A stretch of 64,000 bases of DNA, taken from the NCBI GenBank assembly GCA_025934775.1, contig JAICWO010000005.1, forward strand, positions 1 to 64,000, written 5' to 3'. Every line of letters starts with the position of its first letter. Within the stretch, counting starts at the first letter, position 1. Position numbers and translations under genes: made by a program. The stretch comes from Gemmatimonadaceae bacterium (GTDB lineage: Bacteria; Gemmatimonadota; Gemmatimonadetes; Gemmatimonadales; Gemmatimonadaceae). The notes beneath the pieces are model-generated. The model made no database searches and was not told where the DNA came from. It worked only from the letters and a program-made list of their open reading frames with translations. This document shows, in pieces, positions 1 through 64,000 of this stretch.

Positions 1-115
1 ACATGGGGCGGGCGGTTATCTTTTTTTGGCGGGCAACGGGGCGGGCGGGGTACCGCGCGGGCGGGGGGCGGCCGTTTTAATCCGGGCCCCCCGCGCGCCG
101 GCGGCAATCAGCAAT
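1..115. other. Low-complexity G/C-rich window edge
   Basis: The first 115 bases are runs of G-rich and C-rich sequence broken by a T7 stretch. They show no credible reading frame and do not resemble the codon-structured DNA that follows. The composition could be a repetitive intergenic stretch or low-quality sequence at a contig edge. No gene can be called before the coding sequence that ends at 172. Confidence 0.4.
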
Positions 116-171
116 TAATAATATTAGATCACATACGTCACGGGCTCACGTCAGTCCGCGGGCGCGACGCC

Positions 172-1092
172 TCAGCCCTGGATTTTCGCGCCGAAGCAAT
201 CTTGCACTTCGCCCTGCTTCGCCTCGCTCGTGTAGGGATGCGGGAGCGCCGTCATCGAGTAGTCGGGGGCGGTTGTGCCCGGACGAATTCGCAGGAGCTG
301 GTATAGCCATTTGAAGTCGAGGTCTTCGTTCACCACCGCAGGTTGCCCAAGCTCGCTCCACTCGAGCGGGTTGTCGGCGCAGAGATTCGCGATCTTGAGC
401 CGAACGACTCGCCGAACTTCGCCGGCCGACCGTTCGGTGACCGGCGTCAGGCGATACACCGACGTCGGTTCGGCGGAGCCGAAGGGCGTGAGCGTGATCG
501 TCAGGCCGTCGCCCTCGAGCGTGCGCGACCACCACACGTAGCTGCCGTATTGCGCGGCCGCCGGCGGCGTACCAACCTCCGGCTTGAACGTCCAGGTGGG
601 ATTGCCCTTGGCCGTCGTGACCGACCCGCCCCGCAGATCGACGCGAGCCAATACCGTGGCGGGAGGCGAATCGGCGAAGATCGCCGGATCCGGCTCGAGC
701 GCGCCGGAGATATCGCCGAAGCTTGGTATGCTGAGCGTGTCGAACGCGGGGCCGCCAGCCGCCGGCAATGAGAGATCGATCGTTTCGCGCGAGAGCCGAT
801 GAACGACTTCGTTGGGCGGCGCTCCCGTGCCGTTCCCGGGCTCCGCCGTCGTTCCCGCAGCAGCGAGACTTGCCAGATCGAAGCGGAGATATCCGACGTG
901 CGGCACGGCAGGCAAGCCGTCCAAATGCGTGTTGCTCTCGAGATCAGTGGCCGTGGCGTCTGGGAGCACCACCGTGACCGGTCGATCCGGCGACCGCGTG
1001 ACGTAGAGGCAGAGTCCCGTGAATTCGATCGTCAAATCGAACTGCGATGGCGCGGCGGCTGGTGGATCCTGCGGAGTGGTCAGATTCGTCAT
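172..1092 (-). CDS. Uncharacterised protein downstream of the CHAT lipoprotein
   Basis: This protein of about 306 residues has a function I do not recognise. It has no signal peptide or membrane segment. The N-terminal third is beta-rich and hydrophobic (motif FTGLCLYVTRSPD near residue 20). The ATG at 1092 is preferred because GAGG at 1099-1102 lies 6 bases upstream of it; an alternative ATG at 1098 would directly abut GAGG. Only about 11 bases separate it from the end of the CHAT gene on the same strand, so the two are almost certainly co-transcribed. A substrate, adaptor or effector partner of the CHAT protein is possible, but this rests on position alone. Confidence 0.6.
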   Translation of the reverse strand: MTNLTTPQDPPAAAPSQFDLTIEFTGLCLYVTRSPDRPVTVVLPDATATDLESNTHLDGLPAVPHVGYLRFDLASLAAAGTTAEPGNGTGAPPNEVVHRLSRETIDLSLPAAGGPAFDTLSIPSFGDISGALEPDPAIFADSPPATVLARVDLRGGSVTTAKGNPTWTFKPEVGTPPAAAQYGSYVWWSRTLEGDGLTITLTPFGSAEPTSVYRLTPVTERSAGEVRRVVRLKIANLCADNPLEWSELGQPAVVNEDLDFKWLYQLLRIRPGTTAPDYSMTALPHPYTSEAKQGEVQDCFGAKIQG

Positions 1093-1103
1093 AGACATCC
1101 TCG

Positions 1104-4100
1104 TCAGAGACCGGTGTAGGTGAACGCAGCCCAGCGTCGCGGCGCGCGAAACGTGGGTTGCGACGAGTGCAGCGCCTCGAGCTGCACCGCGCGAAGCGCT
1201 TCTGATGGCGACGTCGGCGGCCCTGAACCTCGGAGCGTCAGCTTGTGATGGAACTCGACCAGCATCTGCGCGGTGGCGTCGTCGTCGACGTCGGACAGCG
1301 TCGCGACGATCGCTGGCACGCCGGCGCGCAAGAAGCTGAATGCCAATCCTGCGATCGGCCCGTTGTGTGTGGCGCTCGGGTTCATCGTACGGCACGCCGA
1401 CAGCACCACGAGCCGCAAGTTGGACGGACGCAGCGTAGCAATTTCCCGGGCGGTCAGTGCGCCGTCGGATCCGCGACTCGCCGCGAGCGCGAGATACGAG
1501 CGTTCCGGGCGCTCGGCGTCGAAGATCGCGTGCCCGGCGAAGTGAAAGACGGACGCCGTCCCCAGCGCACGCGCGACCGCGTCGGTGGTCGCGCGCGGGC
1601 CTTCGTACAGGCGCGAATGGGGCGCGTACAGGGCCGCGACCTGCGACGCTTCGGCGAGCGCGCCGGGGAGCGCCGCACGACCGTCGGACACTCCGCCGGT
1701 ACTTCCGACCACGAGAATCTCGCCGCGACCGCGCGTCGCGTGCGCGAAACGCCACGCCGCGAGAGTCGACGCGATGAAACCGGCACTCGGCGCAAGTCGA
1801 AAATCGTGATGCTCGATGGCGTACAGCGCCGAACGCCGATCCCACAGTGCGGGAAAGGGCAGCGAAAACAACTCGCGGTCGGGAACGATGATCACGTGCG
1901 CCGCACGCGCGAGCTCCGGCTCGAGCGGCCGCAGCAAGATGTCGTACAGGCGCGCCCGCGCGTCATTCGGGGCGACACTGACACGATCCAACTCGGTGTT
2001 GAGCCGAGAGACGAGCGCGGCCACGGAATCGCGAGGCACCGATTGAACGAGCGTTCGCCGAGACACGGCTGTCGCGGTCCATGTCACCAGGCGGTTCGGC
2101 AGTACGGCGTATTCCACGAACAAGGCGTTGTGCGGGAGGAGCCGCTGCCAACGCGTGATGTCGCTGGATGTGCCGGCGGCGATATTCGCTCGATCCTCGC
2201 TCGACGACCAGCGCGTCGCGCGAGCCCGCTCGAGGTAGGCGAGCGCCGAGTCGGGGTGGCCCTCGTCGAGCTCCAACGCGATCATGGCGTCGAACGTCTT
2301 CTCCGCGGTTTCGGTGAACGACGCACGGGCGTCGGCCGCTCGGAACGAAGCCTGTTGCCGCTCGAGCGCGTCGATGGAGGCTCTCAACCAACGTCGCGCC
2401 GCCACGCGGTCCCCCAGCGCGGACGCCGCCTGTCCGGCGTCGTAATACGCCCGGGGAAGAAACAAATCCTGTTGAAACCCCTCGAACGTCGCGGCGGCAC
2501 TCGTGAGGACGGGCAGCGCGCGCGCGGGATCGCGGGATCGAATGATCTCGCCGTGCTCGAGCTGCGCCAGTCCGCGAACCCGATCGAGGCCGCGGCCAGG
2601 CGGCATCCGCGCCGTCCACGCCTCGGCCGAATCGAGGTCCGTTTCGGCGTCGCGCCAGCGGCCCACTTGCGCGAGATCGCGCGCGCGCGCGCAGTATGCG
2701 AGGGCGATGGCATCCGGGCGCCGCTGCGCGCGCGTCAACGCGACGACCTCATTGGAGAACGCTAATGCCGCGCGATCGAGCCCCTGCGCCCGCGCATCGG
2801 CGCCCACCGCACCGATGTGATTACTGTGAAAATTCGACCGTTCGAACGGGGCGAGCGTTCGGAGCGCGGCGAGCGCCTCCGCTCGGCTGTCCGGCATTTC
2901 ACCGGCGAAGCGCAGCGCCCCAGCGAGTAGGTACTCGCCCAATCCCGTGTTCTCTCGCTCGCCCGTGGAGCGCAGCGCCGCCAGCCCGCGGCGGTAGAGT
3001 GCGACGGCGGCCTCGTAGTTCCCGCGCCGGAGCTGACTCACGCCCAGACCAAGGCGCACCCGTCCGGCGAGCGCCGGTGACCTTCCCGCCGCCTGACGCA
3101 TGGCGACCCGAAACAACGAATCACCGTCGGCGTATCGGCCCACGCTCACGAGCGATGCCGCGGCGAAATACGCCGACCACGAAGACATGAGCGGATCGCT
3201 TCCCTCGAACAGGCGCTGCGCAGATTCGGCGGCCGCCAAGGCGTCGGAATATTTCGCGCCATCGAACTCGTGCACCGCGCGATCGAACACAGCATATGCG
3301 AGCGAGAGTCGCCTCACGCCGCGCGCACCCGCTCGGTCGATCGCATCGACGGCGAGAGCGGCAGTTGGATCCTCGCCTCGCGTGCGCATCGCCGCGCCGA
3401 TACGGCGCGCCAGCGTGAGCAGCGCGCGTGCACCGGCCGAATCTGCGCCGACGTTGGCCTCACCCCAGTCGCGCAGCACTGCGAGCGCGAAGTCTCGAGC
3501 GTCCTGCGGCGATTGTGCTACGCGCTCCGCAATTCGATCGAACGTCGGGCGTTCGGCCGCGAACTGGCGAGGGGACTCGGGCCACGCGGGCTCTTGGCGC
3601 GACGCCCGGAGGTGCATCAAGTGCGCACGCGCGTCGTCGATCCACGACGCGTCGTGCTCGCGGGAGAGATAGTCGTTCCACGCCGCGCGCGCGCTGGCGT
3701 TTAGATACAATCGTTCGAGTATGAGCGCGCGATTGTAGCGTGCGGCGAGCAGCGTGGAGTCGACTGCCACCGCATCTTCCACGGCGTCCAGTGCGTGGAG
3801 CAGCGGTTCGAGCGTTTGATCGCGCTCGCCTCGCGCAAGCGCCAGGACCGCGGCGTCGTTGAGCACCGCGGCGTCGTTCGGAGCGCGGCTCGCGGCGACC
3901 CATGCGTCGGCAACGCCGTGCTCGAAGCTCGACGAATCGGCGAGCCACCGTGCCTCCACCAACGCCTTCGCGTGCAGGGCGGCCGCCGATGAATCGCGCG
4001 CCGCGAGGATGCGAGCCTCGTCGGCCGCGCGCGCGAGCCGATCGAATTCGCGCGTGCCGGGGACCGGTGCGCGATCGCACCGCGCTGTGAGCACAGTGGA

Positions 4101-4352
4101 CCCGAGGTCCTCCGGACCGCACGACTGCCACTTTGGTTCGTGCGCGAGTCGGCCGTCGAGAAAGCGTGCTCGGAGCACCGCGTTCTCGATTTCCAATGCT
4201 GGCCGTTCACTCGACGCGTCGCACCCAGCGATCACGAGCACGCTCGCGATCGCGAGCGCAATCACCCTGGCGAACGCAATGGCGAGCGCGATCGCGGTAG
4301 TCGGCGCGGCGCGATGGGCTGGCGAGGTCGCGTACGACGGACGATATCCCAC
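1104..4352 (-). CDS. TPR-like lipoprotein with C-terminal CHAT (caspase-like) domain
   Basis: This 1082-residue protein starts at GTG. A hydrophobic N-terminus ends in a lipobox (VIAGC, about residues 40-44), predicting export and lipid anchoring. A long alanine-rich helical region follows, resembling degenerate TPR repeats. The C-terminal 250 residues form a CHAT domain of the caspase/separase clan. The catalytic His is in FHFAGHA (about H941) and the catalytic Cys in LSACRT (about C987), so both active-site residues are intact. CHAT proteins are often proteases activated by a partner sensed through repeats. It is divergent from a trypsin-fold gene and near a sigma/anti-sigma pair. The cleavage target is unknown. 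The signal sequence contains an odd near-repeat of ALAIA-type units. Confidence 0.85.
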   Translation of the reverse strand: MGYRPSYATSPAHRAAPTTAIALAIAFARVIALAIASVLVIAGCDASSERPALEIENAVLRARFLDGRLAHEPKWQSCGPEDLGSTVLTARCDRAPVPGTREFDRLARAADEARILAARDSSAAALHAKALVEARWLADSSSFEHGVADAWVAASRAPNDAAVLNDAAVLALARGERDQTLEPLLHALDAVEDAVAVDSTLLAARYNRALILERLYLNASARAAWNDYLSREHDASWIDDARAHLMHLRASRQEPAWPESPRQFAAERPTFDRIAERVAQSPQDARDFALAVLRDWGEANVGADSAGARALLTLARRIGAAMRTRGEDPTAALAVDAIDRAGARGVRRLSLAYAVFDRAVHEFDGAKYSDALAAAESAQRLFEGSDPLMSSWSAYFAAASLVSVGRYADGDSLFRVAMRQAAGRSPALAGRVRLGLGVSQLRRGNYEAAVALYRRGLAALRSTGERENTGLGEYLLAGALRFAGEMPDSRAEALAALRTLAPFERSNFHSNHIGAVGADARAQGLDRAALAFSNEVVALTRAQRRPDAIALAYCARARDLAQVGRWRDAETDLDSAEAWTARMPPGRGLDRVRGLAQLEHGEIIRSRDPARALPVLTSAAATFEGFQQDLFLPRAYYDAGQAASALGDRVAARRWLRASIDALERQQASFRAADARASFTETAEKTFDAMIALELDEGHPDSALAYLERARATRWSSSEDRANIAAGTSSDITRWQRLLPHNALFVEYAVLPNRLVTWTATAVSRRTLVQSVPRDSVAALVSRLNTELDRVSVAPNDARARLYDILLRPLEPELARAAHVIIVPDRELFSLPFPALWDRRSALYAIEHHDFRLAPSAGFIASTLAAWRFAHATRGRGEILVVGSTGGVSDGRAALPGALAEASQVAALYAPHSRLYEGPRATTDAVARALGTASVFHFAGHAIFDAERPERSYLALAASRGSDGALTAREIATLRPSNLRLVVLSACRTMNPSATHNGPIAGLAFSFLRAGVPAIVATLSDVDDDATAQMLVEFHHKLTLRGSGPPTSPSEALRAVQLEALHSSQPTFRAPRRWAAFTYTGL

Positions 4353-4622
4353 GAGACGCTGGAACGCCGCGGACCGGAGGTGTCGCGGGCGAGGAGGGTA
4401 AAGGGCGAGGCAGACAACTGTGCGCGGGCGGGCGCGAGCTCGGCGTGAGCTGCGCCGCTGGCCACGAAGCTACGCGCGCCCGCGAGCTTGACCAGGGGCT
4501 GTCCAGCAGACGGGATACTCATATCATTTCCGGAATTCGCGGCCAATGCCAGAATTGCCGCAGCCGCGGTCATCTACTCCACATCACGATGAACGATCGC
4601 CAACTCAACGCGATGGGCTCCC

Positions 4623-5699
4623 ATGCCAGCGATTCCTACTGATCCGCAGCTTGCCGATCTCAATCAGGCGTACGCGCAAGCGCTCGCGACTTACGGCGGG
4701 AAGCCGGATGTCACGGGAGTGGACATTGGCTATGCCTACGATGGAGATACGCGACTGGAGACGTTTGCCGTGCGCGTTCACACGATGGACGGCAGCTTCG
4801 GCGGGGACGTTCCTGCGTCCGCGTTGCTCGCGGAAGCGGCAGCTCACGCCCTCGCGCCGGCGCCGAGCCACATTGGCGGTGTGCCGCTGATCTTTCTCAA
4901 GGGGAACTACCGTCGCTACCGGCGCGGCGCGTCTGCCCCGCGTCGGTCGGCGTCCGCGCCCACGCCCGGCATCTCGTCGCTCATGGCCGGTGTGACGCCT
5001 CCCGAACCCGCCGCGGTACCGACGCAACAATACGTCAGCCCCGTACAGCCAGGTGTCAACATCGCAGCCGATGGCTATACCGGTGGCACGCTCGGGCTCA
5101 TCGTATTTGACGACGCCGGGACCGCATACGTGCTGAGCTGCGCTCACGTGCTCGCGCCAGGCGGGCATCCACCGAAGTGCAGCATCATTCAGCCAGAGCG
5201 GCTGTACAGTGACCTCACACACAACGAGATCGGCACGCTGTCGAAATCGATCGACGATCGGGATGGCGACGCGGCGACCGCGACCTGGGACCCGCGGTAC
5301 CGAACCTACAATCGCCCGGTCTTCCTGACTGGTGCAAACGTACAGTCGTCGGGTACGGCGACGATCGGCGCTCGCGTTGAGAAGTGCGGCAGCACCACAC
5401 AGACGACGTGCGGTCTCGTCGACGGGATCGGGCGGTACTTCTTGGACGGGGGCGCCGGCATGGATGGCTTTCGCGTCGTCAGTGATCCATCGCTCGGCGC
5501 GTGCTCGAATGACGTTTCAGACTATGGGGATTCTGGGGCCGTGTGGTATCGCAAATCGGATTCGGTCGGCCTTGGGATTCTGACCGCGGGCGACCTTAGT
5601 GTCGACGATCCCAAAAAGCAGCCGGCAGTTGCGTCGAATTTGCCAACAGTCTTGACGAGACTTGGCGTGCGGCTCGACGCACCTCGATCGGCTGGATAA
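4623..5699 (+). CDS. NAL1-like trypsin-fold serine protease
   Basis: This 358-residue protein has no signal peptide, so it is probably cytoplasmic. The N-terminal 60 residues (TGVDIGYAYDG, then FAVRVHT) resemble the beta module preceding the protease domain in bacterial NAL1-like proteins. A Pro/Ala/Ser linker (about 100-140) leads to a trypsin-like domain. Its catalytic His is in LSCAHVL (H175), the likely Asp in RDGDAAT (about D216), and the Ser in YGDSGAVW (S304). The triad therefore appears complete. The 270-base gap to the divergent CHAT gene probably holds both promoters. It converges on the anti-sigma gene. A CHAT/trypsin proteolytic cascade is an inference; the CHAT protein looks exported while this one does not, which argues against direct contact. 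Confidence 0.8.
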   Translation: MPAIPTDPQLADLNQAYAQALATYGGKPDVTGVDIGYAYDGDTRLETFAVRVHTMDGSFGGDVPASALLAEAAAHALAPAPSHIGGVPLIFLKGNYRRYRRGASAPRRSASAPTPGISSLMAGVTPPEPAAVPTQQYVSPVQPGVNIAADGYTGGTLGLIVFDDAGTAYVLSCAHVLAPGGHPPKCSIIQPERLYSDLTHNEIGTLSKSIDDRDGDAATATWDPRYRTYNRPVFLTGANVQSSGTATIGARVEKCGSTTQTTCGLVDGIGRYFLDGGAGMDGFRVVSDPSLGACSNDVSDYGDSGAVWYRKSDSVGLGILTAGDLSVDDPKKQPAVASNLPTVLTRLGVRLDAPRSAG

Positions 5700-5729
5700 G
5701 TCTGGCGTGCACGTTCGCCCGACCGCCGC

Positions 5730-6668
5730 TCAGCGTCCTCCGTCGGTCGCCAGCGAATCGAGCAGCGCGATGCGAGCCGAGGGCGTCGTACTGACGGGTG
5801 ATGCGAACAGCTCGAGGCGGGTCGCAAGTTGCGCGGCGCGAGGCTCCGCGGCCCGCAATGGCCGCAGCTCGCGAAGGACCTTCGCGCGCTCGCGTTGCAC
5901 GTCCGCGTTCGCGAAGAAGGCAAGGTCATTGCTCGACGCAGCAATGCGGGCGCTTTCGCTCCACGCGCCAGCGTCGAACCAGGCGTTCGCTTGAGCCAAC
6001 GACCGGAGCTCGCGTTCGAGATCGCGTCGCTCGCCGATCGAGGGTGGTGCGCTGCCGCGGCTCGTCCGCACTGAGTAGAGGATCCGCTGCGCCACCGGTG
6101 CGCCCGTCGCGATCGTCGCGGCCGCGTCGGCGAGCGAACGTCCGATTGCGACCGCCGCGGTCATGTCGCCGGCTACGATCGCGATGTCGAAATCCGCGAG
6201 CTGCGCGCCAAGTCGAAACGCGACCGTGGAGTTTGCGCCGGCCAACTCCTGCCCGCGCGTCGCCGGCCAGGTCGTGAATGCGGCTGATGTTGCTCGCGCC
6301 GAATGCGCCGCCGCGGGCGCAAGCACGTCCGCAATCGCGAGTTGCGTGGCCATCGTCGAGCGCCCTGCCACGAATGCGACCGCCGCCGCGGCGGCGAGCG
6401 CGGGAATCGCGAAATAGGGCGCGCGCCAGCGATGAGTACCGTGCGATGAGCGCTCTCGAGTCTCCGCGGCGCGCGGCGCGTCATTGTCCGATAGCTCATC
6501 GAGAAGCGCACGCGTCTCCACAAGCGCCGCACACTCGTCGTCGCTCCGCGCGAGCAGGTCGAGCATCTGCGCGCGCTCACGGTCGTCGAGGGTACCGTCG
6601 AGAAAGGCGGCGCGACGCTCGGCGGCAGTCGGGAGATCGCTCGCGCCCCGGGGCGTCAAGTCTGTCAT
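5730..6668 (-). CDS. Membrane-spanning anti-sigma factor
   Basis: This 312-residue protein has a cytoplasmic N-terminus of about 80 acidic, helical residues (TAAERRAAFLDGTLDD), like an anti-sigma domain. It lacks the HxxxCxxC zinc motif. A single transmembrane helix (about 84-101, Ala/Val-rich) follows, then a periplasmic helical region of about 200 residues with no recognised domain. Its start overlaps the stop of the upstream ECF sigma gene by 4 bases, so the two are translationally coupled. It presumably holds that sigma factor at the membrane until the periplasmic part receives a signal. The signal is unknown. Confidence 0.75.
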   Translation of the reverse strand: MTDLTPRGASDLPTAAERRAAFLDGTLDDRERAQMLDLLARSDDECAALVETRALLDELSDNDAPRAAETRERSSHGTHRWRAPYFAIPALAAAAAVAFVAGRSTMATQLAIADVLAPAAAHSARATSAAFTTWPATRGQELAGANSTVAFRLGAQLADFDIAIVAGDMTAAVAIGRSLADAAATIATGAPVAQRILYSVRTSRGSAPPSIGERRDLERELRSLAQANAWFDAGAWSESARIAASSNDLAFFANADVQRERAKVLRELRPLRAAEPRAAQLATRLELFASPVSTTPSARIALLDSLATDGGR

Positions 6669-7561
6669 GTCGAAGCTCCATCCAGCACTTCGAGGGCAGC
6701 GGCGCGGTCGATACCGCGCTCTTCGAGCCTCGTTCGCAATCGGAGTTGCAACGCGTCCAGCCGGCGGTACAGCGCCTTTTGCTGCAATCCGAGCGTGCGG
6801 GCGATGTCGGCGACTGAAATGTCATCCCAGAATTTCATCCGGACGATCAACGCGTCTTCCGGCGGAAGATCATCGAGCATCGACCGAATCGCCGCATGAA
6901 TCGCGTCCGTCAGGTCGTCGCTTTGCATGGCGCTCGTCCGATCCGGGATCCGGCCTTCGACGCGCTCCGTTTCGTCGATGCTGATTTCGCGCACCGCGGC
7001 GCGGGCCGGAAGGCGCGCGACGAGACGCGCGACATCGGACTCGTGCAGCGCGCGACCGGCACTCGCGAGAATCTGGCACACTTCGCGAACCGAGTGTCCT
7101 TGTCGAAACACGAGCTCTTCTACGCGGATCGCGTCCGGGCCGAGTCGCTTGGCAGCGGCGGACGGACGCCAGCGGCCCCAGGCCGCGTTGCGGTAGTCGC
7201 GGAACAGGTTCACGAGGACGGCCGTGAGGTACGTCTGGAGTGAGCTCCGCCCCGCGAATTTTCGAAGCACCGCGTAGTCGTGGTCGATCAGGCGGGCCTT
7301 GGCCCACGACGCATAGTCCTCTCGATCCGCCGACGTCATCGAATGGCGCCGCCCCTGCGCGGCGATGATGCGCTCGATCATCGGCAGATTCGACACGAAC
7401 AGCGACTCGACGTTTGTCGTCTCGTCGAGCGTGGATCCCGGACCGGCAGTCGACGCGGATGACATGGCCGGCGCCAATCTAGCTTCGCCCACCGCAACCG
7501 GCCAGCGAGCGGGCGGCGGCGAGTAGCGCGGGTGCTGAGCCGGTGCATGCACGGCTGTCAT
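6665..7561 (-). CDS. ECF-type RNA polymerase sigma factor
   Basis: The protein has up to 298 residues. The region-2 core is DYASWAKARLIDHD followed by FAGRSSLQTYLTAVLVNLFRDY. A C-terminal region-4 helix-turn-helix (ISVADIARTLGLQQKALYRRL) would bind the -35 element. A longer-than-usual linker of about 80 residues separates them. The first 30 residues are Pro-rich and may not be translated; the ATG at 7465 (MSSASTAG) is a plausible alternative start. It overlaps the anti-sigma gene by 4 bases. Its targets are unknown, but the neighbouring CHAT and NAL1-like protease genes are natural candidates. Confidence 0.85.
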   Translation of the reverse strand: MTAVHAPAQHPRYSPPPARWPVAVGEARLAPAMSSASTAGPGSTLDETTNVESLFVSNLPMIERIIAAQGRRHSMTSADREDYASWAKARLIDHDYAVLRKFAGRSSLQTYLTAVLVNLFRDYRNAAWGRWRPSAAAKRLGPDAIRVEELVFRQGHSVREVCQILASAGRALHESDVARLVARLPARAAVREISIDETERVEGRIPDRTSAMQSDDLTDAIHAAIRSMLDDLPPEDALIVRMKFWDDISVADIARTLGLQQKALYRRLDALQLRLRTRLEERGIDRAAALEVLDGAST

Positions 7562-7681
7562 CGTTACTCGTTCCTAGGACGGACCGGGATCGTCGGCCCT
7601 ATGTCATTAGACGGCCTCGAACGTCGATTTTCCGCGAGTTGGCACTCTGCGCGACTTCGCCTGCTGTCCGCATCGCCGTCA

Positions 7682-9256
7682 TCACGGCGCAAACAGTGCC
7701 GCGAGATGCGCCCGCTGCGCCGGCGTCGCGTCGGATCGAATCTCGAGCCGCCAGCGCCGTGCGCCGTCCGTGCTTGCGTCGGCAAACCGCAGCCCATACC
7801 ACGCCAGCGCCTCCGAGTAGTCCAACTCGTCGACGGTATCGAGCACGCGATGGAACCACGCGGAGAGATCGCTTCCCGCGATGCGCGATGCGACGGCTTG
7901 AAACTGCTCCGGCGTGAAGCCGCGCGCACCGGAGTACAGCGCGTACGCGGCACGCATGACGTCGTCCAAGCTGCGCCGGTCGCCTGTAAGCCGGCGGATT
8001 CTGGCGTCGAGCAGAAACCCGGCGACCGTTCCCTTGGTGTAATAGCTGACCGTGTTCGCTTGATCCATGCCGACGCCGGAGTTCTCGCTGTTCCAGGCGT
8101 CGAGCGATGACGCCGACAGCGTCTGCACCAGACGACCGGGGGGCATCTGCAGTTGGCCGATGAGCGCGGACATCGCCGAGAGAAACGCGGAATCGGGAGC
8201 GAGGCCCGACCGCACGACCATGAGATCGCCGTAGTACGTCGTGAGTCCTTCGGAGATCCACAAGCTGGGTGTCTTCGGGCCGGCCTCGTAGTCGAACGGC
8301 CCGAGCTCGACGGGGCGGAGGCGCTTCACGTTCATCGCGTGGAAGTATTCGTGGCTCACGAAGTCGAGCCACCGCACGTATCCGGCCGGCGTCGAGTACG
8401 CGGCGGCGCTGCTGGTGAGCAGGGTGGAGTTCCGATGCTCGAGGCCTCCGCCGCCGCGGCGGAACACGTTGAGGAAAACGTAATGATCATACGGTAAAGT
8501 TCCCCAGAAGCGGCGGTCCTCGGCGACGAAGCGGGCGATGTCGCGCGCCGCGCGCGCGGAATCCCAGCCGTCGATGCTGCCGGCGTCGACGACGGCGTGA
8601 CGGCTTCCGCCCACGACGAAGCTGTCGATGCGGAGGTTGTCGCCGGCGATGATCGGCGAATCGACGGCGTCATCGTAGTCCGCGGCGCGATAGCTGTCGG
8701 AAGGCGCGTCGCGCACCGTGTCGAGCGACGTGGCCGACCGCCAGCCGCGTGGAAGCTCGAGATGCACGATTGCCGGGCGGTGCGCATCGTTCGAAATCGC
8801 CATGAAGGTCGGCGCGCCATTGAGCACGATGAGCGAATCGCCGACCCAGTCGGTCGTGACGGACCGCTGGTCAGCCGTGACGCGGTAGCTCACCATCACG
8901 CCGGCCGCTCCGCCGGTGGAGATCCGCCAGTGATTGCGCGCGTCATGGACGACGTTCAGCGGCGCGCCCGATGGAGAACGTGCGGCGACGTCGTGCACGC
9001 GGTCGGCGTAATTCTCGACTTTGTAATAGCCGGGTGACCAGACGGCCATCATGAGATCGACGGTCGGTTTTCCGGATGTGGGAAATCGTGCGGTGATCGT
9101 CGCGCTATGCGCGGAAAGATCGGGAAAGGCAACCGTGTAGTCGACGGGCTCGGGTCCCGCGGGGCGAGCGACGGACGAGTGCCCCGGGGCGCCGGCGGCA
9201 CATGCGCTGGACGCGAGCGACAGGCCGACGGCGATGCGGCTGATGAAGCTGGGCAT
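7682..9256 (-). CDS. M61-family metallopeptidase (glycyl aminopeptidase-like)
   Basis: This 524-residue protein carries an N-terminal export signal (about residues 1-20); a Cys at 19 sits in an imperfect lipobox. An M61 N-terminal beta domain precedes the gluzincin catalytic domain. The zinc site is HEYFH (H302, E303, H306), with the third ligand Glu in WISEGLTTYY (E336). M61 enzymes are periplasmic aminopeptidases preferring Gly or Ala at the N-terminus and normally end in a PDZ domain. Here the protein stops about 45 residues into the segment where PDZ would begin (ALAWYGLRF), so the PDZ is missing or strongly reduced. No operon partner is evident; the gene follows the split channel on the same strand. 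Confidence 0.88.
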   Translation of the reverse strand: MPSFISRIAVGLSLASSACAAGAPGHSSVARPAGPEPVDYTVAFPDLSAHSATITARFPTSGKPTVDLMMAVWSPGYYKVENYADRVHDVAARSPSGAPLNVVHDARNHWRISTGGAAGVMVSYRVTADQRSVTTDWVGDSLIVLNGAPTFMAISNDAHRPAIVHLELPRGWRSATSLDTVRDAPSDSYRAADYDDAVDSPIIAGDNLRIDSFVVGGSRHAVVDAGSIDGWDSARAARDIARFVAEDRRFWGTLPYDHYVFLNVFRRGGGGLEHRNSTLLTSSAAAYSTPAGYVRWLDFVSHEYFHAMNVKRLRPVELGPFDYEAGPKTPSLWISEGLTTYYGDLMVVRSGLAPDSAFLSAMSALIGQLQMPPGRLVQTLSASSLDAWNSENSGVGMDQANTVSYYTKGTVAGFLLDARIRRLTGDRRSLDDVMRAAYALYSGARGFTPEQFQAVASRIAGSDLSAWFHRVLDTVDELDYSEALAWYGLRFADASTDGARRWRLEIRSDATPAQRAHLAALFAP

Positions 9257-9303
9257 TGCGATAAGCTACAAGACGCGCCGCGGCGCGGCACGTGAGCCGG
9301 CCG

Positions 9304-9681
9304 CTACGGCCCGCTGCGACTCTGGCTCATCATCCGGTCGATCTTCTCATTCAGCGCCGCGATCTCGCGCTCCAGGCGCTCGAGCTGGCGCGCTCCGGCG
9401 ATGTCGCCCTCCGAGGTATCGGCGTCGCGAGCGACGAAGAAGCTCGCGATCGTGGCCGTGACATACCCAAAGACAGCGAAGCCATAGAGCGCGAGCAAGA
9501 AGCACAACAGCCGGCCCTGCGCGGTTTTTGGGAAGTAGTCGGAGCCCATGGTCGTGAGCGTCATCGCCGTCCACCAGAGCGCGCTGCTGAAGCTCGTGAT
9601 CGTGCTGCCCGCGACGCCATGCTCGAACGCGTACATCCCGGAGGCGCCCGCGACCCCGACGATCAGCGAGAGCGACGTCAC
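9304..9681 (-). CDS. Potassium channel pore fragment (S5-filter-S6), split gene
   Basis: This 125-residue segment holds the pore half of a tetrameric potassium channel. It contains the end of S5, a pore helix with filter-like TLTTMGSDYFP in place of the canonical TVGYGD, S6 (ALYGFAVFGYVTATIASFF) and a C-terminal coiled-coil (ERLEREIAALNEKIDRM). It begins at a GTG overlapping the TGA of the upstream fragment (GTGA), so reinitiation is possible. Reading the same frame further upstream gives GRRGFGYV, the expected residues before S5. The open frame therefore continues the ancestral protein and the break is a frameshift, not a true gene start. Confidence 0.7.
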   Translation of the reverse strand: MTSLSLIVGVAGASGMYAFEHGVAGSTITSFSSALWWTAMTLTTMGSDYFPKTAQGRLLCFLLALYGFAVFGYVTATIASFFVARDADTSEGDIAGARQLERLEREIAALNEKIDRMMSQSRSGP

Positions 9682-10010
9682 GTAGCCGAAGCCGCGCCGG
9701 CCGCGATCGCCGTGATCCAGTTGCGACGCAGGTAGGCGAGCTTCTTCGAGGTGATGAAGAACTCGAGCAGAAATTGTGCGACGAACAATCCCCAGATCGC
9801 GTAGCTCACGCCGCGGAGCGCGGGCGACAAGCCCGACGTGAAATCGAGCACCAGCAGGATCAGCCAGATGAAGCCGAGCACGGTCATCGGCGCGGCGAGT
9901 GCGCGGCCGATCCGCGCCGCGAGCTTGTACCGTTCGCGATCGAGCGTACGCTTGGCGTGTGCGTCCGTGACCGTCTTGTCCGTCGTCTCTCCGTTGGGTT
10001 CAGCGCTCAT
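9678..10010 (-). CDS. Potassium channel voltage-sensor fragment (S1-S2), split gene
   Basis: This 110-residue N-terminal piece of the same channel has a charged cytoplasmic N-terminus, S1 (TVLGFIWLILLVLDF), S2 (AIWGLFVAQFLLEFF) and the start of S3 (LRRNWITAIA). It then runs into a short nonsense tail ending in TGA. The rest of S3 and all of the arginine-rich S4, roughly 45 residues in related channels, are absent. The pore half resumes about 7 codons later in another frame. A deletion around 9700-9715 has therefore removed S4 and shifted the frame, unless the GC-rich S4 repeats were lost in assembly. The intact gene would have encoded a six-helix Kv-like channel. Confidence 0.65.
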   Translation of the reverse strand: MSAEPNGETTDKTVTDAHAKRTLDRERYKLAARIGRALAAPMTVLGFIWLILLVLDFTSGLSPALRGVSYAIWGLFVAQFLLEFFITSKKLAYLRRNWITAIAAGAASAT

Positions 10011-10142
10011 GATTCGGGCCTGGCTCGTGTGATCACGACACGCGCCCGCGTGACGTGTGGTGCCGAGCAGGGCGCACGCAGCATGCCGAGCGCATGCTAT
10101 GTGCGGGGCTAGCCGAATCTCAGTCTTTCGCGATCGCGGAGC

Positions 10143-10880
10143 TCACATCGCGCACCGAAACCCGAGGTGCGATGTCGCGCTCTGGCGAGTGAGTCCAGCG
10201 CGCACCGTCGAGCGAAGAAAGGCCGGGTAGTTGGACGGATCGGCGGCGCCGAATGCTGCACCGGCGCAGCCAAGGTCATGATGGCCGCCGTGAGCGCCAT
10301 CGCCGCGTGCCATCGAATCCCCGGCGGACATGGCGGACATGGCGGAGTTGAAGTCCGCCGTCCATTCCCAGCCATCGGCGTGTAGATCGTCGACGCCGTA
10401 CACGTTCCGGAAGCCTCCGCGATGATTCGTGTACATGGCGATCAGTCGCTGAATGAACGCTGGATCGGACGTCGCGTCGCGCCGTTTCTCGTCGGCCGCC
10501 GCGACATACTCCCATTCGTCCGTCGTCGGCAGACGCTTGCCGCGCGCCGCGCAATACGCCCGCGCGGCAAACCACGAGACGTTGCGGACCGGCTGATCGC
10601 GCGATGTGCGGTTGCCCGCGTCGAGATCGCTGGGCCAATCGCTGAGATACGAGGCGCCGGCGAGCGAGGGCTTGATGGCGCTCCTGCGCCACGCGGGATT
10701 CGCCCGAACGAAGATAAGGAACTCGCCGCGCGTGACCGGCGCGCGATCGACCGCGAACGCGGCAACGCGCGTTGGTGCATTGCGCATCGCGAACAGCGGG
10801 TGATAGGCGCCGGCGGGAATGGGGACCATTCCCGCCGGGACCTTCGCCAGCAGCGCGAGCGAGAGCAGTGCGGCGATCAT
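10143..10880 (-). CDS. nirV: NirV-like FGE/SUMF1-fold protein
   Basis: This 245-residue exported protein has a signal peptide at residues 1-17. It has the formylglycine-generating-enzyme fold: GMVPIPAG near the start, VSWFAARAYCAARGKRLPT and DEWEYVAAAD in the middle, and HLGFRCAM at the end. The paired active-site cysteines used by true FGEs in the region before the final GFR are absent, so sulfatase maturation is unlikely. It starts 11 bases after nirK with an AAGGGG ribosome-binding site. SUMF1-fold NirV proteins are commonly encoded beside nirK in denitrifiers and are thought to assist nitrite reductase, by an undefined mechanism. Confidence 0.75.
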   Translation of the reverse strand: MIAALLSLALLAKVPAGMVPIPAGAYHPLFAMRNAPTRVAAFAVDRAPVTRGEFLIFVRANPAWRRSAIKPSLAGASYLSDWPSDLDAGNRTSRDQPVRNVSWFAARAYCAARGKRLPTTDEWEYVAAADEKRRDATSDPAFIQRLIAMYTNHRGGFRNVYGVDDLHADGWEWTADFNSAMSAMSAGDSMARGDGAHGGHHDLGCAGAAFGAADPSNYPAFLRSTVRAGLTRQSATSHLGFRCAM

Positions 10881-10891
10881 CGCGCGACCCC

Positions 10892-12001
10892 TTACTCGCC
10901 TTTGACGCCGAGGCCCTTCACGCCGGCGTAGATCCTGGCGTTGTCCGGGCCGGTGACGTGAATCATCCCGAGCGCGCCCTGGTTGAAGGCGCGGAAGATC
11001 GAGTGGTCGACGATCATGAGATCGCCCGGCTGCTCGACGCCGAATTCCACGATCGTGGATCCGCCGGCGGGGATGAGCGTCGTCTGCACGTTGTGCTGCG
11101 TCGCGACCGTCCCACCCTCGCCATACACGTTGTCGAAGATCTCGCCGATGACGTGGAAGGAGCTGGTGAGGTTCGGGCCCGCGTCGCCGACGAACAGGCG
11201 CACGCGCTCGCCGACCTTCGCCTGGAGCGCCTTCGCGCCGGCGATGGCGCCGACCGCGCCGTTGAAGACGACGTACGTCGGCCGTTCTTCGATGCCTTTC
11301 TCCATGTCGAGCGTCTGCAGCCCGTGCTCGCCGAACTTGCCGGTCGTGTAGTACTCGCTCTGCATCACGTAGTACTCGCGATCGACTTTCGGCAGACCGT
11401 CCTTCGGCTGGACGAGGATCATGCCGTACATCCCGTTCGCCATGTGCATCGGGACGGGCGAGGTCGCGCAGTGATAGATGAAGAGCCCCGGATTCATCGC
11501 GGTGAACCTGAAAATGGACTCGCTGCCGGGAAGCACCATCGAGACCTTCGCGCCGCCGCCCGGGCCGGTGACGGCGTGCAGATCGATGTTGTGCGGCATC
11601 GTGTTGCCCGCGGCGTTCTTGAGGTGGATTTCGACGAGATCGCCTTCGCGCACGCGAATGAACTTGCCGGGCACGGATCCGCCGAACGTCCAGACGTTGT
11701 ACTCGACGCTGTCCGCGATCTGCACCGTCTTCTCGATGATGTCGAGATTGACGATGACCTTGGTCGCGTGCGTACGGGTGATCGGGGGCGGCACGTTGGG
11801 CGCGTCGGTGAGCACCGCGACCTCCTGGCCTTCGATCGGATCGGACGGCGTCCGAACCGGAATGCTTCCGCGGGACTCGGCGGCGTCGGCGCGCGTGCAG
11901 CTCGTCAGCGTCGCGGTCCCGAGCAGCGCCAGGCTCACCAGGGCGGCGGCGACGGCGGCTCGCTTCACGGTGTGGGCGGATTCGTGAACGGCGACCGGCA
12001 T
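10892..12001 (-). CDS. nirK: Copper-containing nitrite reductase NirK
   Basis: This 369-residue protein has a signal peptide ending in a lipobox (LTSC, C35), predicting a lipoprotein. It has two cupredoxin domains. Type 1 copper ligands are H137, C178, H186 and M191 ([24 protein letters not shown]). Type 2 ligands are H142, H177 and H333 (VDHSIF). The catalytic Asp (D140) and His (H283 in [11 protein letters not shown]) are both present. It should reduce nitrite to nitric oxide in the periplasm. The ATG at 12001 is chosen because the signal peptide begins there; the open frame runs 63 codons further upstream without protein-like sequence. It is followed by nirV and preceded 205 bases upstream by a SulP gene on the same strand. 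Confidence 0.92.
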
Positions 12002-12076
12002 ATGAGTATTCTCGAATTGAGGGAATTGATTCAGGCGCGGATCTCGCCGGGGATCGCGGGGTGCGCCCGAGCGATT

Positions 12077-12108
12077 GGCGAGTGCCTCATGTCGATATGA
12101 GAATCGCC
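12077..12108. promoter_or_regulatory. Nested inverted repeat upstream of nirK
   Basis: Inner arms CTCAT (12086-12090) and ATGAG (12097-12101) are nested within outer arms GGCGA (12077-12081) and TCGCC (12104-12108). The element lies about 75 bases upstream of the nirK start and about 100 bases downstream of the SulP stop. It could be an operator controlling nirK or a hairpin ending the SulP transcript. It has no U-tract and does not match an FNR box (TTGAT-N4-ATCAA). Confidence 0.4.
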
Positions 12109-12206
12109 AGTCCCGGCGATCGTCGAAGTCGGCGCTGTGCCTGAAGCGCTGTGCGGCTTTCGCTGTGGCGCGCGTCGGGGAAACCACCACCCGGCGCGCG
12201 GGCCGG

Positions 12207-13841
12207 TCAGGCGGCCGCTGCTTCCAATGCCTTGGCGATGGTCGGCACCACGTTCGCGCGCCCCACCTCGTCCATCAGCTCGGAGCGCTCGAGCGCGGCC
12301 AACGGCTGCGAGTGCACGTCCGACAGCACCACGTGCGTGCCCTCGCGGCGGCAGCGGCGGACCACGTCCTTGAGGACGTGCATCCCGGTCGAATCGAGCG
12401 CGCCTACGTCGCGCATGCGGATGATCAACACGCGCGGACGCTCCGACAACTGGCTCAACGTCTCCTTGAAGACCTCGGCGGCGCCAAAGAAGAATGGGCC
12501 GCTGATCTCGAAGACGCGGACGTCGTGCGGGATCTTCCCGCGCCACGCGGCGGCGTCGTCGTCGTCCGACTCGTCGTCGAGGCCGTGCGCGATGAGGCTC
12601 ACGCTGGTCGTCGTCGCCATGCGTCGAATGAACAGGAACGACGCGAGCACAAGCCCGACCGCGATGGCGACCGTGAGATCGACCAGCACCGTCAACCCAA
12701 ACGTCGTGAGCAGCACCGCGACGTCGCTCTTGGGCGACCGCAGCTCGGCGCGGAACGTTCGCCATTCGCTCATATGATACGCGACGATGACGAGGATGCC
12801 GGCCAGCGTCGCGAGTGGAATGAGCGCGGCGTAGCGTCCAAAGAAGAGCGTCACGAGCAGCAGCGTGAGCGCGTGCGTCATTCCGGCGATCGGCGTGCGG
12901 CCGCCGTTCTTGACGTTCGTCGCGGTGCGCGCGATCGCGCCCGTCGCGGGGATGCCGCCGAACAGCGGCGACGCGACGTTCGCGATGCCTTGCGCGATGA
13001 GCTCCATGTTCGAGCGGTGGCGGCCGCCAATCATCCCGTCCGACACGACCGCCGACAGCAGCGACTCGATCGCGGCGAGCATCGCGATCGTGAACGCCGG
13101 CGCGACGAGTCCCGTCACCTGCTCCACGCTGAGATGCGGGAGTTGCGGGTGCGGAATGGCGCTCAGTGAGCCGAACCGCGAGCCGATCGTCTCGATCGGC
13201 AGGTGCAGCATGTGCGCGACGGCCGTCGTCGCGATGAGCGCGACGAACGGGCCGGGGATGCGGCGGCTGATCGCCGGCCACACGAGAAGGATCGCGAGCG
13301 TCAGCGCGGCGATGGCGATCGCCGCCGGGGTGACGTTCGACGCATTCGCGGCGAACGCCGCCCACTTCGGCAGGAACGCGGCCGGCACCACGCCCATGCG
13401 CAGGCCGAACAGGTCCTTGACCTCGCTCGAGAAAATGATGACGGCGATGCCGCTTGTGAATCCTGTAATGACAGGATGTGGAATGAACTTGATCACGCTG
13501 CCGAGCTTCGCGAGCCCCATGATCACGAGCAGGACGCCCGCCATGAGGGTCGCCACGGTGAGCCCATCGATGCCGTACTTCTGCACGATTCCGTACACGA
13601 TGACGACGAAGGCACCGGTCGGCCCGCCGATCTGCACCCGCGATCCCCCGAACGCGGAAATCAGAAAGCCGGCGACGATCGCCGTCCACAGCCCGGCGCC
13701 GGGCGTGACGCCGCTCGCGATCGCGAACGCGATCGCGAGCGGGATGGCCACGATGCCGACGATCACGCCGGCGGTGACATCCTGGCTGAATTGCGCGCGG
13801 TCGTACGCGCGAAGGGTGGTGAAGAGTTTGGGAACGAGCAC
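12207..13841 (-). CDS. SulP-family anion permease with STAS domain
   Basis: This is a protein of about 544 residues from a GTG start ([15 protein letters not shown]). It has many transmembrane helices typical of SulP/SLC26 transporters, including the SulP signatures [11 protein letters not shown] and [12 protein letters not shown]-terminal STAS domain (about 430-540, [13 protein letters not shown] and [13 protein letters not shown]) carries the conserved DSTG loop. Relatives move sulfate, bicarbonate, nitrate or other anions; the substrate cannot be read from sequence. An in-frame TTG at 13895 would add 18 residues but reads through a C11 tract. A palindromic operator lies just upstream. Position before nirK hints at an oxyanion role, but this is weak inference. 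Confidence 0.85.
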
Positions 13842-13848
13842 GGCGCGC

Positions 13849-13859
13849 GGGGGGGGGGG
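13849..13859 (-). repeat. C11 homopolymer at the SulP start
   Basis: Eleven consecutive C residues on the coding strand lie immediately upstream of the GTG at 13841, where a ribosome-binding site would be expected. They are inside the frame if translation begins at TTG 13895. Such tracts are prone to slippage, so length variation could alter expression or frame. They are also prone to sequencing error. Confidence 0.6.
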
Positions 13860-13901
13860 AAGAAGGCCGAGCGAAAGCAATGGTTCGCCGCGCAACGAGT
13901 C

Positions 13902-13942
13902 TGTCAGGAATTGCCTGACAGGTCATCGGGGTTCGCCTGACA
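13902..13942. promoter_or_regulatory. Palindromic operator with extra half-site (SulP/porin intergenic region)
   Basis: A perfect 7-bp inverted repeat, TGTCAGGAATTGCCTGACA (13902-13920), is followed by another half-site CCTGACA at 13936-13942, exactly 22 bp (two helical turns) after the first CCTGACA. It lies in the 300-base divergent region between the SulP gene and the porin. A second element of the same design and spacing occurs at 16512-16552, upstream of the multicopper oxidase, which argues for a shared transcription factor. Confidence 0.65.
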
Positions 13943-14140
13943 CGCCGCGGTGAATGCGTGACGCGGCGTCTCGGGTTGTCGGGGCTTCACCTACAAAAAA
14001 ACCAGCGCATCCCGACGAAACGTCGGCTCATTACCCGACGGAGCGCCGATTTGAGCAGCCGTAGCTTCTCGTCAGTTCGAGCGACTTCACCGCCGCGTTC
14101 GCGGCACTGCATCGCCCGAGTCCCGACCGGAGAACCCGCT

Positions 14141-15562
14141 ATGCCAACCCTCAAGACGCTCACCATCGCCGCCGCGGCCACGCTCATTGCGGGCCTCGCG
14201 GTGGCGCAGCAGCCCGCGACGACGCCAGCGAACGGAACGATCGCGACGAGCGGCGCGCCCGCCACGGTCGCCGCGAAATCCGACAGCGCGAAGCCGGACA
14301 GCGCGAAGAAAACCAATCCGCAGTCGGTGAGCCTCTATCGACCCGCCGAGATCGATCACATCCGTCCCGCGGACATCCGCGGCCTCAACATGTTCGAGCC
14401 GCCCAAGAAGAGCACCGTGCCGTTCACGGGGTTCACGCTTTCGTTCGGCGGCGCGTTCACGCAGGAATTCCAGGGCCTCGCGCACGCCAACAGCGCGCTG
14501 CCCGCCGTCACGAACGGCGTCAATGCGAATCAGCTCATCGCGATCGGCCACGGCTTCAACAACGCCGTCGCCAATCTCAACGTGAATGCGCAGATCGCGC
14601 CAGGGATCCGCGTGGCGATGACGTCGTACCTCTCGGCGCGCCATCACCAGGAGAGCTGGGTCAAGGACGGCTACTTCCTGATGGACGAGTCGCCGATCCA
14701 CACGCCGCTCCTCGACGCGCTCATGAAGAACGTCACGCTCAAGGTTGGCCACTTCGAGATCGACTACGGCGATGACCACGCGCGGCGGAGCGACAACGGC
14801 AACTCGATGTTCAACCCGTTCGTCGGCAACTCGATTCTCGAGGCGTTCACGACGGAGATCGGCGCCGAGGCCTTCTACCGCCCGGGCGACGCGATCGCGA
14901 TGCTCGGCGTGACCGGCGGCGAAGTGCACGGACAGGTCACCGGCCCAGGTACGCGCACGGCCTCGGTGCTCGGCAAGCTTGGTTTCGACACGAAGCTCGA
15001 TGAGAACGTGCGCGTTCGGCTGACGGGCAGCTTCTACTCCAACAACAAATCGGCGAGCAACACGCTCTTCACCGGCGATCGCGGCGGCTCGCCCTATTAC
15101 GATGTGCTCGAGAACACCGCATCGACCGAGCAGAACAACGCGTGGTCGGGCGAGATCCGCCCGGGCTTCACGAACAAGGTCAACGCCGAGGTGCTGAACC
15201 CGTTCGTGAAGATCGGTGGTCTCGAGTACTTCGGCAGCTACGAGACGGCGCGCGGCGGCGCCTTCGCCGAGCCGAAGCTTCGGAACCTGCGCCAATTCTC
15301 GAGCGACGTGGTCTATCGCTTCGCGAGCGAGAAATTCTACGCCGGCGCGCGCTACATCGCGCTCGACGGGCAGATGCTCTCGAAGGTGTACAGCGATCAG
15401 AACGTGAATCGCTGGCAGCTCGGCGGCGGCTGGTTCGTCACGCCGAACGTGCTCGCCAAGGCGGAATGGGTCACGCAGAAGTACAACGACTTCCCCGCGA
15501 ACAACATTTACGACGGCGGCAAGTTCAACGGCTTCATGATCGCGGGCGCCGTCGGCTTCTAG
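14141..15562 (+). CDS. Outer-membrane beta-barrel porin
   Basis: This 473-residue protein has a signal peptide (LTIAAAATLIAGLAVAQQ), an Ala/Lys/Asp-rich linker, and then a region of alternating amphipathic strands ending in the aromatic C-terminal residue (AGAVGF) typical of outer-membrane barrels. It resembles phosphate-selective or carbohydrate-type porins in general character, but I cannot assign a solute. The ATG at 14141 has GGAGA 8 bases upstream and starts the signal peptide directly. A strong terminator follows at 15591. It is divergent from the SulP gene across the palindromic operator, so the two may be co-regulated. Confidence 0.75.
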   Translation: MPTLKTLTIAAAATLIAGLAVAQQPATTPANGTIATSGAPATVAAKSDSAKPDSAKKTNPQSVSLYRPAEIDHIRPADIRGLNMFEPPKKSTVPFTGFTLSFGGAFTQEFQGLAHANSALPAVTNGVNANQLIAIGHGFNNAVANLNVNAQIAPGIRVAMTSYLSARHHQESWVKDGYFLMDESPIHTPLLDALMKNVTLKVGHFEIDYGDDHARRSDNGNSMFNPFVGNSILEAFTTEIGAEAFYRPGDAIAMLGVTGGEVHGQVTGPGTRTASVLGKLGFDTKLDENVRVRLTGSFYSNNKSASNTLFTGDRGGSPYYDVLENTASTEQNNAWSGEIRPGFTNKVNAEVLNPFVKIGGLEYFGSYETARGGAFAEPKLRNLRQFSSDVVYRFASEKFYAGARYIALDGQMLSKVYSDQNVNRWQLGGGWFVTPNVLAKAEWVTQKYNDFPANNIYDGGKFNGFMIAGAVGF

Positions 15563-15590
15563 CTCGATCGCAGCCGCGCACTCGCTCGAC

Positions 15591-15623
15591 GAATCCCTGC
15601 CGGACACTGTCCGGCAGGGATTC
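15591..15623 (+). terminator. Strong hairpin terminator after the porin
   Basis: Arms GAATCCCTGCCGGA (15591-15604) and TCCGGCAGGGATTC (15610-15623) form a perfect stem of at least 14 bp, 28 bases after the porin stop. The following sequence is only weakly U-rich (GGCGTTT). Confidence 0.75.
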
Positions 15624-15791
15624 GGCGTTTCAGGTCAGGGATTCTCCGTCGATCGGAACGCGGAAGGCGGACACAAAATCGGCCGTTCGCCGACATATCC
15701 GGCGCGCTCGAAATCCGATCTTCACGTCAGTTCGATGACGCAGCCGCGGCCGACCGGCGCGTGGCGTCACCGAGAGATCGAGGGAGACTCT

Positions 15792-16421
15792 ATGAAGATC
15801 GCCGCCCGCTTCGTCACTACCGCGCTCGCGCTGGCCGCCGCTGCCGCCGGCGCGCAGAATACCGCCCGCGTGAACGTCGCCACCGACAGCAAGCTGTGGA
15901 TCGATGGCACGTCCAACCTGCACGCCTGGAGCTGCAAGACCGACAAGCTCGACGCCGCCATCGATCTGGATGCGGCCGCGGCGACGTCGTTGAACGTCGC
16001 GACGCCCAATGCGGTGAAGAAGGTCGAGGTGAAGATCCCCGTGAAGGCGCTCCACTGCAATCACGCCGGGATGGACGGCAATGTTTACAAAGCACTCAAG
16101 GGCGATCAATCGGCCGAGATCAGCTACATCATGGCGACGCTCGAAGCGGTGCCGGGCAGCAAGGACCAGGTGACGCTGAAGACGACCGGCACGCTCACCG
16201 TCGCCGGAAAGGCCAACCAGATCAGCATGGAGATCGAGACGACGCGCCTCGCGGATGGCACGCTGCGCGCAACCGGCTCGGTGCCGGTGAAGATGACCGA
16301 CTTCGGCATCCAGCCTCCGACCGCGATCTTCGGCCGGCTGAAATGCGGCGACGAAGTGAAGGTGAACTTCGAGCTGAACGTGGGAGCGAAGGCGGTCGCC
16401 GCGGCACTGAACGATCGCTGA
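15792..16421 (+). CDS. YceI-family periplasmic protein
   Basis: This 209-residue protein has a signal peptide (about residues 1-21). The mature part matches the YceI lipocalin-like barrel: SKLWIDGTSNLHAW near the start, KVEVKIPVKALHC in the middle and VPVKMTDFGIQPPTAIFGRLKCGDEV near the end. YceI proteins bind polyisoprenoid or amphiphilic ligands in the periplasm; the physiological role is often unclear. The ATG at 15792 is preceded by AGGGAGA. It lies between the porin terminator and its own terminator at 16441, so it is probably monocistronic. A sequence resembling the operator half-site (TTCGCCGACAT, 15687-15697) is upstream. Confidence 0.88.
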   Translation: MKIAARFVTTALALAAAAAGAQNTARVNVATDSKLWIDGTSNLHAWSCKTDKLDAAIDLDAAAATSLNVATPNAVKKVEVKIPVKALHCNHAGMDGNVYKALKGDQSAEISYIMATLEAVPGSKDQVTLKTTGTLTVAGKANQISMEIETTRLADGTLRATGSVPVKMTDFGIQPPTAIFGRLKCGDEVKVNFELNVGAKAVAAALNDR

Positions 16422-16440
16422 GCAGCGGGGGAGGGGTGCA

Positions 16441-16487
16441 GCGCGAGGGGAGCGTCGGGGTCCGAAACCCCGGCGCTCCCCTCGCGC
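16441..16487 (+). terminator. Long hairpin terminator after the YceI gene
   Basis: Arms at 16441-16460 and 16468-16487 pair almost perfectly over 20 bp around a 7-base loop (TCCGAAA), 20 bases after the YceI stop. There is no clear U-tract. The hairpin insulates the YceI unit from the following oxidase operator. Confidence 0.75.
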
Positions 16488-16511
16488 CGTCTTAGCCTCA
16501 GCTCGCCCGCA

Positions 16512-16552
16512 TGTCGGGAAATGCCCGACGGGATTTCCTCCTTCGCCCGACA
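16512..16552. promoter_or_regulatory. Palindromic operator with extra half-site upstream of the multicopper oxidase
   Basis: TGTCGGGAAATGCCCGACG (16512-16530) is an inverted repeat followed by half-site CCCGACA at 16546-16552. The distance between the two right half-sites is 22 bp, identical to the element at 13902-13942. The centre (AAWTG) and the TTCGCC context before the extra half-site are also shared. It lies 64-104 bases upstream of the oxidase start. Confidence 0.65.
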
Positions 16553-16615
16553 TGGGCAAACCCCGACAACCCCGAAATTCCTCCACGTAGCCCCCAACCT
16601 GGACTCGAGCTGACC

Positions 16616-17671
16616 ATGTCAGAGATTCTCAAGAGCGTCGCCACGCGCCGTGCATTCCTCCGCGACAGCGCCAAGGTCGCGCTCGCCGCCGGTGTCGCGA
16701 CCGCGTGCAAGCAGGACGCGTCCGCCACCACCGTGCGGCAATCCGTGGCCGCTCATCCCGCCGCTGCGGGTGGCGCACACGATGCGGCGGCAGCGGCGCT
16801 CGCCAACGCCGACGCGATGGACGCGATGCACGAGAAAAGCATCAAGGCCTTTCCCGCGAAGACGTCGGGCAAAGGCAATCAGGTGCTCGCGCCGAAATTG
16901 GACAAAGGCGTGAAGGTGTTCGAGCTCACCGCCAAGAAGATTCAGTGGGAGACCGAGCCGGGGCACTTCGTCGAAGCGTGGGCGTACAACAACCAGGTGC
17001 CCGGACCGCAGATCCGGGTGAGGCAAGGCGAGCGCGTTCGCGTGATTCTTCACAACGAGCTGCCCGAATCGACCGCGGTGCACTTCCACGGACTCGAGCT
17101 GCCGAACGCGATGGACGGCGTCCCCTACATCACCCAGTCGCCCGTGAAGCCGGGGCAGAAATTCACGTACGAGTTCGTCGTGCCGAACGCCGGATCGCAC
17201 ATGTACCACTCGCACCACGACTCCGCGAAGCAGGTTGGACTCGGCCTCCTCGGCGCGTTCATCGTGGAGCCGCGCACGCCGACGCCGGCCGAGAACGTCG
17301 ATCACGATTTCGTGTTCGTGCTCAACGACGGCCCGCACGGCTACACCTTCAACGGCAAGAGCTTTCCCGCCACGGAGCCGCTGGTCGCGAAGCTCGGTCA
17401 GAAGATTCGCATTCGTTTCATGAACGAAGGCATGATGATCCACCCCATGCACCTGCACGGGATGCACATGACGGTGATCGCGAAGGACGGCTGGCCGCTG
17501 TCGAATCCGTGGCGGTGCGACACCCTCAATGTCGCGCCGGGCGAGCGGTGGGACGTGATCGTCTCCTGCACGAACCCGGGCACGTGGGCGTTTCACTGCC
17601 ACATCCTGCCGCACGCGGAATCCGAGCATGGGATGTTCGGCATGGTCACGGCGCTCGTGGTGCAGAAATAA
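16616..17671 (+). CDS. Two-domain multicopper oxidase
   Basis: This 351-residue protein has a Tat-type signal (TRRAFLRDSA) followed by a hydrophobic stretch ending at a Cys (C31), possibly lipidated. Domain 1 carries trinuclear-cluster histidines HFH (156-158) and HSH (198-200) but lacks a type 1 copper Cys. Domain 2 has HPMHLH (276-281) and HCHILPH (327-333) with a Met near 340, so the type 1 site is in domain 2. This is the type C arrangement of trimeric two-domain oxidases. It should couple oxidation of an organic or metal substrate, possibly Cu(I), to oxygen reduction. It is preceded by a palindromic operator and followed closely by a two-component system. Confidence 0.85.
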   Translation: MSEILKSVATRRAFLRDSAKVALAAGVATACKQDASATTVRQSVAAHPAAAGGAHDAAAAALANADAMDAMHEKSIKAFPAKTSGKGNQVLAPKLDKGVKVFELTAKKIQWETEPGHFVEAWAYNNQVPGPQIRVRQGERVRVILHNELPESTAVHFHGLELPNAMDGVPYITQSPVKPGQKFTYEFVVPNAGSHMYHSHHDSAKQVGLGLLGAFIVEPRTPTPAENVDHDFVFVLNDGPHGYTFNGKSFPATEPLVAKLGQKIRIRFMNEGMMIHPMHLHGMHMTVIAKDGWPLSNPWRCDTLNVAPGERWDVIVSCTNPGTWAFHCHILPHAESEHGMFGMVTALVVQK

Positions 17672-17702
17672 GTATCGAAATGATACTTAATCAGCCGAGG
17701 CC

Positions 17703-18785
17703 ATGACGACCGCGATTGGCGTGAACACCGAGTCCTCTCGCCGCACCACGCGGCCGGGTCGCGGACGTCCGGTGGCGACGGCGCGCCCGCACATCCGGCT
17801 TGCCGCGCTGCGCGTACCGCTCGTGGCGAAGCTCCTCGGCGCGAACGTCCTCGTCGTGGCGCTCCTGTGTGGTGTGTGGCTCGCGCACGGCGGAATGCTC
17901 TCGGCGTGGGCCGCGGCGGCGATCGTGGCCTCGATCGTCCTGTACTTGGCGCTCGTCGTCGTGGCGTTGCGCCCGATTCACGATCTCGAAACCGTGGCCG
18001 CACGACTCTGGCACGGCGATTTTGGCGCGCGCGTCGAGAAGTCGCTCGTCGCCGACCAGCAGGTGCTCCGCATCGGATCGATGTTCAACATCTTGCTCGA
18101 CGGTCTCGCGTCCGATCGCGCGCGCATGCGTGCGCTCGCGACCGAGGTGATCGCGGCCGGTGACCGGGAGCGGGCCGCGATCGCGCGCGAGCTGCACGAC
18201 TCGACGGCGCAGCGCATCGCGGCGCTGGTGCTCGAGCTGTCGGTGGCGGCGCGGAATGCGGCGGATCCCGACGCCGCCGAGCGAATGAGCAACGCGCGCG
18301 ACGCGGCGAGCGCGATTCTCGAGGAGGTGCGGCTGCTGTCGCAGAGCGTGCACCCCGCGGTGCTCGACGACCTGGGACTGGGCGCCGCGCTCCAGAAGAT
18401 GGCACGCGACTCGTCGAGCGGAACCGGGATCGACTTCGACGTCGACGCTCGGCGGCTCGTCACGCGACTGCCGCGCGACGTCGAGGGGGTGTTGTATCGT
18501 ATCGCGCAGGAAGCGGTACGGAACGCGACGCGGCATGCGTCGCCACGCCACGTCCACGTGACCGTCGACGCGGACCGCGACGTCGCGACGCTGCAGGTGC
18601 ACGACGACGGCGTCGGATTCGACCTGGCCGATGCGCAACGCCGCCGTCCCGGATTGGGGCTCACATCGATGCGCGAGCGCGCCGCGCTGGTCGACGGCTG
18701 GATCGAGATCAAAACCGCCCGAGGCAACGGCACGACGGTGACCGCCGTCGTGCCGGTAACGCCCACACTTGACGCGCTATATTAG
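17703..18785 (+). CDS. Sensor histidine kinase (NarX/UhpB type)
   Basis: This 360-residue protein has two transmembrane helices (about 43-62 and 66-90) with almost no loop between them, a HAMP-like segment (LRPIHDLETVAARLWHGDF), a HisKA_3 dimerisation domain with phospho-acceptor His (ARELHDSTAQ, H165) and a C-terminal HATPase domain (EAVRNATRHA, DDGVGFD, GLGLTSMRERA). With no periplasmic sensor domain, it probably senses within the membrane or through partners. It lies 8 bases upstream of its response regulator and 31 bases after the multicopper oxidase, so it may control the copper/nitrite genes. Confidence 0.9.
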   Translation: MTTAIGVNTESSRRTTRPGRGRPVATARPHIRLAALRVPLVAKLLGANVLVVALLCGVWLAHGGMLSAWAAAAIVASIVLYLALVVVALRPIHDLETVAARLWHGDFGARVEKSLVADQQVLRIGSMFNILLDGLASDRARMRALATEVIAAGDRERAAIARELHDSTAQRIAALVLELSVAARNAADPDAAERMSNARDAASAILEEVRLLSQSVHPAVLDDLGLGAALQKMARDSSSGTGIDFDVDARRLVTRLPRDVEGVLYRIAQEAVRNATRHASPRHVHVTVDADRDVATLQVHDDGVGFDLADAQRRRPGLGLTSMRERAALVDGWIEIKTARGNGTTVTAVVPVTPTLDALY

Positions 18786-18793
18786 GAGTCGCC

Positions 18794-19456
18794 ATGACCG
18801 GAGATGTCATTCGAGTAATCCTTGCTGACGACCACGCCGTCGTCCGCGCCGGTCTCAAAGCCGTGCTCGGGGCGGCGAAGGACATCGACGTCATTGGGGA
18901 AGCGAGGAACGGGCGCGAAGCCGTCGCGATGGCCGAACGGTTCAATCCGGACGTCGTGATCATGGATCTCGGAATGCCGGAGCTCGATGGCACGGCGGCG
19001 ACCAAGGAGATCGTCAGCAAGGGGCTCGCGGCGCGCGTGCTCATTCTGACGATGCAGGCGGAAGAGGACTATCTCGTGCCGCTGATGGAGGCTGGGGCGG
19101 CGGGCTATCTCGTGAAGAGCGTCGCCGATCGCGAGCTCGTCGACGCGGTGCGCGCGGTCGCGCACGGCGACGTGTACGTGCGCCCGGCCGCGGCGCGGGT
19201 GCTGGCCAAGAATCTCACGAGGAAGGATCCCGCCGCGATGGAGCGCGAGCGGTTCGAGAAGCTGACGCAGCGCGAACGTGACGTGCTGCGACTCGTCGCC
19301 CAAGGCTACTCCGCACCGGAGATCGGCGAGAAGCTGTTCATCAGCCCGAAAACCGTCGATACCTACAAGCAGCGTGTCCAGGAAAAGCTCGGGCTGGCGC
19401 ATCGTTCCGACTATGTGCAGTTCGCGTTGAGGCTGGGTTTGCTCGCGGAGACGTAG
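18794..19456 (+). CDS. NarL/LuxR-family response regulator
   Basis: This 220-residue protein has an N-terminal receiver with acidic pair DD (12-13), phospho-acceptor D58 (VVIMDLGMP) and the conserved Lys in LVKSV. The C-terminal LuxR helix-turn-helix (LTQRERDVLRLVAQGYSAPEIG) binds DNA. It is the cognate partner of the upstream HisKA_3 kinase. Its stop is 2 bases before the TTG of the next kinase gene, so the three are co-transcribed. The shared operators near 13.9 and 16.5 kb are possible targets, but this is not shown. Confidence 0.92.
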   Translation: MTGDVIRVILADDHAVVRAGLKAVLGAAKDIDVIGEARNGREAVAMAERFNPDVVIMDLGMPELDGTAATKEIVSKGLAARVLILTMQAEEDYLVPLMEAGAAGYLVKSVADRELVDAVRAVAHGDVYVRPAAARVLAKNLTRKDPAAMERERFEKLTQRERDVLRLVAQGYSAPEIGEKLFISPKTVDTYKQRVQEKLGLAHRSDYVQFALRLGLLAET

Positions 19457-19458
19457 GG

Positions 19459-21159
19459 TTGCTGGCGCCGCTGCTCATTGCCGTGTTGGTGCTGGCCCTG
19501 ATCGGCCAGCAGTGGTACGTGCGGTCGCGACTGCGCGCCCAGCGGCGCATTCAGGAAGAGCTTCGCGCCTCGCAAGCGAAATTCTCCGGGATTCTGGCGA
19601 TCGCCGCCGACGCGATCGTCACGGTCAATCACGATCTGCGCATCGTGAACTTCAATCGCGGCGCGGAAGAGATCTTCGGCCACGCCGCGGCCGACGCGCT
19701 CGGCCGGCATTTGAATATTCTCATACCGGCGCGCTATCGCGCGGCGCACGATACGTACATGGAGCGGTTCGCGCGCTCCGCCGTCACGGCGCGGCGCATG
19801 GGCGAGCGCCGCGAGATCTTCGGCCTCCGCTCCGACGGCACCGAATTCCCGGCGGAAGCGTCGATCTCCAAGCTCGTGACCGCCGACGGCATCCTGTTCA
19901 CGGTGGTGATGCGCGACATCACGCAGCAGAAGCGCTTGGAGGAAGGCGAGCGCTTTCTCGCCGAAGCGGGCAACCAGCTGGCCCAGACCCTCGCGCTCGA
20001 CACCACCGTCGCCGCGATCGCGGACTTGCCCGTGCCGCGTTTGGCCGACGCGGCAATCGTCGACCTCGTACCCGAAACCGGCGACGCGTTGCGTCGCACG
20101 CCGAGCACGCGGCAGCGCGCCGAGCTCACGCCAGCGCTCCGTGCGCTCGCCGATCACCGGCTGACGTACGATTCGCCTTCGCCGATCATCGACACGATCC
20201 GCCGCGGCCGGCGCGAGATCGTCGATCGCATCGACGAAGAGTGGCTCGAGGCCAACGCCGACTCGGGCGCGATTCCGTGGTGGCGCGAGCTCGGCGCGGG
20301 TTCGCTGCTGATCCTGCCGCTCGCCGCGGGCGGCGAGACGCTCGGTGCGATCACGTTGATTCGCGTCGGCGAAGGCGGCTTCGACGGCGATCAGCGCGGC
20401 CTCGCCGAGAAATACGCGGCGCTCGCCGCGACGACGCTCGACAACGTGCGCCTGTACCGTGCCGCGCAGCAGGCGAATCGCGCGCGGGACGAAGTGCTCG
20501 GCATCGTCTCGCACGACCTGCGCAATCCCATCAGCGCCATTGCCATGTGCGCGCGCGTGCTCCAGGACAGTCCGCCGAGCGATGCCGCGGCGCGCGGCGA
20601 TCTGCTGGAGACGATTCGCGCGTCGACCGATCAGGTGAATCGGCTCATTCAGGACCTGGTCGACATCGCGAGCATCGAGCGCGGCACGCTCGCCCTCGAG
20701 GTGCGCGACGAGGAGCCGGCGCGGATCGCGCTCCAGGCGCTGCACATGTTCGAGCTCGAGGCAAAAGGGCACGGCGTCGCGCTCCAGGCGACGCTTCCCA
20801 CGAACCTGCCGCTCGTCGCCGCCGATGCCGGCCGCGTCGTTCAGGTTCTCGGGAACCTCGTTCGCAACGCGATCAAGTTCACCCCCGAGGGCGGCCGCGT
20901 CACGCTCAGCGTCGCGCCCGACGACGGCGGCGTGCGCTTCATCGTGAGCGACACCGGCCGCGGCATCGCGGCGGAAAACCAGGCGCGCATCTTCGATCGG
21001 TACTGGGAGCTGGCGGATGGCGCGCGCACCCGTGGTTCGGGCCTCGGTCTGTCGATCGCCAAGGGCATCATCGAGGCGCACCGCGGCGAAATCTCGGTTC
21101 GCAGCGCGCCAGGGCAGGGGAGCACGTTTTCGTTCACGATCCCGCGCGTGCACGCCTGA
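19459..21159 (+). CDS. PAS-GAF sensor histidine kinase
   Basis: This 566-residue protein starts from TTG. One N-terminal transmembrane helix (about 3-17) precedes a PAS domain (about 40-155, ADAIVTVNHDLRIVNFN), a GAF-like domain (about 165-330), a HisKA domain with phospho-acceptor in GIVSHDLRNPISAI (about H352) and HATPase motifs (NLVRNAIKFT, DTGRGIA, GSGLGLSIAK). No receiver domain or adjacent dedicated regulator is present, so it may feed the upstream NarL-type regulator or act on another. It follows that regulator with only 2 bases between. Confidence 0.88.
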   Translation: MLAPLLIAVLVLALIGQQWYVRSRLRAQRRIQEELRASQAKFSGILAIAADAIVTVNHDLRIVNFNRGAEEIFGHAAADALGRHLNILIPARYRAAHDTYMERFARSAVTARRMGERREIFGLRSDGTEFPAEASISKLVTADGILFTVVMRDITQQKRLEEGERFLAEAGNQLAQTLALDTTVAAIADLPVPRLADAAIVDLVPETGDALRRTPSTRQRAELTPALRALADHRLTYDSPSPIIDTIRRGRREIVDRIDEEWLEANADSGAIPWWRELGAGSLLILPLAAGGETLGAITLIRVGEGGFDGDQRGLAEKYAALAATTLDNVRLYRAAQQANRARDEVLGIVSHDLRNPISAIAMCARVLQDSPPSDAAARGDLLETIRASTDQVNRLIQDLVDIASIERGTLALEVRDEEPARIALQALHMFELEAKGHGVALQATLPTNLPLVAADAGRVVQVLGNLVRNAIKFTPEGGRVTLSVAPDDGGVRFIVSDTGRGIAAENQARIFDRYWELADGARTRGSGLGLSIAKGIIEAHRGEISVRSAPGQGSTFSFTIPRVHA

Positions 21160-21232
21160 CCTTGACGGCGCGGCACAAATGGCGCATCAGGCGAATCCGA
21201 ACGAGCGTGTGATCGATCGCGACCGAACGGAC

Positions 21233-22348
21233 ATGCCGCGCCTATCTCAGTTCATCCGGGAGCATCGCAAGGACATTCTGGCTGCGTGGGAGACGTTCGC
21301 GCGCGAGCTGCCGTCCACGGGTTCGATGGACGTCGCCGCGTTGCGCGACCACGCGGAAGCGATGCTCGACAGCATTGCGCACGACCTCGAGCGTCCGCAG
21401 ACGGAGCAAGAGCGCGTCGAAAAATCGCAGGGCGGCCGGGATCCGGCGGCGGAGGCCGAGCTGTCGGCGGCCTCGAAGCACGGGCTTGGTCGGGCCGAGA
21501 GCGGGTTCAGCGTTGAGCACATGCTCGCCGAGTTTCGCGCGCTCCGGGCAAGCGTGATCAGTCTCTGGCGCGAGGAGCAGCGGCACGCCGGCCCGGACGA
21601 GCTGGAAGAGATGACGCGCTTCAACGAGGCGATCGACCAGGCGATCGCCGAATCGCTCGCCCGGTATATCCGCGAAGTCGAGAGCACGAGGGAGCGCTTT
21701 CTCGCGGTCCTGGGTCACGATCTACGCACGCCATTGAGCGCGATCATCACCTCCACGCAATTCCTGCTCGAGACAGCGCAGCTGACGAACGAGCAGCGAG
21801 ACATCGTCGCCGGCATGGAACGAAGCGGCCATCGGATGACCGAGCTCGTGCGGGACCTTCTCGATCTCGCCTTGACGCGCCTCGGCGGCGGGATTCCTCT
21901 CAAGCGCGGCGAAATGGACATGGGTGCGCTCGTGCGCGACGTCGTCGCGGAGGCAGCGGCGTCGAACCCGGACACGCGGCTCGACGTGGAAACGAGCGGA
22001 CCCCTCCACGGCGTGTGGGATCGGGCTCGGCTCGCGCAGGCATTGAGCAATCTCGTTGGCAACGCCATGCAGCACGGATCGCACACCGCGCCTATCACAC
22101 TGAGTGCCCGGGGTGACCAGCCCGGCGTGGTGACGGTCTCGGTCACGAACGAAGGGCCGCCGATCCCGGCGGACCAGATCGGGGGCCTGTTCAACGCGAT
22201 GAAGGGGAGCGCGAAGGGGCGCGATCGCCGGCACTTGGGACTCGGCCTGTACATCGTCGACAAGATCGTCGAGGCGCACGGCGGCCGGATCGACGTGCGG
22301 TCGTCCGAAGCGGAAGGCACAACGTTCGCGGTCTCGCTTCCGCGGTGA
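21233..22348 (+). CDS. RsbRD-type sensor histidine kinase
   Basis: This soluble protein of about 371 residues has an N-terminal RsbRD_N-like four-helix domain (LSQFIREHRKDILAAWETFA), a HisKA domain with phospho-acceptor H162 (AVLGHDLRTPLSAI) and an HATPase domain (NLVGNAMQHG, GLGLYIVDKIVEAHGG). The ATG at 21233 begins exactly where the RsbRD domain normally starts; an earlier ATG at 21179 would add 18 residues without domain content. No membrane segment is seen. It lies 73 bases after the PAS-GAF kinase. Related domains act in stress-response partner switching. Confidence 0.85.
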   Translation: MPRLSQFIREHRKDILAAWETFARELPSTGSMDVAALRDHAEAMLDSIAHDLERPQTEQERVEKSQGGRDPAAEAELSAASKHGLGRAESGFSVEHMLAEFRALRASVISLWREEQRHAGPDELEEMTRFNEAIDQAIAESLARYIREVESTRERFLAVLGHDLRTPLSAIITSTQFLLETAQLTNEQRDIVAGMERSGHRMTELVRDLLDLALTRLGGGIPLKRGEMDMGALVRDVVAEAAASNPDTRLDVETSGPLHGVWDRARLAQALSNLVGNAMQHGSHTAPITLSARGDQPGVVTVSVTNEGPPIPADQIGGLFNAMKGSAKGRDRRHLGLGLYIVDKIVEAHGGRIDVRSSEAEGTTFAVSLPR

Positions 22349-22423
22349 AGGTCCGCCCCGCGATGGTATCCGTCGTCAGCGCGGATGACGGCGACGCGCG
22401 TCACGCCGTTCAGAGACTGCTGA

Positions 22424-22452
22424 TTGCCATTAGGGGGTAACGCAGCTACCTT
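22424..22452 (+). promoter_or_regulatory. Promoter of the infA leader
   Basis: A -35 hexamer TTGCCA (22424-22429), a 17-base spacer and a -10 hexamer TACCTT (22447-22452) lie 5 bases upstream of the conserved leader. The promoter at the second leader copy has the same geometry (TTGCAA, 17 bases, TAGGTT, then 6 bases). This suggests that transcription begins within the conserved GAG at the leader's 5' end. Confidence 0.6.
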
Positions 22453-22457
22453 CATAA

Positions 22458-22534
22458 GAGCGACACACGCGCCGAGCGCGTGGACAAGTTCCGAGTGTCA
22501 TTGGGGCCTGCCGAATTGCGAGCAGGCCCTTTTT
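22458..22534 (+). ncRNA. Conserved 77-nt leader RNA with attenuator terminator (infA copy)
   Basis: The element begins GAGCGACACACGCG. Hairpin 1 (22466-22482) has 7-bp arms CACGCGC and GCGCGTG around loop CGA. A single-stranded linker follows, containing GTTCCGA. The terminator hairpin (22504-22529) has arms GGGCCTGC and GCAGGCCC and is followed by five T (22530-22534). The infA start codon is 67 bases downstream, so readthrough is needed for expression. About 70 of 77 positions match the copy before cspA (36066 to 35990, minus strand). In hairpin 1 the loop-closing C-G pair of this copy becomes U-G in the other, preserving the fold. It could be a cis attenuator, a free small RNA, or both. 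Confidence 0.75.
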
Positions 22535-22601
22535 GCGTTCTGTCGCACCGCGATCGCGGGAACGCTGCTGGCGTGCACGACGCCACCTTTAAACAATCGT
22601 C

Positions 22602-22820
22602 ATGAAAGAAGAAGCAATCGAAGTCGAAGGCGTGGTCGCCGAAGTCCTGCCGAGCGCGTTGTTTCGCGTGACGCTGTCCAACGGACATCAGCTCCTGGCC
22701 ACGGCCGCCGGGAAGATGCGGAAATTTCGCATTCGCATCCTCGCGGGCGATCACGTGACGGTCGCGATGTCGCCGTACGACCTCGCCCGAGGACGCATCA
22801 CCTTTCGACACAAGACCTGA
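22602..22820 (+). CDS. infA: Translation initiation factor IF-1
   Basis: This 72-residue complete OB-fold protein matches IF-1 throughout: [40 protein letters not shown] and [18 protein letters not shown]-1 binds the ribosomal A site during initiation, and in E. coli also has RNA-melting and antitermination activity and is cold-induced. The gene is not in a ribosomal-protein operon here; it stands alone behind the leader attenuator. No good Shine-Dalgarno is visible before the ATG. Two small hairpins (GCGTTC/GAACGC and GGCGT/ACGCC) lie between terminator and start codon. It is probably co-transcribed with the next small gene. Confidence 0.95.
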
Positions 22821-22830
22821 GGAGGCAACG

Positions 22831-23076
22831 ATGATCGAGATGCCAGCGCACGTGACCACCCGTTGGATCGCCACGCTCGGCCCCGACCAGCTCGTGGCGG
22901 CAGAGGCGCAGCTCTACTCGACATTTCATGTGCACGAGACGGCCGAGAAGTCCCGCGCGGGGACGCGGTACATGTTGCTGCAAGGGCCGACCGAGCTCGT
23001 GAACGCGTGGCAGCAGTGGGTGCTCGTGAACAACGAAGCGCGCGCACGCGGCGTGGTCATCCGGCGTTCGAGGTAA
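22831..23076 (+). CDS. Small uncharacterised protein co-transcribed with infA
   Basis: This 81-residue soluble protein lies 10 bases after infA with a perfect AGGAGG ribosome-binding site. It has no recognised domain. It is mixed alpha/beta with no membrane segment and a basic C-terminus (ARARGVVIRRSR). Because infA itself lacks a clear ribosome-binding site, this gene may be translated more efficiently. Co-transcription implies that it also falls under the leader attenuator. A role in cold or stress adaptation is only an inference from position. Confidence 0.7.
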   Translation: MIEMPAHVTTRWIATLGPDQLVAAEAQLYSTFHVHETAEKSRAGTRYMLLQGPTELVNAWQQWVLVNNEARARGVVIRRSR

Positions 23077-23235
23077 GGCTCCGCCGGCGGGTCGTGAGTA
23101 GTCGCTAATGTCGCGCGAGGCGCGACCGGCTTCCGCGTGCCCTGACACGATGCCGGGAGTTCTCCGGATCGACGGCGCGGCGCGCTGCCCCCACATTGAT
23201 CGCGCGCTCACGGGACGTGCACGCGGAGGGTGCCG

Positions 23236-23715
23236 ATGTCGCATCACACTACGCAGGCTCCGAAATTCGGCGAGTTGACTGACGCGCAGTGCTGGGAGCT
23301 CCTGTCGCGGAATCATGTGGGGCGACTTGGCTTCTTCAACCACGGCAGCGTGGACATCGAGCCCGTGCACTACGTCGCCGGCGACTCCTGGTTGTTCGTC
23401 CGCAGCGCGGAAGGAACGAAGATCGAGGCGTTCGCGCATCATCCGTACGTTGCGTTCGAAATCGACGAGATCGACGGGCCGTTCGACTGGCGCAGCGTGG
23501 TCGCGCGCGGAACGGTCTACATGATGTCCGAGACGGGCCCGCGCTTGGATCGAGTGATGTTCGAGAAGGCGCTCACGGCGCTCCGCTCCTTCATGCCGAA
23601 CGCGCTCGCGCCGGATGATCCGACGCCGCTGCGCGATCACCTCTACGGGATTCACGTCGATCGAGTCACCGGCCGCACGGCGCGCCCGCGGCCCGCCATG
23701 CCCTCTGGTGCGTGA
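23236..23715 (+). CDS. Pyridoxamine 5'-phosphate oxidase-like flavin-binding protein
   Basis: This 159-residue protein has the split-barrel fold of the PPOX family. Diagnostic stretches are LLSRNHVGRLGFFNHGSVDIEPVHYV at the start and VAFEIDEIDGPFDWRSVVARGTVYMM in the middle. Such proteins bind FMN or F420 and carry out redox chemistry or flavin storage; the substrate is not identifiable. The ATG at 23236 has GGAGGG 5 bases upstream, so it is preferred over the in-frame GTG at 23230. It stands alone, with about 160 bases before it and 100 after. Confidence 0.85.
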   Translation: MSHHTTQAPKFGELTDAQCWELLSRNHVGRLGFFNHGSVDIEPVHYVAGDSWLFVRSAEGTKIEAFAHHPYVAFEIDEIDGPFDWRSVVARGTVYMMSETGPRLDRVMFEKALTALRSFMPNALAPDDPTPLRDHLYGIHVDRVTGRTARPRPAMPSGA

Positions 23716-23815
23716 AGCCGGGCCGTCGGGAGAATGCCGCGCGTAGTTGTGATGAACCCCCGACAGTGAGCACCGCGTGAGTCGATGAGGTTCAGGTCGA
23801 CCTCTCACCAGTCTC

Positions 23816-24616
23816 ATGGGAATCGCGGTTCGCGCGGTTGAATCGATCGGCTCGAAAACGCTCCGCGCTCTGCGCGCCACGGGGCCCAATGCCCGTTTCG
23901 TCGGCGACGTGCTCGCGTCGGGGCGCGACGCGCGGACGTGGCTTGGGCAGACGATGACCCAGATGCGCCGCCTCGGAGTGGATTCGCTGCCGATCGCGGC
24001 GTTCATCGCGCTCTTCACCGGCATCGTGCTCGCGCTCCTCGCGAGCTACTCCTTCACGGGCGCGGTGCCGCTCTACTTCGTCGGCACCCTCGTCGAGAAG
24101 ACGGTGACGCTCGAGCTGGCGCCGGTGCTCACGGGGCTCGCCCTCGCCGGACGGGTCGGCGCCAACATCGCGGCCGAGCTGGGCACGATGCGCGTGACCG
24201 AACAGGTCGACGCGCTCGAGACGCTCGGTTACGACCCGGTGTCGTTCCTCGTGCTGCCGCGGGTGGTCGCGGGCGTGGCCATGTTTCCGGTGGTCGTCGG
24301 CGCGGCGATGCTCGTTGCCATGGTCGCCGGCGGAACGACGTCCGTGCTGCTGCTGCATCTCTCGTCGCCCGAATTCCTCAAGGGCGTGCGCCTGTTCTTT
24401 CAGGTGTTCGACGTGGAATACGGCCTCGTGAAGTCGGCGAGCTTTGGCGCGGCGGTCACGCTCGCCGGCTCCGCGTGCGGTCTGCGCGCGGGCGGGGGCG
24501 CCGTCGGTGTCGGCCGCGCGGCGACGTCGACCGTCGTCTACTCCGCGATCTGCATCCTCGTCCTCGACGCGTTGTGGGCCGTGACGTGGCTGCTCGGCCG
24601 CGAGGCCGCGCCATGA
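23816..24616 (+). CDS. mlaE: MlaE-type lipid ABC transporter permease
   Basis: This 266-residue protein has five or six transmembrane helices. MlaE hallmarks include LALAGRVGANIAAELGTMRVTEQVDALETLGYDP (spanning about residues 115-150) and a C-terminal GLRAGGGAVGVGRAAT segment. MlaE is the membrane core of the system that moves phospholipids between inner and outer membranes. The next gene, mlaD, overlaps its stop codon (ATGA). The ATPase MlaF, normally encoded alongside, is not in this cluster and must be supplied from elsewhere if the system works. Confidence 0.9.
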   Translation: MGIAVRAVESIGSKTLRALRATGPNARFVGDVLASGRDARTWLGQTMTQMRRLGVDSLPIAAFIALFTGIVLALLASYSFTGAVPLYFVGTLVEKTVTLELAPVLTGLALAGRVGANIAAELGTMRVTEQVDALETLGYDPVSFLVLPRVVAGVAMFPVVVGAAMLVAMVAGGTTSVLLLHLSSPEFLKGVRLFFQVFDVEYGLVKSASFGAAVTLAGSACGLRAGGGAVGVGRAATSTVVYSAICILVLDALWAVTWLLGREAAP

Positions 24617-25551
24617 GACGGAACAACGATGCCCTCGTCGGCGCGGTGGTCGTCATCGTCGTCGTGGCGCTGGTCGCCGCGATCGCGTGGGTGAAGCAAT
24701 CCGATCTCGGCGGAACGCAGCGCGACGTCATCGCGCACTTTAGAGATGTTGGAAACACCCGCGTGGGCAACGCCGTCGTGATCCGGGGTGTGGTCGGCGG
24801 GCGGATCGACGCGATCGAGCTCGCGCCGGATGGCTGGGTCGACGTCCGCATGAAGCTCGACCCCGCGGCCCGGCTGCCCTCCGAGCCCGTGGTGCTGCTG
24901 AGTGAATCGAGCTTGTTCGGCGACTGGCAGGCGACGATCGTGGAGCGCCGCTCGCTTCCGTCCGACGCGGCGCTGCGCGAGGCGATCGACGACGCCTCGC
25001 ACGACGGGCGGGCGCTCCCCGGCGCGTCGCTGCCCGGCATCGGCAAGCTCACGGCCGTGGCGGGACAGATCGCCGGCGACGTCGCGAGCGTCGCGAGCCG
25101 CGTCGGCACCGCGTTCGATGATTCGGCCGCGCGCGAGCTCCGCACGTCCATCCGCGACGTATCAGAACTCTCATCGACGCTGCGCCGCGTGGCGCGGGAC
25201 CATGCCTCCGACCTCGACACGCTCTCGGGCCAACTGCGCGTCGCCGTCGCCGCGCTCCAACGCGCGTCGCGCAGCGTCGAGACGACGTCGGGCCGGATCG
25301 ACTCGGCGACGAATTCCGACGAGGCGAGGCGGCTCGTCCAGAACTTCGCCGCGAGCGCCGACGAGCTGCGGCATGCCGGTGCCCAGGTGAGAGATCTGGC
25401 CGAGCGCCTGCGCACGACGCAGGCGCGCCGCTCGCCGCCGACCTGCGCGCCAACCCGAAGAAGTACGTCTCGGTGCGGCTCTTCTGACCTCCGGGAATCT
25501 CGGACAAGAATTCGGACCTTCGCCGACGCTTGCCGCGGCGCGCACTCGTGA
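24613..25551 (+). CDS. mlaD: MlaD-like substrate-binding protein, C-terminus frameshifted
   Basis: This 312-residue protein has an N-terminal transmembrane helix (about 8-26), an MCE/MlaD domain (FRDVGNTRVGNAVVIRGVVGG, about 43-110) and a long helical region (about 140-275). MlaD binds lipids in the periplasm beside MlaE. In the open frame, the last 40 residues are Arg/Ser/Cys-rich and unlike the family. The alternative frame just downstream reads ADLRANPKKYVSVRLF followed by TGA at 25485-25487, the normal MlaD ending. A 1-2 base indel therefore lies at about 25415-25436, and the native protein would end at 25487. Genuine mutation or sequencing error cannot be separated here. Confidence 0.8.
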   Translation: MRRNNDALVGAVVVIVVVALVAAIAWVKQSDLGGTQRDVIAHFRDVGNTRVGNAVVIRGVVGGRIDAIELAPDGWVDVRMKLDPAARLPSEPVVLLSESSLFGDWQATIVERRSLPSDAALREAIDDASHDGRALPGASLPGIGKLTAVAGQIAGDVASVASRVGTAFDDSAARELRTSIRDVSELSSTLRRVARDHASDLDTLSGQLRVAVAALQRASRSVETTSGRIDSATNSDEARRLVQNFAASADELRHAGAQVRDLAERLRTTQARRSPPTCAPTRRSTSRCGSSDLRESRTRIRTFADACRGAHS

Positions 25552-25600
25552 TCTTGTGGCAGCCGCGCGATAGGGCGCGGCGAATCAGGAGGATGGTGTC

Positions 25601-26872
25601 ATGGGAGAACTCACCACGCTTGCGTCGATGGATCCCGAGCTCGGCGTCCGCGCCAGCCGCCTCGCGCCGATCATCATCGCCACCGACGGCCGGCCGCAAT
25701 CCGATGGGGCGCTCGTCGCCGGCCGTCGCTTCGCCGGCGCACCGGACGCGCTCCGAGTGGTCACCGTCCTCAAAGCGGTCCCGATCATTCCGGACGCGCA
25801 GCTCGTCGTCACCGCGGATGTCGAGGCGGCCCGCCGCGCCGCCGCGCGGCGCGAGGTCATCGAGCAGGCGGCACGCATATGGCAGAGCGGCGTCGACGTC
25901 GAGCTCCTCGACGGCGATCCTGCCGCGGCGATCTCGCGGCTCGCGCACAAGACCGGCGCGACGATGATCGTTTCCGGACTCGGGCGGCACCGGGTCACGG
26001 ATCGCGTGTTTGGCGACGAAACGGCGCTGCGGCTCATTCGCATGGCGGACGTGCCGGTATTCGCCGCCGCGGAGGGAGCGAATCGAGCGCCGCGGCGGAT
26101 CGTAGTCGCCGTCGACTTCAGCGAGACGAGCCTGCGCGCGGCGCGCATGGCGATCGATCTCGCGTCGCCGCGCGCCACGATGTATCTCGCGCACGTCGTG
26201 CCGCGCGACAGCGCGCTCTACGACTGGAACGCGTCGGGCAGCAGCTACAAGCAAGACGCGGGCGACGCGTTGAAGAAAGTGCGCGACCAGCTTCGCGTGC
26301 CCGAGGACATGATTCTCCAGAACGTCCTGCTGCAAGGCGATCCGGCGACCGAGCTGCTCGCGTTCGCGACGAGCGTCAACGCCGATCTGATCGCGACGGG
26401 GAGTCACGGCCACGGCTTCGTCGCCCGGATGCTCATTGGAAGCGTCGCCACGCGCATCGTGCGCTGCTCGACGTGCAGCGTGCTCACCGTGCCGCACGCG
26501 GCGGTGATGACGCGCGTCCGCACGACAGTCGAACCGCCGCACGTGGATTCGCTGCCGACGGAGCAGTGGGCGGCCGCGATCGACGACTTCAGCCGGCGGA
26601 ACGTGGGCCGGCGCGGAACGCTCGAGGTGGACGACGCGGAGATCGGCGCCCAGGCGCAGGAGTTCGACTACCCATTGCTCGGCGCGGCATATGATCCACA
26701 CGACGAGCACGTCGAGATCATGGTCGGCGACGCCGGTTCGTCGGGTCGCCACCTGACGCGCGGAATCGGCCACGTGACCGGCGTCGACATTCTGCGCGAC
26801 GAGCGCGGCCGGGATCTCGCCATTCGCATCGCGCACGGCGGCGGGCAGACGCTGTTGACCTTCACCGCCTGA
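25601..26872 (+). CDS. Tandem universal stress protein fused to a DUF5335-like domain
   Basis: This 423-residue cytoplasmic protein has two UspA domains. The first (about 14-160) has a degenerate nucleotide loop (SGLGRHRVTDRVFGDETA). The second (about 165-300) retains the ATP-binding pattern GSHGHGFVARMLIGSVA. The C-terminal 105 residues (about 318-423, EQWAAAIDDFSRRNVGRRGT to GGGQTLLTFTA) match DUF5335, which is usually encoded as a separate protein. The fusion suggests the DUF works in stress signalling. It lies 3 bases before a metal P-type ATPase, so metal stress is a plausible context. Confidence 0.85.
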   Translation: MGELTTLASMDPELGVRASRLAPIIIATDGRPQSDGALVAGRRFAGAPDALRVVTVLKAVPIIPDAQLVVTADVEAARRAAARREVIEQAARIWQSGVDVELLDGDPAAAISRLAHKTGATMIVSGLGRHRVTDRVFGDETALRLIRMADVPVFAAAEGANRAPRRIVVAVDFSETSLRAARMAIDLASPRATMYLAHVVPRDSALYDWNASGSSYKQDAGDALKKVRDQLRVPEDMILQNVLLQGDPATELLAFATSVNADLIATGSHGHGFVARMLIGSVATRIVRCSTCSVLTVPHAAVMTRVRTTVEPPHVDSLPTEQWAAAIDDFSRRNVGRRGTLEVDDAEIGAQAQEFDYPLLGAAYDPHDEHVEIMVGDAGSSGRHLTRGIGHVTGVDILRDERGRDLAIRIAHGGGQTLLTFTA

Positions 26873-26875
26873 GTC

Positions 26876-28792
26876 GTGAGCGAGTCGCTCGTGTCGCGTC
26901 GATACGCGCTGCTGTACGTCACGCTGGGCTTTCTCGGCGCGGGCGCCGCGGCGTCGATCGTCGACGCGGCGCTCGGACGTCGGGTGTGGCTCGTCGGCAT
27001 GATCGTCGCCGGGGCGCCGCTCGTGTGGCGGACCCTGGCTGGTGTGCTCCGCGGACGATTCGCGACGGACGTCGTCGCGTCGCTCTCGATCATCGGCGCG
27101 GTCGCGCTTGGCCAACCGCTCGCCGGTCTCGTGATCGTGTTGATGCAATCCGGTGGCGAGGCGTTGGAGCGCTACGCGGAAGGCCGCGCGTCGCTCGCCG
27201 TTCGCGAGCTGGAAGCCGCCGCTCCGCGGATCGCGCACGTCGTCCGCGACGATGGAGTCGTCGATACGCCGGCGTCCGAGGTCGCGGTTCACGATACACT
27301 GCTCGTCAGGCCCGGAGACCTGATCCCGTGTGACGGCGTCGTCGTGGCCGGCGAGTCCGAGCTCGACACCTCATCGCTGACCGGCGAGGCGCAGCCAAGA
27401 CCGGCCGCGCCCGGTGTGAACGTGATGAGCGGTATGCTCAATGGGTTCGGCTCATTCCAGATGCGCGTGAGCGCGCTCGCGGCGCGCAGTCAATACGCGC
27501 GCATCGTGGCGCTGGTGCGCGACGCGCAAACGAGCAAGGCGCCGATCCAGCGGCTCGCCGACCGCTACGCCGTCTGGTTCACGCCGATCACGCTCGCTGT
27601 CTGCGCGATCGCGGCGGGAACGAGCGGCGACTGGATGCGCGCCCTCGCCGTGCTCGTCGTCGCCACGCCGTGCCCGCTCATTCTCGCGACGCCCGTCGCG
27701 ATCATCGGCGGCATCAACCGCGCGGCGAAGCGATTCATCATCATCCGCCACGGTGCCGCGCTCGAGCGACTGTCCGCCGTCGACGCGGCGGTGTTCGACA
27801 AGACAGGCACCATCACCGTCGGGAAGCCGCGGCTGCACGCCGTGCGAGTCGCGGCCGGGTTCAGCCGCGCGCAGGTGCTGCGCGCCGCGGCGGCGGTGGA
27901 AGACCATTCGAGTCACTCCCTCGCGCGCGTGGTGGTGGAGGCCGCGAACGCGGAGGGCATCTCCGCGGATGCCGCATTCGAGATCGTTGAATCTCCGGGG
28001 CAGGGAATCAGCGGTGTCGTCGATGGGCACGAGGTCCGCGTCGGCGCGCGGGCGTTCGTCGTGCCCGCGTTCGACGACGATCCCGCGATGGTAGCGGCGC
28101 TGGAGCAGGCCCAACCCACGCTGCGCGCGTACGTCGTGATCGACAGGAAGTTGGCCGCGGTGCTCGAGTACGCGGACGAAGTTCGCCCCGAGCTGCCGCA
28201 CCTCCTGGCGGCGCTGTCGAATGCCGGCGTGCGCCGCGTGGCGCTGCTGTCCGGCGATCACGCACCCGTGGCGCGGGCCCTCGCGTCGCGAGTCGGAATT
28301 CATGAGAGCCACGGCGATCTCCTGCCGATCGACAAGGCGCGCTTCATCGAGCGGCTCCAGGCCGAGGGCTACGTCGTGTCGATGGTCGGCGACGGCATCA
28401 ACGACGCGCCGGCACTCTCCACGGCGGACGTCGGCATCGCGCTCGCCGCGCACGGCGGCGGGGTGACCGCCGAGGCGGCCGACGTCATCATCCTCGTCGA
28501 TTCGCTCGCGCGGGTGGGCGACGCATTGGAGATCGGCCGGCGCACCATGCGCATCGCACGACAGAGCATCTGGGTCGGCCTCGGGTTGAGCGGCGTCGCG
28601 ATGCTCGTCGCCGCATTCGGCGGCACCTCGCCGCTCGTGGGCGCGCTGGTCCAGGAGGCGATCGACGTCGCGGTGATTCTCAACGCGCTGCGCACGGCCG
28701 CCGCGCCGCGCGTCGAGCACGCGGCCGCGCCGTCGCCGACATCACCCCGGGAGATGATCGATGTACAGCGCATTTCGACGCTTCGCGCATAA
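26876..28792 (+). CDS. P1B-type heavy-metal-translocating ATPase
   Basis: This 638-residue protein starts at GTG. It has the full P-type core: actuator loop (SSLTGEA), membrane CPC metal site (ATPCPLILATP), phosphorylation site DKTGTITVG and hinge GDGINDAPAL. A histidine-rich stretch (EDHSSHSLARVV) corresponds to the SEHPLA-type nucleotide motif of this family. Unlike most copper or zinc exporters, it has no N-terminal metal-binding domain or Cys/His-rich tail. The substrate (zinc, cadmium, cobalt, manganese or copper) is not decidable from what is seen. It overlaps the iron permease gene by 32 bases and follows the stress protein by 3 bases. Confidence 0.9.
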   Translation: MSESLVSRRYALLYVTLGFLGAGAAASIVDAALGRRVWLVGMIVAGAPLVWRTLAGVLRGRFATDVVASLSIIGAVALGQPLAGLVIVLMQSGGEALERYAEGRASLAVRELEAAAPRIAHVVRDDGVVDTPASEVAVHDTLLVRPGDLIPCDGVVVAGESELDTSSLTGEAQPRPAAPGVNVMSGMLNGFGSFQMRVSALAARSQYARIVALVRDAQTSKAPIQRLADRYAVWFTPITLAVCAIAAGTSGDWMRALAVLVVATPCPLILATPVAIIGGINRAAKRFIIIRHGAALERLSAVDAAVFDKTGTITVGKPRLHAVRVAAGFSRAQVLRAAAAVEDHSSHSLARVVVEAANAEGISADAAFEIVESPGQGISGVVDGHEVRVGARAFVVPAFDDDPAMVAALEQAQPTLRAYVVIDRKLAAVLEYADEVRPELPHLLAALSNAGVRRVALLSGDHAPVARALASRVGIHESHGDLLPIDKARFIERLQAEGYVVSMVGDGINDAPALSTADVGIALAAHGGGVTAEAADVIILVDSLARVGDALEIGRRTMRIARQSIWVGLGLSGVAMLVAAFGGTSPLVGALVQEAIDVAVILNALRTAAAPRVEHAAAPSPTSPREMIDVQRISTLRA

Positions 28793-29135
28793 TGTCGCGC
28801 TGGCGGTCGGCGCGCCGTGGGCGTTCGGGAGCGCGCTCCTGCTCGTGGTCCTCTGGGCAGTCACAGGGCCGGTGTTCAACTACTCCGATTCCTGGCAGCT
28901 CACGATCAACACCGGCACCACGATCGTCACGTTTCTCATGGTGTTCGTGATCCAGAACACGCAGAATCGCGACTCGCAGGTCGTCCAGCTCAAGCTGGAC
29001 GAATTGATTCGCGCGGTGACGGAAGCGCGCGACGAGCTCGTCGACATGGAAGACCTCTCCGACGAGGAGCTGCGTTTGCTCCAGCGTCAGTTCATCGCGC
29101 TTCGCAAGACCGCCGAGGCCGCGCGCCGGGCGTAA
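28761..29135 (+). CDS. Low-affinity iron permease family protein
   Basis: This 124-residue protein has two transmembrane helices (about 18-38 and 47-66), the family core [27 protein letters not shown] (spanning about 46-72) and a charged C-terminal helical tail. The family is named after yeast Fet4-like proteins, but bacterial members are short and their transport activity is poorly established. The ATG has GGGAG upstream and lies inside the end of the ATPase gene, which implies translational coupling. Its placement supports a metal-homeostasis unit. Confidence 0.8.
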
Positions 29136-29143
29136 GCCCGGCG
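29126..29143. repeat. GC-rich REP-like hairpin at the convergent gene ends
   Basis: GCCGGGC (29126-29132), loop GTAA and GCCCGGC (29137-29143) form a perfect 7-bp hairpin that includes the iron permease stop codon. More GCGCC/GGCGC and CCGGGT/ACGCCGG sequence continues to 29176. It may terminate both converging transcripts or be a repetitive extragenic element; no U-tract follows. Confidence 0.45.
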
Positions 29144-29166
29144 CTACGCAGGCGCCGAGCCGGGTG

Positions 29167-29985
29167 TTACGCCGGCACTTCCGGATCCGGTGCGCGTACG
29201 ACGCCGGCCGTCGGACTGCTCGGACTCGCGTGGGCACGCACCGCCATGCGGCCGGCGAGGTATGCGGCACGCCCCGCCTCGACGGCCTTTCGGAATGCGT
29301 CCGCCATTCGCACCGGATCGCGCGCTTCGGCGAGCGCGGTGTTCACGAGCACCGCGTCCGCGCCCATCTCCAGGCAGGCGGCCGCTTCGCTCGGCACGCC
29401 GAGCCCCGCGTCGACCACGACGGGCACCGCGGCCTCCTCGATGATGATCTCGATGCTCGCCCGCGTGAGGATGCCGCGCCCCGATCCGATCGGCGACGCG
29501 AGCGGCATCACCGTCGCGCACCCCGCCTCGCCCAGGCGCCGCGCGAGCACGGGGTCCGCGGGGATGTACGGCAGCACGGTGAATCCTTCGCCGACGAGCA
29601 CCTCCGCGGCGCGGAGCGTTTCGGTCGAATCGGGCAGCAGATACTTCGCGTCGGGAATCACCTCGAGCTTCACCCAGCTCGACTCCGTCATGGCGCGCGC
29701 GAGCTTGGCGACGCGCACCGATTCCTCCGCGGTCCGGCAGCCGGCGGTGTTCGGGAGCAGGTGATAGCTCGCCAGATCGATCGCCTCGAGGATGCCCGTG
29801 TGCCCCGGCGCGCCGATCTCCACCCGGCGAATGCTCACCGTCACGATCTGCGCGCCGCTCGCGGCGAGCGACTCGCGCATGACGCCGAAGTCCTTGTATT
29901 TCCCCGTGCCCACCATCAGCCGCGAGCGAAACCGCGCGCCGCCGATGATGAGATAATCATTCAAGTTCGTGGATGGTTCGTACAT
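29167..29985 (-). CDS. thiG: Thiazole synthase ThiG
   Basis: This 272-residue TIM-barrel enzyme condenses 1-deoxyxylulose 5-phosphate, dehydroglycine and ThiS-thiocarboxylate into the thiazole moiety of thiamine. Family stretches include [13 protein letters not shown], the catalytic Lys region [34 protein letters not shown] and [12 protein letters not shown]. It lies 1 base after thiS. No ThiO/ThiH or ThiF gene is in the window, so dehydroglycine formation and ThiS activation must be encoded elsewhere. Confidence 0.95.
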
Positions 29986-29986
29986 C

Positions 29987-30181
29987 TCAGCCTCCCTGCA
30001 TCATGGTGACGATCTCGATCACGTCGTTCGGAGCGACCGGCACGTCGGGCACCTGGCCGCGGCGATACACCTCGTCGCCGTGCATGACCGCGACGGCGCG
30101 ATGATCGATCGCGAGCTCGTTCAACAACTGGTACAACGTGAGCCCGTCGCGGTACTGGATCGTGCGGCCGTTCACGTACAT
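29987..30181 (-). CDS. thiS: Sulfur carrier protein ThiS
   Basis: This 64-residue ubiquitin-like protein ends in the required Gly-Gly (VTMMQGG), where the thiocarboxylate is formed. Typical features are an N-terminal YVNGRTIQY strand and a central [12 protein letters not shown]. The ATG at 30181 lies inside the end of thiE, a 10-base overlap. It delivers sulfur to ThiG, encoded 1 base downstream. The open frame extends upstream in thiE sequence but does not look like protein there. Confidence 0.93.
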
Positions 30182-30821
30182 GCGGCCTCCGCCGAGCGCT
30201 CGGCGACGCCGTCGAGCGCCGCCGCGAATCGGGCCGCCGCTTCCGCGGGGTCGGCGGCGTCCTGAATGGCGCGCACGACGGCGACGCGCGCGGCGCCGGC
30301 CTCGATCACGTCCTGAACGTTCTCCGGCGTGATGCCGCCGATCGCGAACCACGGCATCGGCGGCCGGCGGCCCGCGACGTCGCGCACGTACGACAGCCCC
30401 GCCGCCTTCCGTCCCGGCTTGGTCGGCGTCTCCCACACCGGGCCGACGGCGAAGTAGCTCGCGCGTTCGGCGATCGCGCGCTCAGCGTCCGCGGGCGCGT
30501 GACTCGAGCGGCCGATCAGTGCATCGCCGAGAATGCGCCGGGCGAATTCGACCGGCAGATCGTTCTGTCCGAGGTGGACGCCGTCCGCGCCCACGGCGAG
30601 CGCGACATCCGGCCGGTCGTTGATGATGAACGGCACGCCCGCCGCGCGGGCGAGCGTCGACACGCGCTCGGCGAGCCGGATGAAGGGCAGCGCCTCGAGC
30701 GCCTTGGCGCGCAGCTGCAGCACGTCCACGCCGCCGTCGAGCGCGGCGCCGACCCGCGCGAGCAGCTCGTCGTCGCTCCAGTGCGGCCGCGGCGCCGCCA
30801 CGAGGTAGAGTCGGCCGATGT

Positions 30822-30825
<4 letters not shown>
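30172..30825 (-). CDS. thiE: Thiamine-phosphate synthase ThiE
   Basis: This 217-residue TIM-barrel enzyme joins the pyrimidine and thiazole phosphates to make thiamine phosphate. Recognisable stretches are [51 protein letters not shown] and [12 protein letters not shown]. The C-terminus has about 10 extra residues overlapping thiS. Its start overlaps the thiD stop by 4 bases. Confidence 0.95.
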
Positions 30826-33446
<2,621 letters not shown>

Positions 33447-33636
33447 GCTCGAGCCAAGTTACTCAAAGCCGCGCGCCTCGGCAACGAAACGCCGGCGATT
33501 CCGCCGCGCCGCGGCCGAGCACGCTCGCCGGGGCGTGTACCGAATGCGCAGCCGCGGAGCGGACACGCCGAGGCACGGCGGGTGCACTGTCGCGGAGCGA
33601 CACGGCCATACACTCACGCCATCGACCGCCGACTTC

Positions 33637-34476
33637 ATGCCTTCGCTCGACGCTCCCTCTGACGCGCCCGTGCGCGTTCCGGAGATCACGATCTACTTCT
33701 GGATCGTCAAGATCCTCACCACCGGCGCCGGCGAGGCGATCTCCGATTCGCTCGCCCACATCAATCACGCGTTGGCCGCGGGCGTCGGCGGCGTGGGACT
33801 CATCATCGCGCTCGTGATCCAATTCCGGATCCGGCGCTATCTCGCGTGGACGTACTGGTTCGCCGTGTTGATGGTCGCGATCTTCGGCACGATGGCCGCC
33901 GACGTCGTCCACGACGGGCTGCACATCGGGTATCTCACATCGACGAGCGTCTTCGCCGTGGCGCTGCTCGTGATTTTCGTGTGGTGGCACCGCGGCGAGC
34001 ACACGCTCTCGATCCACAGCATCACGACGCGGCGGCGCGAGGTGTTCTACTGGGCGACGGTGATCGCCACGTTCGCGCTCGGCACGGCGGCCGGCGACAT
34101 GACCGCGGATACGTTCGGCTGGGGCTACCTGCGGTCCGGGATCGTGTTCGCCGTGATCATCGCGCTCGTCGGCATCGTGTATTATCTCGTCGCGCGCAAC
34201 ACGCCGCGCGAGCGGCGCTACGACGCCACGTCGACCGTGGCCGCGTTCTGGTTCGCCTACATCCTCACGCGGCCGCTTGGCGCGTCATTCGCCGACTGGT
34301 TCGGCAAGCCGCACGAGAAGACGGGCCTCGGCTACGGCGACGGCACCGTCGGTCTGGTGATGCTGGCGGCGATCGTGATCGTCGTCGCGTTCCTCGCGGT
34401 CACCAAGGTCGACGTCCCGGACGAGAACGGGCGCCTGCCGGAGCAGGCGCTGATGGCCGAGCGTGCGCCGCTATGA
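33637..34476 (+). CDS. COG4705-like multispanning membrane protein
   Basis: This 279-residue protein has about seven to eight transmembrane helices. It contains three near-repeats of a K/F-T-x-GEAxSD type motif: ILTTGAGEAISD (about 26-37), GTMAADVVHD (about 86) and ALGTAAGDMTAD (about 150), plus ILTRPLGASFADW near the end. This repeated acidic pattern is typical of the uncharacterised COG4705 membrane family. Function is unknown; the regularly spaced Asp and Glu residues within helices suggest cation handling. It is divergent from thiC and its 3' end overlaps the rpsU stop by 6 bases. Confidence 0.75.
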   Translation: MPSLDAPSDAPVRVPEITIYFWIVKILTTGAGEAISDSLAHINHALAAGVGGVGLIIALVIQFRIRRYLAWTYWFAVLMVAIFGTMAADVVHDGLHIGYLTSTSVFAVALLVIFVWWHRGEHTLSIHSITTRRREVFYWATVIATFALGTAAGDMTADTFGWGYLRSGIVFAVIIALVGIVYYLVARNTPRERRYDATSTVAAFWFAYILTRPLGASFADWFGKPHEKTGLGYGDGTVGLVMLAAIVIVVAFLAVTKVDVPDENGRLPEQALMAERAPL

Positions 34477-34677
34477 GCGCGCCGGACGCTTGCCGCGCTC
34501 GGCTTTGTTGCGCGCGCGGCGCGCGGCCTTCGACTTGAGCTGGCGGGCCTCGCTCGGCTTGACGTAGTGCCGGCGGCGGCGGAGCTCGCGAAGGATGCCG
34601 GACTTCTGCACCTGGCGCTTGAACGCCTTGAGCGCCCATTCGATGCGGTCGGTTTCGTCGAGTCGAATTTCAGTCAT
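34471..34677 (-). CDS. rpsU: Small ribosomal subunit protein bS21
   Basis: This 68-residue, very basic protein matches bS21: LDETDRIEWALKAFKRQVQKSG, then RRRRHYVKPSEARQLKSK and an Arg/Lys-rich tail. bS21 sits near the 30S platform and anti-Shine-Dalgarno region and assists initiation. It starts 17 bases after the desaturase gene with AGGA upstream, so it is the third gene of the cspA operon, although the AT-rich gap could hold its own promoter. Confidence 0.93.
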   Translation of the reverse strand: MTEIRLDETDRIEWALKAFKRQVQKSGILRELRRRRHYVKPSEARQLKSKAARRARNKAERGKRPARS

Positions 34678-34694
34678 CTATCTATATCCTGTAA

Positions 34695-35711
34695 TTATCG
34701 ATTAATAATATCGCGAAACGCCACGAGCCGGTGGCGGTCTTCGTCCCAGAGCGCGAGCCGCAGCGCGGCCATGCCGGAGCGCGGCGTGACCACCGGCGAT
34801 CGCGCGAAGATGGGGCTCGCGTCGTGGCAGGATTGCAGCCGGTAGTTGGGAATGCGCGGCGCCACGTGGTGCACGTGGTGCAGCCCGATGCTGCCCGTGA
34901 ACCACTGCAGCACGGCGGGCAGCCGGAGATGCGAGCTGCCGCGCAGCGCCGCGTCGACGTAATCCCACTCGTCGTGGGGCGCCCAGTACGCGTCCTCGAA
35001 CTGGTGCTGCACGTAGAACAACCACACGCCCGCCATCGCCGCGAGATAGTAGGGGAGCACGTAGGCGAAGAGCACCGACATCCACCCCACCGCCATGATG
35101 GCGATCGACAGCAGGACGACGATCGCGCCGTTGGTCCACCACACGCTCGCCACCTGCTTGCTGCCGGTCGCTTGGCCTTTCCCGCGCAGCCGTTGGCCGA
35201 GCATCAAGTGCACGGGGCCGCCAAGGAGGAGCGCGGCGGGATGGCGAATGATCCGGTAGCCCAGACGGGCGCGCGGCGACTTGGCGAGATACTCGCGCAC
35301 GGTCAGCGTGGGCACGTCGCCGTGGCCGCGGCGGTCGAGATCTCCCGACGACGCGTGGTGCAGCGCGTGATCGCGGCGCCATTGCGCGAACGGCGTCAAC
35401 GTGAGCACGCCGGTGATGAATCCCACCGCGTCATTCAGCGCACGCGAGGCGAAGAACGAGCCGTGCGCGCAGTCGTGCATGAGAATGAACGTGCGCACGA
35501 GCAGTCCGGCGGTCGGCAGCGCGAGGAGCGCCGCCACGAGCATCGACCAACGCAGCGTCAGATGAATCGCCGTGACGGACAGCAGCAGCAGGCCGAGCGT
35601 CGTGACGAGTTGAAATGACGCGCGCCGCGCGTCCGGGCCGGTGAACGGCTCGACCGCGCGGCGCCAGCTCACTCCCGCCGTGGATGCGGCGGGAGCGGCC
35701 GATTCGCTCAA
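34695..35711 (-). CDS. Membrane fatty-acid desaturase
   Basis: This 338-residue protein starts at TTG, overlapping the cspA stop by 4 bases (TTGA). It has four or more transmembrane helices and the three His boxes of membrane di-iron desaturases: HDCAH (79-83), HALHH (115-119) and HHVHH (278-282). It also contains QHQFED (235-240), as in acyl-lipid delta-12/omega-type enzymes. It should introduce double bonds into acyl chains and raise membrane fluidity, a classic response to cold. Coupling to cspA and the shared leader support cold regulation. Confidence 0.92.
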
Positions 35712-35920
35712 CGACCCAACTTGGTCACGTTCTCAGCGGCGGGGCCCTTCTGCCCCTGCACGATGTCGAACTCGACGCGCTCACCCTCGGTCAGCGACTT
35801 GTAGCCATTGCCCTGAATGGCGGAATGATGGACGAAACAATCCTTCTGTCCGTTCTCGGGCGTGATGAAGCCAAAGCCCTTCGAGTCGTTGAACCACTTC
35901 ACGGTGCCTGTCGTACGCAT
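35708..35920 (-). CDS. cspA: Cold shock protein, CspA family
   Basis: This 70-residue complete cold-shock domain contains RNP1-like [12 protein letters not shown]2-like DCFVHHSAI and the start [10 protein letters not shown]. Csp proteins bind single-stranded RNA and melt hairpins, and E. coli CspA homologues act as transcription antiterminators. The ATG at 35920 has GGGGTAGGA upstream. The 146-base leader contains the 77-nt attenuator element. It overlaps the desaturase gene by 4 bases, forming the operon cspA-desaturase-rpsU. Confidence 0.96.
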
Positions 35921-35987
35921 TGTCCTACCCCATGGTGTGATGTGCTGTGTTGCGAGTGTGCAACGTGCGGTACCGCCCGAGCGAAAC

Positions 35988-36066
35988 AAAAAAAGGGCCT
36001 GCTCGCAATTCGGCAGGCCCCAAGAACGTTCGGAACATGTCCACGCGCTCAACGCGTGTGTCGCTC
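35988..36066 (-). ncRNA. Conserved leader RNA with attenuator terminator (cspA copy)
   Basis: On the minus strand the element starts GAGCGACACACGCG at 36066. Hairpin 1 (36058-36042) has arms CACGCGT and GCGCGTG, the last pair being U-G, around loop TGA. GTTCCGA follows, then a 6-base segment that differs from the infA copy. The identical 34-base block from 36023 contains the terminator stem GGGCCTGC/GCAGGCCC (36020-35995), followed by seven T (35994-35988). The cspA start lies 67 bases downstream. Two weak hairpins (GCGGTACCGC; GTTGC/GCAAC) lie between. The position within a 146-base 5' leader parallels the regulatory 5' UTR of E. coli cspA, but the sequence is unrelated to it as far as I can see. 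Confidence 0.75.
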
Positions 36067-36072
36067 GATCCC

Positions 36073-36101
36073 AACCTAGCGCGTTGAGCCCCGTTTTGCA
36101 A
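36073..36101 (-). promoter_or_regulatory. Promoter of the cspA leader
   Basis: On the minus strand, -35 TTGCAA (36101-36096), a 17-base spacer and -10 TAGGTT (36078-36073) lie 6 bases before the conserved leader. Geometry and sequence parallel the infA promoter at 22424-22452. Confidence 0.6.
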
Positions 36102-36118
36102 CTCGGCGGCCGCGGCCT

Positions 36119-36616
36119 TTACACCTCGGGTGCGATGGCCCCGCACGGGAACCACTCCGCCGTGAGCTCCCGGGTCGAGAGGGGCTGATCCGTACGATCG
36201 ATGGCGCACCAGCGCCAATCGACCGGCGAGGCCGCCGCGGCGACGTACGTGCGCTCATGGGTCGGCGTGCCGGACTTGAGCGCCGCGACCCCCCGGGTCC
36301 CCGTCGCGACGTTGGCCCACGCGATCACCAGCAGGCACCCGTCGGCCACCGTCGGCAGCCGTCCGCCGACCCAGGAAAAGCTGACCGCCGCGTCGTCGAC
36401 TCGTACCACGACGCGATGGGGAAGCACGATCAGCTCGAACGTGCCGTCCGGCCGCGCGAGCCGGGCGCCGTCGATCAGCGGCGTCAGCTCCGTGGCGATC
36501 GCCTCGAGCTCGTGCTTGAGGGCGGAGTGCGCGCGCGGCTGCAGCAGGAACGTGGTGGGCGGCTCGTGCCAGTGGGTGCGCGCGGCGTCGTCGGTGCGCT
36601 GCGGTTCGGCGGTCAT
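36119..36616 (-). CDS. Uncharacterised protein coupled to a receiver protein
   Basis: This 165-residue soluble protein has no recognised domain. It has an N-terminal segment rich in His and Pro, a helix (LKHELEAIATELTPLIDG) and a beta-rich remainder with many tryptophans (FSWVGGRL, VIAWANV, VDWRWCAID). Its start overlaps the stop of the upstream receiver gene by 4 bases, so it is likely the functional partner or output of that protein. No membrane segment or signal is seen. Confidence 0.6.
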   Translation of the reverse strand: MTAEPQRTDDAARTHWHEPPTTFLLQPRAHSALKHELEAIATELTPLIDGARLARPDGTFELIVLPHRVVVRVDDAAVSFSWVGGRLPTVADGCLLVIAWANVATGTRGVAALKSGTPTHERTYVAAAASPVDWRWCAIDRTDQPLSTRELTAEWFPCGAIAPEV

Positions 36617-37038
36617 TGGGTGGCCTCCGCGCCCGCGGCGCGCAGTTCGGCGCGGCTGTGCTGGCGGCTCGTCGCCAGGCGCGCGGAGATCTGCAGCATG
36701 GTGCCGAGCCGCACCGGTTTGACGAGCCACGCATCGGCGCCGGCGCCGAGCGCCCACTCGCGGTCGTCCGCGCCGCCGTGAGTCGACACGGCGAGAATCT
36801 TGACGCGCCGCAGGCCTTGCTCGCGCCGCGTCGCCCGCACGAGGCACCGCTCGCCGCCCGTCGGCAGATAGAGTTCTGTAATGAGCAAATTCACTTCGGC
36901 GTGCAGCGCGATGCGGAGCGCGGCGGCGCCCTCGGCGCTCTCGAGGACCTGAAACCCCATGGCGGCCAGACCCGCGCGCCACGTCTCGCGAAGCCCGCTG
37001 TCCGGCTCCGCGAGGAGAATCGTTCGCTGTTGTTGCAC
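36613..37038 (-). CDS. Single-domain receiver protein with Glu at the phosphorylation site
   Basis: This 141-residue protein has the CheY-like fold: TILLAEPDSGL at the start, LLITELYLP at the third strand and AWLVKPVRL near the end. The phospho-acceptor Asp is replaced by Glu (E55), and the acidic pair is reduced to E11-x-D13. The conserved Lys of KPV is retained. Glu at this site can mimic constant phosphorylation, so this may be a permanently active or phosphorylation-independent receiver. It overlaps the following 165-residue gene by 4 bases. Confidence 0.8.
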   Translation of the reverse strand: MQQQRTILLAEPDSGLRETWRAGLAAMGFQVLESAEGAAALRIALHAEVNLLITELYLPTGGERCLVRATRREQGLRRVKILAVSTHGGADDREWALGAGADAWLVKPVRLGTMLQISARLATSRQHSRAELRAAGAEATQ

Positions 37039-37167
37039 GGCGTCCTCGATCAGAAAGAACGCTGGATCGGATCGACTCTCGAGAGCCAGACTGGCCGTGC
37101 TTCGCTGCGTGAGCGCCAGGCGACTGGGGAAAGGAGCGGTACGAGCCGCTCGCCAGCAACGACTAAT

Positions 37168-38172
37168 CTAACGCGCGGACGCGGTCCTCGCTCGGCCGCG
37201 GCGCGCGAGCACGTACGATCCCACCACCAACACCGCCGCCAGCGCTTGCGCACCGAGCGTCTCGACCGTGGGAAAGAGCGCGAACCAGAGACCCGACCAG
37301 TCGGGCATCACGCGCGACAGCGATCGAATCGTCGTCGTCGGCAGCCAGCCGGCGAGCTGCATCTCCTGCGCCTGCTCGCCGACCATCACGAGCAGCACCG
37401 CGCCGAGCATCAGACCGGTGATAATGAGCATTTTCTTATAGGGCAGGCGCCGGTTGGCGGCGAACGTCAGCAGCCCCACCGCGCCCGTGAACGCGAGCCC
37501 GAGCGCCACGCCTTCCGCCACCGCGGCGCTCCCCAGCGAGAGCCGGTAGCTCTGCAGGAACAGCACGACCTCGAACCCTTCGCGATATACCGACGTGAAT
37601 CCGAGCAGCGCGAGGCCGATCACCACGCGCTCGGGCGACACCGTTCGCTTCGCGGCGCCGGCGAGCAGGCGTTGCTTGCGTCTCGTGTGCAGACCGATCC
37701 AGCCCGTCCAATAGACTTTGTGGAAGAACCAGTTCATCACCACGAGCAGCACGACGATCGCGAGCAGCCCCGTCGCGGCCTGCACCTGCAGGGCGGACAC
37801 GCTCTCGGTGAGCCGATCGATGACGTGGACGACGATGAGCCATGTCGCCAGCGTCGCGGCGCCGCCGAACACCGTCCCCAACCCGATCGGCTTCCGGTAC
37901 CGCTCGGCCGAGGCCGTCATGCTCGCCGTGATGGCCGTGAGCACGAGGATCGACTCGAGCCCTTCGCGGAAAACCAGAATGGCGATGTCGGCGATTCGTG
38001 CCGAGCTGGTGTGTGCGATCGTGGGATCGGGCGTGCCGCCCGCCGTGACCGCCGCAATCACGGCCAGCGCGAGAAGGAGCGCCGAGGCAATGATGAATGC
38101 GATCGGCCACCCGCCAGAGTATGCCGATCCGCGCGCGGTGCGCAGATCGTGAGCTTGCGACGCGGTGCCCAT
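37168..38172 (-). CDS. FTR1-family iron permease
   Basis: This 334-residue protein has about seven transmembrane helices and the two iron-handling REGxE motifs of FTR1/EfeU proteins: FREGLESILVL (about residue 70) and YREGFEVVLFL (about residue 195). It should transport iron, typically coupled to ferroxidation by a partner protein; no EfeO, EfeB or copper ferroxidase gene is adjacent. Its promoter probably lies in the 38173-38233 interval, just after the terminator of the ABC exporter. Confidence 0.88.
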   Translation of the reverse strand: MGTASQAHDLRTARGSAYSGGWPIAFIIASALLLALAVIAAVTAGGTPDPTIAHTSSARIADIAILVFREGLESILVLTAITASMTASAERYRKPIGLGTVFGGAATLATWLIVVHVIDRLTESVSALQVQAATGLLAIVVLLVVMNWFFHKVYWTGWIGLHTRRKQRLLAGAAKRTVSPERVVIGLALLGFTSVYREGFEVVLFLQSYRLSLGSAAVAEGVALGLAFTGAVGLLTFAANRRLPYKKMLIITGLMLGAVLLVMVGEQAQEMQLAGWLPTTTIRSLSRVMPDWSGLWFALFPTVETLGAQALAAVLVVGSYVLARRGRARTASAR

Positions 38173-38233
38173 AGACGCTCGTGATCCCCGAAATCCCTGC
38201 TTGGCAGACGTTGGATTCGACCTCGTCGTTAAT

Positions 38234-38269
38234 CCAAATAAAATCGCTCGGGATTATCAACCCCGAGCG
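38234..38269 (-). terminator. Intrinsic terminator of the ABC exporter operon
   Basis: On the minus strand, CGCTCGGG (38269-38262) pairs with CCCGAGCG (38252-38245) and is followed by ATTTTATTT (38244-38236). It lies 33 bases after the ABC permease stop and is a textbook hairpin with U-tract, separating this operon from the FTR1 gene. Confidence 0.8.
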
Positions 38270-38301
38270 TACTCGTGCGGCGGCACGCGCTCGCGCGCGT
38301 C

Positions 38302-39048
38302 CTAGAGCTCGATCCGCGAGAAGAGCCACGCCCCGATGATGATGAACGCGGCCGACGTGACGACCAGCACGCCCAGGTCGAGCGCGATCCCGAAGTGCGC
38401 ACCGCCGACCAGCGTCGCGCGCAGGCCGTCGACCCCGTACGACAACGGATCGATGCTCGCGATGATGTCGAGCGCCTTCGGCACGCCGGCGAGCGGAAAG
38501 AGCGCGCCGGAGAGGAAGAAGATCGGCATCACCAGGAAGTTCATCACCAGCTGGAAGCCCTGGAAATCCGCCAGCACCGACGCGATGGCCGTGCCGAGCG
38601 CGGTGAACATCAGCGCGATCAGCAGCATGAACACGAACGCCAACGGCAGCTCGGCGAGGTGCGTGACGCGGAAGCCCGCCGCGGCCGCGATGGCGACGAC
38701 GATCAGCCCCTGGATCGTCGCCACGGTCGCGCCGCCCAGCGTCCGCCCGATCATGATCTGCACGCGCGGCACGGGCGCGACCAGCGTCTCTTTCAAGAAT
38801 CCAAATTGACGATCCCAAATGAGCTCGATCCCGGAGAAGATCGCGGTGAACAGCACTGTCATGCCGACGATGCCGGGCGCGAGGAACTGCAGATAGCTCC
38901 CCTGGCCGGCCTTGCGGAACACGGGGCCGAGGCCGAAGCCCAGTCCGAGCAAGAACAGGAGCGGTTGGCCGAGCGATCCGACCAGCCGCGCGCGCGAGCG
39001 CACGTAGCGCTTGATCTGGCGCAGCCAGAGCACGTACATCGCGATCAT
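38302..39048 (-). CDS. ABC-2 type exporter permease
   Basis: This 248-residue protein has six transmembrane helices and the ABC-2 membrane signature (FLVMPIFFLSGALFPLAGVPKAL near residues 175-200). It resembles DrrB-type daunorubicin-resistance and other drug or lipid exporters. The ATG at 39048 overlaps the ATPase stop by 4 bases. Together they form a simple two-gene exporter; substrate unknown. A terminator follows. Confidence 0.9.
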   Translation of the reverse strand: MIAMYVLWLRQIKRYVRSRARLVGSLGQPLLFLLGLGFGLGPVFRKAGQGSYLQFLAPGIVGMTVLFTAIFSGIELIWDRQFGFLKETLVAPVPRVQIMIGRTLGGATVATIQGLIVVAIAAAAGFRVTHLAELPLAFVFMLLIALMFTALGTAIASVLADFQGFQLVMNFLVMPIFFLSGALFPLAGVPKALDIIASIDPLSYGVDGLRATLVGGAHFGIALDLGVLVVTSAAFIIIGAWLFSRIEL

Positions 39049-39839
39049 CGGCGGCCACCTCGCCAGACGTTGCTCATGTTGCGCATGCGCTGCCGGGGGT
39101 CGGCGTCCTCGTCGCGGATCGTCGTGCCGGTCAGCTTGAGGAATGCGTCCTCGAGCGAATCCGCCGCCGATTTCTCCTTGAGCTCTTCGGGCGATCCCTG
39201 CGCGATGATCTTGCCGTGATCGATGATCGCCACGCGCTGGGCCACGCGATCCGCCTCTTCCATGTAATGCGTGGTGAGGAACACCGTGACGCCTTCTTCT
39301 TCGTTGAGGCGCCGCACGTGCGCCCAGAGCTGATTGCGCGTCTGCGGGTCGAGGCCGAGCGACGGCTCGTCGAGAAAGATGATGCGGGGCGTGTGGAGCA
39401 GACTGCGCGCGATTTCCAGCCGGCGCCGCATGCCGCCCGAGTATCGCTTCACCAGATCGTCGCGGCGATCCCACAGCTCGAAGAGCTTCAGCAACCGCTC
39501 GCTTCGCTCCACGATCGTCTTCCGAGGCACGTGATATAGCGCGCCGTGGATGGCCAGGTTCTCCGCCGCCGTCAGCTCGTCGTCGAGACTGGGATCTTGA
39601 AACACGATGCCGAAGAGCCGGCGCGCGCGATCCTTGTGTACCGAAGGATCCACGTCGGCGAGCTGGATGCTGCCGCTCGTCGGCCGGAGAAGCGTCGTGA
39701 GCATCTTGATCGTCGTCGTTTTCCCCGCGCCGTTCGGACCGAGAAAGGCGAAGATCTCGCCCTGCTCGACGTCGAACGAGATCGCGTTGACGGCAACGAA
39801 GTCGCCGAATGTCTTGGTCAGCTCGCGGACACGAATCAT
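39045..39839 (-). CDS. ABC exporter ATPase, DrrA type
   Basis: This 264-residue protein has Walker A GPNGAGKTTT (about 34-43), Q-loop VFQDPSLDD, signature YSGGMRRRLEIARSL, Walker B IIFLDEPSLGLDP and switch His TTHYMEEADR. The C-terminal tail resembles DrrA family members (DSLEDAFLKLTG). It powers the downstream ABC-2 permease. The ATG at 39839 begins the canonical MIRVRELTKTFG; upstream codons are not protein-like. Confidence 0.92.
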   Translation of the reverse strand: MIRVRELTKTFGDFVAVNAISFDVEQGEIFAFLGPNGAGKTTTIKMLTTLLRPTSGSIQLADVDPSVHKDRARRLFGIVFQDPSLDDELTAAENLAIHGALYHVPRKTIVERSERLLKLFELWDRRDDLVKRYSGGMRRRLEIARSLLHTPRIIFLDEPSLGLDPQTRNQLWAHVRRLNEEEGVTVFLTTHYMEEADRVAQRVAIIDHGKIIAQGSPEELKEKSAADSLEDAFLKLTGTTIRDEDADPRQRMRNMSNVWRGGRR

Positions 39840-39858
39840 ATCGGAAAGATAGACGACT

Positions 39859-40545
39859 TCAGCCGTGCGCCACTCGCCAATCGTCTCGTCGAAACGTGCG
39901 CCAGAGTGTAGCGAGCCACACCACACCGATCGCGATGCCGCCCACGAGATCCGTCGGCCAGTGCACGCCGAGGTAGAGGCGGGAGTAGCATGTCGCGGCG
40001 AAGAGCGGCAGCCACACGATGTACGCCCAGATCCGACCTCGTTCTCGATGGAGGATCCACGCGCCAAAGAGCAGCACGGATATCATCGCGATCGCGTGCC
40101 CGCTCGGGTACGCGGTCCAGGTGTACTCGCCTCGCCTCGTCCAGAGTGCGGGACGCGGCCGGCCGAACGCAGCTTTGGTGACAAGATTGAGCAGGTAGTT
40201 GCCGATCACCGCCACCCACAATTCGGCGGCGATCTCGGAGCGGTGGATTCGACGCAGCCACACGCTGAACGGAATGAGCAGCGCGAAGTAGGTGATGTTG
40301 GTCCCGAGCCACGGGACCAGCAACAGGATCGTGTCCGCCCAACGCGGCAGCGCCGGGTGTGAGTGTTTCAGAACGGTGCGATCCCACCCCGTCCCGGCCT
40401 GCCAGCCTCCGGCGCGCTTGACCGCGATTGCCACGATCACACCCGCCGCGAACGCAGCGACGAACCCGCCGATGAGCCGCAGCCATGCGCGCCGGCTAAG
40501 CACGCCCGTCCTGGAGATCGGAATTTCGCCGGCCCCGAACGACAC
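39859..40545 (-). CDS. PAP2-family membrane phosphatase
   Basis: This 228-residue protein has about six transmembrane helices and the three phosphatase motifs: KAAFGRPRP, YPSGHAIA and SRLYLGVHWPTD. PAP2 enzymes dephosphorylate lipid phosphates such as undecaprenyl pyrophosphate or phosphatidate. It overlaps the dedA gene by 50 bases, so the two are coupled. A pairing with DedA proteins is consistent with polyprenyl-phosphate recycling. Confidence 0.9.
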   Translation of the reverse strand: MSFGAGEIPISRTGVLSRRAWLRLIGGFVAAFAAGVIVAIAVKRAGGWQAGTGWDRTVLKHSHPALPRWADTILLLVPWLGTNITYFALLIPFSVWLRRIHRSEIAAELWVAVIGNYLLNLVTKAAFGRPRPALWTRRGEYTWTAYPSGHAIAMISVLLFGAWILHRERGRIWAYIVWLPLFAATCYSRLYLGVHWPTDLVGGIAIGVVWLATLWRTFRRDDWRVAHG

Positions 40546-41113
40546 GCACGAGGACGATCAGCGCGACGAGCACGACACTCATCATCGTGGCGAGCGCAAT
40601 GTGGTGCTCGAGCTTCGTCAAATCTCGTCCAAAGAAATAGCCCAGGCTGCCGTAGATCATCGCCGACACGGCGGCGCCCGCGGCGTTCGCGACGGTGAAT
40701 CGGCCGAACGGCATCTGCGCGACGCCAGCCAGCATCGGCACGATGATACGCAAGAACGCGATGCTCTTGCTCAGGAACACCGCGCCAGCCCCACGCTCGG
40801 CAAAAAATTTGTGTCCGCGCATCAGCCGCTCGTCGTCGAGGCGAAAGAGCCGCCCGAAGCGGCGAACCAACGGCAGTCCGCCGAATCGCCCGATCGCGAA
40901 CCCGCAGTGGCCGCCGAGGATTCCGCCAACGGTCGCCGCGAGCAGCACGTACCGCGGGGTCAACCGGCCATGCGCCGCGAAGGCTGCGGCGGTGACGAGC
41001 ATGGTCTCCGACGGGACGGGGACGCCGGAGCCTTCGAGCACGAAGAAGGCGACGATCGCGCCATAACCGTATCGATGCAGCAGCTCGCCGATCGTCGTGA
41101 CGACGCTACGCAC
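40496..41113 (-). CDS. DedA-family membrane protein
   Basis: This 205-residue protein has four or more membrane segments and DedA signatures: FFVLEGSGVPVPSETML, GGHCGFAIGRFGG and the RIIVPMLAGVAQMPFGRF segment with functionally important Arg and Pro residues. Some DedA proteins are undecaprenyl-phosphate flippases, which fits its 50-base overlap with a PAP2 phosphatase. The 250 bases upstream hold only a response-regulator remnant. Confidence 0.9.
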   Translation of the reverse strand: MRSVVTTIGELLHRYGYGAIVAFFVLEGSGVPVPSETMLVTAAAFAAHGRLTPRYVLLAATVGGILGGHCGFAIGRFGGLPLVRRFGRLFRLDDERLMRGHKFFAERGAGAVFLSKSIAFLRIIVPMLAGVAQMPFGRFTVANAAGAAVSAMIYGSLGYFFGRDLTKLEHHIALATMMSVVLVALIVLVRVVRGRRNSDLQDGRA

Positions 41114-41235
41114 GCGCGGCTACGAGCGCGGGACGGCGCCCGCTCTGCACACGCGCGGCCTTGAACTTGCCGCCGAGCCGGCTGACGCTGTGCGGTGACA
41201 AATGCTGATGGGCCGCATGACGTGAATCTACGACG

Positions 41236-41334
41236 GTGAAGGTTCTCGTTACCGGCGACAAGAAGATCGCTGGCGTGCTCGTCCGCGGGCTGCGCGAACG
41301 GCAGATCGAGTACGGCCGCCGTGCGGTCGCCTGA
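41236..41334 (+). pseudogene. Truncated N-terminus of an OmpR-type response regulator
   Basis: A 32-codon frame from GTG reads VKVLVTGDKKIAGVLVRGLRE, closely resembling the first strand and helix of OmpR-family receivers (the normal pattern is MKVLVVEDDKKIAxxLxRGLxE). One acidic residue of the pair is lost, and the frame ends in TGA before the phospho-acceptor Asp. No downstream receiver or DNA-binding remainder is visible before the PAP2 gene at 41366. This looks like a decayed or deleted regulator gene. Confidence 0.5.
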
Positions 41335-41365
41335 CCGTGGCACACCATTCGACGGAAGCGGCAAT

Positions 41366-42220
41366 GTGAATTATCATATATCAAAAATATTACGGAATGG
41401 CGCGCTGCTCGCGATCGCCGCGCTGCTTCCGGGTGCGCTCGGGGCACAGGACACGACGTCGGTGGCCGCGTCGCACGCCGCTTCCGGCGACACCGCAAAG
41501 ACGTTCTTCACCCGACGGGATCTCGCGTACGTGGGCGCGGCGCTCGCGGGGACCGCGGTGACGAGCGCCTTCGATCCGCACATCGCGCGCTGGCTCCAGC
41601 AGCCGCGTGTGCTCGGCGGTTCGTCGGCGCACCACACGGTGCAGACTCTGAGCAACCTGACCGGCGAGACGACGCTGACCTGGGCGACCGTCGGCGGCTA
41701 CGCCATCGGCCGACTCACGCACGCGAACACCGTTGCCGACGTCTCGCTGCACTTGATCGAGGCGCAGGCAGTGACGAGCGTGCTCGGTCAGGCGGTGCGC
41801 GGCGTGCTCGGTCGGGCGCGGCCGAGCGTCGACGTCAACCGGCAGTACGATTTCCATTGGGGGCGCGGCTTCACCAACTTCGACTTCCGATCGTTCCCGT
41901 CGCTCCACTCGGCCGCCGGATTCGTCGTCGCGGCGGGGATCGTTCAGGAGATGCACGAACGGAACGCGGGCGGAATCGCCGTGGCGGCGCCGCTGCTGTT
42001 CACCTTCGCGGCAATCCCCGGCGTCTCGCGCATGTACCTCAATCAGCACTGGGCGAGCGACGTCGTCGCGGGCGCGTTCCTCGGGACGCTCATCGGCAAT
42101 CGCGTGGTGCACTACGCGCACACGCACCGGCGGAACAAGCTCGATCGCGCGCTGCTGGGCACCGCGCTCGTCCCGGACGGACGCGGCGGCGTGCTGGTCA
42201 TGCGCAGCGTCGCATGGTAG
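41366..42220 (+). CDS. Exported PAP2-like phosphatase (tandem copy 1)
   Basis: This is a protein of about 284 residues from a GTG start. It has a signal peptide (about 1-26), then a PAP2 domain: GRARPSV for motif 1, FPSLHSAAGFVVA in place of FPSGH for motif 2, and SRMYLNQHWASDVVAGAF for motif 3. The hydrophobic segments are short, and the protein may associate with the periplasmic side. It is strikingly similar to the next gene, especially in the last 80 residues, so the pair is a tandem duplication. The substrate is presumably a lipid phosphate. Confidence 0.82.
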   Translation: MNYHISKILRNGALLAIAALLPGALGAQDTTSVAASHAASGDTAKTFFTRRDLAYVGAALAGTAVTSAFDPHIARWLQQPRVLGGSSAHHTVQTLSNLTGETTLTWATVGGYAIGRLTHANTVADVSLHLIEAQAVTSVLGQAVRGVLGRARPSVDVNRQYDFHWGRGFTNFDFRSFPSLHSAAGFVVAAGIVQEMHERNAGGIAVAAPLLFTFAAIPGVSRMYLNQHWASDVVAGAFLGTLIGNRVVHYAHTHRRNKLDRALLGTALVPDGRGGVLVMRSVAW

Positions 42221-42287
42221 CGGAATAGTGCAACGGGACGCACCACCTTGGGCGCCCCTTCCAACGAGAACCGGGAGACCCGTGAGC

Positions 42288-43115
42288 ATGTGCACGCAGG
42301 GAAGATCGTGGATGACGTGGCTGCTTGGAGCGGCGCTCGCGACGAGCATCGCCGCTCAGAGCGTACTCGCGCAACGCGCGCCCGACGACACCACGAAGAC
42401 GTTCTTCGTCAAGCGCGATCTCGTCTGGTCCGCGGTGGCGCTCGCGGGGACCGCGGGGATCAGCGTCTTCGACAAGCGCATCGCGCATTGGACGCAGACG
42501 CCGAGCATCCAGGGCTCATCCTCGCGGCACCGGGTGGTGAACGACCTGACGAAGGTTAACGAGACCACGCTGACGGGCGCCGCGATCCTGAGCTACGGGA
42601 TCGGGCGGCTCACGCATTCCAGCACGCTGGCCGACGTGTCGCTCCACGTCGCCGAGTCCACGATCCTGACGAGCGTCATCAGCCAGGCGATTCGCGGCCC
42701 GCTCGGTCGCGAACGTCCGAGCATCAGTCCGGACGATCGGTACAAGTTTCAGTTCGGAAAGGGCTTCACGAACTTCAACAATCGCTCATTCCCGTCCTTG
42801 CATTCCGCGATCGGCTTCGCCGCGGCGACGGCGGTGTCGGCCGAGATCCACGAGCGGAACCCCAATGCGAGCTGGTGGGTCTCTCCGGTCGCGTACACCG
42901 TCGCCGTGATCCCCGGTCTCACGCGAATGTACCTGAACCAACACTGGGCGAGCGACGTGGTGGCGGGCGCGTTCGTGGGCGGGCTGATCGGCAATCGCGT
43001 GGTGCACTACGCGCACACGCACAATCGAAGCAAGCTCGATCGCATCCTGCTCGGCAGCACGATCGTGCCCGATGGCCAGGGCGGCGTCGCGATCGGCAAG
43101 TCGATCCAGTGGTGA
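42288..43115 (+). CDS. Exported PAP2-like phosphatase (tandem copy 2)
   Basis: This 275-residue protein has a signal peptide (WLLGAALATSIAAQSVLAQ) and the same PAP2 layout as the preceding gene: GRERPSI, FPSLHSAIGFAAA and TRMYLNQHWASDVVAGAF. The Ser of motif 3 is Thr here, while Arg, His and Asp are retained. The ATG at 42288 has GGGAGA upstream; GTG at 42282 is an alternative. The C-terminal segment is nearly identical in pattern to copy 1. It lies immediately upstream of the TonB-dependent receptor. Confidence 0.82.
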   Translation: MCTQGRSWMTWLLGAALATSIAAQSVLAQRAPDDTTKTFFVKRDLVWSAVALAGTAGISVFDKRIAHWTQTPSIQGSSSRHRVVNDLTKVNETTLTGAAILSYGIGRLTHSSTLADVSLHVAESTILTSVISQAIRGPLGRERPSISPDDRYKFQFGKGFTNFNNRSFPSLHSAIGFAAATAVSAEIHERNPNASWWVSPVAYTVAVIPGLTRMYLNQHWASDVVAGAFVGGLIGNRVVHYAHTHNRSKLDRILLGSTIVPDGQGGVAIGKSIQW

Positions 43116-43128
43116 TGCCAGCGTCCGC

Positions 43129-45357
43129 GTGACCGGCCCGCGAGGTGCGATACCACGCGCTCTCGTACGAGGCGTGGCGCAACTCGCGCTCGGCGCGGTC
43201 TGGCTCGTCGCGCCGCGGCTCGCGAGGGCACAGACTGGACGTATCACGGTGCACGTCGTCGCGGACACGGCGCCCCTCGCGGATGTCTTGGTCCGTGCGG
43301 CCGGCGTGACGGCGAGGACGAACGGCCAGGGCGACGCGACCGTGTCGTTGCCGCCGGGGGCCGCCCGCATCATCGTGACGAAGATTGGCTTTCGGCCCGA
43401 CAGCGCGATCCTCGCCGTGCGAGCGGGTTTCGATACCTCCATCGCGGTGCGTCTCGTCGAGCAGCCCGCGACGGTGGCGCCAGTCTTCGTGACGAGCACC
43501 AGAGCGGTGCGACGAATCGAGGACGAACCGCTGCGTGTCGAGGTGCTCGCGGGTGACGATGTCGGGGAGAAATCAGAGATGCGTCCCGCGGATACGCGCA
43601 CGCTCTTGAGCGAGATGAGTGGCGTGCGCACGCAAACCCTGTCGCCGCTCGGCGCCACCAACGTGCGCATCCAGGGTCTGCCCGGGCGGTACACCGCGCT
43701 GCTCGAAGACGGCCTTCCGCTGTACGGTGGACAGGCGAGCGGATTCACGCTCGTCGAAGTCGTGCCGCTCGATCTGCGTCAGGCGGAAGTGATCAAGGGC
43801 GCCGCGTCAGCGCTCTATGGCCCGCAGGCGTTGGCCGGCGTGGTCGATCTCATCTCGCGTCATCCGCCAGATACGAGCCAGGCACTCGTCAACCAGAGCG
43901 TTCCGTCGAGCACGGACGTAATGGGCTTTCTGTCGCGCTCACTCCGTCCGCGCATGGGGCTCACCGTGCTCGGCGGCTTGCATCGACAGAGCGCGGAGGA
44001 CGATGACCGGGACGGGTGGGCCGAGGTCCCGGGTTTTCGGCGCGCTGAGCTCCGACCGCGTGTCTTCCTCGACGACAGCGCAGGGCACTCGTTGATGGCG
44101 ACGATCGGAGCTCTCGCCGAAGATCGCGCAAGCGGAAGCATTGGCTCGATCGCTCCGTTCGACGTCGGCGGTGCCGGCCCGCGCGCGCCATTCGCGGATA
44201 GTCTCACCACACGCCACCTGGACGCCGGCGTGGTGGGCCAATGGCGCTCGGACTCTTCGCTCGTGTTTGCCGCTCGTGCATCGGCCAGCGGCGACCGGCG
44301 CCGCCACCGCTTTGGCGATGATTTCGAGAGTGACACGCGACGCACGCTGTACGCCGAAGCCACGGCGACGCGTGCCGTCGCCACGAACGCCGCCGTCGCC
44401 GGCGCGGCGTGGCTGCGGGATTCATATGAGAATGCTCAAGTCGCGCGCTTCGACGCCGCGTATTCGACACCGGGCCTGTTTCTGCAGGATACGTATTCGC
44501 CAGTGCGCTGGCTCTCCGGCACGGCGAACGGGCGGTGCGACCGCTCCAACGTCTATGGGACGATCTGTACGCCCCGATTGTCGCTGCTGGCGCGAACGGG
44601 CACCGCGCTCTCGTCGCGCCTTTCCGCCGGCGGGGGCTGGTTCGCTCCGCGCCCGCTCACGGATCAGACGGAGACGTTCGGGTTGGCTCGCGTGTTCGAG
44701 CCGACGCCGCTCGCGGCGGAGCGCGCGCGCACCGCGTCGCTCGACCTGACGGCGACGCGCGGGCCGTTGCAGGTGAACGGGACGCTCTTCGCGAACCGCG
44801 TGGCGAATCCCGTCGGCTTGCGGCGATTGGCGGGCGATACCACGGGTCGGGTCGATCTCGTGAACGCGAGCGGGCCGCTCCAGACGCACGGCGGCGAGCT
44901 ATTCGCGGTCTTCAATCAGGATCCTCTTATCATCACGGCCTACTATGCCGCGACGCGGAGCCGCGAGGTCTCGACCGAATCCGGGCGCGTGCGCGAAGCA
45001 CCGCTCATTCCACGCCAGGCGGCCGGACTCGATCTCGCCGCCGACGACGACGAGTCCGGCACCTACGCCGCGGTCGAAGTCTTCTACACGGGCCGCATGG
45101 CGCTCGAGGACGACCCCTTCGCTTCGGTGTCGCGTCCGTACACCACGATCGGCATCCTGCTCTCCAAGCGCTGGAACGCCGCCACCGTGTTCCTCAACCT
45201 CGAGAATGCGACCGACATCCGCCTCACGAAGTACGAGCCACTGCTACGGTCGAGCGTCGGCGAAGGCGGCTCGTGGACGGTCGAGCCGTGGGCGCCGCTC
45301 GAGGGCAGGCGCGCGAACGCCGGCGTTCGGTGGCCCGGAGGCACGGCATCTCGGTAG
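43129..45357 (+). CDS. TonB-dependent outer-membrane receptor
   Basis: This is a protein of about 742 residues from a GTG start just after the PAP2 stop; a GTG at 43072 would overlap the PAP2 gene. A signal sequence precedes a carboxypeptidase-regulatory-like domain (about 35-105), a plug domain (TLLSEMSGVRTQTLSPLG, NVRIQGLPGRYTALLEDGLPL, VIKGAASALYGPQALAGVVDLIS) and a 22-strand-type barrel. No metal or cobalamin riboswitch precedes it. The plug resembles the BtuB/haem-receptor group, but the substrate is undetermined. It may share a transcript with the sigma gene 56 bases downstream. Confidence 0.88.
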   Translation: MTGPRGAIPRALVRGVAQLALGAVWLVAPRLARAQTGRITVHVVADTAPLADVLVRAAGVTARTNGQGDATVSLPPGAARIIVTKIGFRPDSAILAVRAGFDTSIAVRLVEQPATVAPVFVTSTRAVRRIEDEPLRVEVLAGDDVGEKSEMRPADTRTLLSEMSGVRTQTLSPLGATNVRIQGLPGRYTALLEDGLPLYGGQASGFTLVEVVPLDLRQAEVIKGAASALYGPQALAGVVDLISRHPPDTSQALVNQSVPSSTDVMGFLSRSLRPRMGLTVLGGLHRQSAEDDDRDGWAEVPGFRRAELRPRVFLDDSAGHSLMATIGALAEDRASGSIGSIAPFDVGGAGPRAPFADSLTTRHLDAGVVGQWRSDSSLVFAARASASGDRRRHRFGDDFESDTRRTLYAEATATRAVATNAAVAGAAWLRDSYENAQVARFDAAYSTPGLFLQDTYSPVRWLSGTANGRCDRSNVYGTICTPRLSLLARTGTALSSRLSAGGGWFAPRPLTDQTETFGLARVFEPTPLAAERARTASLDLTATRGPLQVNGTLFANRVANPVGLRRLAGDTTGRVDLVNASGPLQTHGGELFAVFNQDPLIITAYYAATRSREVSTESGRVREAPLIPRQAAGLDLAADDDESGTYAAVEVFYTGRMALEDDPFASVSRPYTTIGILLSKRWNAATVFLNLENATDIRLTKYEPLLRSSVGEGGSWTVEPWAPLEGRRANAGVRWPGGTASR

Positions 45358-45413
45358 TCGTTGCCGGCCGTTCGCGTTGTAAGATTCCGCCGCGTTGGCG
45401 CATTGTTACCCTG

Positions 45414-45992
45414 ATGCGCTCGACCGCTCTACGCGACAACGCCAGCGCCGGTGAAGCCGTCCCGGACGACCCCACGCTCAGTGCGCTCAGCGAAGCGTGC
45501 ATCGCTCGCGTCGCGAGCGGCGACCCGGCGGCCCTCGCCGAAGTGTTCGCCAGGTTCAGCACGGACGTGTATCGCATCGCCTTCGCGATCACGCTCTCGC
45601 CCGACGAAGCGGACGACGTCGTGCAAGACGTCTTCATCGGTCTGCCGGAAGCGCTGCACGCATATCACGAGCGCGGCCGGTTCGGTGCGTGGCTGGGCAT
45701 GGTGGCGGCGCGAACGGCGTTGATGCGTCGACGGCGAATGCACCGGCTCACCGACCTGCCGGCGCACGCTCACGACGATCGCGACGCCTCGCAAGAGCTC
45801 GTCGACCGGCTCGCGCTGGAGCGCGCCCTCGCGATGCTGCCGGACGACATGCGGACGGTGTTCGTGCTGAAAGCGATCGAGGGCTATTCGCACGACGAAA
45901 TCGCCCATCACCTCGGCATTCGTCGCGGCACGGCGGAAGTACGGCTGTTCCGCGCGATTCGCCGCTTGCGCACGCTGCTCGGCGCCGACTGA
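45414..45992 (+). CDS. ECF RNA polymerase sigma factor
   Basis: This 192-residue protein has region 2 (FSTDVYRIAFAITLSPDEADDVVQDVFIGL) and region 4 (LPDDMRTVFVLKAIEGYSHDEIAHHLGIRRGTAEVRLFRA). It is 20 bases upstream of a large membrane protein whose N-terminus fits an anti-sigma role, so the two form a signalling pair. The nearby TonB receptor and exported proteins are possible targets. Confidence 0.92.
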   Translation: MRSTALRDNASAGEAVPDDPTLSALSEACIARVASGDPAALAEVFARFSTDVYRIAFAITLSPDEADDVVQDVFIGLPEALHAYHERGRFGAWLGMVAARTALMRRRRMHRLTDLPAHAHDDRDASQELVDRLALERALAMLPDDMRTVFVLKAIEGYSHDEIAHHLGIRRGTAEVRLFRAIRRLRTLLGAD

Positions 45993-46012
45993 GAGACACA
46001 GAGACACTGACA

Positions 46013-48103
46013 ATGCCGACCATTCCCGATCACGACGATCACAGCGCACGCCGCGGACGCGGGCTGTTGGATCGCTTCGCCCACTACCAGCCGTCCACCG
46101 CACTGCGCCAGGACGCGTTCGAGCGGATCGTCGCTGCCCGCGCGAGCGGCGAACGACGTGTGCTTCCCAGCGCACCGCCGAGTGCAGGTGTTGCGGGAAC
46201 GCGGCGATGGCTCGTGTTCGCCGCGGCGGCCGCGATCGTCACCGCGATCATGCTGGTCATCCGCATGTCGGCACCGCCGGGACTCACCGCGGCGGATCTT
46301 ACAGGAACACTCACGTTCGCGCCCGCCCAGCCCGCGGCCGGTGCGCGCATCGCGGTACACTACGCGCCTCCCGCGATGCTCGGTCGACAGCCGACCCTCC
46401 GTCTTCGCGCCCGGTTCAGAACGCGTTGGAGCGCGGAGTACAATCACGGAGCGACGGAGCATGTCGTCGCGGTCCTTCATCGGCAGGGCGACGGTTCGTT
46501 CACCGGGTCGTTCGACCTGCCGCCGGACGCGGTGTACGCCGCGCTCGCCGTGGAGGACACGGTGGCGGCGCACGTGGACGCGCGCGACGATCGGCCGTGG
46601 GAGCTCCTCGTCTACCGAGATGGCAAGCCGACGCTCGATGCGTTGACCCAGCAGTTCAACGATGTGCTGGGCCGATCTCCGGACAGCGCGCTTGCCGTCG
46701 TGCGTCGCGCGACGGAGCTCTATCCCGACGATCCCACCGCGTGGGCGTCGCGCGTGGCGTTCGAGTCGTACATGCTCGGCGGCACATATCTCCAGTCGAC
46801 CATGGACGAGCAGATGCGGCGCTTTCGCACGTTCGACAGTACGCTGCGTCGCCGCGCGGACGTGAGCCCCGATGCGATGATGGGCCTTCGCATGTACGCC
46901 GCGCAGATCGGAACGCCCGAGCATTCGTTGAAGGATGCGTCGGCCTACTGGATGAATCGCCTGGCTCACGATTCGGCGGCCGGCATCCTCGCCGACCTGA
47001 GCCGACTGGACATGCTCGGCCGCGCCGTGCGCGCCGATAGCACGCGCGCCCCCGCGGCGCTCGATACCCTCGAGCGATTGTGGCGGCGTGGCGACTCGAT
47101 CACCCCGCAGATCGCCGATGATGGTTTTTATATCGCGCTTGCCGCGCACGACAGTGCCGCCGTGTTCCGTTGGTTGAACCGCGACGCGCCGTCGTTGCAC
47201 GACGTGCTCTGGTACCGCTACCAGACGCTGGCGAATCGTGAGCCGCGCTACCGCGACGCGGTGCTTCAGGGGCTGCGCTCGCTCATCGCCGGCTACCAGC
47301 AGTCGAACGACGCGTACCGGGACCTGGGGTCGACCGCCGAAGCCGACGCACGGCAGCGCGCCGAGTACGTGCGCGGTTCGCTCGTCACACTGGGCGAGCT
47401 GCTGCTGCAGCGTGGCGATACCGCCGCGGCGCTCGACACGCTGCGGCGCACGATCGACGATGGGTGGGACACACAGCGCTTCGAGCACGTGGCGGCCATC
47501 TACCTCAGGACGCGCGACACCGCGAACGCGGCGCGCGTGTACGCGCTCGTCGCCGCGGATCCCGCCACGCCAGCCGCCCACGCAGACTCGCTCACCGCGA
47601 TGTTCAACAAGGCGATTGGCCCGGATCGCTGGAACAGACTCGTCTCGGATGCCTCGAGTGAAATGAGGCGGCGCATCATGGAGGGTGCGACCTCTCGGGC
47701 GTTGCCGAACAACATCAGCATCACGAACGGGCAGGGGAGCACGGTGCCGCTCTCGTCTCTCACGAACGGCCGCGTGAGTGTTCTTGCATTCTGGTCGCGC
47801 TTCTGCGGCGCGTCCAGAGCGCAGATGCCGCTCCTGCCGGCCATGAGCGGCACGCTCCAGGCGCGCGGCATCGCGTTCGTCCCGCTCACGACCGAGGCGG
47901 ACAGTCCTGAGGTCGGCGCGTTCTTGCGAGATGCGAAGGTCGCGCTCACGTCGTATTTCGACGATCGCGGGGAAGCTCGTCGCGCAACCGACAACAATGC
48001 CACGCCCACGTATTACGTCCTCGACGCATCCGGCCGGGTACGGTTCGAGGGGCACACACCCGCGTTGGCGATCACGGAGGCTGTCGCGCTACAGCAGCGC
48101 TGA
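46013..48103 (+). CDS. Anti-sigma-like membrane protein with C-terminal thioredoxin-like domain
   Basis: This 696-residue protein has a cytoplasmic N-terminus of about 65 residues (GRGLLDRFAHYQPSTALRQDAFERIV), one transmembrane helix (about 66-84), then a large periplasmic region: a beta-rich segment (about 90-200), helical TPR-like repeats (about 210-540) and a thioredoxin/TlpA-like domain (about 575-696). Its redox motif is FCGAS (C598-x-x-S601) rather than CxxC, with the cis-proline loop TPTYYV intact. The layout suggests a periplasmic redox or thiol signal controlling the upstream sigma factor. Enzymatic activity is doubtful with only one Cys. Confidence 0.75.
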   Translation: MPTIPDHDDHSARRGRGLLDRFAHYQPSTALRQDAFERIVAARASGERRVLPSAPPSAGVAGTRRWLVFAAAAAIVTAIMLVIRMSAPPGLTAADLTGTLTFAPAQPAAGARIAVHYAPPAMLGRQPTLRLRARFRTRWSAEYNHGATEHVVAVLHRQGDGSFTGSFDLPPDAVYAALAVEDTVAAHVDARDDRPWELLVYRDGKPTLDALTQQFNDVLGRSPDSALAVVRRATELYPDDPTAWASRVAFESYMLGGTYLQSTMDEQMRRFRTFDSTLRRRADVSPDAMMGLRMYAAQIGTPEHSLKDASAYWMNRLAHDSAAGILADLSRLDMLGRAVRADSTRAPAALDTLERLWRRGDSITPQIADDGFYIALAAHDSAAVFRWLNRDAPSLHDVLWYRYQTLANREPRYRDAVLQGLRSLIAGYQQSNDAYRDLGSTAEADARQRAEYVRGSLVTLGELLLQRGDTAAALDTLRRTIDDGWDTQRFEHVAAIYLRTRDTANAARVYALVAADPATPAAHADSLTAMFNKAIGPDRWNRLVSDASSEMRRRIMEGATSRALPNNISITNGQGSTVPLSSLTNGRVSVLAFWSRFCGASRAQMPLLPAMSGTLQARGIAFVPLTTEADSPEVGAFLRDAKVALTSYFDDRGEARRATDNNATPTYYVLDASGRVRFEGHTPALAITEAVALQQR

Positions 48104-48125
48104 ATTCGCGAGCGGCGCATGCCGC

Positions 48126-50090
48126 TCAGCGCAGGGCGAACGACCGGCGAATCGATTGCGAAACGCCGCCGATCGGTTTCATCGAGAGCGCCATGTCGTA
48201 CGTGCCAGGCGACAGCTTGGACAGGTCGAGGACGATGCTCCGCATCTGGATTGGGACATTGCCATCCGTACGAACGAGTGCGTTCATATTGCCGGGCACT
48301 TCGCGCCAGTGCACGCCAACGCTCGCGCCGGCCTCGCCCGCGCGGAAGACGTGAAACAATCGCTCGGCGACATTCTCGTGATTCTGATTCGTGATGCGCA
48401 CCTCGACGTCCACGGTATCGGTGGCGCGATAGTCGTATGCTTCCCAGTAAATGCCGATGCGGCGCGCGGTCGTGAACGTCGTCGAGCCGAACATCCGGCG
48501 TAGCGCTTCGTCATCATCGATTCGCGCCGGGGCGTCCGCCGGATCGAAGAGCACGGGATCGGACAGTGCGCGTTCGCCATGCAGCGTGGAGAGCGGATCC
48601 GCGATCATCGCCGCGAACCGCGTGCGCGCGGCGGGGCGGTGTACTGCTCCGGGCAACTCGATCGCAACCAACGTGGGGCCTGCATCCAGAAGCCCGTCAA
48701 CCAAGATCGGTTTGTCCGATCGAACCGGCGACGACGAGACCGCGCGGACCTCGCCCACCCGCGTCGATGCGACGAGCGACGCGCTGCACATGCGGTCTGC
48801 CGCACACCGCTGAGCGACCGAATCCGCATCCCCGGCCCATGCGAACCGTGCCGACGCTCGCCGCCGGAACATCGCCGTTTGTCCGATCGGAAGCTGCTCG
48901 ATCCCGCCTGCGTCGCGTGCATAATGCTCGGCCGGCCACCACTCGCGATCGCCGTCGGGCGCATTGAGTTGCCACGCACCTGCTTGCGCGTGGAATGGAT
49001 CTTCGATCGCGGACCAGACCGGAACTGTGTGCAGCCGTCCGCGCGTATACTCGCGCACGACGTACGGAGCGGCGGGTGCTGCGCCCATGGTATCGAGCCA
49101 CTGCGTGTGAGACAGGTCCTCCGCCACGCCGCCCCACCACATCTGCGACGGCCAGCCATAGCGCAGCAGCGTTTCGATCACCGCCGCTCCGCCTTCGCGC
49201 GGCGTGAAGTACTGCCGCGCGTCCTTTCCGAGCGACGCGATGATGGTCACGAGCTCCTTGCGCGCGTTCTGCTCGGCGCGGCGCTCGTTGCCCGGCTCGA
49301 GCCACAACGGATCCGTGAGCCACCAGAGCCGAGCGTTGTACTCCGCACGCTGTGCGCAGCTCGCGGCGGCGTACGCACGACGCCCCTCGCGATCAAGCAA
49401 AAAGCCGACGTCGTCCCAGGCGCATCGTGCACTGTCGCTCATCAGCCGCGTCGTCGCCACGAACGCCGAATCGGCGCTGGCGACGGCGCCCGCGCGGTAC
49501 AGCACCAGGCCTTGCAGGAGAGCGCAGCGCACTTCATCACCCGTGCAGTCGACGGCAGCTTGCGCGGCGCCGGCGACATCCCCCGCCTCGATCGCGAATC
49601 GAACCCGCTGCTCGGCGAGATGCACATCTCCTGGCAGGCGCCGAGCGGCGGAGTCGAGCGTCGCGCGCAGCCGCTGTCGAAGTGCTGTTATCCACAAACG
49701 CTCACCGCGATTCAGTCCATTGTCGATAGAGACGCGTTCGTCGGCGAGCGGTGCCGCATCGGCGGGGTACCATCGCGGGCACGAGCGCTGCGCGGTCCCG
49801 CTGCCGATCATGTACCGGCTGAGCCATGTCAACGCCGGTGATGACGGCGAGGCCCAGTGACAGTGAAGCGACCAGGAGCGCTCGGTTGGCGTCCGAAGGT
49901 CCTCGCCGGATCGCTCCTTGGGACGCTCGCGCTGCGTTGCGGCCCAGGCGGACTGCCACTCGGAGAAAAACGCGCCGATCGTCGAGTCGGCGCGCGTGCG
50001 CACCACGAGCGACTCCGGCGCGGAGAGGGCCGCCGCGTGGCCGTGTGCCTCACCGATCGCAAGCTGAAACGCCAGCCTGAGGAGCAGCAT
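48126..50090 (-). CDS. Large exported protein of unknown function
   Basis: This is a protein of about 654 residues if it starts at ATG 50090, where a signal peptide begins (MLLLRLAFQLAIGEAHG); the frame extends 19 codons further upstream. No catalytic domain is recognised. The central part is helical, with a CX6C spacing typical of disulfides (DCTGDEVRCALLQG). The C-terminal part is beta-rich (IGIYWEAYDYRATDTVDVEV) and resembles a domain seen in exported, TPR-associated proteins. It converges with the anti-sigma gene. Function unknown. Confidence 0.6.
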   Translation of the reverse strand: MLLLRLAFQLAIGEAHGHAAALSAPESLVVRTRADSTIGAFFSEWQSAWAATQRERPKERSGEDLRTPTERSWSLHCHWASPSSPALTWLSRYMIGSGTAQRSCPRWYPADAAPLADERVSIDNGLNRGERLWITALRQRLRATLDSAARRLPGDVHLAEQRVRFAIEAGDVAGAAQAAVDCTGDEVRCALLQGLVLYRAGAVASADSAFVATTRLMSDSARCAWDDVGFLLDREGRRAYAAASCAQRAEYNARLWWLTDPLWLEPGNERRAEQNARKELVTIIASLGKDARQYFTPREGGAAVIETLLRYGWPSQMWWGGVAEDLSHTQWLDTMGAAPAAPYVVREYTRGRLHTVPVWSAIEDPFHAQAGAWQLNAPDGDREWWPAEHYARDAGGIEQLPIGQTAMFRRRASARFAWAGDADSVAQRCAADRMCSASLVASTRVGEVRAVSSSPVRSDKPILVDGLLDAGPTLVAIELPGAVHRPAARTRFAAMIADPLSTLHGERALSDPVLFDPADAPARIDDDEALRRMFGSTTFTTARRIGIYWEAYDYRATDTVDVEVRITNQNHENVAERLFHVFRAGEAGASVGVHWREVPGNMNALVRTDGNVPIQMRSIVLDLSKLSPGTYDMALSMKPIGGVSQSIRRSFALR

Positions 50091-50153
50091 CTCCGAATTA
50101 AGACCCGCTCGGATTGGTACGCTAGAGGCGGCTGGGTGCTTCGACACCGGGGG

Positions 50154-50645
50154 TCATCGGCACCATCGATACGTCACGAAGTCGTGGTCCTCGCGGTACT
50201 CCGCCGACTCGTAGACCCGCCGCGCTCCCGCGTTGTCGTGGCGAGTCGTGAGCTCGATCCACGCGGCGCCGGTCCGCTCGGCGTGCTCCCGCGCGGCGGC
50301 GAGCAACTGCGTGGCGACTCCGCGCCGGCGCGCGCGCGGCGCGACGTACAGATCGTTCAGGATCCACACGCGGCGCGTCGCGACCGACGAGAAGCTCGGA
50401 TACAACTGCGCGAATCCCAGCGCGCCGCCCCTCGGCGCGGCCGGATCGACCGCCAGCAGAATCACCGACTCGCCATTCGCCATTCGCTCGGCGAGAAACA
50501 CCAACGCGCGAGGCACGTCGGATCGCTGGCCGTAGTACTGGCGATACAGGTCGAACAACACCGCCGTGACGCTCAGATCCTCCAGCGTCGCCTGCCGGAT
50601 GTCGCACGCGAGCGTTGCCACGGCGTGCGATGGATCAGTGTACAA
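50154..50645 (-). CDS. GNAT-family N-acetyltransferase
   Basis: This 163-residue protein starts from TTG, with an alternative GTG a few codons in. It has the GNAT fold, with acetyl-CoA loop RARRRGVATQLLAAAREHAE (about residue 105) and family strands VWILNDLYVAP and WIELTTRHDNAGARRVYES. It should acetylate an amine; substrate not identifiable. It overlaps the end of the outer-membrane protein gene by 11 bases on the same strand. Confidence 0.85.
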   Translation of the reverse strand: MYTDPSHAVATLACDIRQATLEDLSVTAVLFDLYRQYYGQRSDVPRALVFLAERMANGESVILLAVDPAAPRGGALGFAQLYPSFSSVATRRVWILNDLYVAPRARRRGVATQLLAAAREHAERTGAAWIELTTRHDNAGARRVYESAEYREDHDFVTYRWCR

Positions 50646-51627
50646 GGTTCACCCCCACGGCTGGCGTGATGCTCGCCGCGGTATTCCGTCCCGCGGCAAT
50701 GATGCGCGCACCCAGCAGCACGCCGGCGCGCGACGACCAACTGTACTCCACCGCCGGAGCCAACCCGACCGCGTCGCTCGCGCCCGAGCGCAGCTCGATC
50801 GCGCGCGGCGCCCCGGACGCGGCGAGCACGTCGTATCCGCTCACACTCGTGTTCGCGCCGTGTCGGTACGTGACATCCAGCGCGAGCACCCACGATCGAC
50901 TCACGCTGTACTCCGATGAGAGATCGAGAAAGCTGCTCGCCCCGGGCTTGGCCAGTCCGCGAAAACCGGACTCGGTGCCGTACACGCTCGCATCCTGCAC
51001 GGTCGCTCGTGCGGAGATCGTCTGCGAGGCGTCGAAGCGCATGCGGAGCAACCGACCGGTCGGCAGCCAGAAGTAGTCCTGGGAGTAGAACGAGAGCGTG
51101 GTCGCATACGCGCCGCTGCCGAAGCCATCAGACATCCGGTCGCCGAGTCGATCGTACTTGCCCGTCGGGAACGTCTCCTCGACGGCGATCGCGGTCGCCG
51201 GCGTCGAGCTCTCGCCGCGGAAGCGCGTGAGTCCGTACTGGAGGAGCGTCGACACATCCCCCACGCCGATGCGCGAGCTGTTTGCGCCGTGCGGCGCGAC
51301 GGTGTACCCGAACGTCGGCACGGCGCCCAACGCGAGCCGATCGGTGAGGCCGTAGATGATGTACGTGAGCGAGCCGAGTCCATGCGACGGTGCGGTGGAC
51401 CGCCGCGCGCCCGCTTCGTCGAACGTCTCGCGCGTCTCGACGTCGTAGAGGTAAGGCTCGACGAGCACGTGACCGCGCGGCAGTGTCGCGGCGGAATTCG
51501 CGAGCATGGGACCGGTCCACCACGCGTCGGAGAGCTGATGATGGTCGGCGCTCTGCGCGGAGAGTTGCGGAAGGGCCATCGTACATGCGGCGAGCGCGGC
51601 GAGCGCGCTCCTGAGAATTCTCGACAT
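50635..51627 (-). CDS. Outer-membrane transporter-like protein (MetA-pathway family)
   Basis: This 330-residue protein has a signal peptide (LRSALAALAACTMALPQLSAQ). The mature part is strand-rich with alternating hydrophobic residues and contains EETFPTGKYD, a hallmark of the Phenol_MetA_deg family, which includes putative channels for hydrophobic compounds. The C-terminus (TPAVGVNLVH) is strand-like. It is divergent from a MocR regulator, which may control it. Family assignment is moderate; no ligand is evident. Confidence 0.7.
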   Translation of the reverse strand: MSRILRSALAALAACTMALPQLSAQSADHHQLSDAWWTGPMLANSAATLPRGHVLVEPYLYDVETRETFDEAGARRSTAPSHGLGSLTYIIYGLTDRLALGAVPTFGYTVAPHGANSSRIGVGDVSTLLQYGLTRFRGESSTPATAIAVEETFPTGKYDRLGDRMSDGFGSGAYATTLSFYSQDYFWLPTGRLLRMRFDASQTISARATVQDASVYGTESGFRGLAKPGASSFLDLSSEYSVSRSWVLALDVTYRHGANTSVSGYDVLAASGAPRAIELRSGASDAVGLAPAVEYSWSSRAGVLLGARIIAAGRNTAASITPAVGVNLVH

Positions 51628-51789
51628 CGTCCGTCCGTGCTGGGGTCGCAGTCGGCGTCGCGGGCGGCACTGGCGCTCGTCGCGCGAACGATGGATAGTT
51701 CGCACGTTACTGGAGTAGTCAAAAGATCCAGAATTGAGAAATAGACTAGGCCAGTTGGCCGATTGAGCGGGGTTGCGAGGAGAACGCCG

Positions 51790-53262
51790 ATGACTCGATG
51801 GGAGTTCGTGCTGCCGTTGGATCGGCGCACCGACGTGCCGCTCGTGCGGCAGATCGCGCACGCGATCGCGGATGACATTCGCCGCGGCCGCCTGCGCCGC
51901 GGCGATCCGCTGCCCGGGAGCCGCACGCTCGCGCAATCCCTCGGCGTGCAGCGGCTGACCGTGGTGGCCGCGTACGACGAGCTCGTTGCCGAGGGGTGGG
52001 TCGTGACCCGCCGCGCGCGCGGCACCTTCGTCTCGAGCGAGCTGCCCGATCCGGAGCCGCGCCGAGTCGCGCGGATGCGCGCCGCCGCATCAGGGATGCC
52101 GCCGCGCGCGGCGTTCGATGTGCACGCGGCGCCCGCTCCCGAGCTGCCGTATGACGTTCCGCGAGGAACGCTGCTCTTCGCTCCATCGCGCCCCGACGTG
52201 CGGTTGGTGCCGCGCGATCTGATCGGGCGCGCGTATCGGCGTGCGATCAAACGCGGAGGCGGCGCGCTGCTCTCGTACGCCGCGCCGAACGGCCATCCCC
52301 GGCTGCGCCGCGCCCTGGCATCCATGCTCGCGTCCACGCGAGCTCTGCCGGCGACGGCGGACAACGTGTGCGTCACGCGCGGCAGTCAGATGGCGATCGC
52401 ACTGCTCGCACGCGCGCTGACCGGTCCCGGCGACGTCGTCGCCGTCGAGCGGCTCGGCTACCGGCCGGCCTGGGAAGCGTTCCGCCTCGCGGGCGCGACC
52501 GTCGTCGGTGTTCCGGTGGACGCGGATGGTATGCGAATCGACGCGCTCGCGCGCGTCGTCGAACGGCATCGCGTGCGCGCGGTGTACGTGACGCCGCACC
52601 ACCAGTTCCCGACGACGGTGACGCTGTCGGCCGGCCGGCGGCTCGAGCTCCTCGAGCTCGCGCGGGCACATCGCATCGCGATCGTCGAAGACGACTACGA
52701 TCACGAATTTCATTATGACGGCCGCCCGGTGCTGCCGCTCGCGAGCGAAGACGTGCACGGGAACGTCGTCTACGTCGGCACGTTGTCCAAAGTGCTCGCG
52801 CCGGCGCTGCGGATGGGGTACGTGGTCGCGCCGGCGGAAATCGTCGAGCACATCGCGGCGTTCCGCTCGCACATTGACACGCAAGGCGACTCGGTGCTGG
52901 AGTATGCGGTGGCCGAGCTGATCGAAGATGGAGAGATCCAGCGTCACGTGCGTCGTATGCGCCGCGAGTACCGCGCGCGGCGCGACACGCTCGTCTCCGA
53001 GCTCACGCGACAACTCGGCGATCACGTCGAGTTCGAGCTTCCCGCTGGCGGCATCGCGCTGTGGGTGAAGGCACGGAAGGGAATCGACGTCGACGCCTGG
53101 TCGCGCGCCGCGCTCAAGGCGGGGGCCGTGATCGTCACCGCGTCGGCGTTCGCGATCGATCAGCGTCCGCGGCCCTTCGTCCGACTGGGGTTCGCCTCGC
53201 TGAACGCGCGCGAGCTCGCCGAGGGAGTGCGCCGATTGCGGGCGGCGCTTCCGTTTCGGTGA
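51790..53262 (+). CDS. MocR/PdxR-type GntR transcriptional regulator
   Basis: This 490-residue protein has an N-terminal winged helix-turn-helix (about 10-75, PLVRQIAHAIADDIRRGRLR then LAQSLGVQRLTVVAAYDELVAEGW) fused to a fold-type I aminotransferase domain. The pyridoxal-phosphate Lys lies in YVGTLSKVLAPALRMGY. MocR proteins often sense PLP or an amino compound and regulate a divergent gene, here the outer-membrane protein. Three CTGG/CCAG motifs at 51709, 51728 and 51751 in the divergent region are candidate binding half-sites. No pdxST genes are adjacent. Confidence 0.9.
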   Translation: MTRWEFVLPLDRRTDVPLVRQIAHAIADDIRRGRLRRGDPLPGSRTLAQSLGVQRLTVVAAYDELVAEGWVVTRRARGTFVSSELPDPEPRRVARMRAAASGMPPRAAFDVHAAPAPELPYDVPRGTLLFAPSRPDVRLVPRDLIGRAYRRAIKRGGGALLSYAAPNGHPRLRRALASMLASTRALPATADNVCVTRGSQMAIALLARALTGPGDVVAVERLGYRPAWEAFRLAGATVVGVPVDADGMRIDALARVVERHRVRAVYVTPHHQFPTTVTLSAGRRLELLELARAHRIAIVEDDYDHEFHYDGRPVLPLASEDVHGNVVYVGTLSKVLAPALRMGYVVAPAEIVEHIAAFRSHIDTQGDSVLEYAVAELIEDGEIQRHVRRMRREYRARRDTLVSELTRQLGDHVEFELPAGGIALWVKARKGIDVDAWSRAALKAGAVIVTASAFAIDQRPRPFVRLGFASLNARELAEGVRRLRAALPFR

Positions 53263-53375
53263 ACGTGTCGTTCATTCAGCACCCAATGACCTGTCGGATG
53301 GCGCCCCTAACGAATTGCCGCACCAAATCGTAACGTAAGCAGCCGCTTCACATCTTCTCCGCGACGGGTAATACC

Positions 53376-54008
53376 ATGCAGCCGCTCAGCAGCCGTAGTA
53401 CCATGGGCGCATTCTTCATGTGCGCCGCGTTGTGTTGTATCGCGCCGGCCGCGCACGCGCAGGACCCGATGGGCACGAGCCATCATGACATGGCCGGGAT
53501 GGACATGGACATGCCGCCCGTGACGATCCCCAAGGGCGTGATCTATACCGAAGCCGACGTGCACTTCATGCAGGGCATGATCGCGCACCACGCGCAGGCC
53601 ATCTACATGGCCAACCTCGCCGCGGCACATGATGCGAGCCCGCATCTGCTCAAGTTCACGCAGAAGATCGCGCAGTCGCAGACCGCCGAGATCATGTTGA
53701 TGCAGAACTGGCTGCGCGCCAAGAGCCAGGTCGCGCCAGACACCTCGTCGTGGCGGCACATGACGATGCCGGGGATGCTCTCGCAGCCGCAGCTCGATTC
53801 GCTCGGCGCGGCGAAGGGCGCCGACTTCGACCGCCTCTTTTTGCGTTTCATGATCCAGCACCATGAAGGCGCGATCCGCATGGTGCACGATCTGTTCAAT
53901 ACACCGCTCGCCGGACAGGATGTCGACGTGTCGGTGTTCGCCAACGATGTCGAGACGGTGCAGACCGCCGAGATCGGAACGATGTACCGGATGTTGAACG
54001 CCCTCTGA
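53376..54008 (+). CDS. DUF305 exported protein
   Basis: This 210-residue protein has a signal peptide (about 1-28), a Met/His-rich linker (SHHDMAGMDMDMPP) and DUF305 repeats: HFMQGMIAHHAQAIYMANLAA and RFMIQHHEGAIRMVHDLF. The HxxHH and QHHEGA motifs suggest metal binding; DUF305 proteins often occur with copper-resistance genes. It lies 23 bases upstream of the LVIVD-repeat gene, so the two form an operon. The biochemical function is unknown. Confidence 0.88.
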   Translation: MQPLSSRSTMGAFFMCAALCCIAPAAHAQDPMGTSHHDMAGMDMDMPPVTIPKGVIYTEADVHFMQGMIAHHAQAIYMANLAAAHDASPHLLKFTQKIAQSQTAEIMLMQNWLRAKSQVAPDTSSWRHMTMPGMLSQPQLDSLGAAKGADFDRLFLRFMIQHHEGAIRMVHDLFNTPLAGQDVDVSVFANDVETVQTAEIGTMYRMLNAL

Positions 54009-54031
54009 GCCCATCACTGGAGTCCCACTCG

Positions 54032-55924
54032 ATGAACACTCCTCGCAGGATTCTCACGTTCGCCACCGCGATGGCCCTCGGCGTCGCGCCGATGCTGTTC
54101 GCGCAGACTTATCCGACCGGAAACGATCCGCGCAACGGTCTCAAGCCCGGCAAGTACGACGCGGGTGAAGCGGGCGAGGGATTGCGCCTCGTCTCATTCT
54201 CGAAGAAGCCCGCACAGTTCGATTCCGTGGCGGGACTGCGCTTCATCAATTCCGATCTCGCGTTCGGCGGTCACTACGTCTACGAAGGCAACTTCGCCGG
54301 CTTCATGGTTTGGGACGTCGCGAATCCCGCGCAGCCCAAGATGGTCGCGGTGGTGCCTTGCATCACGTCGCAGGGCGATCCGTCAATCGTCGGCCACCTG
54401 CTCTTCATTTCCGCCGAGGGCAACGGCAATCGCAACGACTGCGGGCCGCAGGGTGTGAAGGATATGGCCGATCACATGGCCGGCGTTCGGATTTACGACG
54501 TCTCGAATCCCGCGGCGCCGAAGCTCGTCAAGAACGTGCAGACATGCAAAGGCTCGCATACGCATACTGTGATACCCGACCCCAAGAACAAGGATGTCAT
54601 CTACATCTACGTCTCGGGTCAGCAGGGCGTGCGTCCCGACTCGACGAAATACGGATGCATCGGCAGCACGGACCCGAATGACGTCAACAGCTCGCTCTAC
54701 CGGCTCGACGTCATCCGCGTTCCGCTCAAGCACCCCGAGCAGGCGGCGGTGGTGACCGGCGCGCGCATCTTCACCGGCCTGTCGCCGGCGGCGCAGAGCG
54801 AGATGCGGAAAGCGGCGATGGCTGCACGTGCATCGCGCGGCGGTCGTCGCGGCGGTGCGCGTAATGCGGTCACCGGCCAGGCGGGTGCGGCACAAGCTGG
54901 TGCAGCCACCTCGGCTGCCGCGGCGCCCGCGGCCGAGCGTGCAGATCCGATGTCGACCGGTCCACGCAACTGCCACGACGTGACGGCGTATCCGTACATC
55001 CATCGCCTCGCTGGTGCGTGCGCGAGCTACGGTCTGCTCGTCGACATCACGGATCCGGAACATCCGGTCCGCCTCGATGCCGCGGCCGACACGAACTTCT
55101 CGCTCTGGCACACGGCGGTGTTCAGCAACGACGGCTCGAAGGTCGTGTTCACCGACGAGTGGGGCGGCGGCACCGCCCCGAACTGCCAGGCGACGAGCAT
55201 GATGCAGATGGGCGGCAACGCCATCCTGACGATCAAGGATGAGAAGCAGATGACGGAGCACGCCTACTTCAAGATCCCCACCGCGCAGTCGGCGCAGGAG
55301 AACTGCGTGTCGCACAACGGCGGCTTGCTGCCGGTTCCGGGGCGCGATCTGATGGTGCAGGGCTGGTATCAGGGCGGCATCGACATCAGCGACTTCTCGA
55401 ATCCCGACCATCCGTTCGAGGTTGCGTATTACGACCGCGGCCCGATCGATCAACCGAACGACACGTCCAAGGCGAGCGCGCGCTCGCGGTACACGATCGG
55501 TGGCTCGTGGGGCGCGTATTACTGGAACGGCTACATCTACTCGTCCGAGCTCGCGCGCGGCTTCGACGTCTACGAGCTCACCCCCACCGACAAGCTGTCC
55601 GCGAACGAGATCGCGGCCGCGAAGCTGGTGCGGATGACGCAGTACAATCCGCAGAGCCAGCCGCACTACACGTTCCCGGCCGCCTTCCCGGTGGTGCGTT
55701 CGTACCTCGATCAGCTCGTGCGCAACAATGGTCTCTCGAGCGATCGGACGACGGCGATCGACAAGACGCTGACCACCGCCGAGTCCCAGAAGGGCGCCGC
55801 CCGCGCGGCGACGCTGACGAAGCTCGCGGCGCAGGTCGACAAGGACGCAAACGGCGCATCAGACGCGCCGCGCGTGAAGACGATGGCGTCGGAGATTCGG
55901 AGGTTGGCGGCGGGTGCGAAGTGA
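54032..55924 (+). CDS. LVIVD-repeat beta-propeller exported protein
   Basis: This 630-residue protein has a signal peptide (LTFATAMALGVAPMLFAQ) and repeats of the LVIVD type: GFMVWDVANPAQPKMVAVV, GVRIYDVSNPAAPKLVKNV and LLVDITDPEHPVRLDAA, forming an extracellular or periplasmic beta-propeller. An Ala/Gly/Arg-rich low-complexity insertion lies at about 265-310. The C-terminal 80 residues are helical (TTAIDKTLTTAESQKG). It is co-transcribed with the upstream DUF305 gene. Such pairs recur in soil bacteria and may handle metals or surface polymers; this is inference. Confidence 0.82.
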   Translation: MNTPRRILTFATAMALGVAPMLFAQTYPTGNDPRNGLKPGKYDAGEAGEGLRLVSFSKKPAQFDSVAGLRFINSDLAFGGHYVYEGNFAGFMVWDVANPAQPKMVAVVPCITSQGDPSIVGHLLFISAEGNGNRNDCGPQGVKDMADHMAGVRIYDVSNPAAPKLVKNVQTCKGSHTHTVIPDPKNKDVIYIYVSGQQGVRPDSTKYGCIGSTDPNDVNSSLYRLDVIRVPLKHPEQAAVVTGARIFTGLSPAAQSEMRKAAMAARASRGGRRGGARNAVTGQAGAAQAGAATSAAAAPAAERADPMSTGPRNCHDVTAYPYIHRLAGACASYGLLVDITDPEHPVRLDAAADTNFSLWHTAVFSNDGSKVVFTDEWGGGTAPNCQATSMMQMGGNAILTIKDEKQMTEHAYFKIPTAQSAQENCVSHNGGLLPVPGRDLMVQGWYQGGIDISDFSNPDHPFEVAYYDRGPIDQPNDTSKASARSRYTIGGSWGAYYWNGYIYSSELARGFDVYELTPTDKLSANEIAAAKLVRMTQYNPQSQPHYTFPAAFPVVRSYLDQLVRNNGLSSDRTTAIDKTLTTAESQKGAARAATLTKLAAQVDKDANGASDAPRVKTMASEIRRLAAGAK

Positions 55925-55933
55925 AGGGACTTT

Positions 55934-55966
55934 GGACCGTGGACCGTGGAACGTGGACCGTGGACT
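55934..55966. repeat. Short GTGGACC/GTGGAAC tandem repeat
   Basis: Imperfect 7-8 bp units of the form CGTGGACC, CGTGGAAC and CGTGGACC fill the short gap between the LVIVD gene and the convergent hydrolase. Simple intergenic arrays of this kind are prone to copy-number change; no promoter or terminator is evident in it. Confidence 0.6.
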
Positions 55967-55982
55967 ACGGTCGACGGACTAG

Positions 55983-57236
55983 CTACGCTACCGACTGCGT
56001 CGCGCTCGGCCGGTGTTCGGCGAGCGCGGCGCATTCGACGGTCACCGTCGAAACGCCAAAGTGCCGCGCGCCCATGCCTTCGCCGGTAATGGGATTGAAG
56101 TACTCGCGGAACCCTGATTGCCGGACGAGCGTCAGAGTGCGGTCCACGAGATGCGCCGCCTCGGCCTCGTAGCCGAGCCGCATCAGACCGCGAAGAATGA
56201 ACCACGTGGAAAAGAGCCACGTCGGCCCACGCCAGTACCGCTCGATCCAGAAATACTTATCGCTCCCCGGCACGAACGTCGGCTCGCAGGCCGCGGTGCT
56301 CGGCACGGGATAGTCCAGCCAGAAGCAGCGCGGGTTGAGCAAATGCTCATTCGCGATCCGGTGACCAATGTCGTTCGGCAGCCGGTCGAGCGCGAGCGGC
56401 GCCAGGCCGGCCCACGTACTCACGCGGAGCAACTCGCCGTCCGGCCCTTCGGCGAAGAAGATCCCCGCCTGGCGATCGAACAACCGGGCCACCAGCGCCG
56501 TCGTCAACTGCTCGGCGCGCGCCGCGGCGCGCGGATCGCCGAGTCGCGCGAGGCCTTCCCAGCCGAGAATCCACGCCGTGTTCACGAGAACGTCCGTCGC
56601 GTGAAAGCCGCCGTCGGCGACGACGCGGCGGTAGTCGTACGCGCGGCGGCGATTGAACGAACAGAGCGCGAGAAAGCCGAGCTTCGGATGACAACGCCAG
56701 CCGAGTGGTACGTCATACGCCGGCGTGGCGTCGAGGCCCGTCTCGTCCGGCTGAAGAATCCCGATCAGCCCGTCGGCGTCGGCGCGCTCGCGATCGAGAA
56801 AGTCATGCAGCCGCGTGACGACCGCGCGCCCCTCGTCCGCGAAGCTCGCGTCGCCGGCGCGCTCGGCGACTTCGGCCCAGACGTAGCCGAGCAGCGGCGG
56901 CTGGATCGTCGCCGTCTGAAACGCGCGGCGGTTCATGACGTTGTACGTGAGTGCGCGAGACGGGCGAACTGGGCCTTGCCAGAACGTGGTATGGCCGATC
57001 ACGCCCGATTCCTGCTGGCTCGCGCCGAGGGAGCGCAGCTCTCGCATCGCGCGCCGCGGATCGATCCGGCTCCACGCGAGGGCGTGGAAGCACGAGTCCC
57101 AGAAGAATTGATCCGGGTACTTCGCGTCGTCAGGACATGTGTATCCGAAGACGAGTCCGCCATCGGTACGGCCTTCTCGCCAGTTGCGCTCCAGGACTTG
57201 CTTCGCGCCGGCCAGGATGTCAGAGCTCGAATGCAC
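55983..57236 (-). CDS. GH63-like alpha-glucosidase/mannosylglycerate hydrolase family protein
   Basis: This is a protein of about 417 residues from GTG 57236; the frame extends to 57365 but would then overlap the divergent reductase start. It has an (alpha/alpha)6-barrel pattern: [20 protein letters not shown] near the start, [17 protein letters not shown] in the middle and [20 protein letters not shown] near the end, as in GH63 and related glucosidases such as mannosylglycerate hydrolases. The WDSCFHA and YWRGPTW segments hold likely catalytic acids and substrate-binding residues. No signal peptide is seen, suggesting a cytoplasmic role in compatible-solute or oligosaccharide breakdown. Confidence 0.8.
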
Positions 57237-57346
57237 GGAAGTTGGTCTTCGCCCGCGGTGTAGGTTCCGTCTGTAGAGGTTGCAAGGCACATCCCGCGCC
57301 GCCGCGACGAGCGAGCGCAGGCGTCCACAACGAATCCTTCTCGCGT

Positions 57347-58354
<1,008 letters not shown>

Positions 58355-58365
58355 GAGGATCGCAC

Positions 58366-58776
58366 ATGCCCGTCATCGTTGGCCAACACGCCAGTCGAAG
58401 CCTCACGCTCACGGCGCAGCACGTGAAGACGTTCGCCGAGCTCACCGGCGACTACAATCCGCTGCACTTCGACGAGGCGTTCGCCTCGCGAACGAAGTTC
58501 GGACGGCTCGTGGTGCAGGGCGGTCTCACGACCGGATTGCTGCACGCGCTCGTCGCGATGGACATGCCCGGCCCGGGGACCGTGTTCCTGAGCCAGAACT
58601 GGAAGTTCACCGCGCCCGTCTACATCGGCGACACGATCACGGCGACCGCCGAGGTGCTGAGCGTGCACGCGACGAAGCCGGTCTCGCAGCTCGCGATCCG
58701 CGTCATCACCCAGACGGGCGCCCTGGCGCTCGACGGGGAAGCGTGGTGCTACACGTTCTCGCCGGCGCCGGAATGA
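58366..58776 (+). CDS. MaoC-like hot-dog dehydratase
   Basis: This 136-residue hot-dog-fold protein has the R-hydratase signature FAELTGDYNPLHFDEAFA, where Asp and His form the catalytic pair, followed by GRLVVQGGLTTGLLHAL. It should hydrate enoyl-CoA or a related thioester. The ATG at 58366 has GAGAGGA upstream. It is co-transcribed with the aldo/keto reductase. Confidence 0.92.
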   Translation: MPVIVGQHASRSLTLTAQHVKTFAELTGDYNPLHFDEAFASRTKFGRLVVQGGLTTGLLHALVAMDMPGPGTVFLSQNWKFTAPVYIGDTITATAEVLSVHATKPVSQLAIRVITQTGALALDGEAWCYTFSPAPE

Positions 58777-58794
58777 GCACGGCGGAATACTAGT

Positions 58795-60009
58795 TTACTC
58801 ATAGCGCAGCGCTTCGATCGGGTCGAGCGACGCGGCGCGCCGGGCCGGCCAGACGCCAAAGACCACGCCGACGGCGCTCGCGAACGCGAACGCAAGCGCC
58901 ACGGACGCCGGTCCGAGCGCCGTGTTCCAACCGAACGCGTTGCGCAGCACGAGCGCGCTCCCGAATCCGATCGCCACCCCGATCATGCCGCCGAGGAGCG
59001 ACAACGAGACCGCCTCGACGAGAAACTGGAACATGATGTTGAGCTTGGTCGCGCCGAGCGCCTTGCGGATGCCGATCTCGCGCGTGCGCTCGGTGACGGA
59101 TACGAGCATGATGTTCATGATTCCGATGCCGCCCACGAGCAGCGACACGGCGGCGATGCCCGCGAGCAGGGTCGTGAAGACCTTGGTCGCGTCGCCGAGG
59201 GTCTGGAGAAAATCGGCGCGATTCCGGATCCGAAAGTCGTCGGGTTGATCGGCGCGCAGATGATGGGAGCGGCGCATCGCGAGCTCGATCTCCGTTGTCG
59301 CGCGAGGCAGATCCGCCTCACTGGAGGCGAGCGCGAAGATGTCGCCAACCCAGTCGGTCTTGAAGAGTCGGAACCGGCCAGTGAAGAAGGGAATGAAGAC
59401 CTGATCGTCTTCGCTGCCGAAGCCGTTCCCGGCGCCCTTCGCCTGGAGCGTGCCGATGACCGTGAACTGCACGCCGCCGATGCGCACCTTCTGGCCGATG
59501 ATCGCGAACGGATTCACGACCCCGAGCTGCGTGAGCGCGCCGGCTCCGAGCACCGCCACGCGCTGGCGTCCAAGGTTGTCGGACGAGTTGAACATGCGCC
59601 CGTACGCGAGCTGAAACTTGCGCACCGCCGTGAAATTCGGCGTCGCGCCGACGATGCGAATGTTCGTGTTCTTGTTCCCCCACTGCAGCTGGAGCATCTT
59701 GTCCTGCTGCGGCTCCACAGCGAGCACGTGCGGCGCGCGCTCCTCGATCTGTTCGGCATCCTCGCGCGTGAGCCGCTTGCGCGCGTTGAGCTGCACGCCG
59801 CCCATGCGGATCCAGGTGGCGTTGATCTGGAGCGTCGTGGTGCCGAGCCGTTCGATGCGCTGCTGCACGGACCGCTGCGCGCCGTTGCCGAGCGCGATCA
59901 TCGCGATCACCGCCGCGACGCCAATGACGATGCCGAGCATGGTGAGCAGCGAGCGCAACCAATTCGCGCGAAGCGCGGAGAAAGCGATGTTGAACGTCTC
60001 GAGTCGCAT
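58795..60009 (-). CDS. MacB/FtsX-type ABC transporter permease
   Basis: This is a protein of about 404 residues (MRLETFNIAFSALRANWLRS). It has one N-terminal transmembrane helix (LLTMLGIVIGVAAVIAMIAL), a periplasmic MacB-core region (about 50-280) and three C-terminal helices. The conserved cytoplasmic loop reads RTREIGIRKALGATKLNIMFQ and the C-terminus SLDPIEALRYE. It lacks the ATPase domain of true MacB; neither an ATPase nor a MacA-like adaptor is encoded here, so partners lie outside the neighbourhood. An in-frame start 15 bases earlier is also possible. Confidence 0.88.
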   Translation of the reverse strand: MRLETFNIAFSALRANWLRSLLTMLGIVIGVAAVIAMIALGNGAQRSVQQRIERLGTTTLQINATWIRMGGVQLNARKRLTREDAEQIEERAPHVLAVEPQQDKMLQLQWGNKNTNIRIVGATPNFTAVRKFQLAYGRMFNSSDNLGRQRVAVLGAGALTQLGVVNPFAIIGQKVRIGGVQFTVIGTLQAKGAGNGFGSEDDQVFIPFFTGRFRLFKTDWVGDIFALASSEADLPRATTEIELAMRRSHHLRADQPDDFRIRNRADFLQTLGDATKVFTTLLAGIAAVSLLVGGIGIMNIMLVSVTERTREIGIRKALGATKLNIMFQFLVEAVSLSLLGGMIGVAIGFGSALVLRNAFGWNTALGPASVALAFAFASAVGVVFGVWPARRAASLDPIEALRYE

Positions 60010-60166
60010 GACGAGCAAATGCAAAGTATGGGAACCGAACGTTTAGCGGCTGGACCGGCTCGACGCAATGCCTGTGCAGGCAGCGCTGTCTTGATGCGGC
60101 GGGGTGGGCATGGCCGTTGCAAATCGTTGGACAGGTATACTTCGAGTTTACCAATACCAGGCGCTG

Positions 60167-60790
60167 ATGACGAACGTTGGTGATGTGCACGTCCATGACG
60201 GCGACGACCCGCTGCCGCTGCCGAGTCCCGCCGGAGTGCCGGGCCATGATGTCCAGTTTTATGATCGCGACGAGTTTCTCGCCGACACGGTCGCGCGGTT
60301 TTTGGCGGACGGCGTCAAGGCGGGCCAGCCGCTGATCGTCATCGCGACGAAGCGGCATCGCGCGGCGTTCGCGGACACGCTTCGTCAAATGGGCTTCGAT
60401 CCCGACGGCGCCGTGGGCGCGCCGCAGCCGATCTGGCTCGACGCTCGGCAGACACTCGCGTCGTTCATGGAAGGCGCCATGCCGAATCCGGAGCTGTTCA
60501 CCGCGACCGTGGGCAGCGTGTTCGACAAGACCGTGGGCGAGCGCGGGTATCTGGTGGCGCGCGCGTACGGCGAGATGGTCGATCTGCTCTTCAAGGATGG
60601 CAATATCGAAGGCGCGATCGAGCTCGAGAAGCTCTGGAACGGGCTCGCGGGACGGCATGCGTTCTCGCTGCTCTGCGCCTACTCGATGGGCAATTTCTAC
60701 AAAGAGTCACAGGCGCGCGCATTGTCTCGTGTCTGCGCGCAGCATGGGCGCGTCCTTCCGCCGGCGGACAGGCCTGACTGGGTTCTCTGA
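60167..60790 (+). CDS. MEDS-domain sensory protein
   Basis: This 207-residue cytoplasmic protein matches the MEDS (DcmR-type sensory) domain, a degenerate RecA/KaiC-like fold: GHDVQFYDRDEFLADTVARFLADGVKAGQPLIVIATKRHRAAF, then WLDARQTLASFM and a C-terminal helical segment ELEKLWNGLAGRHAFSLLCAYSM. MEDS domains bind small hydrophobic ligands or act in signalling, often fused to kinases; here it is alone and would need a partner. It is divergent from the MacB-like permease. Confidence 0.85.
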   Translation: MTNVGDVHVHDGDDPLPLPSPAGVPGHDVQFYDRDEFLADTVARFLADGVKAGQPLIVIATKRHRAAFADTLRQMGFDPDGAVGAPQPIWLDARQTLASFMEGAMPNPELFTATVGSVFDKTVGERGYLVARAYGEMVDLLFKDGNIEGAIELEKLWNGLAGRHAFSLLCAYSMGNFYKESQARALSRVCAQHGRVLPPADRPDWVL

Positions 60791-60851
60791 GCAATCCCAC
60801 ATTGGTAGACCGATAAGCGCTCTTGCGGCCGAGGTGCGCCGACCCTAGCTT

Positions 60852-60868
60852 CTTTCGACCGTCGAAAG
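60852..60868. promoter_or_regulatory. Palindrome upstream of padR (likely PadR operator)
   Basis: CTTTCGACCGTCGAAAG is a perfect inverted repeat with 8-bp arms around a single C, ending 12 bases before the padR start and next to its AGGAGAGGAG ribosome-binding site. Position and symmetry fit an autoregulatory PadR operator controlling the padR-permease unit. Confidence 0.65.
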
Positions 60869-60880
60869 GAGAGGAGCGCG

Positions 60881-61225
60881 ATGGCCGCCGCCGAGAAGAA
60901 CGAGCTGCTCCAGGGCACGCTCGACATGCTCGTGCTCAAGGCGCTGCAACTCGGCGCGATGCACGGCTGGGGGATCACCGAGCGGCTCGCGCAAGGCTCG
61001 CGCGACGCGTTGCGGATCGGCCAAGGCTCGCTCTATCCCGCCCTCTACCGTCTCGAGAAGCAGGGCTTCATCGACTCCGATTGGCAGACGACGGAGAACG
61101 GGCGGCGTGCGCGGTATTACGCGCTCACCGCCGCGGGTCGAAAGCGCCTCGCCGCCGAGCGTGAGAGTTGGCGCCGGATGTCCAAAGTCGTCGAGCTGAT
61201 TCTCGCGATGGAGTCGGTGCCGTGA
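60881..61225 (+). CDS. PadR-family transcriptional repressor
   Basis: This 114-residue protein is a winged helix-turn-helix regulator: LLQGTLDMLVLKALQLGAMHGWGI at the start, LRIGQGSLYPALYRLEKQGFI as recognition region, and a basic wing (ENGRRARYYALT). Short PadR proteins of this type commonly repress an adjacent ADOP-type ABC permease, which follows here with a 4-base overlap (GTGA). A palindrome lies directly upstream. Confidence 0.92.
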   Translation: MAAAEKNELLQGTLDMLVLKALQLGAMHGWGITERLAQGSRDALRIGQGSLYPALYRLEKQGFIDSDWQTTENGRRARYYALTAAGRKRLAAERESWRRMSKVVELILAMESVP

Positions 61226-63861
61226 GCTGGCCTCGCCGCGGCAGGCGCGAGCAGGTCGACGCGCGGATCGCCGAGGAGATGCGACTTCACGTCGAGATGG
61301 AGGCCGCGCGCAACATCGAGCGCGGGATGCCGCCCGACGAAGCGCGACGGCGCGCGCACGTCGCCTTCGGCGGTCGCCAGCGCGTGATGGAAGAGTCGCG
61401 CGACATCTTCCGCGCGCGCTGGCTCGACGAGCTCGTGGCCGACACGCGGTACGCGGCGAGAACGCTCGCGCGGCGGCCGACGTTTCTCATCGTCGCCGTC
61501 GTGTCGCTGGGGCTCGCGATCGCGCTCAACACGACGATGTACAGCGTGCTCGATGCGTTGATCAATCCGGTGATCGACGTACGGCGGCCGGATCTCTTGT
61601 ACCGACTTCAGTATTTTGGCAACGCGAGGAAGCGGCTCGATCGCCGCGCGATCCCGGATGCACTACGCGCGGCGGGTCACAGCTACGAAGGAGTGTCGGG
61701 ATATCAGGAGGGCGCCCCGGCGCTCATCGAACGCGCGGCGCGTGCAACCGCGATGAACGTCGCGACCGTACGCCCGGATTTCCTGCCGCTCCTCGGCGTT
61801 CGCCCGCTCACCGGCCGTGTGTTCGCGGCGAGCGACATCTACGATGCGTCGCATCCGATCGTCATCAGCGATCGGCTCGCGGCCAAGATGTTCCTGGCGG
61901 GCGAGACGCCGCTCGGCGCCACGATCGAGGTGAACGGCGTTGGGAGCACCGTGATCGGCGTGATCCCGCACTATGGCGAGGTGCCCGCGCTGTGGAACGA
62001 CGCGTGGGTTCTCCCGACGGTCGACGCGCTGCCGGGCATTCCGCTCAACATCATCCGCGTACGCGACGGCGCCGATCCGCAACTCGTGCACAACGAGCTG
62101 GCGACGCTCGCCGCGAATCTCGCGGGCGACGCGGGCGAGGTGAAGGGATGGACGCGCTTCTACATGAAGCCGTGGATGTCCACGCAGTTTCACGCGACAC
62201 ACTTTCACTACGCGCTGTTCGGCGCCGTGCTCGCGGTGCTGCTCGTCGCATGCGCGAATCTGGCGAATCTGCAACTCGCGCGCGGACTCGGGCGCAGCCG
62301 CGAGCTCGCGATGCGCGCGGCACTCGGCGCATCGCGCGGGCGACTCGTACGGCACATGCTCGCCGAGACGGCGCTCGTCGCGGCGGGCGGGCTCGTGCTC
62401 GGCGTGGTGCTCACGTTCTGGGGCGTACACCTGCTCTCCGCGACGATTCCGGACACGATCGCCGATTACATCGTCAAGCCGCACACGAATTGGCGCGTGC
62501 TCGCGTTCGCCGCGCTCACAGCGGTCGTCTGCGTCGTTTTGGTGGGGTTGGCGCCAGCGCTCCGCGTCTCGCGCGCGGATCCAAACGAGTTGTTGAAGAG
62601 CGGCGCGGGCACCGGCGCGCACAAGAAGCACACTCGACTCTATGGATGGCTCGTGATCGTCGAGATCGGGCTCGCGCTCGCGGTGCTCTGCGGATGCTCG
62701 GCGCTGCTCGAGTCGGCGTGGCATCTCTCCGATCGCGAGTATCGCGTGAAGGCGCTCTTCGGCTATGATCCCGATCCGCTCCTGGAGTCGACCGTTTCTT
62801 TGCGCGCGGCCCCGAGCACACGCGTGCCGGTCGCAGACATGGCGGCGGATCTCGTCGAGCGCATTCGCTCGGTGCACGGCGTCGCCGACGCGAGCGTACA
62901 CCTCGGCGCGCCGACCGAGAACCGCGGCGTGATGGCGGACGACGGACATGGAATCCTGAAGGAAGTGCCCGCGCCGAATTGGGGCGTGGTCCTCGTGTCG
63001 CCGTCGTACTTCACGACCATGGGCTTACCGATCATTCGGGGCCGCGATTTCGCGCCCGGCGATCGCGACACGCGCAACGTCGTCGTCGACAGCCTGACGG
63101 CGCTCTTCATCTGGCCGCATCAGGATCCGATTGGAAAACTCATAAAGTTCGGCGACGCGAAGGCGGCGGTGCCGTGGAGTCGCGTCGTGGGCGTGGTGAG
63201 CGACCATCGCGATCGCAAACAGTACCCCGATCCGCTGCGCGAGCTGCCCGGCCTGTATGGCGTGTACCGCGTCGTGAGCAGTTGGGACAGCGTGTCGGTG
63301 AAAAACGCCAAGGGCGCCTACCCGCTCAGCGTCACCGTCCGCGCGACGGGAGACGCCGCCGCCACGGCGATCGCGGTGCACCACGCGCTGATTCCGTTCA
63401 GCACCGGCGGTGTGCTCTCGGTCTCTACGTACGACGAGATGTATCGCATCAGTTGGCGGCGCACGCGGAGCGAGTTCGTCGGCTCATTGTTCAGCATTTT
63501 CGCCGCGATCGGAATCGGGCTGGTCGCGATCGGCGTGTACGGCATCGTCGCGCACTCGGTGGCCGAGCGCCGGCGGGAGATCGGCGTGCGGATCGCGCTC
63601 GGTGCGACATCGCGCGACGTGCTGCACGCGATCCTGCGGGAAGGAAACGTGCTCGCCCTCGCCGGCGTCGCGCTGGGACTCTATCTCACGCTCCAGTTGA
63701 AGGGCAATCTCATGGCGTTTCTCGACGACGCGACCTTCTTCGACGCTCCGCTCTACGGCGCGATGGGCGTGCTCCTGTTTACCATCGTCATCATCGCCGC
63801 AGTGCGGCCGGCACTCCAGGCGACGCGGATCGATCCGGCGGAGTCGTTGAGAAATGAGTAG
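61222..63861 (+). CDS. ADOP-type ABC transporter permease
   Basis: This 879-residue protein starts from GTG. An N-terminal helical segment (VDARIAEEMRLHVEMEAARN and FGGRQRVMEESRDI) is typical of permeases linked to PadR in Acidobacteria and Gemmatimonadota. Two FtsX/MacB-like halves follow, each with a periplasmic MacB-core domain and transmembrane helices. Signature loops are RSRELAMRAALGASRGRL in the middle and RRREIGVRIALGATSRDVL near the end, with C-terminus IDPAESLRNE. No ATPase is encoded nearby. The substrate is unknown; regulation by the upstream PadR is likely. Confidence 0.93.
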   Translation: MSWPRRGRREQVDARIAEEMRLHVEMEAARNIERGMPPDEARRRAHVAFGGRQRVMEESRDIFRARWLDELVADTRYAARTLARRPTFLIVAVVSLGLAIALNTTMYSVLDALINPVIDVRRPDLLYRLQYFGNARKRLDRRAIPDALRAAGHSYEGVSGYQEGAPALIERAARATAMNVATVRPDFLPLLGVRPLTGRVFAASDIYDASHPIVISDRLAAKMFLAGETPLGATIEVNGVGSTVIGVIPHYGEVPALWNDAWVLPTVDALPGIPLNIIRVRDGADPQLVHNELATLAANLAGDAGEVKGWTRFYMKPWMSTQFHATHFHYALFGAVLAVLLVACANLANLQLARGLGRSRELAMRAALGASRGRLVRHMLAETALVAAGGLVLGVVLTFWGVHLLSATIPDTIADYIVKPHTNWRVLAFAALTAVVCVVLVGLAPALRVSRADPNELLKSGAGTGAHKKHTRLYGWLVIVEIGLALAVLCGCSALLESAWHLSDREYRVKALFGYDPDPLLESTVSLRAAPSTRVPVADMAADLVERIRSVHGVADASVHLGAPTENRGVMADDGHGILKEVPAPNWGVVLVSPSYFTTMGLPIIRGRDFAPGDRDTRNVVVDSLTALFIWPHQDPIGKLIKFGDAKAAVPWSRVVGVVSDHRDRKQYPDPLRELPGLYGVYRVVSSWDSVSVKNAKGAYPLSVTVRATGDAAATAIAVHHALIPFSTGGVLSVSTYDEMYRISWRRTRSEFVGSLFSIFAAIGIGLVAIGVYGIVAHSVAERRREIGVRIALGATSRDVLHAILREGNVLALAGVALGLYLTLQLKGNLMAFLDDATFFDAPLYGAMGVLLFTIVIIAAVRPALQATRIDPAESLRNE

Positions 63862-63862
63862 G

Positions 63863-63931
63863 GGAGAGTTGAGAGTGGAGCGTCGAGAGTTGAGCGTTCG
63901 GTCCGTCTCTACTCTCCACTCTCTACTCTCC
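63863..63931. repeat. GAGAGT-type inverted repeat after the ADOP gene
   Basis: GGAGAGTTGAGAGTGGAG (63863-63880) is matched in inverse orientation by CTCCACTCTCTACTCTCC (63914-63931) with one mismatch in 18. The sequence is an imperfect array of GAGAGT/GTGGAG units. It begins right after the permease stop and could fold as a terminator-like hairpin; it also overlaps the end of a gene entering from the right. Confidence 0.6.
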
Positions 63932-64000
63932 ACTCTCCGCAAATATTTTCACCAACTCCACCAACATTTCCGTCGTCTTCTCCAACCCTTTACGAGAATT
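63923..64000 (-). CDS. C-terminal end of a gene entering from the right edge (possible four-helix-bundle protein)
   Basis: The last 26 codons of an open frame on the minus strand read RKGLEKTTEMLVELVKIFAESGE and then TAG; the start lies beyond the window. The helical pattern TEMLVELVKIF is reminiscent of the C-terminus of four-helix-bundle (S23-type) proteins, but 25 residues are too few for assignment. Confidence 0.35.
   Translation of the reverse strand, partial: NSRKGLEKTTEMLVELVKIFAESGE

Follow-up and report, generated by a model that had tools for sequence, protein, structure and literature searches.

The palindromes of a copper/nitrite island in this Gemmatimonadaceae genome are best read as operators and promoters of a NarL/FixJ-type response regulator (RR) encoded at 18794. 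On the evidence of sequence, we give a probability of roughly 0.83 to the reading that RR controls its own operon, which also encodes a multicopper oxidase and a histidine kinase (MCO-HK1-RR), together with a porin-like gene, a YceI gene and SulP-nirK, and probably a universal-stress gene too. The sites are very probably real, look functional and belong to a switch layout that appears to recur through much of the phylum; the case for RR binding them and regulating itself is strong but indirect.

From sequences, spacing and conservation we infer binding, phosphorylation, activation and a signal, in the following way. After phosphorylation by HK1 or a different kinase, an RR dimer would bind the palindrome, and a second RR dimer, aligned along the same side of the helix, would reach a promoter-proximal half-site. 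RR at that half-site would contact RNA polymerase, replacing the -35 box and leading to activation, and the RR operon would be subject to positive autoregulation. The presence of nirK, a copper oxidase, a metal P-type ATPase and stress genes suggests redox, nitrogen-oxide or copper stress as the signal.

Probable operators of the copper/nitrite island

In the window (the whole stretch of DNA analyzed, the first 64,000 nucleotides of a contig), SulP and nirK run leftward and the porin-like, YceI, MCO, HK1 and RR genes rightward (Table 1). RR combines a receiver domain (PF00072, 2.4e-26) with a GerE domain (PF00196, 1.5e-18), which places it in the NarL/FixJ (LuxR-type) class, and VraR, NarL and DevR are its neighbors in the PDB. 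Assignment to MctR or to the GacA/UvrY type fails at the NCBIfam equivalog cut-offs (164 of 300 and 161 of 280 bits, respectively). Comparison of the porin-like gene with Pfam and NCBIfam profiles returned no match.

Table 1. Genes, operators and promoter elements of the window. The composite score is made up of palindrome, proximal element and -10; its maximum over 40 simulated 64-kb strands was 21.7, and the window scores are not wholly independent because the matrix includes four window sites.
Feature	Position	Strand	Remarks
Copper nitrite reductase NirK	10892-12001	-	passes TIGR02376, 360 bits against a cut-off of 296.3
Separate nirK operator, weak candidate	12173-12191	-	palindrome score 14.3; same place in G004 (L176:3178) scores 19.3; no good -10 found
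SulP/STAS transporter	12207-13844	-	start deduced from orthologue alignments
SulP candidate -10 TTGCTT, weak	13875-13880	-	N21 position; -10 score 0.7
SulP operator, perfect palindrome TGTCAGGAATTGCCTGACA	13902-13920	-	leftward right arm CCTGACAGA is the proximal element of the SulP promoter; composite 28.6 leftward, 30.0 rightward
Second, imperfect palindrome CATCGGGGTTCGCCTGACA	13924-13942	.	22 bp from the 13902 operator; contains half-site CCTGACA (13936-13942)
Porin operator TGTCGGGGCTTCACCTACA	13977-13995	+	R1 ranks 13976-14068 first genome-wide
Porin half-site CCCGACG, +22	14011-14017	+	
Porin promoter-proximal half-site CCCGACGGA, +45	14034-14040	+	composite 37.3
Porin -10 TAGCTT	14062-14067	+	21 bp past proximal half-site
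Porin-like outer-membrane protein	14141-15562	+	name taken from the first-pass annotation
Degenerate YceI operator GGTCAGGGATTCTCCGTCG	15633-15651	+	orthologous site L177:4111
YceI proximal half-site GCCGACA, +44	15689-15695	+	composite 26.7
YceI -10 GATCTT	15717-15722	+	N21 exactly
YceI-domain protein	15792-16421	+	
MCO-HK1-RR operon operator TGTCGGGAAATGCCCGACG	16512-16530	+	
MCO proximal half-site CCCGACA, +22	16546-16552	+	composite 37.2
MCO -10 GAAATT	16574-16579	+	N21
Multicopper oxidase MCO	16616-17671	+	opens the RR operon in the window genome
HisKA_3 histidine kinase HK1	17703-18785	+	proposed partner of RR
NarL/FixJ-type response regulator RR	18794-19456	+	Response_reg + GerE; proposed binder
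Universal-stress gene candidate operator	25488-25506	+	palindrome score 10.1
Universal-stress half-site GCCGACG, +22	25522-25528	+	spacing judged by eye
Universal-stress candidate -10 GATCTT	25550-25555	+	spacing judged by eye

The first-pass annotation of this DNA had described two 19-bp palindromes of identical design, at 13902 and 16512, that flank the island and precede SulP/porin and MCO. Both palindromes are present, and each is accompanied by a third half-site that begins 22 bp past the start of its right arm, in TTCGCC context, as had been claimed. The observation is thus borne out, and carries more weight than was claimed for it; the interpretation given with it is borne out in part. 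The 13902 palindrome is symmetric throughout around a 5-bp center; the 16512 palindrome is imperfect, its outermost pair (T/G) being mismatched. The two are not of identical design: 16512 continues into a full promoter, whereas 13902 lacks a -10 rightward (the -10 term is negative, at -1.9 bits, despite the high composite score in that direction). Flanking is a loose description, as 13902 sits inside the island with SulP on one side and porin on the other. The 16512 operator does precede MCO, and 13902 precedes SulP in the leftward direction, but the full porin promoter belongs to the site at 13977.

The 13902 operator is best read leftward, toward SulP. In this direction 13924-13942 takes the distal role and the 13902 palindrome the proximal one, followed by the weak TTGCTT; neither side offers a good -10. 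The half-site formerly counted as the third of 13902 is part of the second palindrome, at 13924-13942. The weaker half-site that had been placed before YceI (15687-15697) is GCCGACA, within that interval. New in the present analysis are the porin operator with its half-sites at +22 and +45, the -10 elements and the degenerate YceI palindrome. The candidate promoter of the universal-stress gene falls under the cut-off of the composite list.

The exact 18-mer core TGTCRGG-N5-CCYGAC has just two copies in the 4.88-Mb genome, both in this island, and does not occur at random genome positions, an outcome that had been named in advance as telling against the sites. With up to 3 mismatches, the window holds 10 matches against a shuffle mean of 10.19, and since the loose search gave no excess, conservation was used as evidence. 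With 2 mismatches, the whole genome yields 153/163 matches against 103/90 for a reversed control, which is too noisy for a regulon list, so two profile models were used instead. R1, which was built from 14 promoters of other genomes and contains no sequence from the window genome, ranks the porin promoter first in that genome (E=1.3e-6). The match of R2 at 16511-16580 is not independent, as the window sequence is present two times in its alignment, A2.

A symmetric matrix (PWM1) built from 16 sites in the Gemmatimonadota comparison describes the conserved operator as TGTMRGGgawtcCCYKACA. Because these 16 sites were chosen in early per-locus scans as sequences fitting the motif, PWM1 is biased toward it, and two further batches of loci, 2 and 3, were fetched for this reason.

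Half-site steps and a fixed distance to the -10

Additional half-sites follow the operators in steps. Among 80 oriented, non-duplicate sites (99 less 17 of ambiguous orientation and 2 near-duplicates), half-sites in right-arm orientation lie downstream at +21 to +24 in 25 and at +43 to +46 in 29, with counts of 0 to 3 at every remaining offset between 7 and 99 (threshold 5.5 bits); five promoters use a step of +65 to +67. An extra half-site at the expected steps is present for 63 of the 80 and absent for 17. The first-pass annotation reported a spacing of +22, but two steps are common, each a multiple of about 22 bp. The spacing is therefore not a constant, and what counts is the copy closest to the promoter, which is tied to the -10. 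The suggestion of one regulator with equal helical spacing agrees well with half-site steps of 22 and then 44-45 bp. In one comparison of orthologous sites, orientations were assigned by hand.

Copies in left-arm orientation are in excess downstream at +11 only (7/80). Upstream, they exceed the rest at +22 (5/80) and +36 (4/80), for which tandem palindromes provide the only account.

The promoter-proximal half-site, CCCGACAGA in right-arm orientation, keeps a rigid distance to a -10-like element. NANNNT, which played no part in any selection of sites, lies 21 bp past the half-site in 54 of 63 promoters, starting 28 bp after the half-site's first base, and the next-best offset has 11; the TANNNT form occurs at the N21 spacing in 30 of the 63. 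Batch 3, which consists of untouched genomes, by itself has the -10 at N21 in 17 of 18. When CCYGACD-spacer-TANNNT was sought in 1.2 Mb, a spacer of 21 gave 42 matches, against 1-8 for spacers of 17-20 and 22-24, and 33 of the 42 lie upstream of genes. The proximal half-site lies 22, 45 or 67 bp downstream of the operator. If the -10 is assumed to occupy -12 to -7, this half-site would span roughly -40 to -34, with palindromes centered near -65, -88 or -110.

This placement permits a reading in which RR binds but represses, the -35 region being blocked at the proximal half-site. Sigma could be kept out by a half-site that covers about -40 to -34, and the perfect 13902 palindrome lies near the SulP start. 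We nevertheless regard repression as unlikely, as the promoter alignment has no sigma70-like -35 at the expected place, and a full palindrome in phase and 65-110 bp upstream is typical of activators, at least as excerpts of the work on ComA present them (PMC4797271).

Another possibility, which we judge improbable, is that CCCGACAGA-N19-TANNNT is the promoter of a dedicated sigma factor and that the palindrome is a separate regulator's site upstream of it. Such a factor would fit the rigid spacing between proximal element and -10, the 7 of 33 gene-upstream copies without a palindrome scoring at least 8, and a weak further element resembling AAGTTC 9-15 bp before the half-site. It fits poorly with a proximal element that has the sequence of the palindrome's right arm and stands in 22-bp steps from the palindrome, or with the presence of the palindrome in 26 of the same 33 copies. 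A 21-bp spacer would, moreover, be long for a sigma70-type -35/-10 pair.

Conservation and the response-regulator operon

The phylogenetic spread of the sites suggests a link to RR. With a separate E-value limit for each gene, orthologues were found in 179 family genomes for MCO (40), the porin-like gene (66), SulP (86), NirK (25) and RR (143). In the first 20 neighborhoods, sites lie upstream of MCO, porin, YceI, HK1, SulP and nirK. With strand set by tblastn, the upstreams of MCO orthologues score at least 13 in 21 of 30 cases and lower in 9, so the lack of conservation that would have counted against the sites did not materialize. A de novo EM motif search of 350-bp upstream stretches, in which minus-strand loci were read from the wrong side, gave coding-sequence patterns and was abandoned. 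Minus-strand rows of the early scans, and site tallies for NirK, SulP and porin with this fault, do not enter the counts.

The gene that opens the RR operon varies among genomes, being MCO, HK1, a PNPox-like gene or RR itself, and the operator tracks the operon start. This was the case in 11 of 14 windows in batch 1; a site scoring at least 13 is found in 16 of 20 in batch 2, from genomes outside the matrix training, and in 21 of 35 in batch 3, where 3 of the 21 are training sites (L244, L261 and L274). Batches 2 and 3 together comprise 55 windows, in which permuted-column motifs gave a mean of 0.44 matches and a maximum of 16; 37 were observed. No site scoring at least 13 was present in the other 18, and among other predicted genes 36 of 553 have such a site. 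The three loci from genera g9 and g11 (L237-L239) have no site, though the recognition helix is the same.

In other families of the phylum, where RR identity is 51-63%, a site stands upstream of RR or HK1 at about 8 of the 20 loci, judged from the list. The recognition helix of RR, KTV(D/E)TY, is nearly invariant across the phylum. In RR relatives from Nannocystis (42-44% identity) the helix differs, and the fetched loci contain no site scoring 13. Together, the operator's tracking of the RR operon start, the near-invariant helix and the lack of a site in Nannocystis make a strong though indirect case for RR as binder and self-regulator. Weighing against it are the 18 windows without a site, the three g9 and g11 loci among them, the 17 operators that have no extra half-site, the missing good -10 beside 13902 and the limited share of loci with a site outside the family. 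The first-pass annotation had proposed looking for a regulator gene with the site at its own promoter; the NarL-type RR at 18794 answers to this, and the presence of the site at its own operon in most relatives makes it the best candidate.

It would be distinctly improbable, in our estimate, that another regulator (Crp/Fnr, Rrf2/NsrR, CsoR or a NarL-type protein encoded elsewhere) binds the sites and that RR is a mere neighbor. The genome (G000) does contain 94 first-look RR candidates, and regulators of these kinds classically target nirK and copper genes. Against this, the site follows the RR operon despite its changing first gene, also outside the family. Within the genus, strong promoter-model matches in all six genomes are almost confined to the contig with the island, and the significant whole-genome promoter matches fall almost all in the RR island. 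The spacing of the arms is likewise unlike Crp/Fnr, whose operators have the form TGTGA-N6-TCACA or TTGAT-N4-ATCAA. The island sites have 7-bp arms and a spacer of 5 and do not belong to that class, as the first reading of the sequence had already held.

That the palindromes arose by chance in GC-rich intergenic DNA, as the shuffle-level count at 3 mismatches might invite one to think, is scarcely credible in view of the conservation, which extends to genera outside the training set, and of the offset and -10 results.

A candidate promoter code and its closest relatives

Gemmatimonadota are a common soil phylum, the window genome has nirK, and the open literature that we searched describes no regulon or promoter code for the phylum. 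Here, sequence alone suffices to propose a regulator, its operator, a promoter geometry and a small regulon. We lean, with some reserve, toward the view that Gemmatimonadota have a promoter code of their own: an autoregulated RR of the NarL type would swap the -35 for a fixed half-site (about -40 to -34), the palindrome would stand one, two or three 22-bp steps upstream, and activation would tolerate whole double-turns of DNA alone. Such quantized spacing would provide helical-phasing variants as a series made by nature, of relevance to the way in which NarL-type activators reach RNA polymerase over different distances.

In the Pho box of PhoB, an OmpR-type regulator, TGTCA-type half-sites are arranged as direct repeats in 22-bp units, the last one replacing the -35. 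The island shares the TGTCA-type half-sites, the 22-bp units and a last unit in place of the -35, but its RR has a GerE (LuxR-type) DNA-binding domain and its sites are not direct repeats. The site of NreC, TAGGG-N4-CCCTA, a consensus that we sought in print and did not find, resembles the TGTAGGG-N5-CCCTACA variants of the island motif. NreC of Staphylococcus (NreABC) is an RR with a cognate kinase that acts at a GC-rich palindrome on nitrate/nitrite genes, according to excerpts of the published accounts (PMC8139620, PMC5694512). The island resembles this system in these respects; relative to those excerpts, it differs in its spacer of 5 and its proximal half-site, in HK1, for which Pfam shows no sensor domain, and in the absence of nitrate reductase among the genes annotated here.

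DevR/DosR of Mycobacterium and OsdR of Streptomyces are autoregulated two-component RRs with sites around their own genes and universal-stress genes among their targets, and the OsdR box is given as AGGGCCGATCGGCCCT (16 nt), in the excerpted text of PMC5069765. The self-linked RR operon and the candidate universal-stress target are points of likeness to these systems. The half-site/-10 rule of the island has no counterpart for OsdR in that text, and HK1 is not known as a haem sensor.

Compared by promoter layout, ComA of Bacillus subtilis, also of the NarL/FixJ type, appears to be the closest system in its working. Excerpts of the ComA study describe an inverted repeat with an optimal spacer of 4, 5 being tolerated, and further recognition elements that adjoin the -35, with type I contact proposed from the repeat and type II from the near site (PMC4797271). 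The island promoters likewise combine an inverted repeat with a further element near the -35. Set beside these excerpts, the near element here has the downstream-arm orientation rather than the upstream-arm orientation of the TTGCGG-5-TTGCGG direct repeat (RE3-N5-RE4), and the promoter alignment has no second half-site copy 5 bp away. The near element also differs in sequence, shifts in steps of roughly 22 bp and keeps a fixed distance of 21 bp to the -10. A NarL-type operator-and-promoter module is known in kind, and the predicted module of this island is a variant of it in sequence, 22-bp steps and N21 rule.

Candidate operators in the window and in relatives

The gap between the SulP and nirK genes holds a candidate separate operator (see the table), which scores higher in the relative genome G004 (19.3, at locus L176:3178) than in the window. 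At three loci of relatives (L178:12725/12747, L181:3414/3436 and L221:9559/9581), two full palindromes stand in tandem with a spacing of 22 bp, filling out the half-site ladder to putative dimer sites.

Features of the window (motif-matrix score where given)
Feature	Position	Detail
Candidate operator, SulP-nirK gap	12173-12191	score 14.3
Inverted repeat, directly 3' of porin-like gene	15587-15627	20 nt, 95%, 1-nt loop
Proximal element (promoter-nearest half-site) together with GAGGTT	23759-23792	CCCGACAGT (proximal element)
MlaE-like gene	23816	
Heavy-metal P-type ATPase gene	26876-28792	TIGR01525, score above cut-off

Regulator variants

In genus g2 and one other genus, the recognition helix of the NarL/FixJ-type response regulator reads KTVETY, with E replacing D (L184, L186, L190 and L241-L247); sites are weak or absent at most of these loci, some of which perhaps carry a 6-bp operator spacer. 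At L237-L239, in genera g9 and g11, the orthologues' own gene lacks the operator and the recognition helix is unchanged; the operator there may have been relocated or lost.

Neighboring features

Ahead of the MlaE-like gene, the proximal element is strong and has GAGGTT close to the place, 21 bp after it, of a -10-like element; the palindrome is absent there. The inverted repeat is probably a terminator or processing hairpin. The ATPase gene lies immediately 3' of a universal-stress gene, and its relatives are found repeatedly in the corresponding islands of other genera.

Follow-up and report, generated by a model that had tools for sequence, protein, structure and literature searches.

The window analysed here, a 64,000-nt stretch of a Gemmatimonadaceae genome (G000), contains two copies of a 77-nt element that lie ∼13.5 kb apart on opposite strands and are identical at 70 of 77 positions. 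Copy A (22458–22534, plus strand) precedes an infA paralogue encoding a 72-aa IF-1 (22602–22820, plus; PF01176, E 1e-23), which is followed by an 81-aa ORF without a Pfam match (22831–23076, plus). Copy B (35990–36066, minus strand) precedes a csp gene encoding a 70-aa cold-shock domain protein (35708–35920, minus; PF00313, E 9e-33), the first gene of a cluster that continues with a fatty-acid desaturase (34695–35711, minus; PF00487) and rpsU, encoding ribosomal protein S21 (34471–34677, minus; PF01165). The desaturase follows csp in relatives as well, and the 81-aa ORF is likewise found behind infA in many of them. A BLAST search of the whole genome aligns the two copies with 91% identity over 77 nt (E 3e-24). 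The first-pass annotation of this DNA had reported both copies with correct coordinates and strands, and its claim that they precede genes for OB-fold proteins is borne out by the Pfam matches. The genome holds two IF-1 genes, the second on contig C3, and six cold-shock-domain genes, another of which is preceded by a third copy of the leader, divergent but of the same architecture, on contig C42 (L152, 29626–29725, minus).

Each window copy starts 5–6 nt after a promoter of the form TTGCMA-17-TASSTT. For copy A this consists of TTGCCA (22424–22429), 17 nt and TACCTT (22447–22452; whole promoter 22424–22452, plus), and for copy B of TTGCAA (36101–36096), 17 nt and TAGGTT (36078–36073; whole promoter 36073–36101, minus). 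Within copy A, a hairpin that we call P1 (CACGCGC/GCGCGTG; 22466–22482, plus) shows double changes across relatives and overlaps by one base the conserved motif GGACAAGTTCCGA (22482–22494, plus), the first G of which is the last base of P1. This motif is mostly single-stranded and is a candidate recognition site. The copy ends in an intrinsic terminator, recognised from the sequence and its relatives, with stem GGGCCTGC/GCAGGCCC and U5 (22504–22534, plus); the terminator of copy B (35988–36020, minus) has the same stem followed by U7, and the start codons of infA and csp lie 67–69 nt past the terminator of their own copy. Both the equal promoter geometry and the shared terminator had been noted at first pass and are present in the sequence as described. 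A newly found helix, P0, joins the first bases of the element (GCGAYR) to bases just past the U-tract: GCGACA (22460–22465, plus) with TGTCGC (22541–22546, plus), immediately past the terminator, in copy A, whereas TCGCT (35980–35984, minus) can pair with AGCGA (36065–36061) in copy B. A strict promoter and terminator scan of the window flagged neither copy's site, because its loop limit was 8 and its promoter rule was E. coli-like; conservation across species supports the view that the promoter and terminator of both copies are real.

Sixteen copies recovered by BLAST of relatives were aligned (A1) and used to build a covariance model (R1), which scores copy A at 100.9 bits (E 3.5e-23) and copy B at 98.7 bits (E 1.4e-22). 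R1 finds matches in 60 of the 179 genomes of the window's family, and the element is not a product of chance; in a sample of 298 genomes from the phylum, it also matches two genomes of the next family. The collected copies number 77 in 62 genomes, all Gemmatimonadota by database kinship, although these copies share descent and their counts overstate independence. A scan for the exact pattern in 84,980 species genomes, in which we estimate that about two chance matches would be expected, returned 36 places, 33 of them true by R1. Three candidates outside the phylum (L094, L100 and L111) fail R1 and were rejected as copies. Nearly all of the 33 carry titles naming Gemmatimonadota, Gemmatimonadetes, Gemmatimonadaceae or Gemmatimonas, the exceptions being an untitled 'bacterium' and one Kuenenia title, whose positions and scores match those of G114 and G124 from the window's family. 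The latter case, a metagenome-assembled genome titled Candidatus Kuenenia stuttgartiensis (L105, CALQGY020000088.1), carries a Gemmatimonadota leader that agrees with G124 in contig position and score, and the genome's title or binning is probably wrong.

Across 67 non-redundant copies, the promoter retains TTG at 95–100%, the adjoining C at 79% and the −10 pattern TAnnnT at 95–98%, with a spacer of 17 in 49 copies and the −10 usually 4–7 nt upstream of the element. The RNA is thus predicted to begin at the element, from a promoter immediately upstream, as would be expected of an attenuator. In 43 non-redundant relatives, P1 shows changes on both sides at six of its seven pairs, with 93% of cells paired, and in the GGACAWGUUCCGA stretch between P1 and the terminator 12 of 13 positions are at least 90% conserved, eight of them being invariant. 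The measures for the structure as a whole were reached by none of 500 shuffles and by no slid control. In near relatives the terminator stem hardly varies and so shows little covariation of its own; compensated changes appear in far copies (GGAGCCUG/CAGGCUCC in G034 and GAGGCCCAGC/GCUGGGCCUC in G239). This GC-rich hairpin with its U-tract ahead of the start codon is again what an attenuator is predicted to carry.

Helix P0 is exemplified by CGGUGAA/UUCACCG in G026, by GCGAUACA/UGUAUCGC in G127 and by the perfect 8-bp helix of the C42 copy (AGCGACGC/GCGUCGCU). It has double changes at three of six pairs and 71% of cells paired, and is weaker than P1 partly because the alignment past the U-tract is uncertain. 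In paired cells, double-changed cells and covariation score it lies above every shuffle and slid control, with 24 double-changed cells compared to 11.6 ± 3.7 in the shuffles and at most 10 in the slid controls. The compensatory changes in P1 and P0 indicate that the element is a conserved structured RNA.

Directly after the element and on the same strand, tblastn with the window's proteins finds csp at 61 of the 77 copies. The csp start lies at a median of 139 nt past the end of the match, usually 121–147 nt after the U-tract and, in 56 of these 61 cases, 115–150 nt after it. From six csp genes in 4.9 Mb, we estimate that chance would place a correctly oriented csp start within 150 nt of about one position in 10,000. 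Other copies precede IF-1 (G000, G183, G147 and G148), an IF-1 remnant with the 81-aa ORF (G032a), a desaturase (G005a and G145), receiver-domain proteins (G001c, G024 twice and G068'), a DEAD-box helicase (G139; PF00270, E 4e-50), an unnamed protein of 178–185 aa (G069, G022 and G059') and one unassigned gene (G005d). Judged by these identities, the genes behind the element appear to be a cold-shock gene set. The first-pass annotation had proposed a search of relatives for matches before csp, infA and other cold-related or RNA-binding genes and for covarying stems; that search was positive, and in relatives the leader common to csp and infA proved to be conserved, with covarying stems and an intrinsic terminator. 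In G139 (L056), the RNA helicase gene starts ∼15 nt after the U-tract of a divergent copy. The family of 178–185 aa proteins recurs after the element at L032, L057 and L063, and the one member checked has no Pfam match.

In most csp genes, the element forms the first half of a bipartite leader of ∼220 nt. The second domain, which lies downstream of P0, contains CCC-N-UCGUGA-GGG...UCACGA and GUCGG...CUCCGAC, followed by GGAG before the start codon. The first of these sequences makes two stems with 84% and 98% of cells paired, which would be either interlocked like an H-type pseudoknot or mutually exclusive. CUCCGAC can pair with GUCGG in 79% of cells and with the Shine-Dalgarno in 90%, the latter with A-U, G-C and G-U at one position. 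R2, a model of the second domain, matches 70 of the 298 phylum genomes and extends into other families and orders of the class. For the 49 R2 matches with a poor R1 score or none, a terminator-like hairpin is found upstream in 40, mostly at 7–65 nt, compared to 24% of shuffled sequences with such a hairpin. At nine divergent loci, the best match of unfiltered R1 (weak, 17–27 bits) falls just upstream of R2 in nearly all; at L126 it lies farther upstream than at the other loci tested. The C42 copy has the full second domain, whereas copy B has a shortened one and copy A has none, indicating that the 77-nt element can exist alone. The second domain is also absent from the non-csp copies as far as seen.

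Three possible roles for the conserved motif were considered and rejected. A leader peptide read as GTG-GAC-AWG-TTC-CGA fails because several relatives no longer have the GTG (CACGGAC, GCGCGGAC) and linker lengths vary, so that no reading frame persists. CAAGUUC might pair with the terminator loop, GAAUUG, but this loop varies while the motif is constant, and AUG variants break the pairing. In csp leaders GUUCC could pair with the Shine-Dalgarno or with GUCGG, yet copy A retains the motif and has neither GGAG nor the second domain. The G147 and G148 leaders (L061 and L073) have CCUCC in place of GUUCC, fully complementary to the IF-1 Shine-Dalgarno GGAGG, and on this evidence the site may sometimes pair with the Shine-Dalgarno.

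Gene order in relatives suggests how infA came to lie behind the element. There, infA and csp are members of one gene cluster: a single contig (C92) of the sister genome G001 reads leader-csp-desaturase-leader-csp-rpsU-infA-ORF81, and in G030, G184, G026 and much of genus g22, infA lies 0.3–1.1 kb behind csp on the same strand. The window instead has leader-csp-desaturase-rpsU and leader-infA-ORF81 as separate units, 13.5 kb apart and on opposite strands. The best explanation of this order is that a tandem leader-csp-rpsU-infA cluster lost its csp and was then rearranged. In G183, from another genus, infA also directly follows the leader, where its relatives have csp in between. In G145 (L022), all that is left of csp, ∼126 nt after the element, is its first seven codons. 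These now run in frame into the desaturase, which has thereby taken over the leader and start of csp.

We interpret the element, with a probability of roughly 0.6, as the 5' section of a leader RNA that would act in cis and control a cold-shock gene set by transcription attenuation. The element itself, its promoter, P1, the terminator, P0 and the gene association are supported by comparison. In the proposed mechanism, RNA synthesis would begin at the element and P1 would fold, leaving GGACAWGUUCCGA largely unpaired, and the GC-rich hairpin and U-tract would stop a share of transcripts at ∼77 nt. Polymerase would pass in response to a factor, either bound at the motif or working on the hairpin, or else to low temperature as such. 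After passage, the 5' end would pair beyond the terminator to form P0 and the full mRNA would be made, with translation then tuned by the second domain in most csp leaders. By polymerase passing or stopping at the leader, the cell would probably raise or lower the expression of an entire set of cold-response genes. We infer, as parts of this model, that transcripts terminate in vivo, that the signal is cold and which factor is involved.

Within the 77 nt we recognised no antiterminator helix, no conserved leader reading frame and no aptamer-like domain. No conserved, covarying helix is exclusive with the terminator, which counts against the attenuation model; the sole conserved alternative beside it, GUUCC/GGGGC, depends on two G-U pairs and shows no covariation. 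Relief by a bound factor or by temperature is therefore likelier than a classical RNA-only switch. Antiterminator structures are typical of RNA-only attenuators, and an attenuator relieved by a protein need not have one. The likeliest relieving factor would be an OB-fold RNA chaperone, Csp and/or IF-1, which would make cold induction self-reinforcing. Relief of the terminator by Csp or IF-1, which the first-pass annotation had proposed along with joint switching of infA and csp, is plausible by analogy with E. coli, where CspA, CspC, CspE and IF-1 antiterminate at intrinsic terminators (PMC3017892, PMC11648934), leader terminators are bypassed in vivo with CspD (PMC9765468) and cold increases IF-1, for which there is a cold-shock transcript (PMC6511841, PMC9947658). 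A broader version of the attenuation model is more tentative, and we hold it as a possibility that leans towards doubtful: a portable leader would hold together a phylum-wide cold-shock set, Csp and IF-1 would open their own terminator by binding at GGACAWGUUCCGA, and the helicase, desaturase and receiver genes would have joined by acquiring or inheriting a copy.

The two exclusive pairings of CUCCGAC raise the question of whether the RNA senses temperature directly, with read-through and Shine-Dalgarno access set by temperature alone and without a protein, as in the E. coli cspA mRNA (PMC9947658, PMC6386945). We consider this unlikely as a full account because a single-stranded motif so nearly invariant is presumably recognised by something, the second domain leaves unexplained copy A and the other non-csp copies that lack it, and a GC-rich terminator is expected to be more stable in the cold. 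The confidences placed in the rival readings overlap, because the first domain could act as an attenuator and the second as a thermosensor in one and the same leader. It is also improbable, in our judgement, that Csp binding strengthens termination, which would make the leader an attenuator with negative feedback, holding csp down once Csp is plentiful. B. subtilis CspB and CspD mostly favour termination, at several sites (PMC8307031), whereas several assays show E. coli Csps acting as antiterminators (PMC9765468, PMC11648934), and the sequence itself does not fix the sign of control.

An independent small RNA, whose gene would end at the terminator while csp and infA were transcribed from another promoter, would account for the element's own promoter, compactness and strong terminator, with the conserved single-stranded stretch as a possible seed. 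This reading is quite unlikely in view of P0, which covaries and joins the 5' end to bases past the terminator. P0 is possible only in RNA that has passed the terminator, and its conservation argues that the read-through RNA is a product under selection and that the element is where the csp mRNA starts. The near-constant distance from U-tract to csp, the position of nearly all copies just upstream of same-strand protein genes and the retention of a terminator at the same place in divergent csp leaders also speak against a small RNA. Some genomes have several copies on different contigs, but a dispersed repeat or mobile element lying near these genes by accident is extremely improbable given the 61 of 77 copies directly before csp, their constant orientation and distance, the promoter and the covarying stems.

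The leader of this gene set, probably an attenuator, is undescribed. In Rfam 15, the leaders have no match at gathering score, only sub-threshold noise, in agreement with the initial view that the sequence belongs to no described RNA family. The cspA thermoregulator family, RF01766, scores 31–61 bits when the csp coding sequence is included (gathering score 78) and does not match the leader alone; these weak matches come from the coding sequence and are gone once it is left out. RF01766 resembles the Gemmatimonadota leader in having a long structured csp 5' leader with alternative pairing around the Shine-Dalgarno, and to our knowledge an intrinsic terminator in the leader is not part of that family. 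The E. coli cspA mRNA behind the RF01766 thermoregulator was reportedly described by Giuliodori and colleagues in 2010.

Other known systems share single features with the element. The E. coli Csp-sensitive terminators (metY-rpsO, gdx, thiM, tna and baxL; PMC9765468, PMC11648934) are likewise intrinsic terminators placed before genes and are bypassed when Csp is abundant, but their leaders are not those of csp genes and are mutually different RNAs, whereas in Gemmatimonadota one element serves csp and its partners. The cold-shock boxes in the 5' UTRs of B. subtilis cspB and cspC (PMC8307031) are also conserved and affect expression; the element described here was found in Gemmatimonadota only. 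Transcription-attenuation leaders and terminator riboswitches have the same order of promoter, structured leader, intrinsic terminator and gene, but the element differs from them generally in having no recognised ligand aptamer, leader peptide or antiterminator helix. In the open-access literature, we found no description of such a leader in Gemmatimonadota and no study of cold-shock control in the phylum. The element represents a previously undescribed RNA family whose set of targets is clear, and it joins three facts that are separate in E. coli, namely csp leaders, antitermination by Csp and IF-1 and the cold induction of IF-1. With one element before both csp and IF-1, antitermination by these proteins becomes directly testable as regulation of their own genes. 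The only Rfam 15 match at gathering score in the window lies elsewhere, a TPP riboswitch (RF00059, 62.6 bits; 33349–33452, minus) just upstream of a thiC-like ORF.
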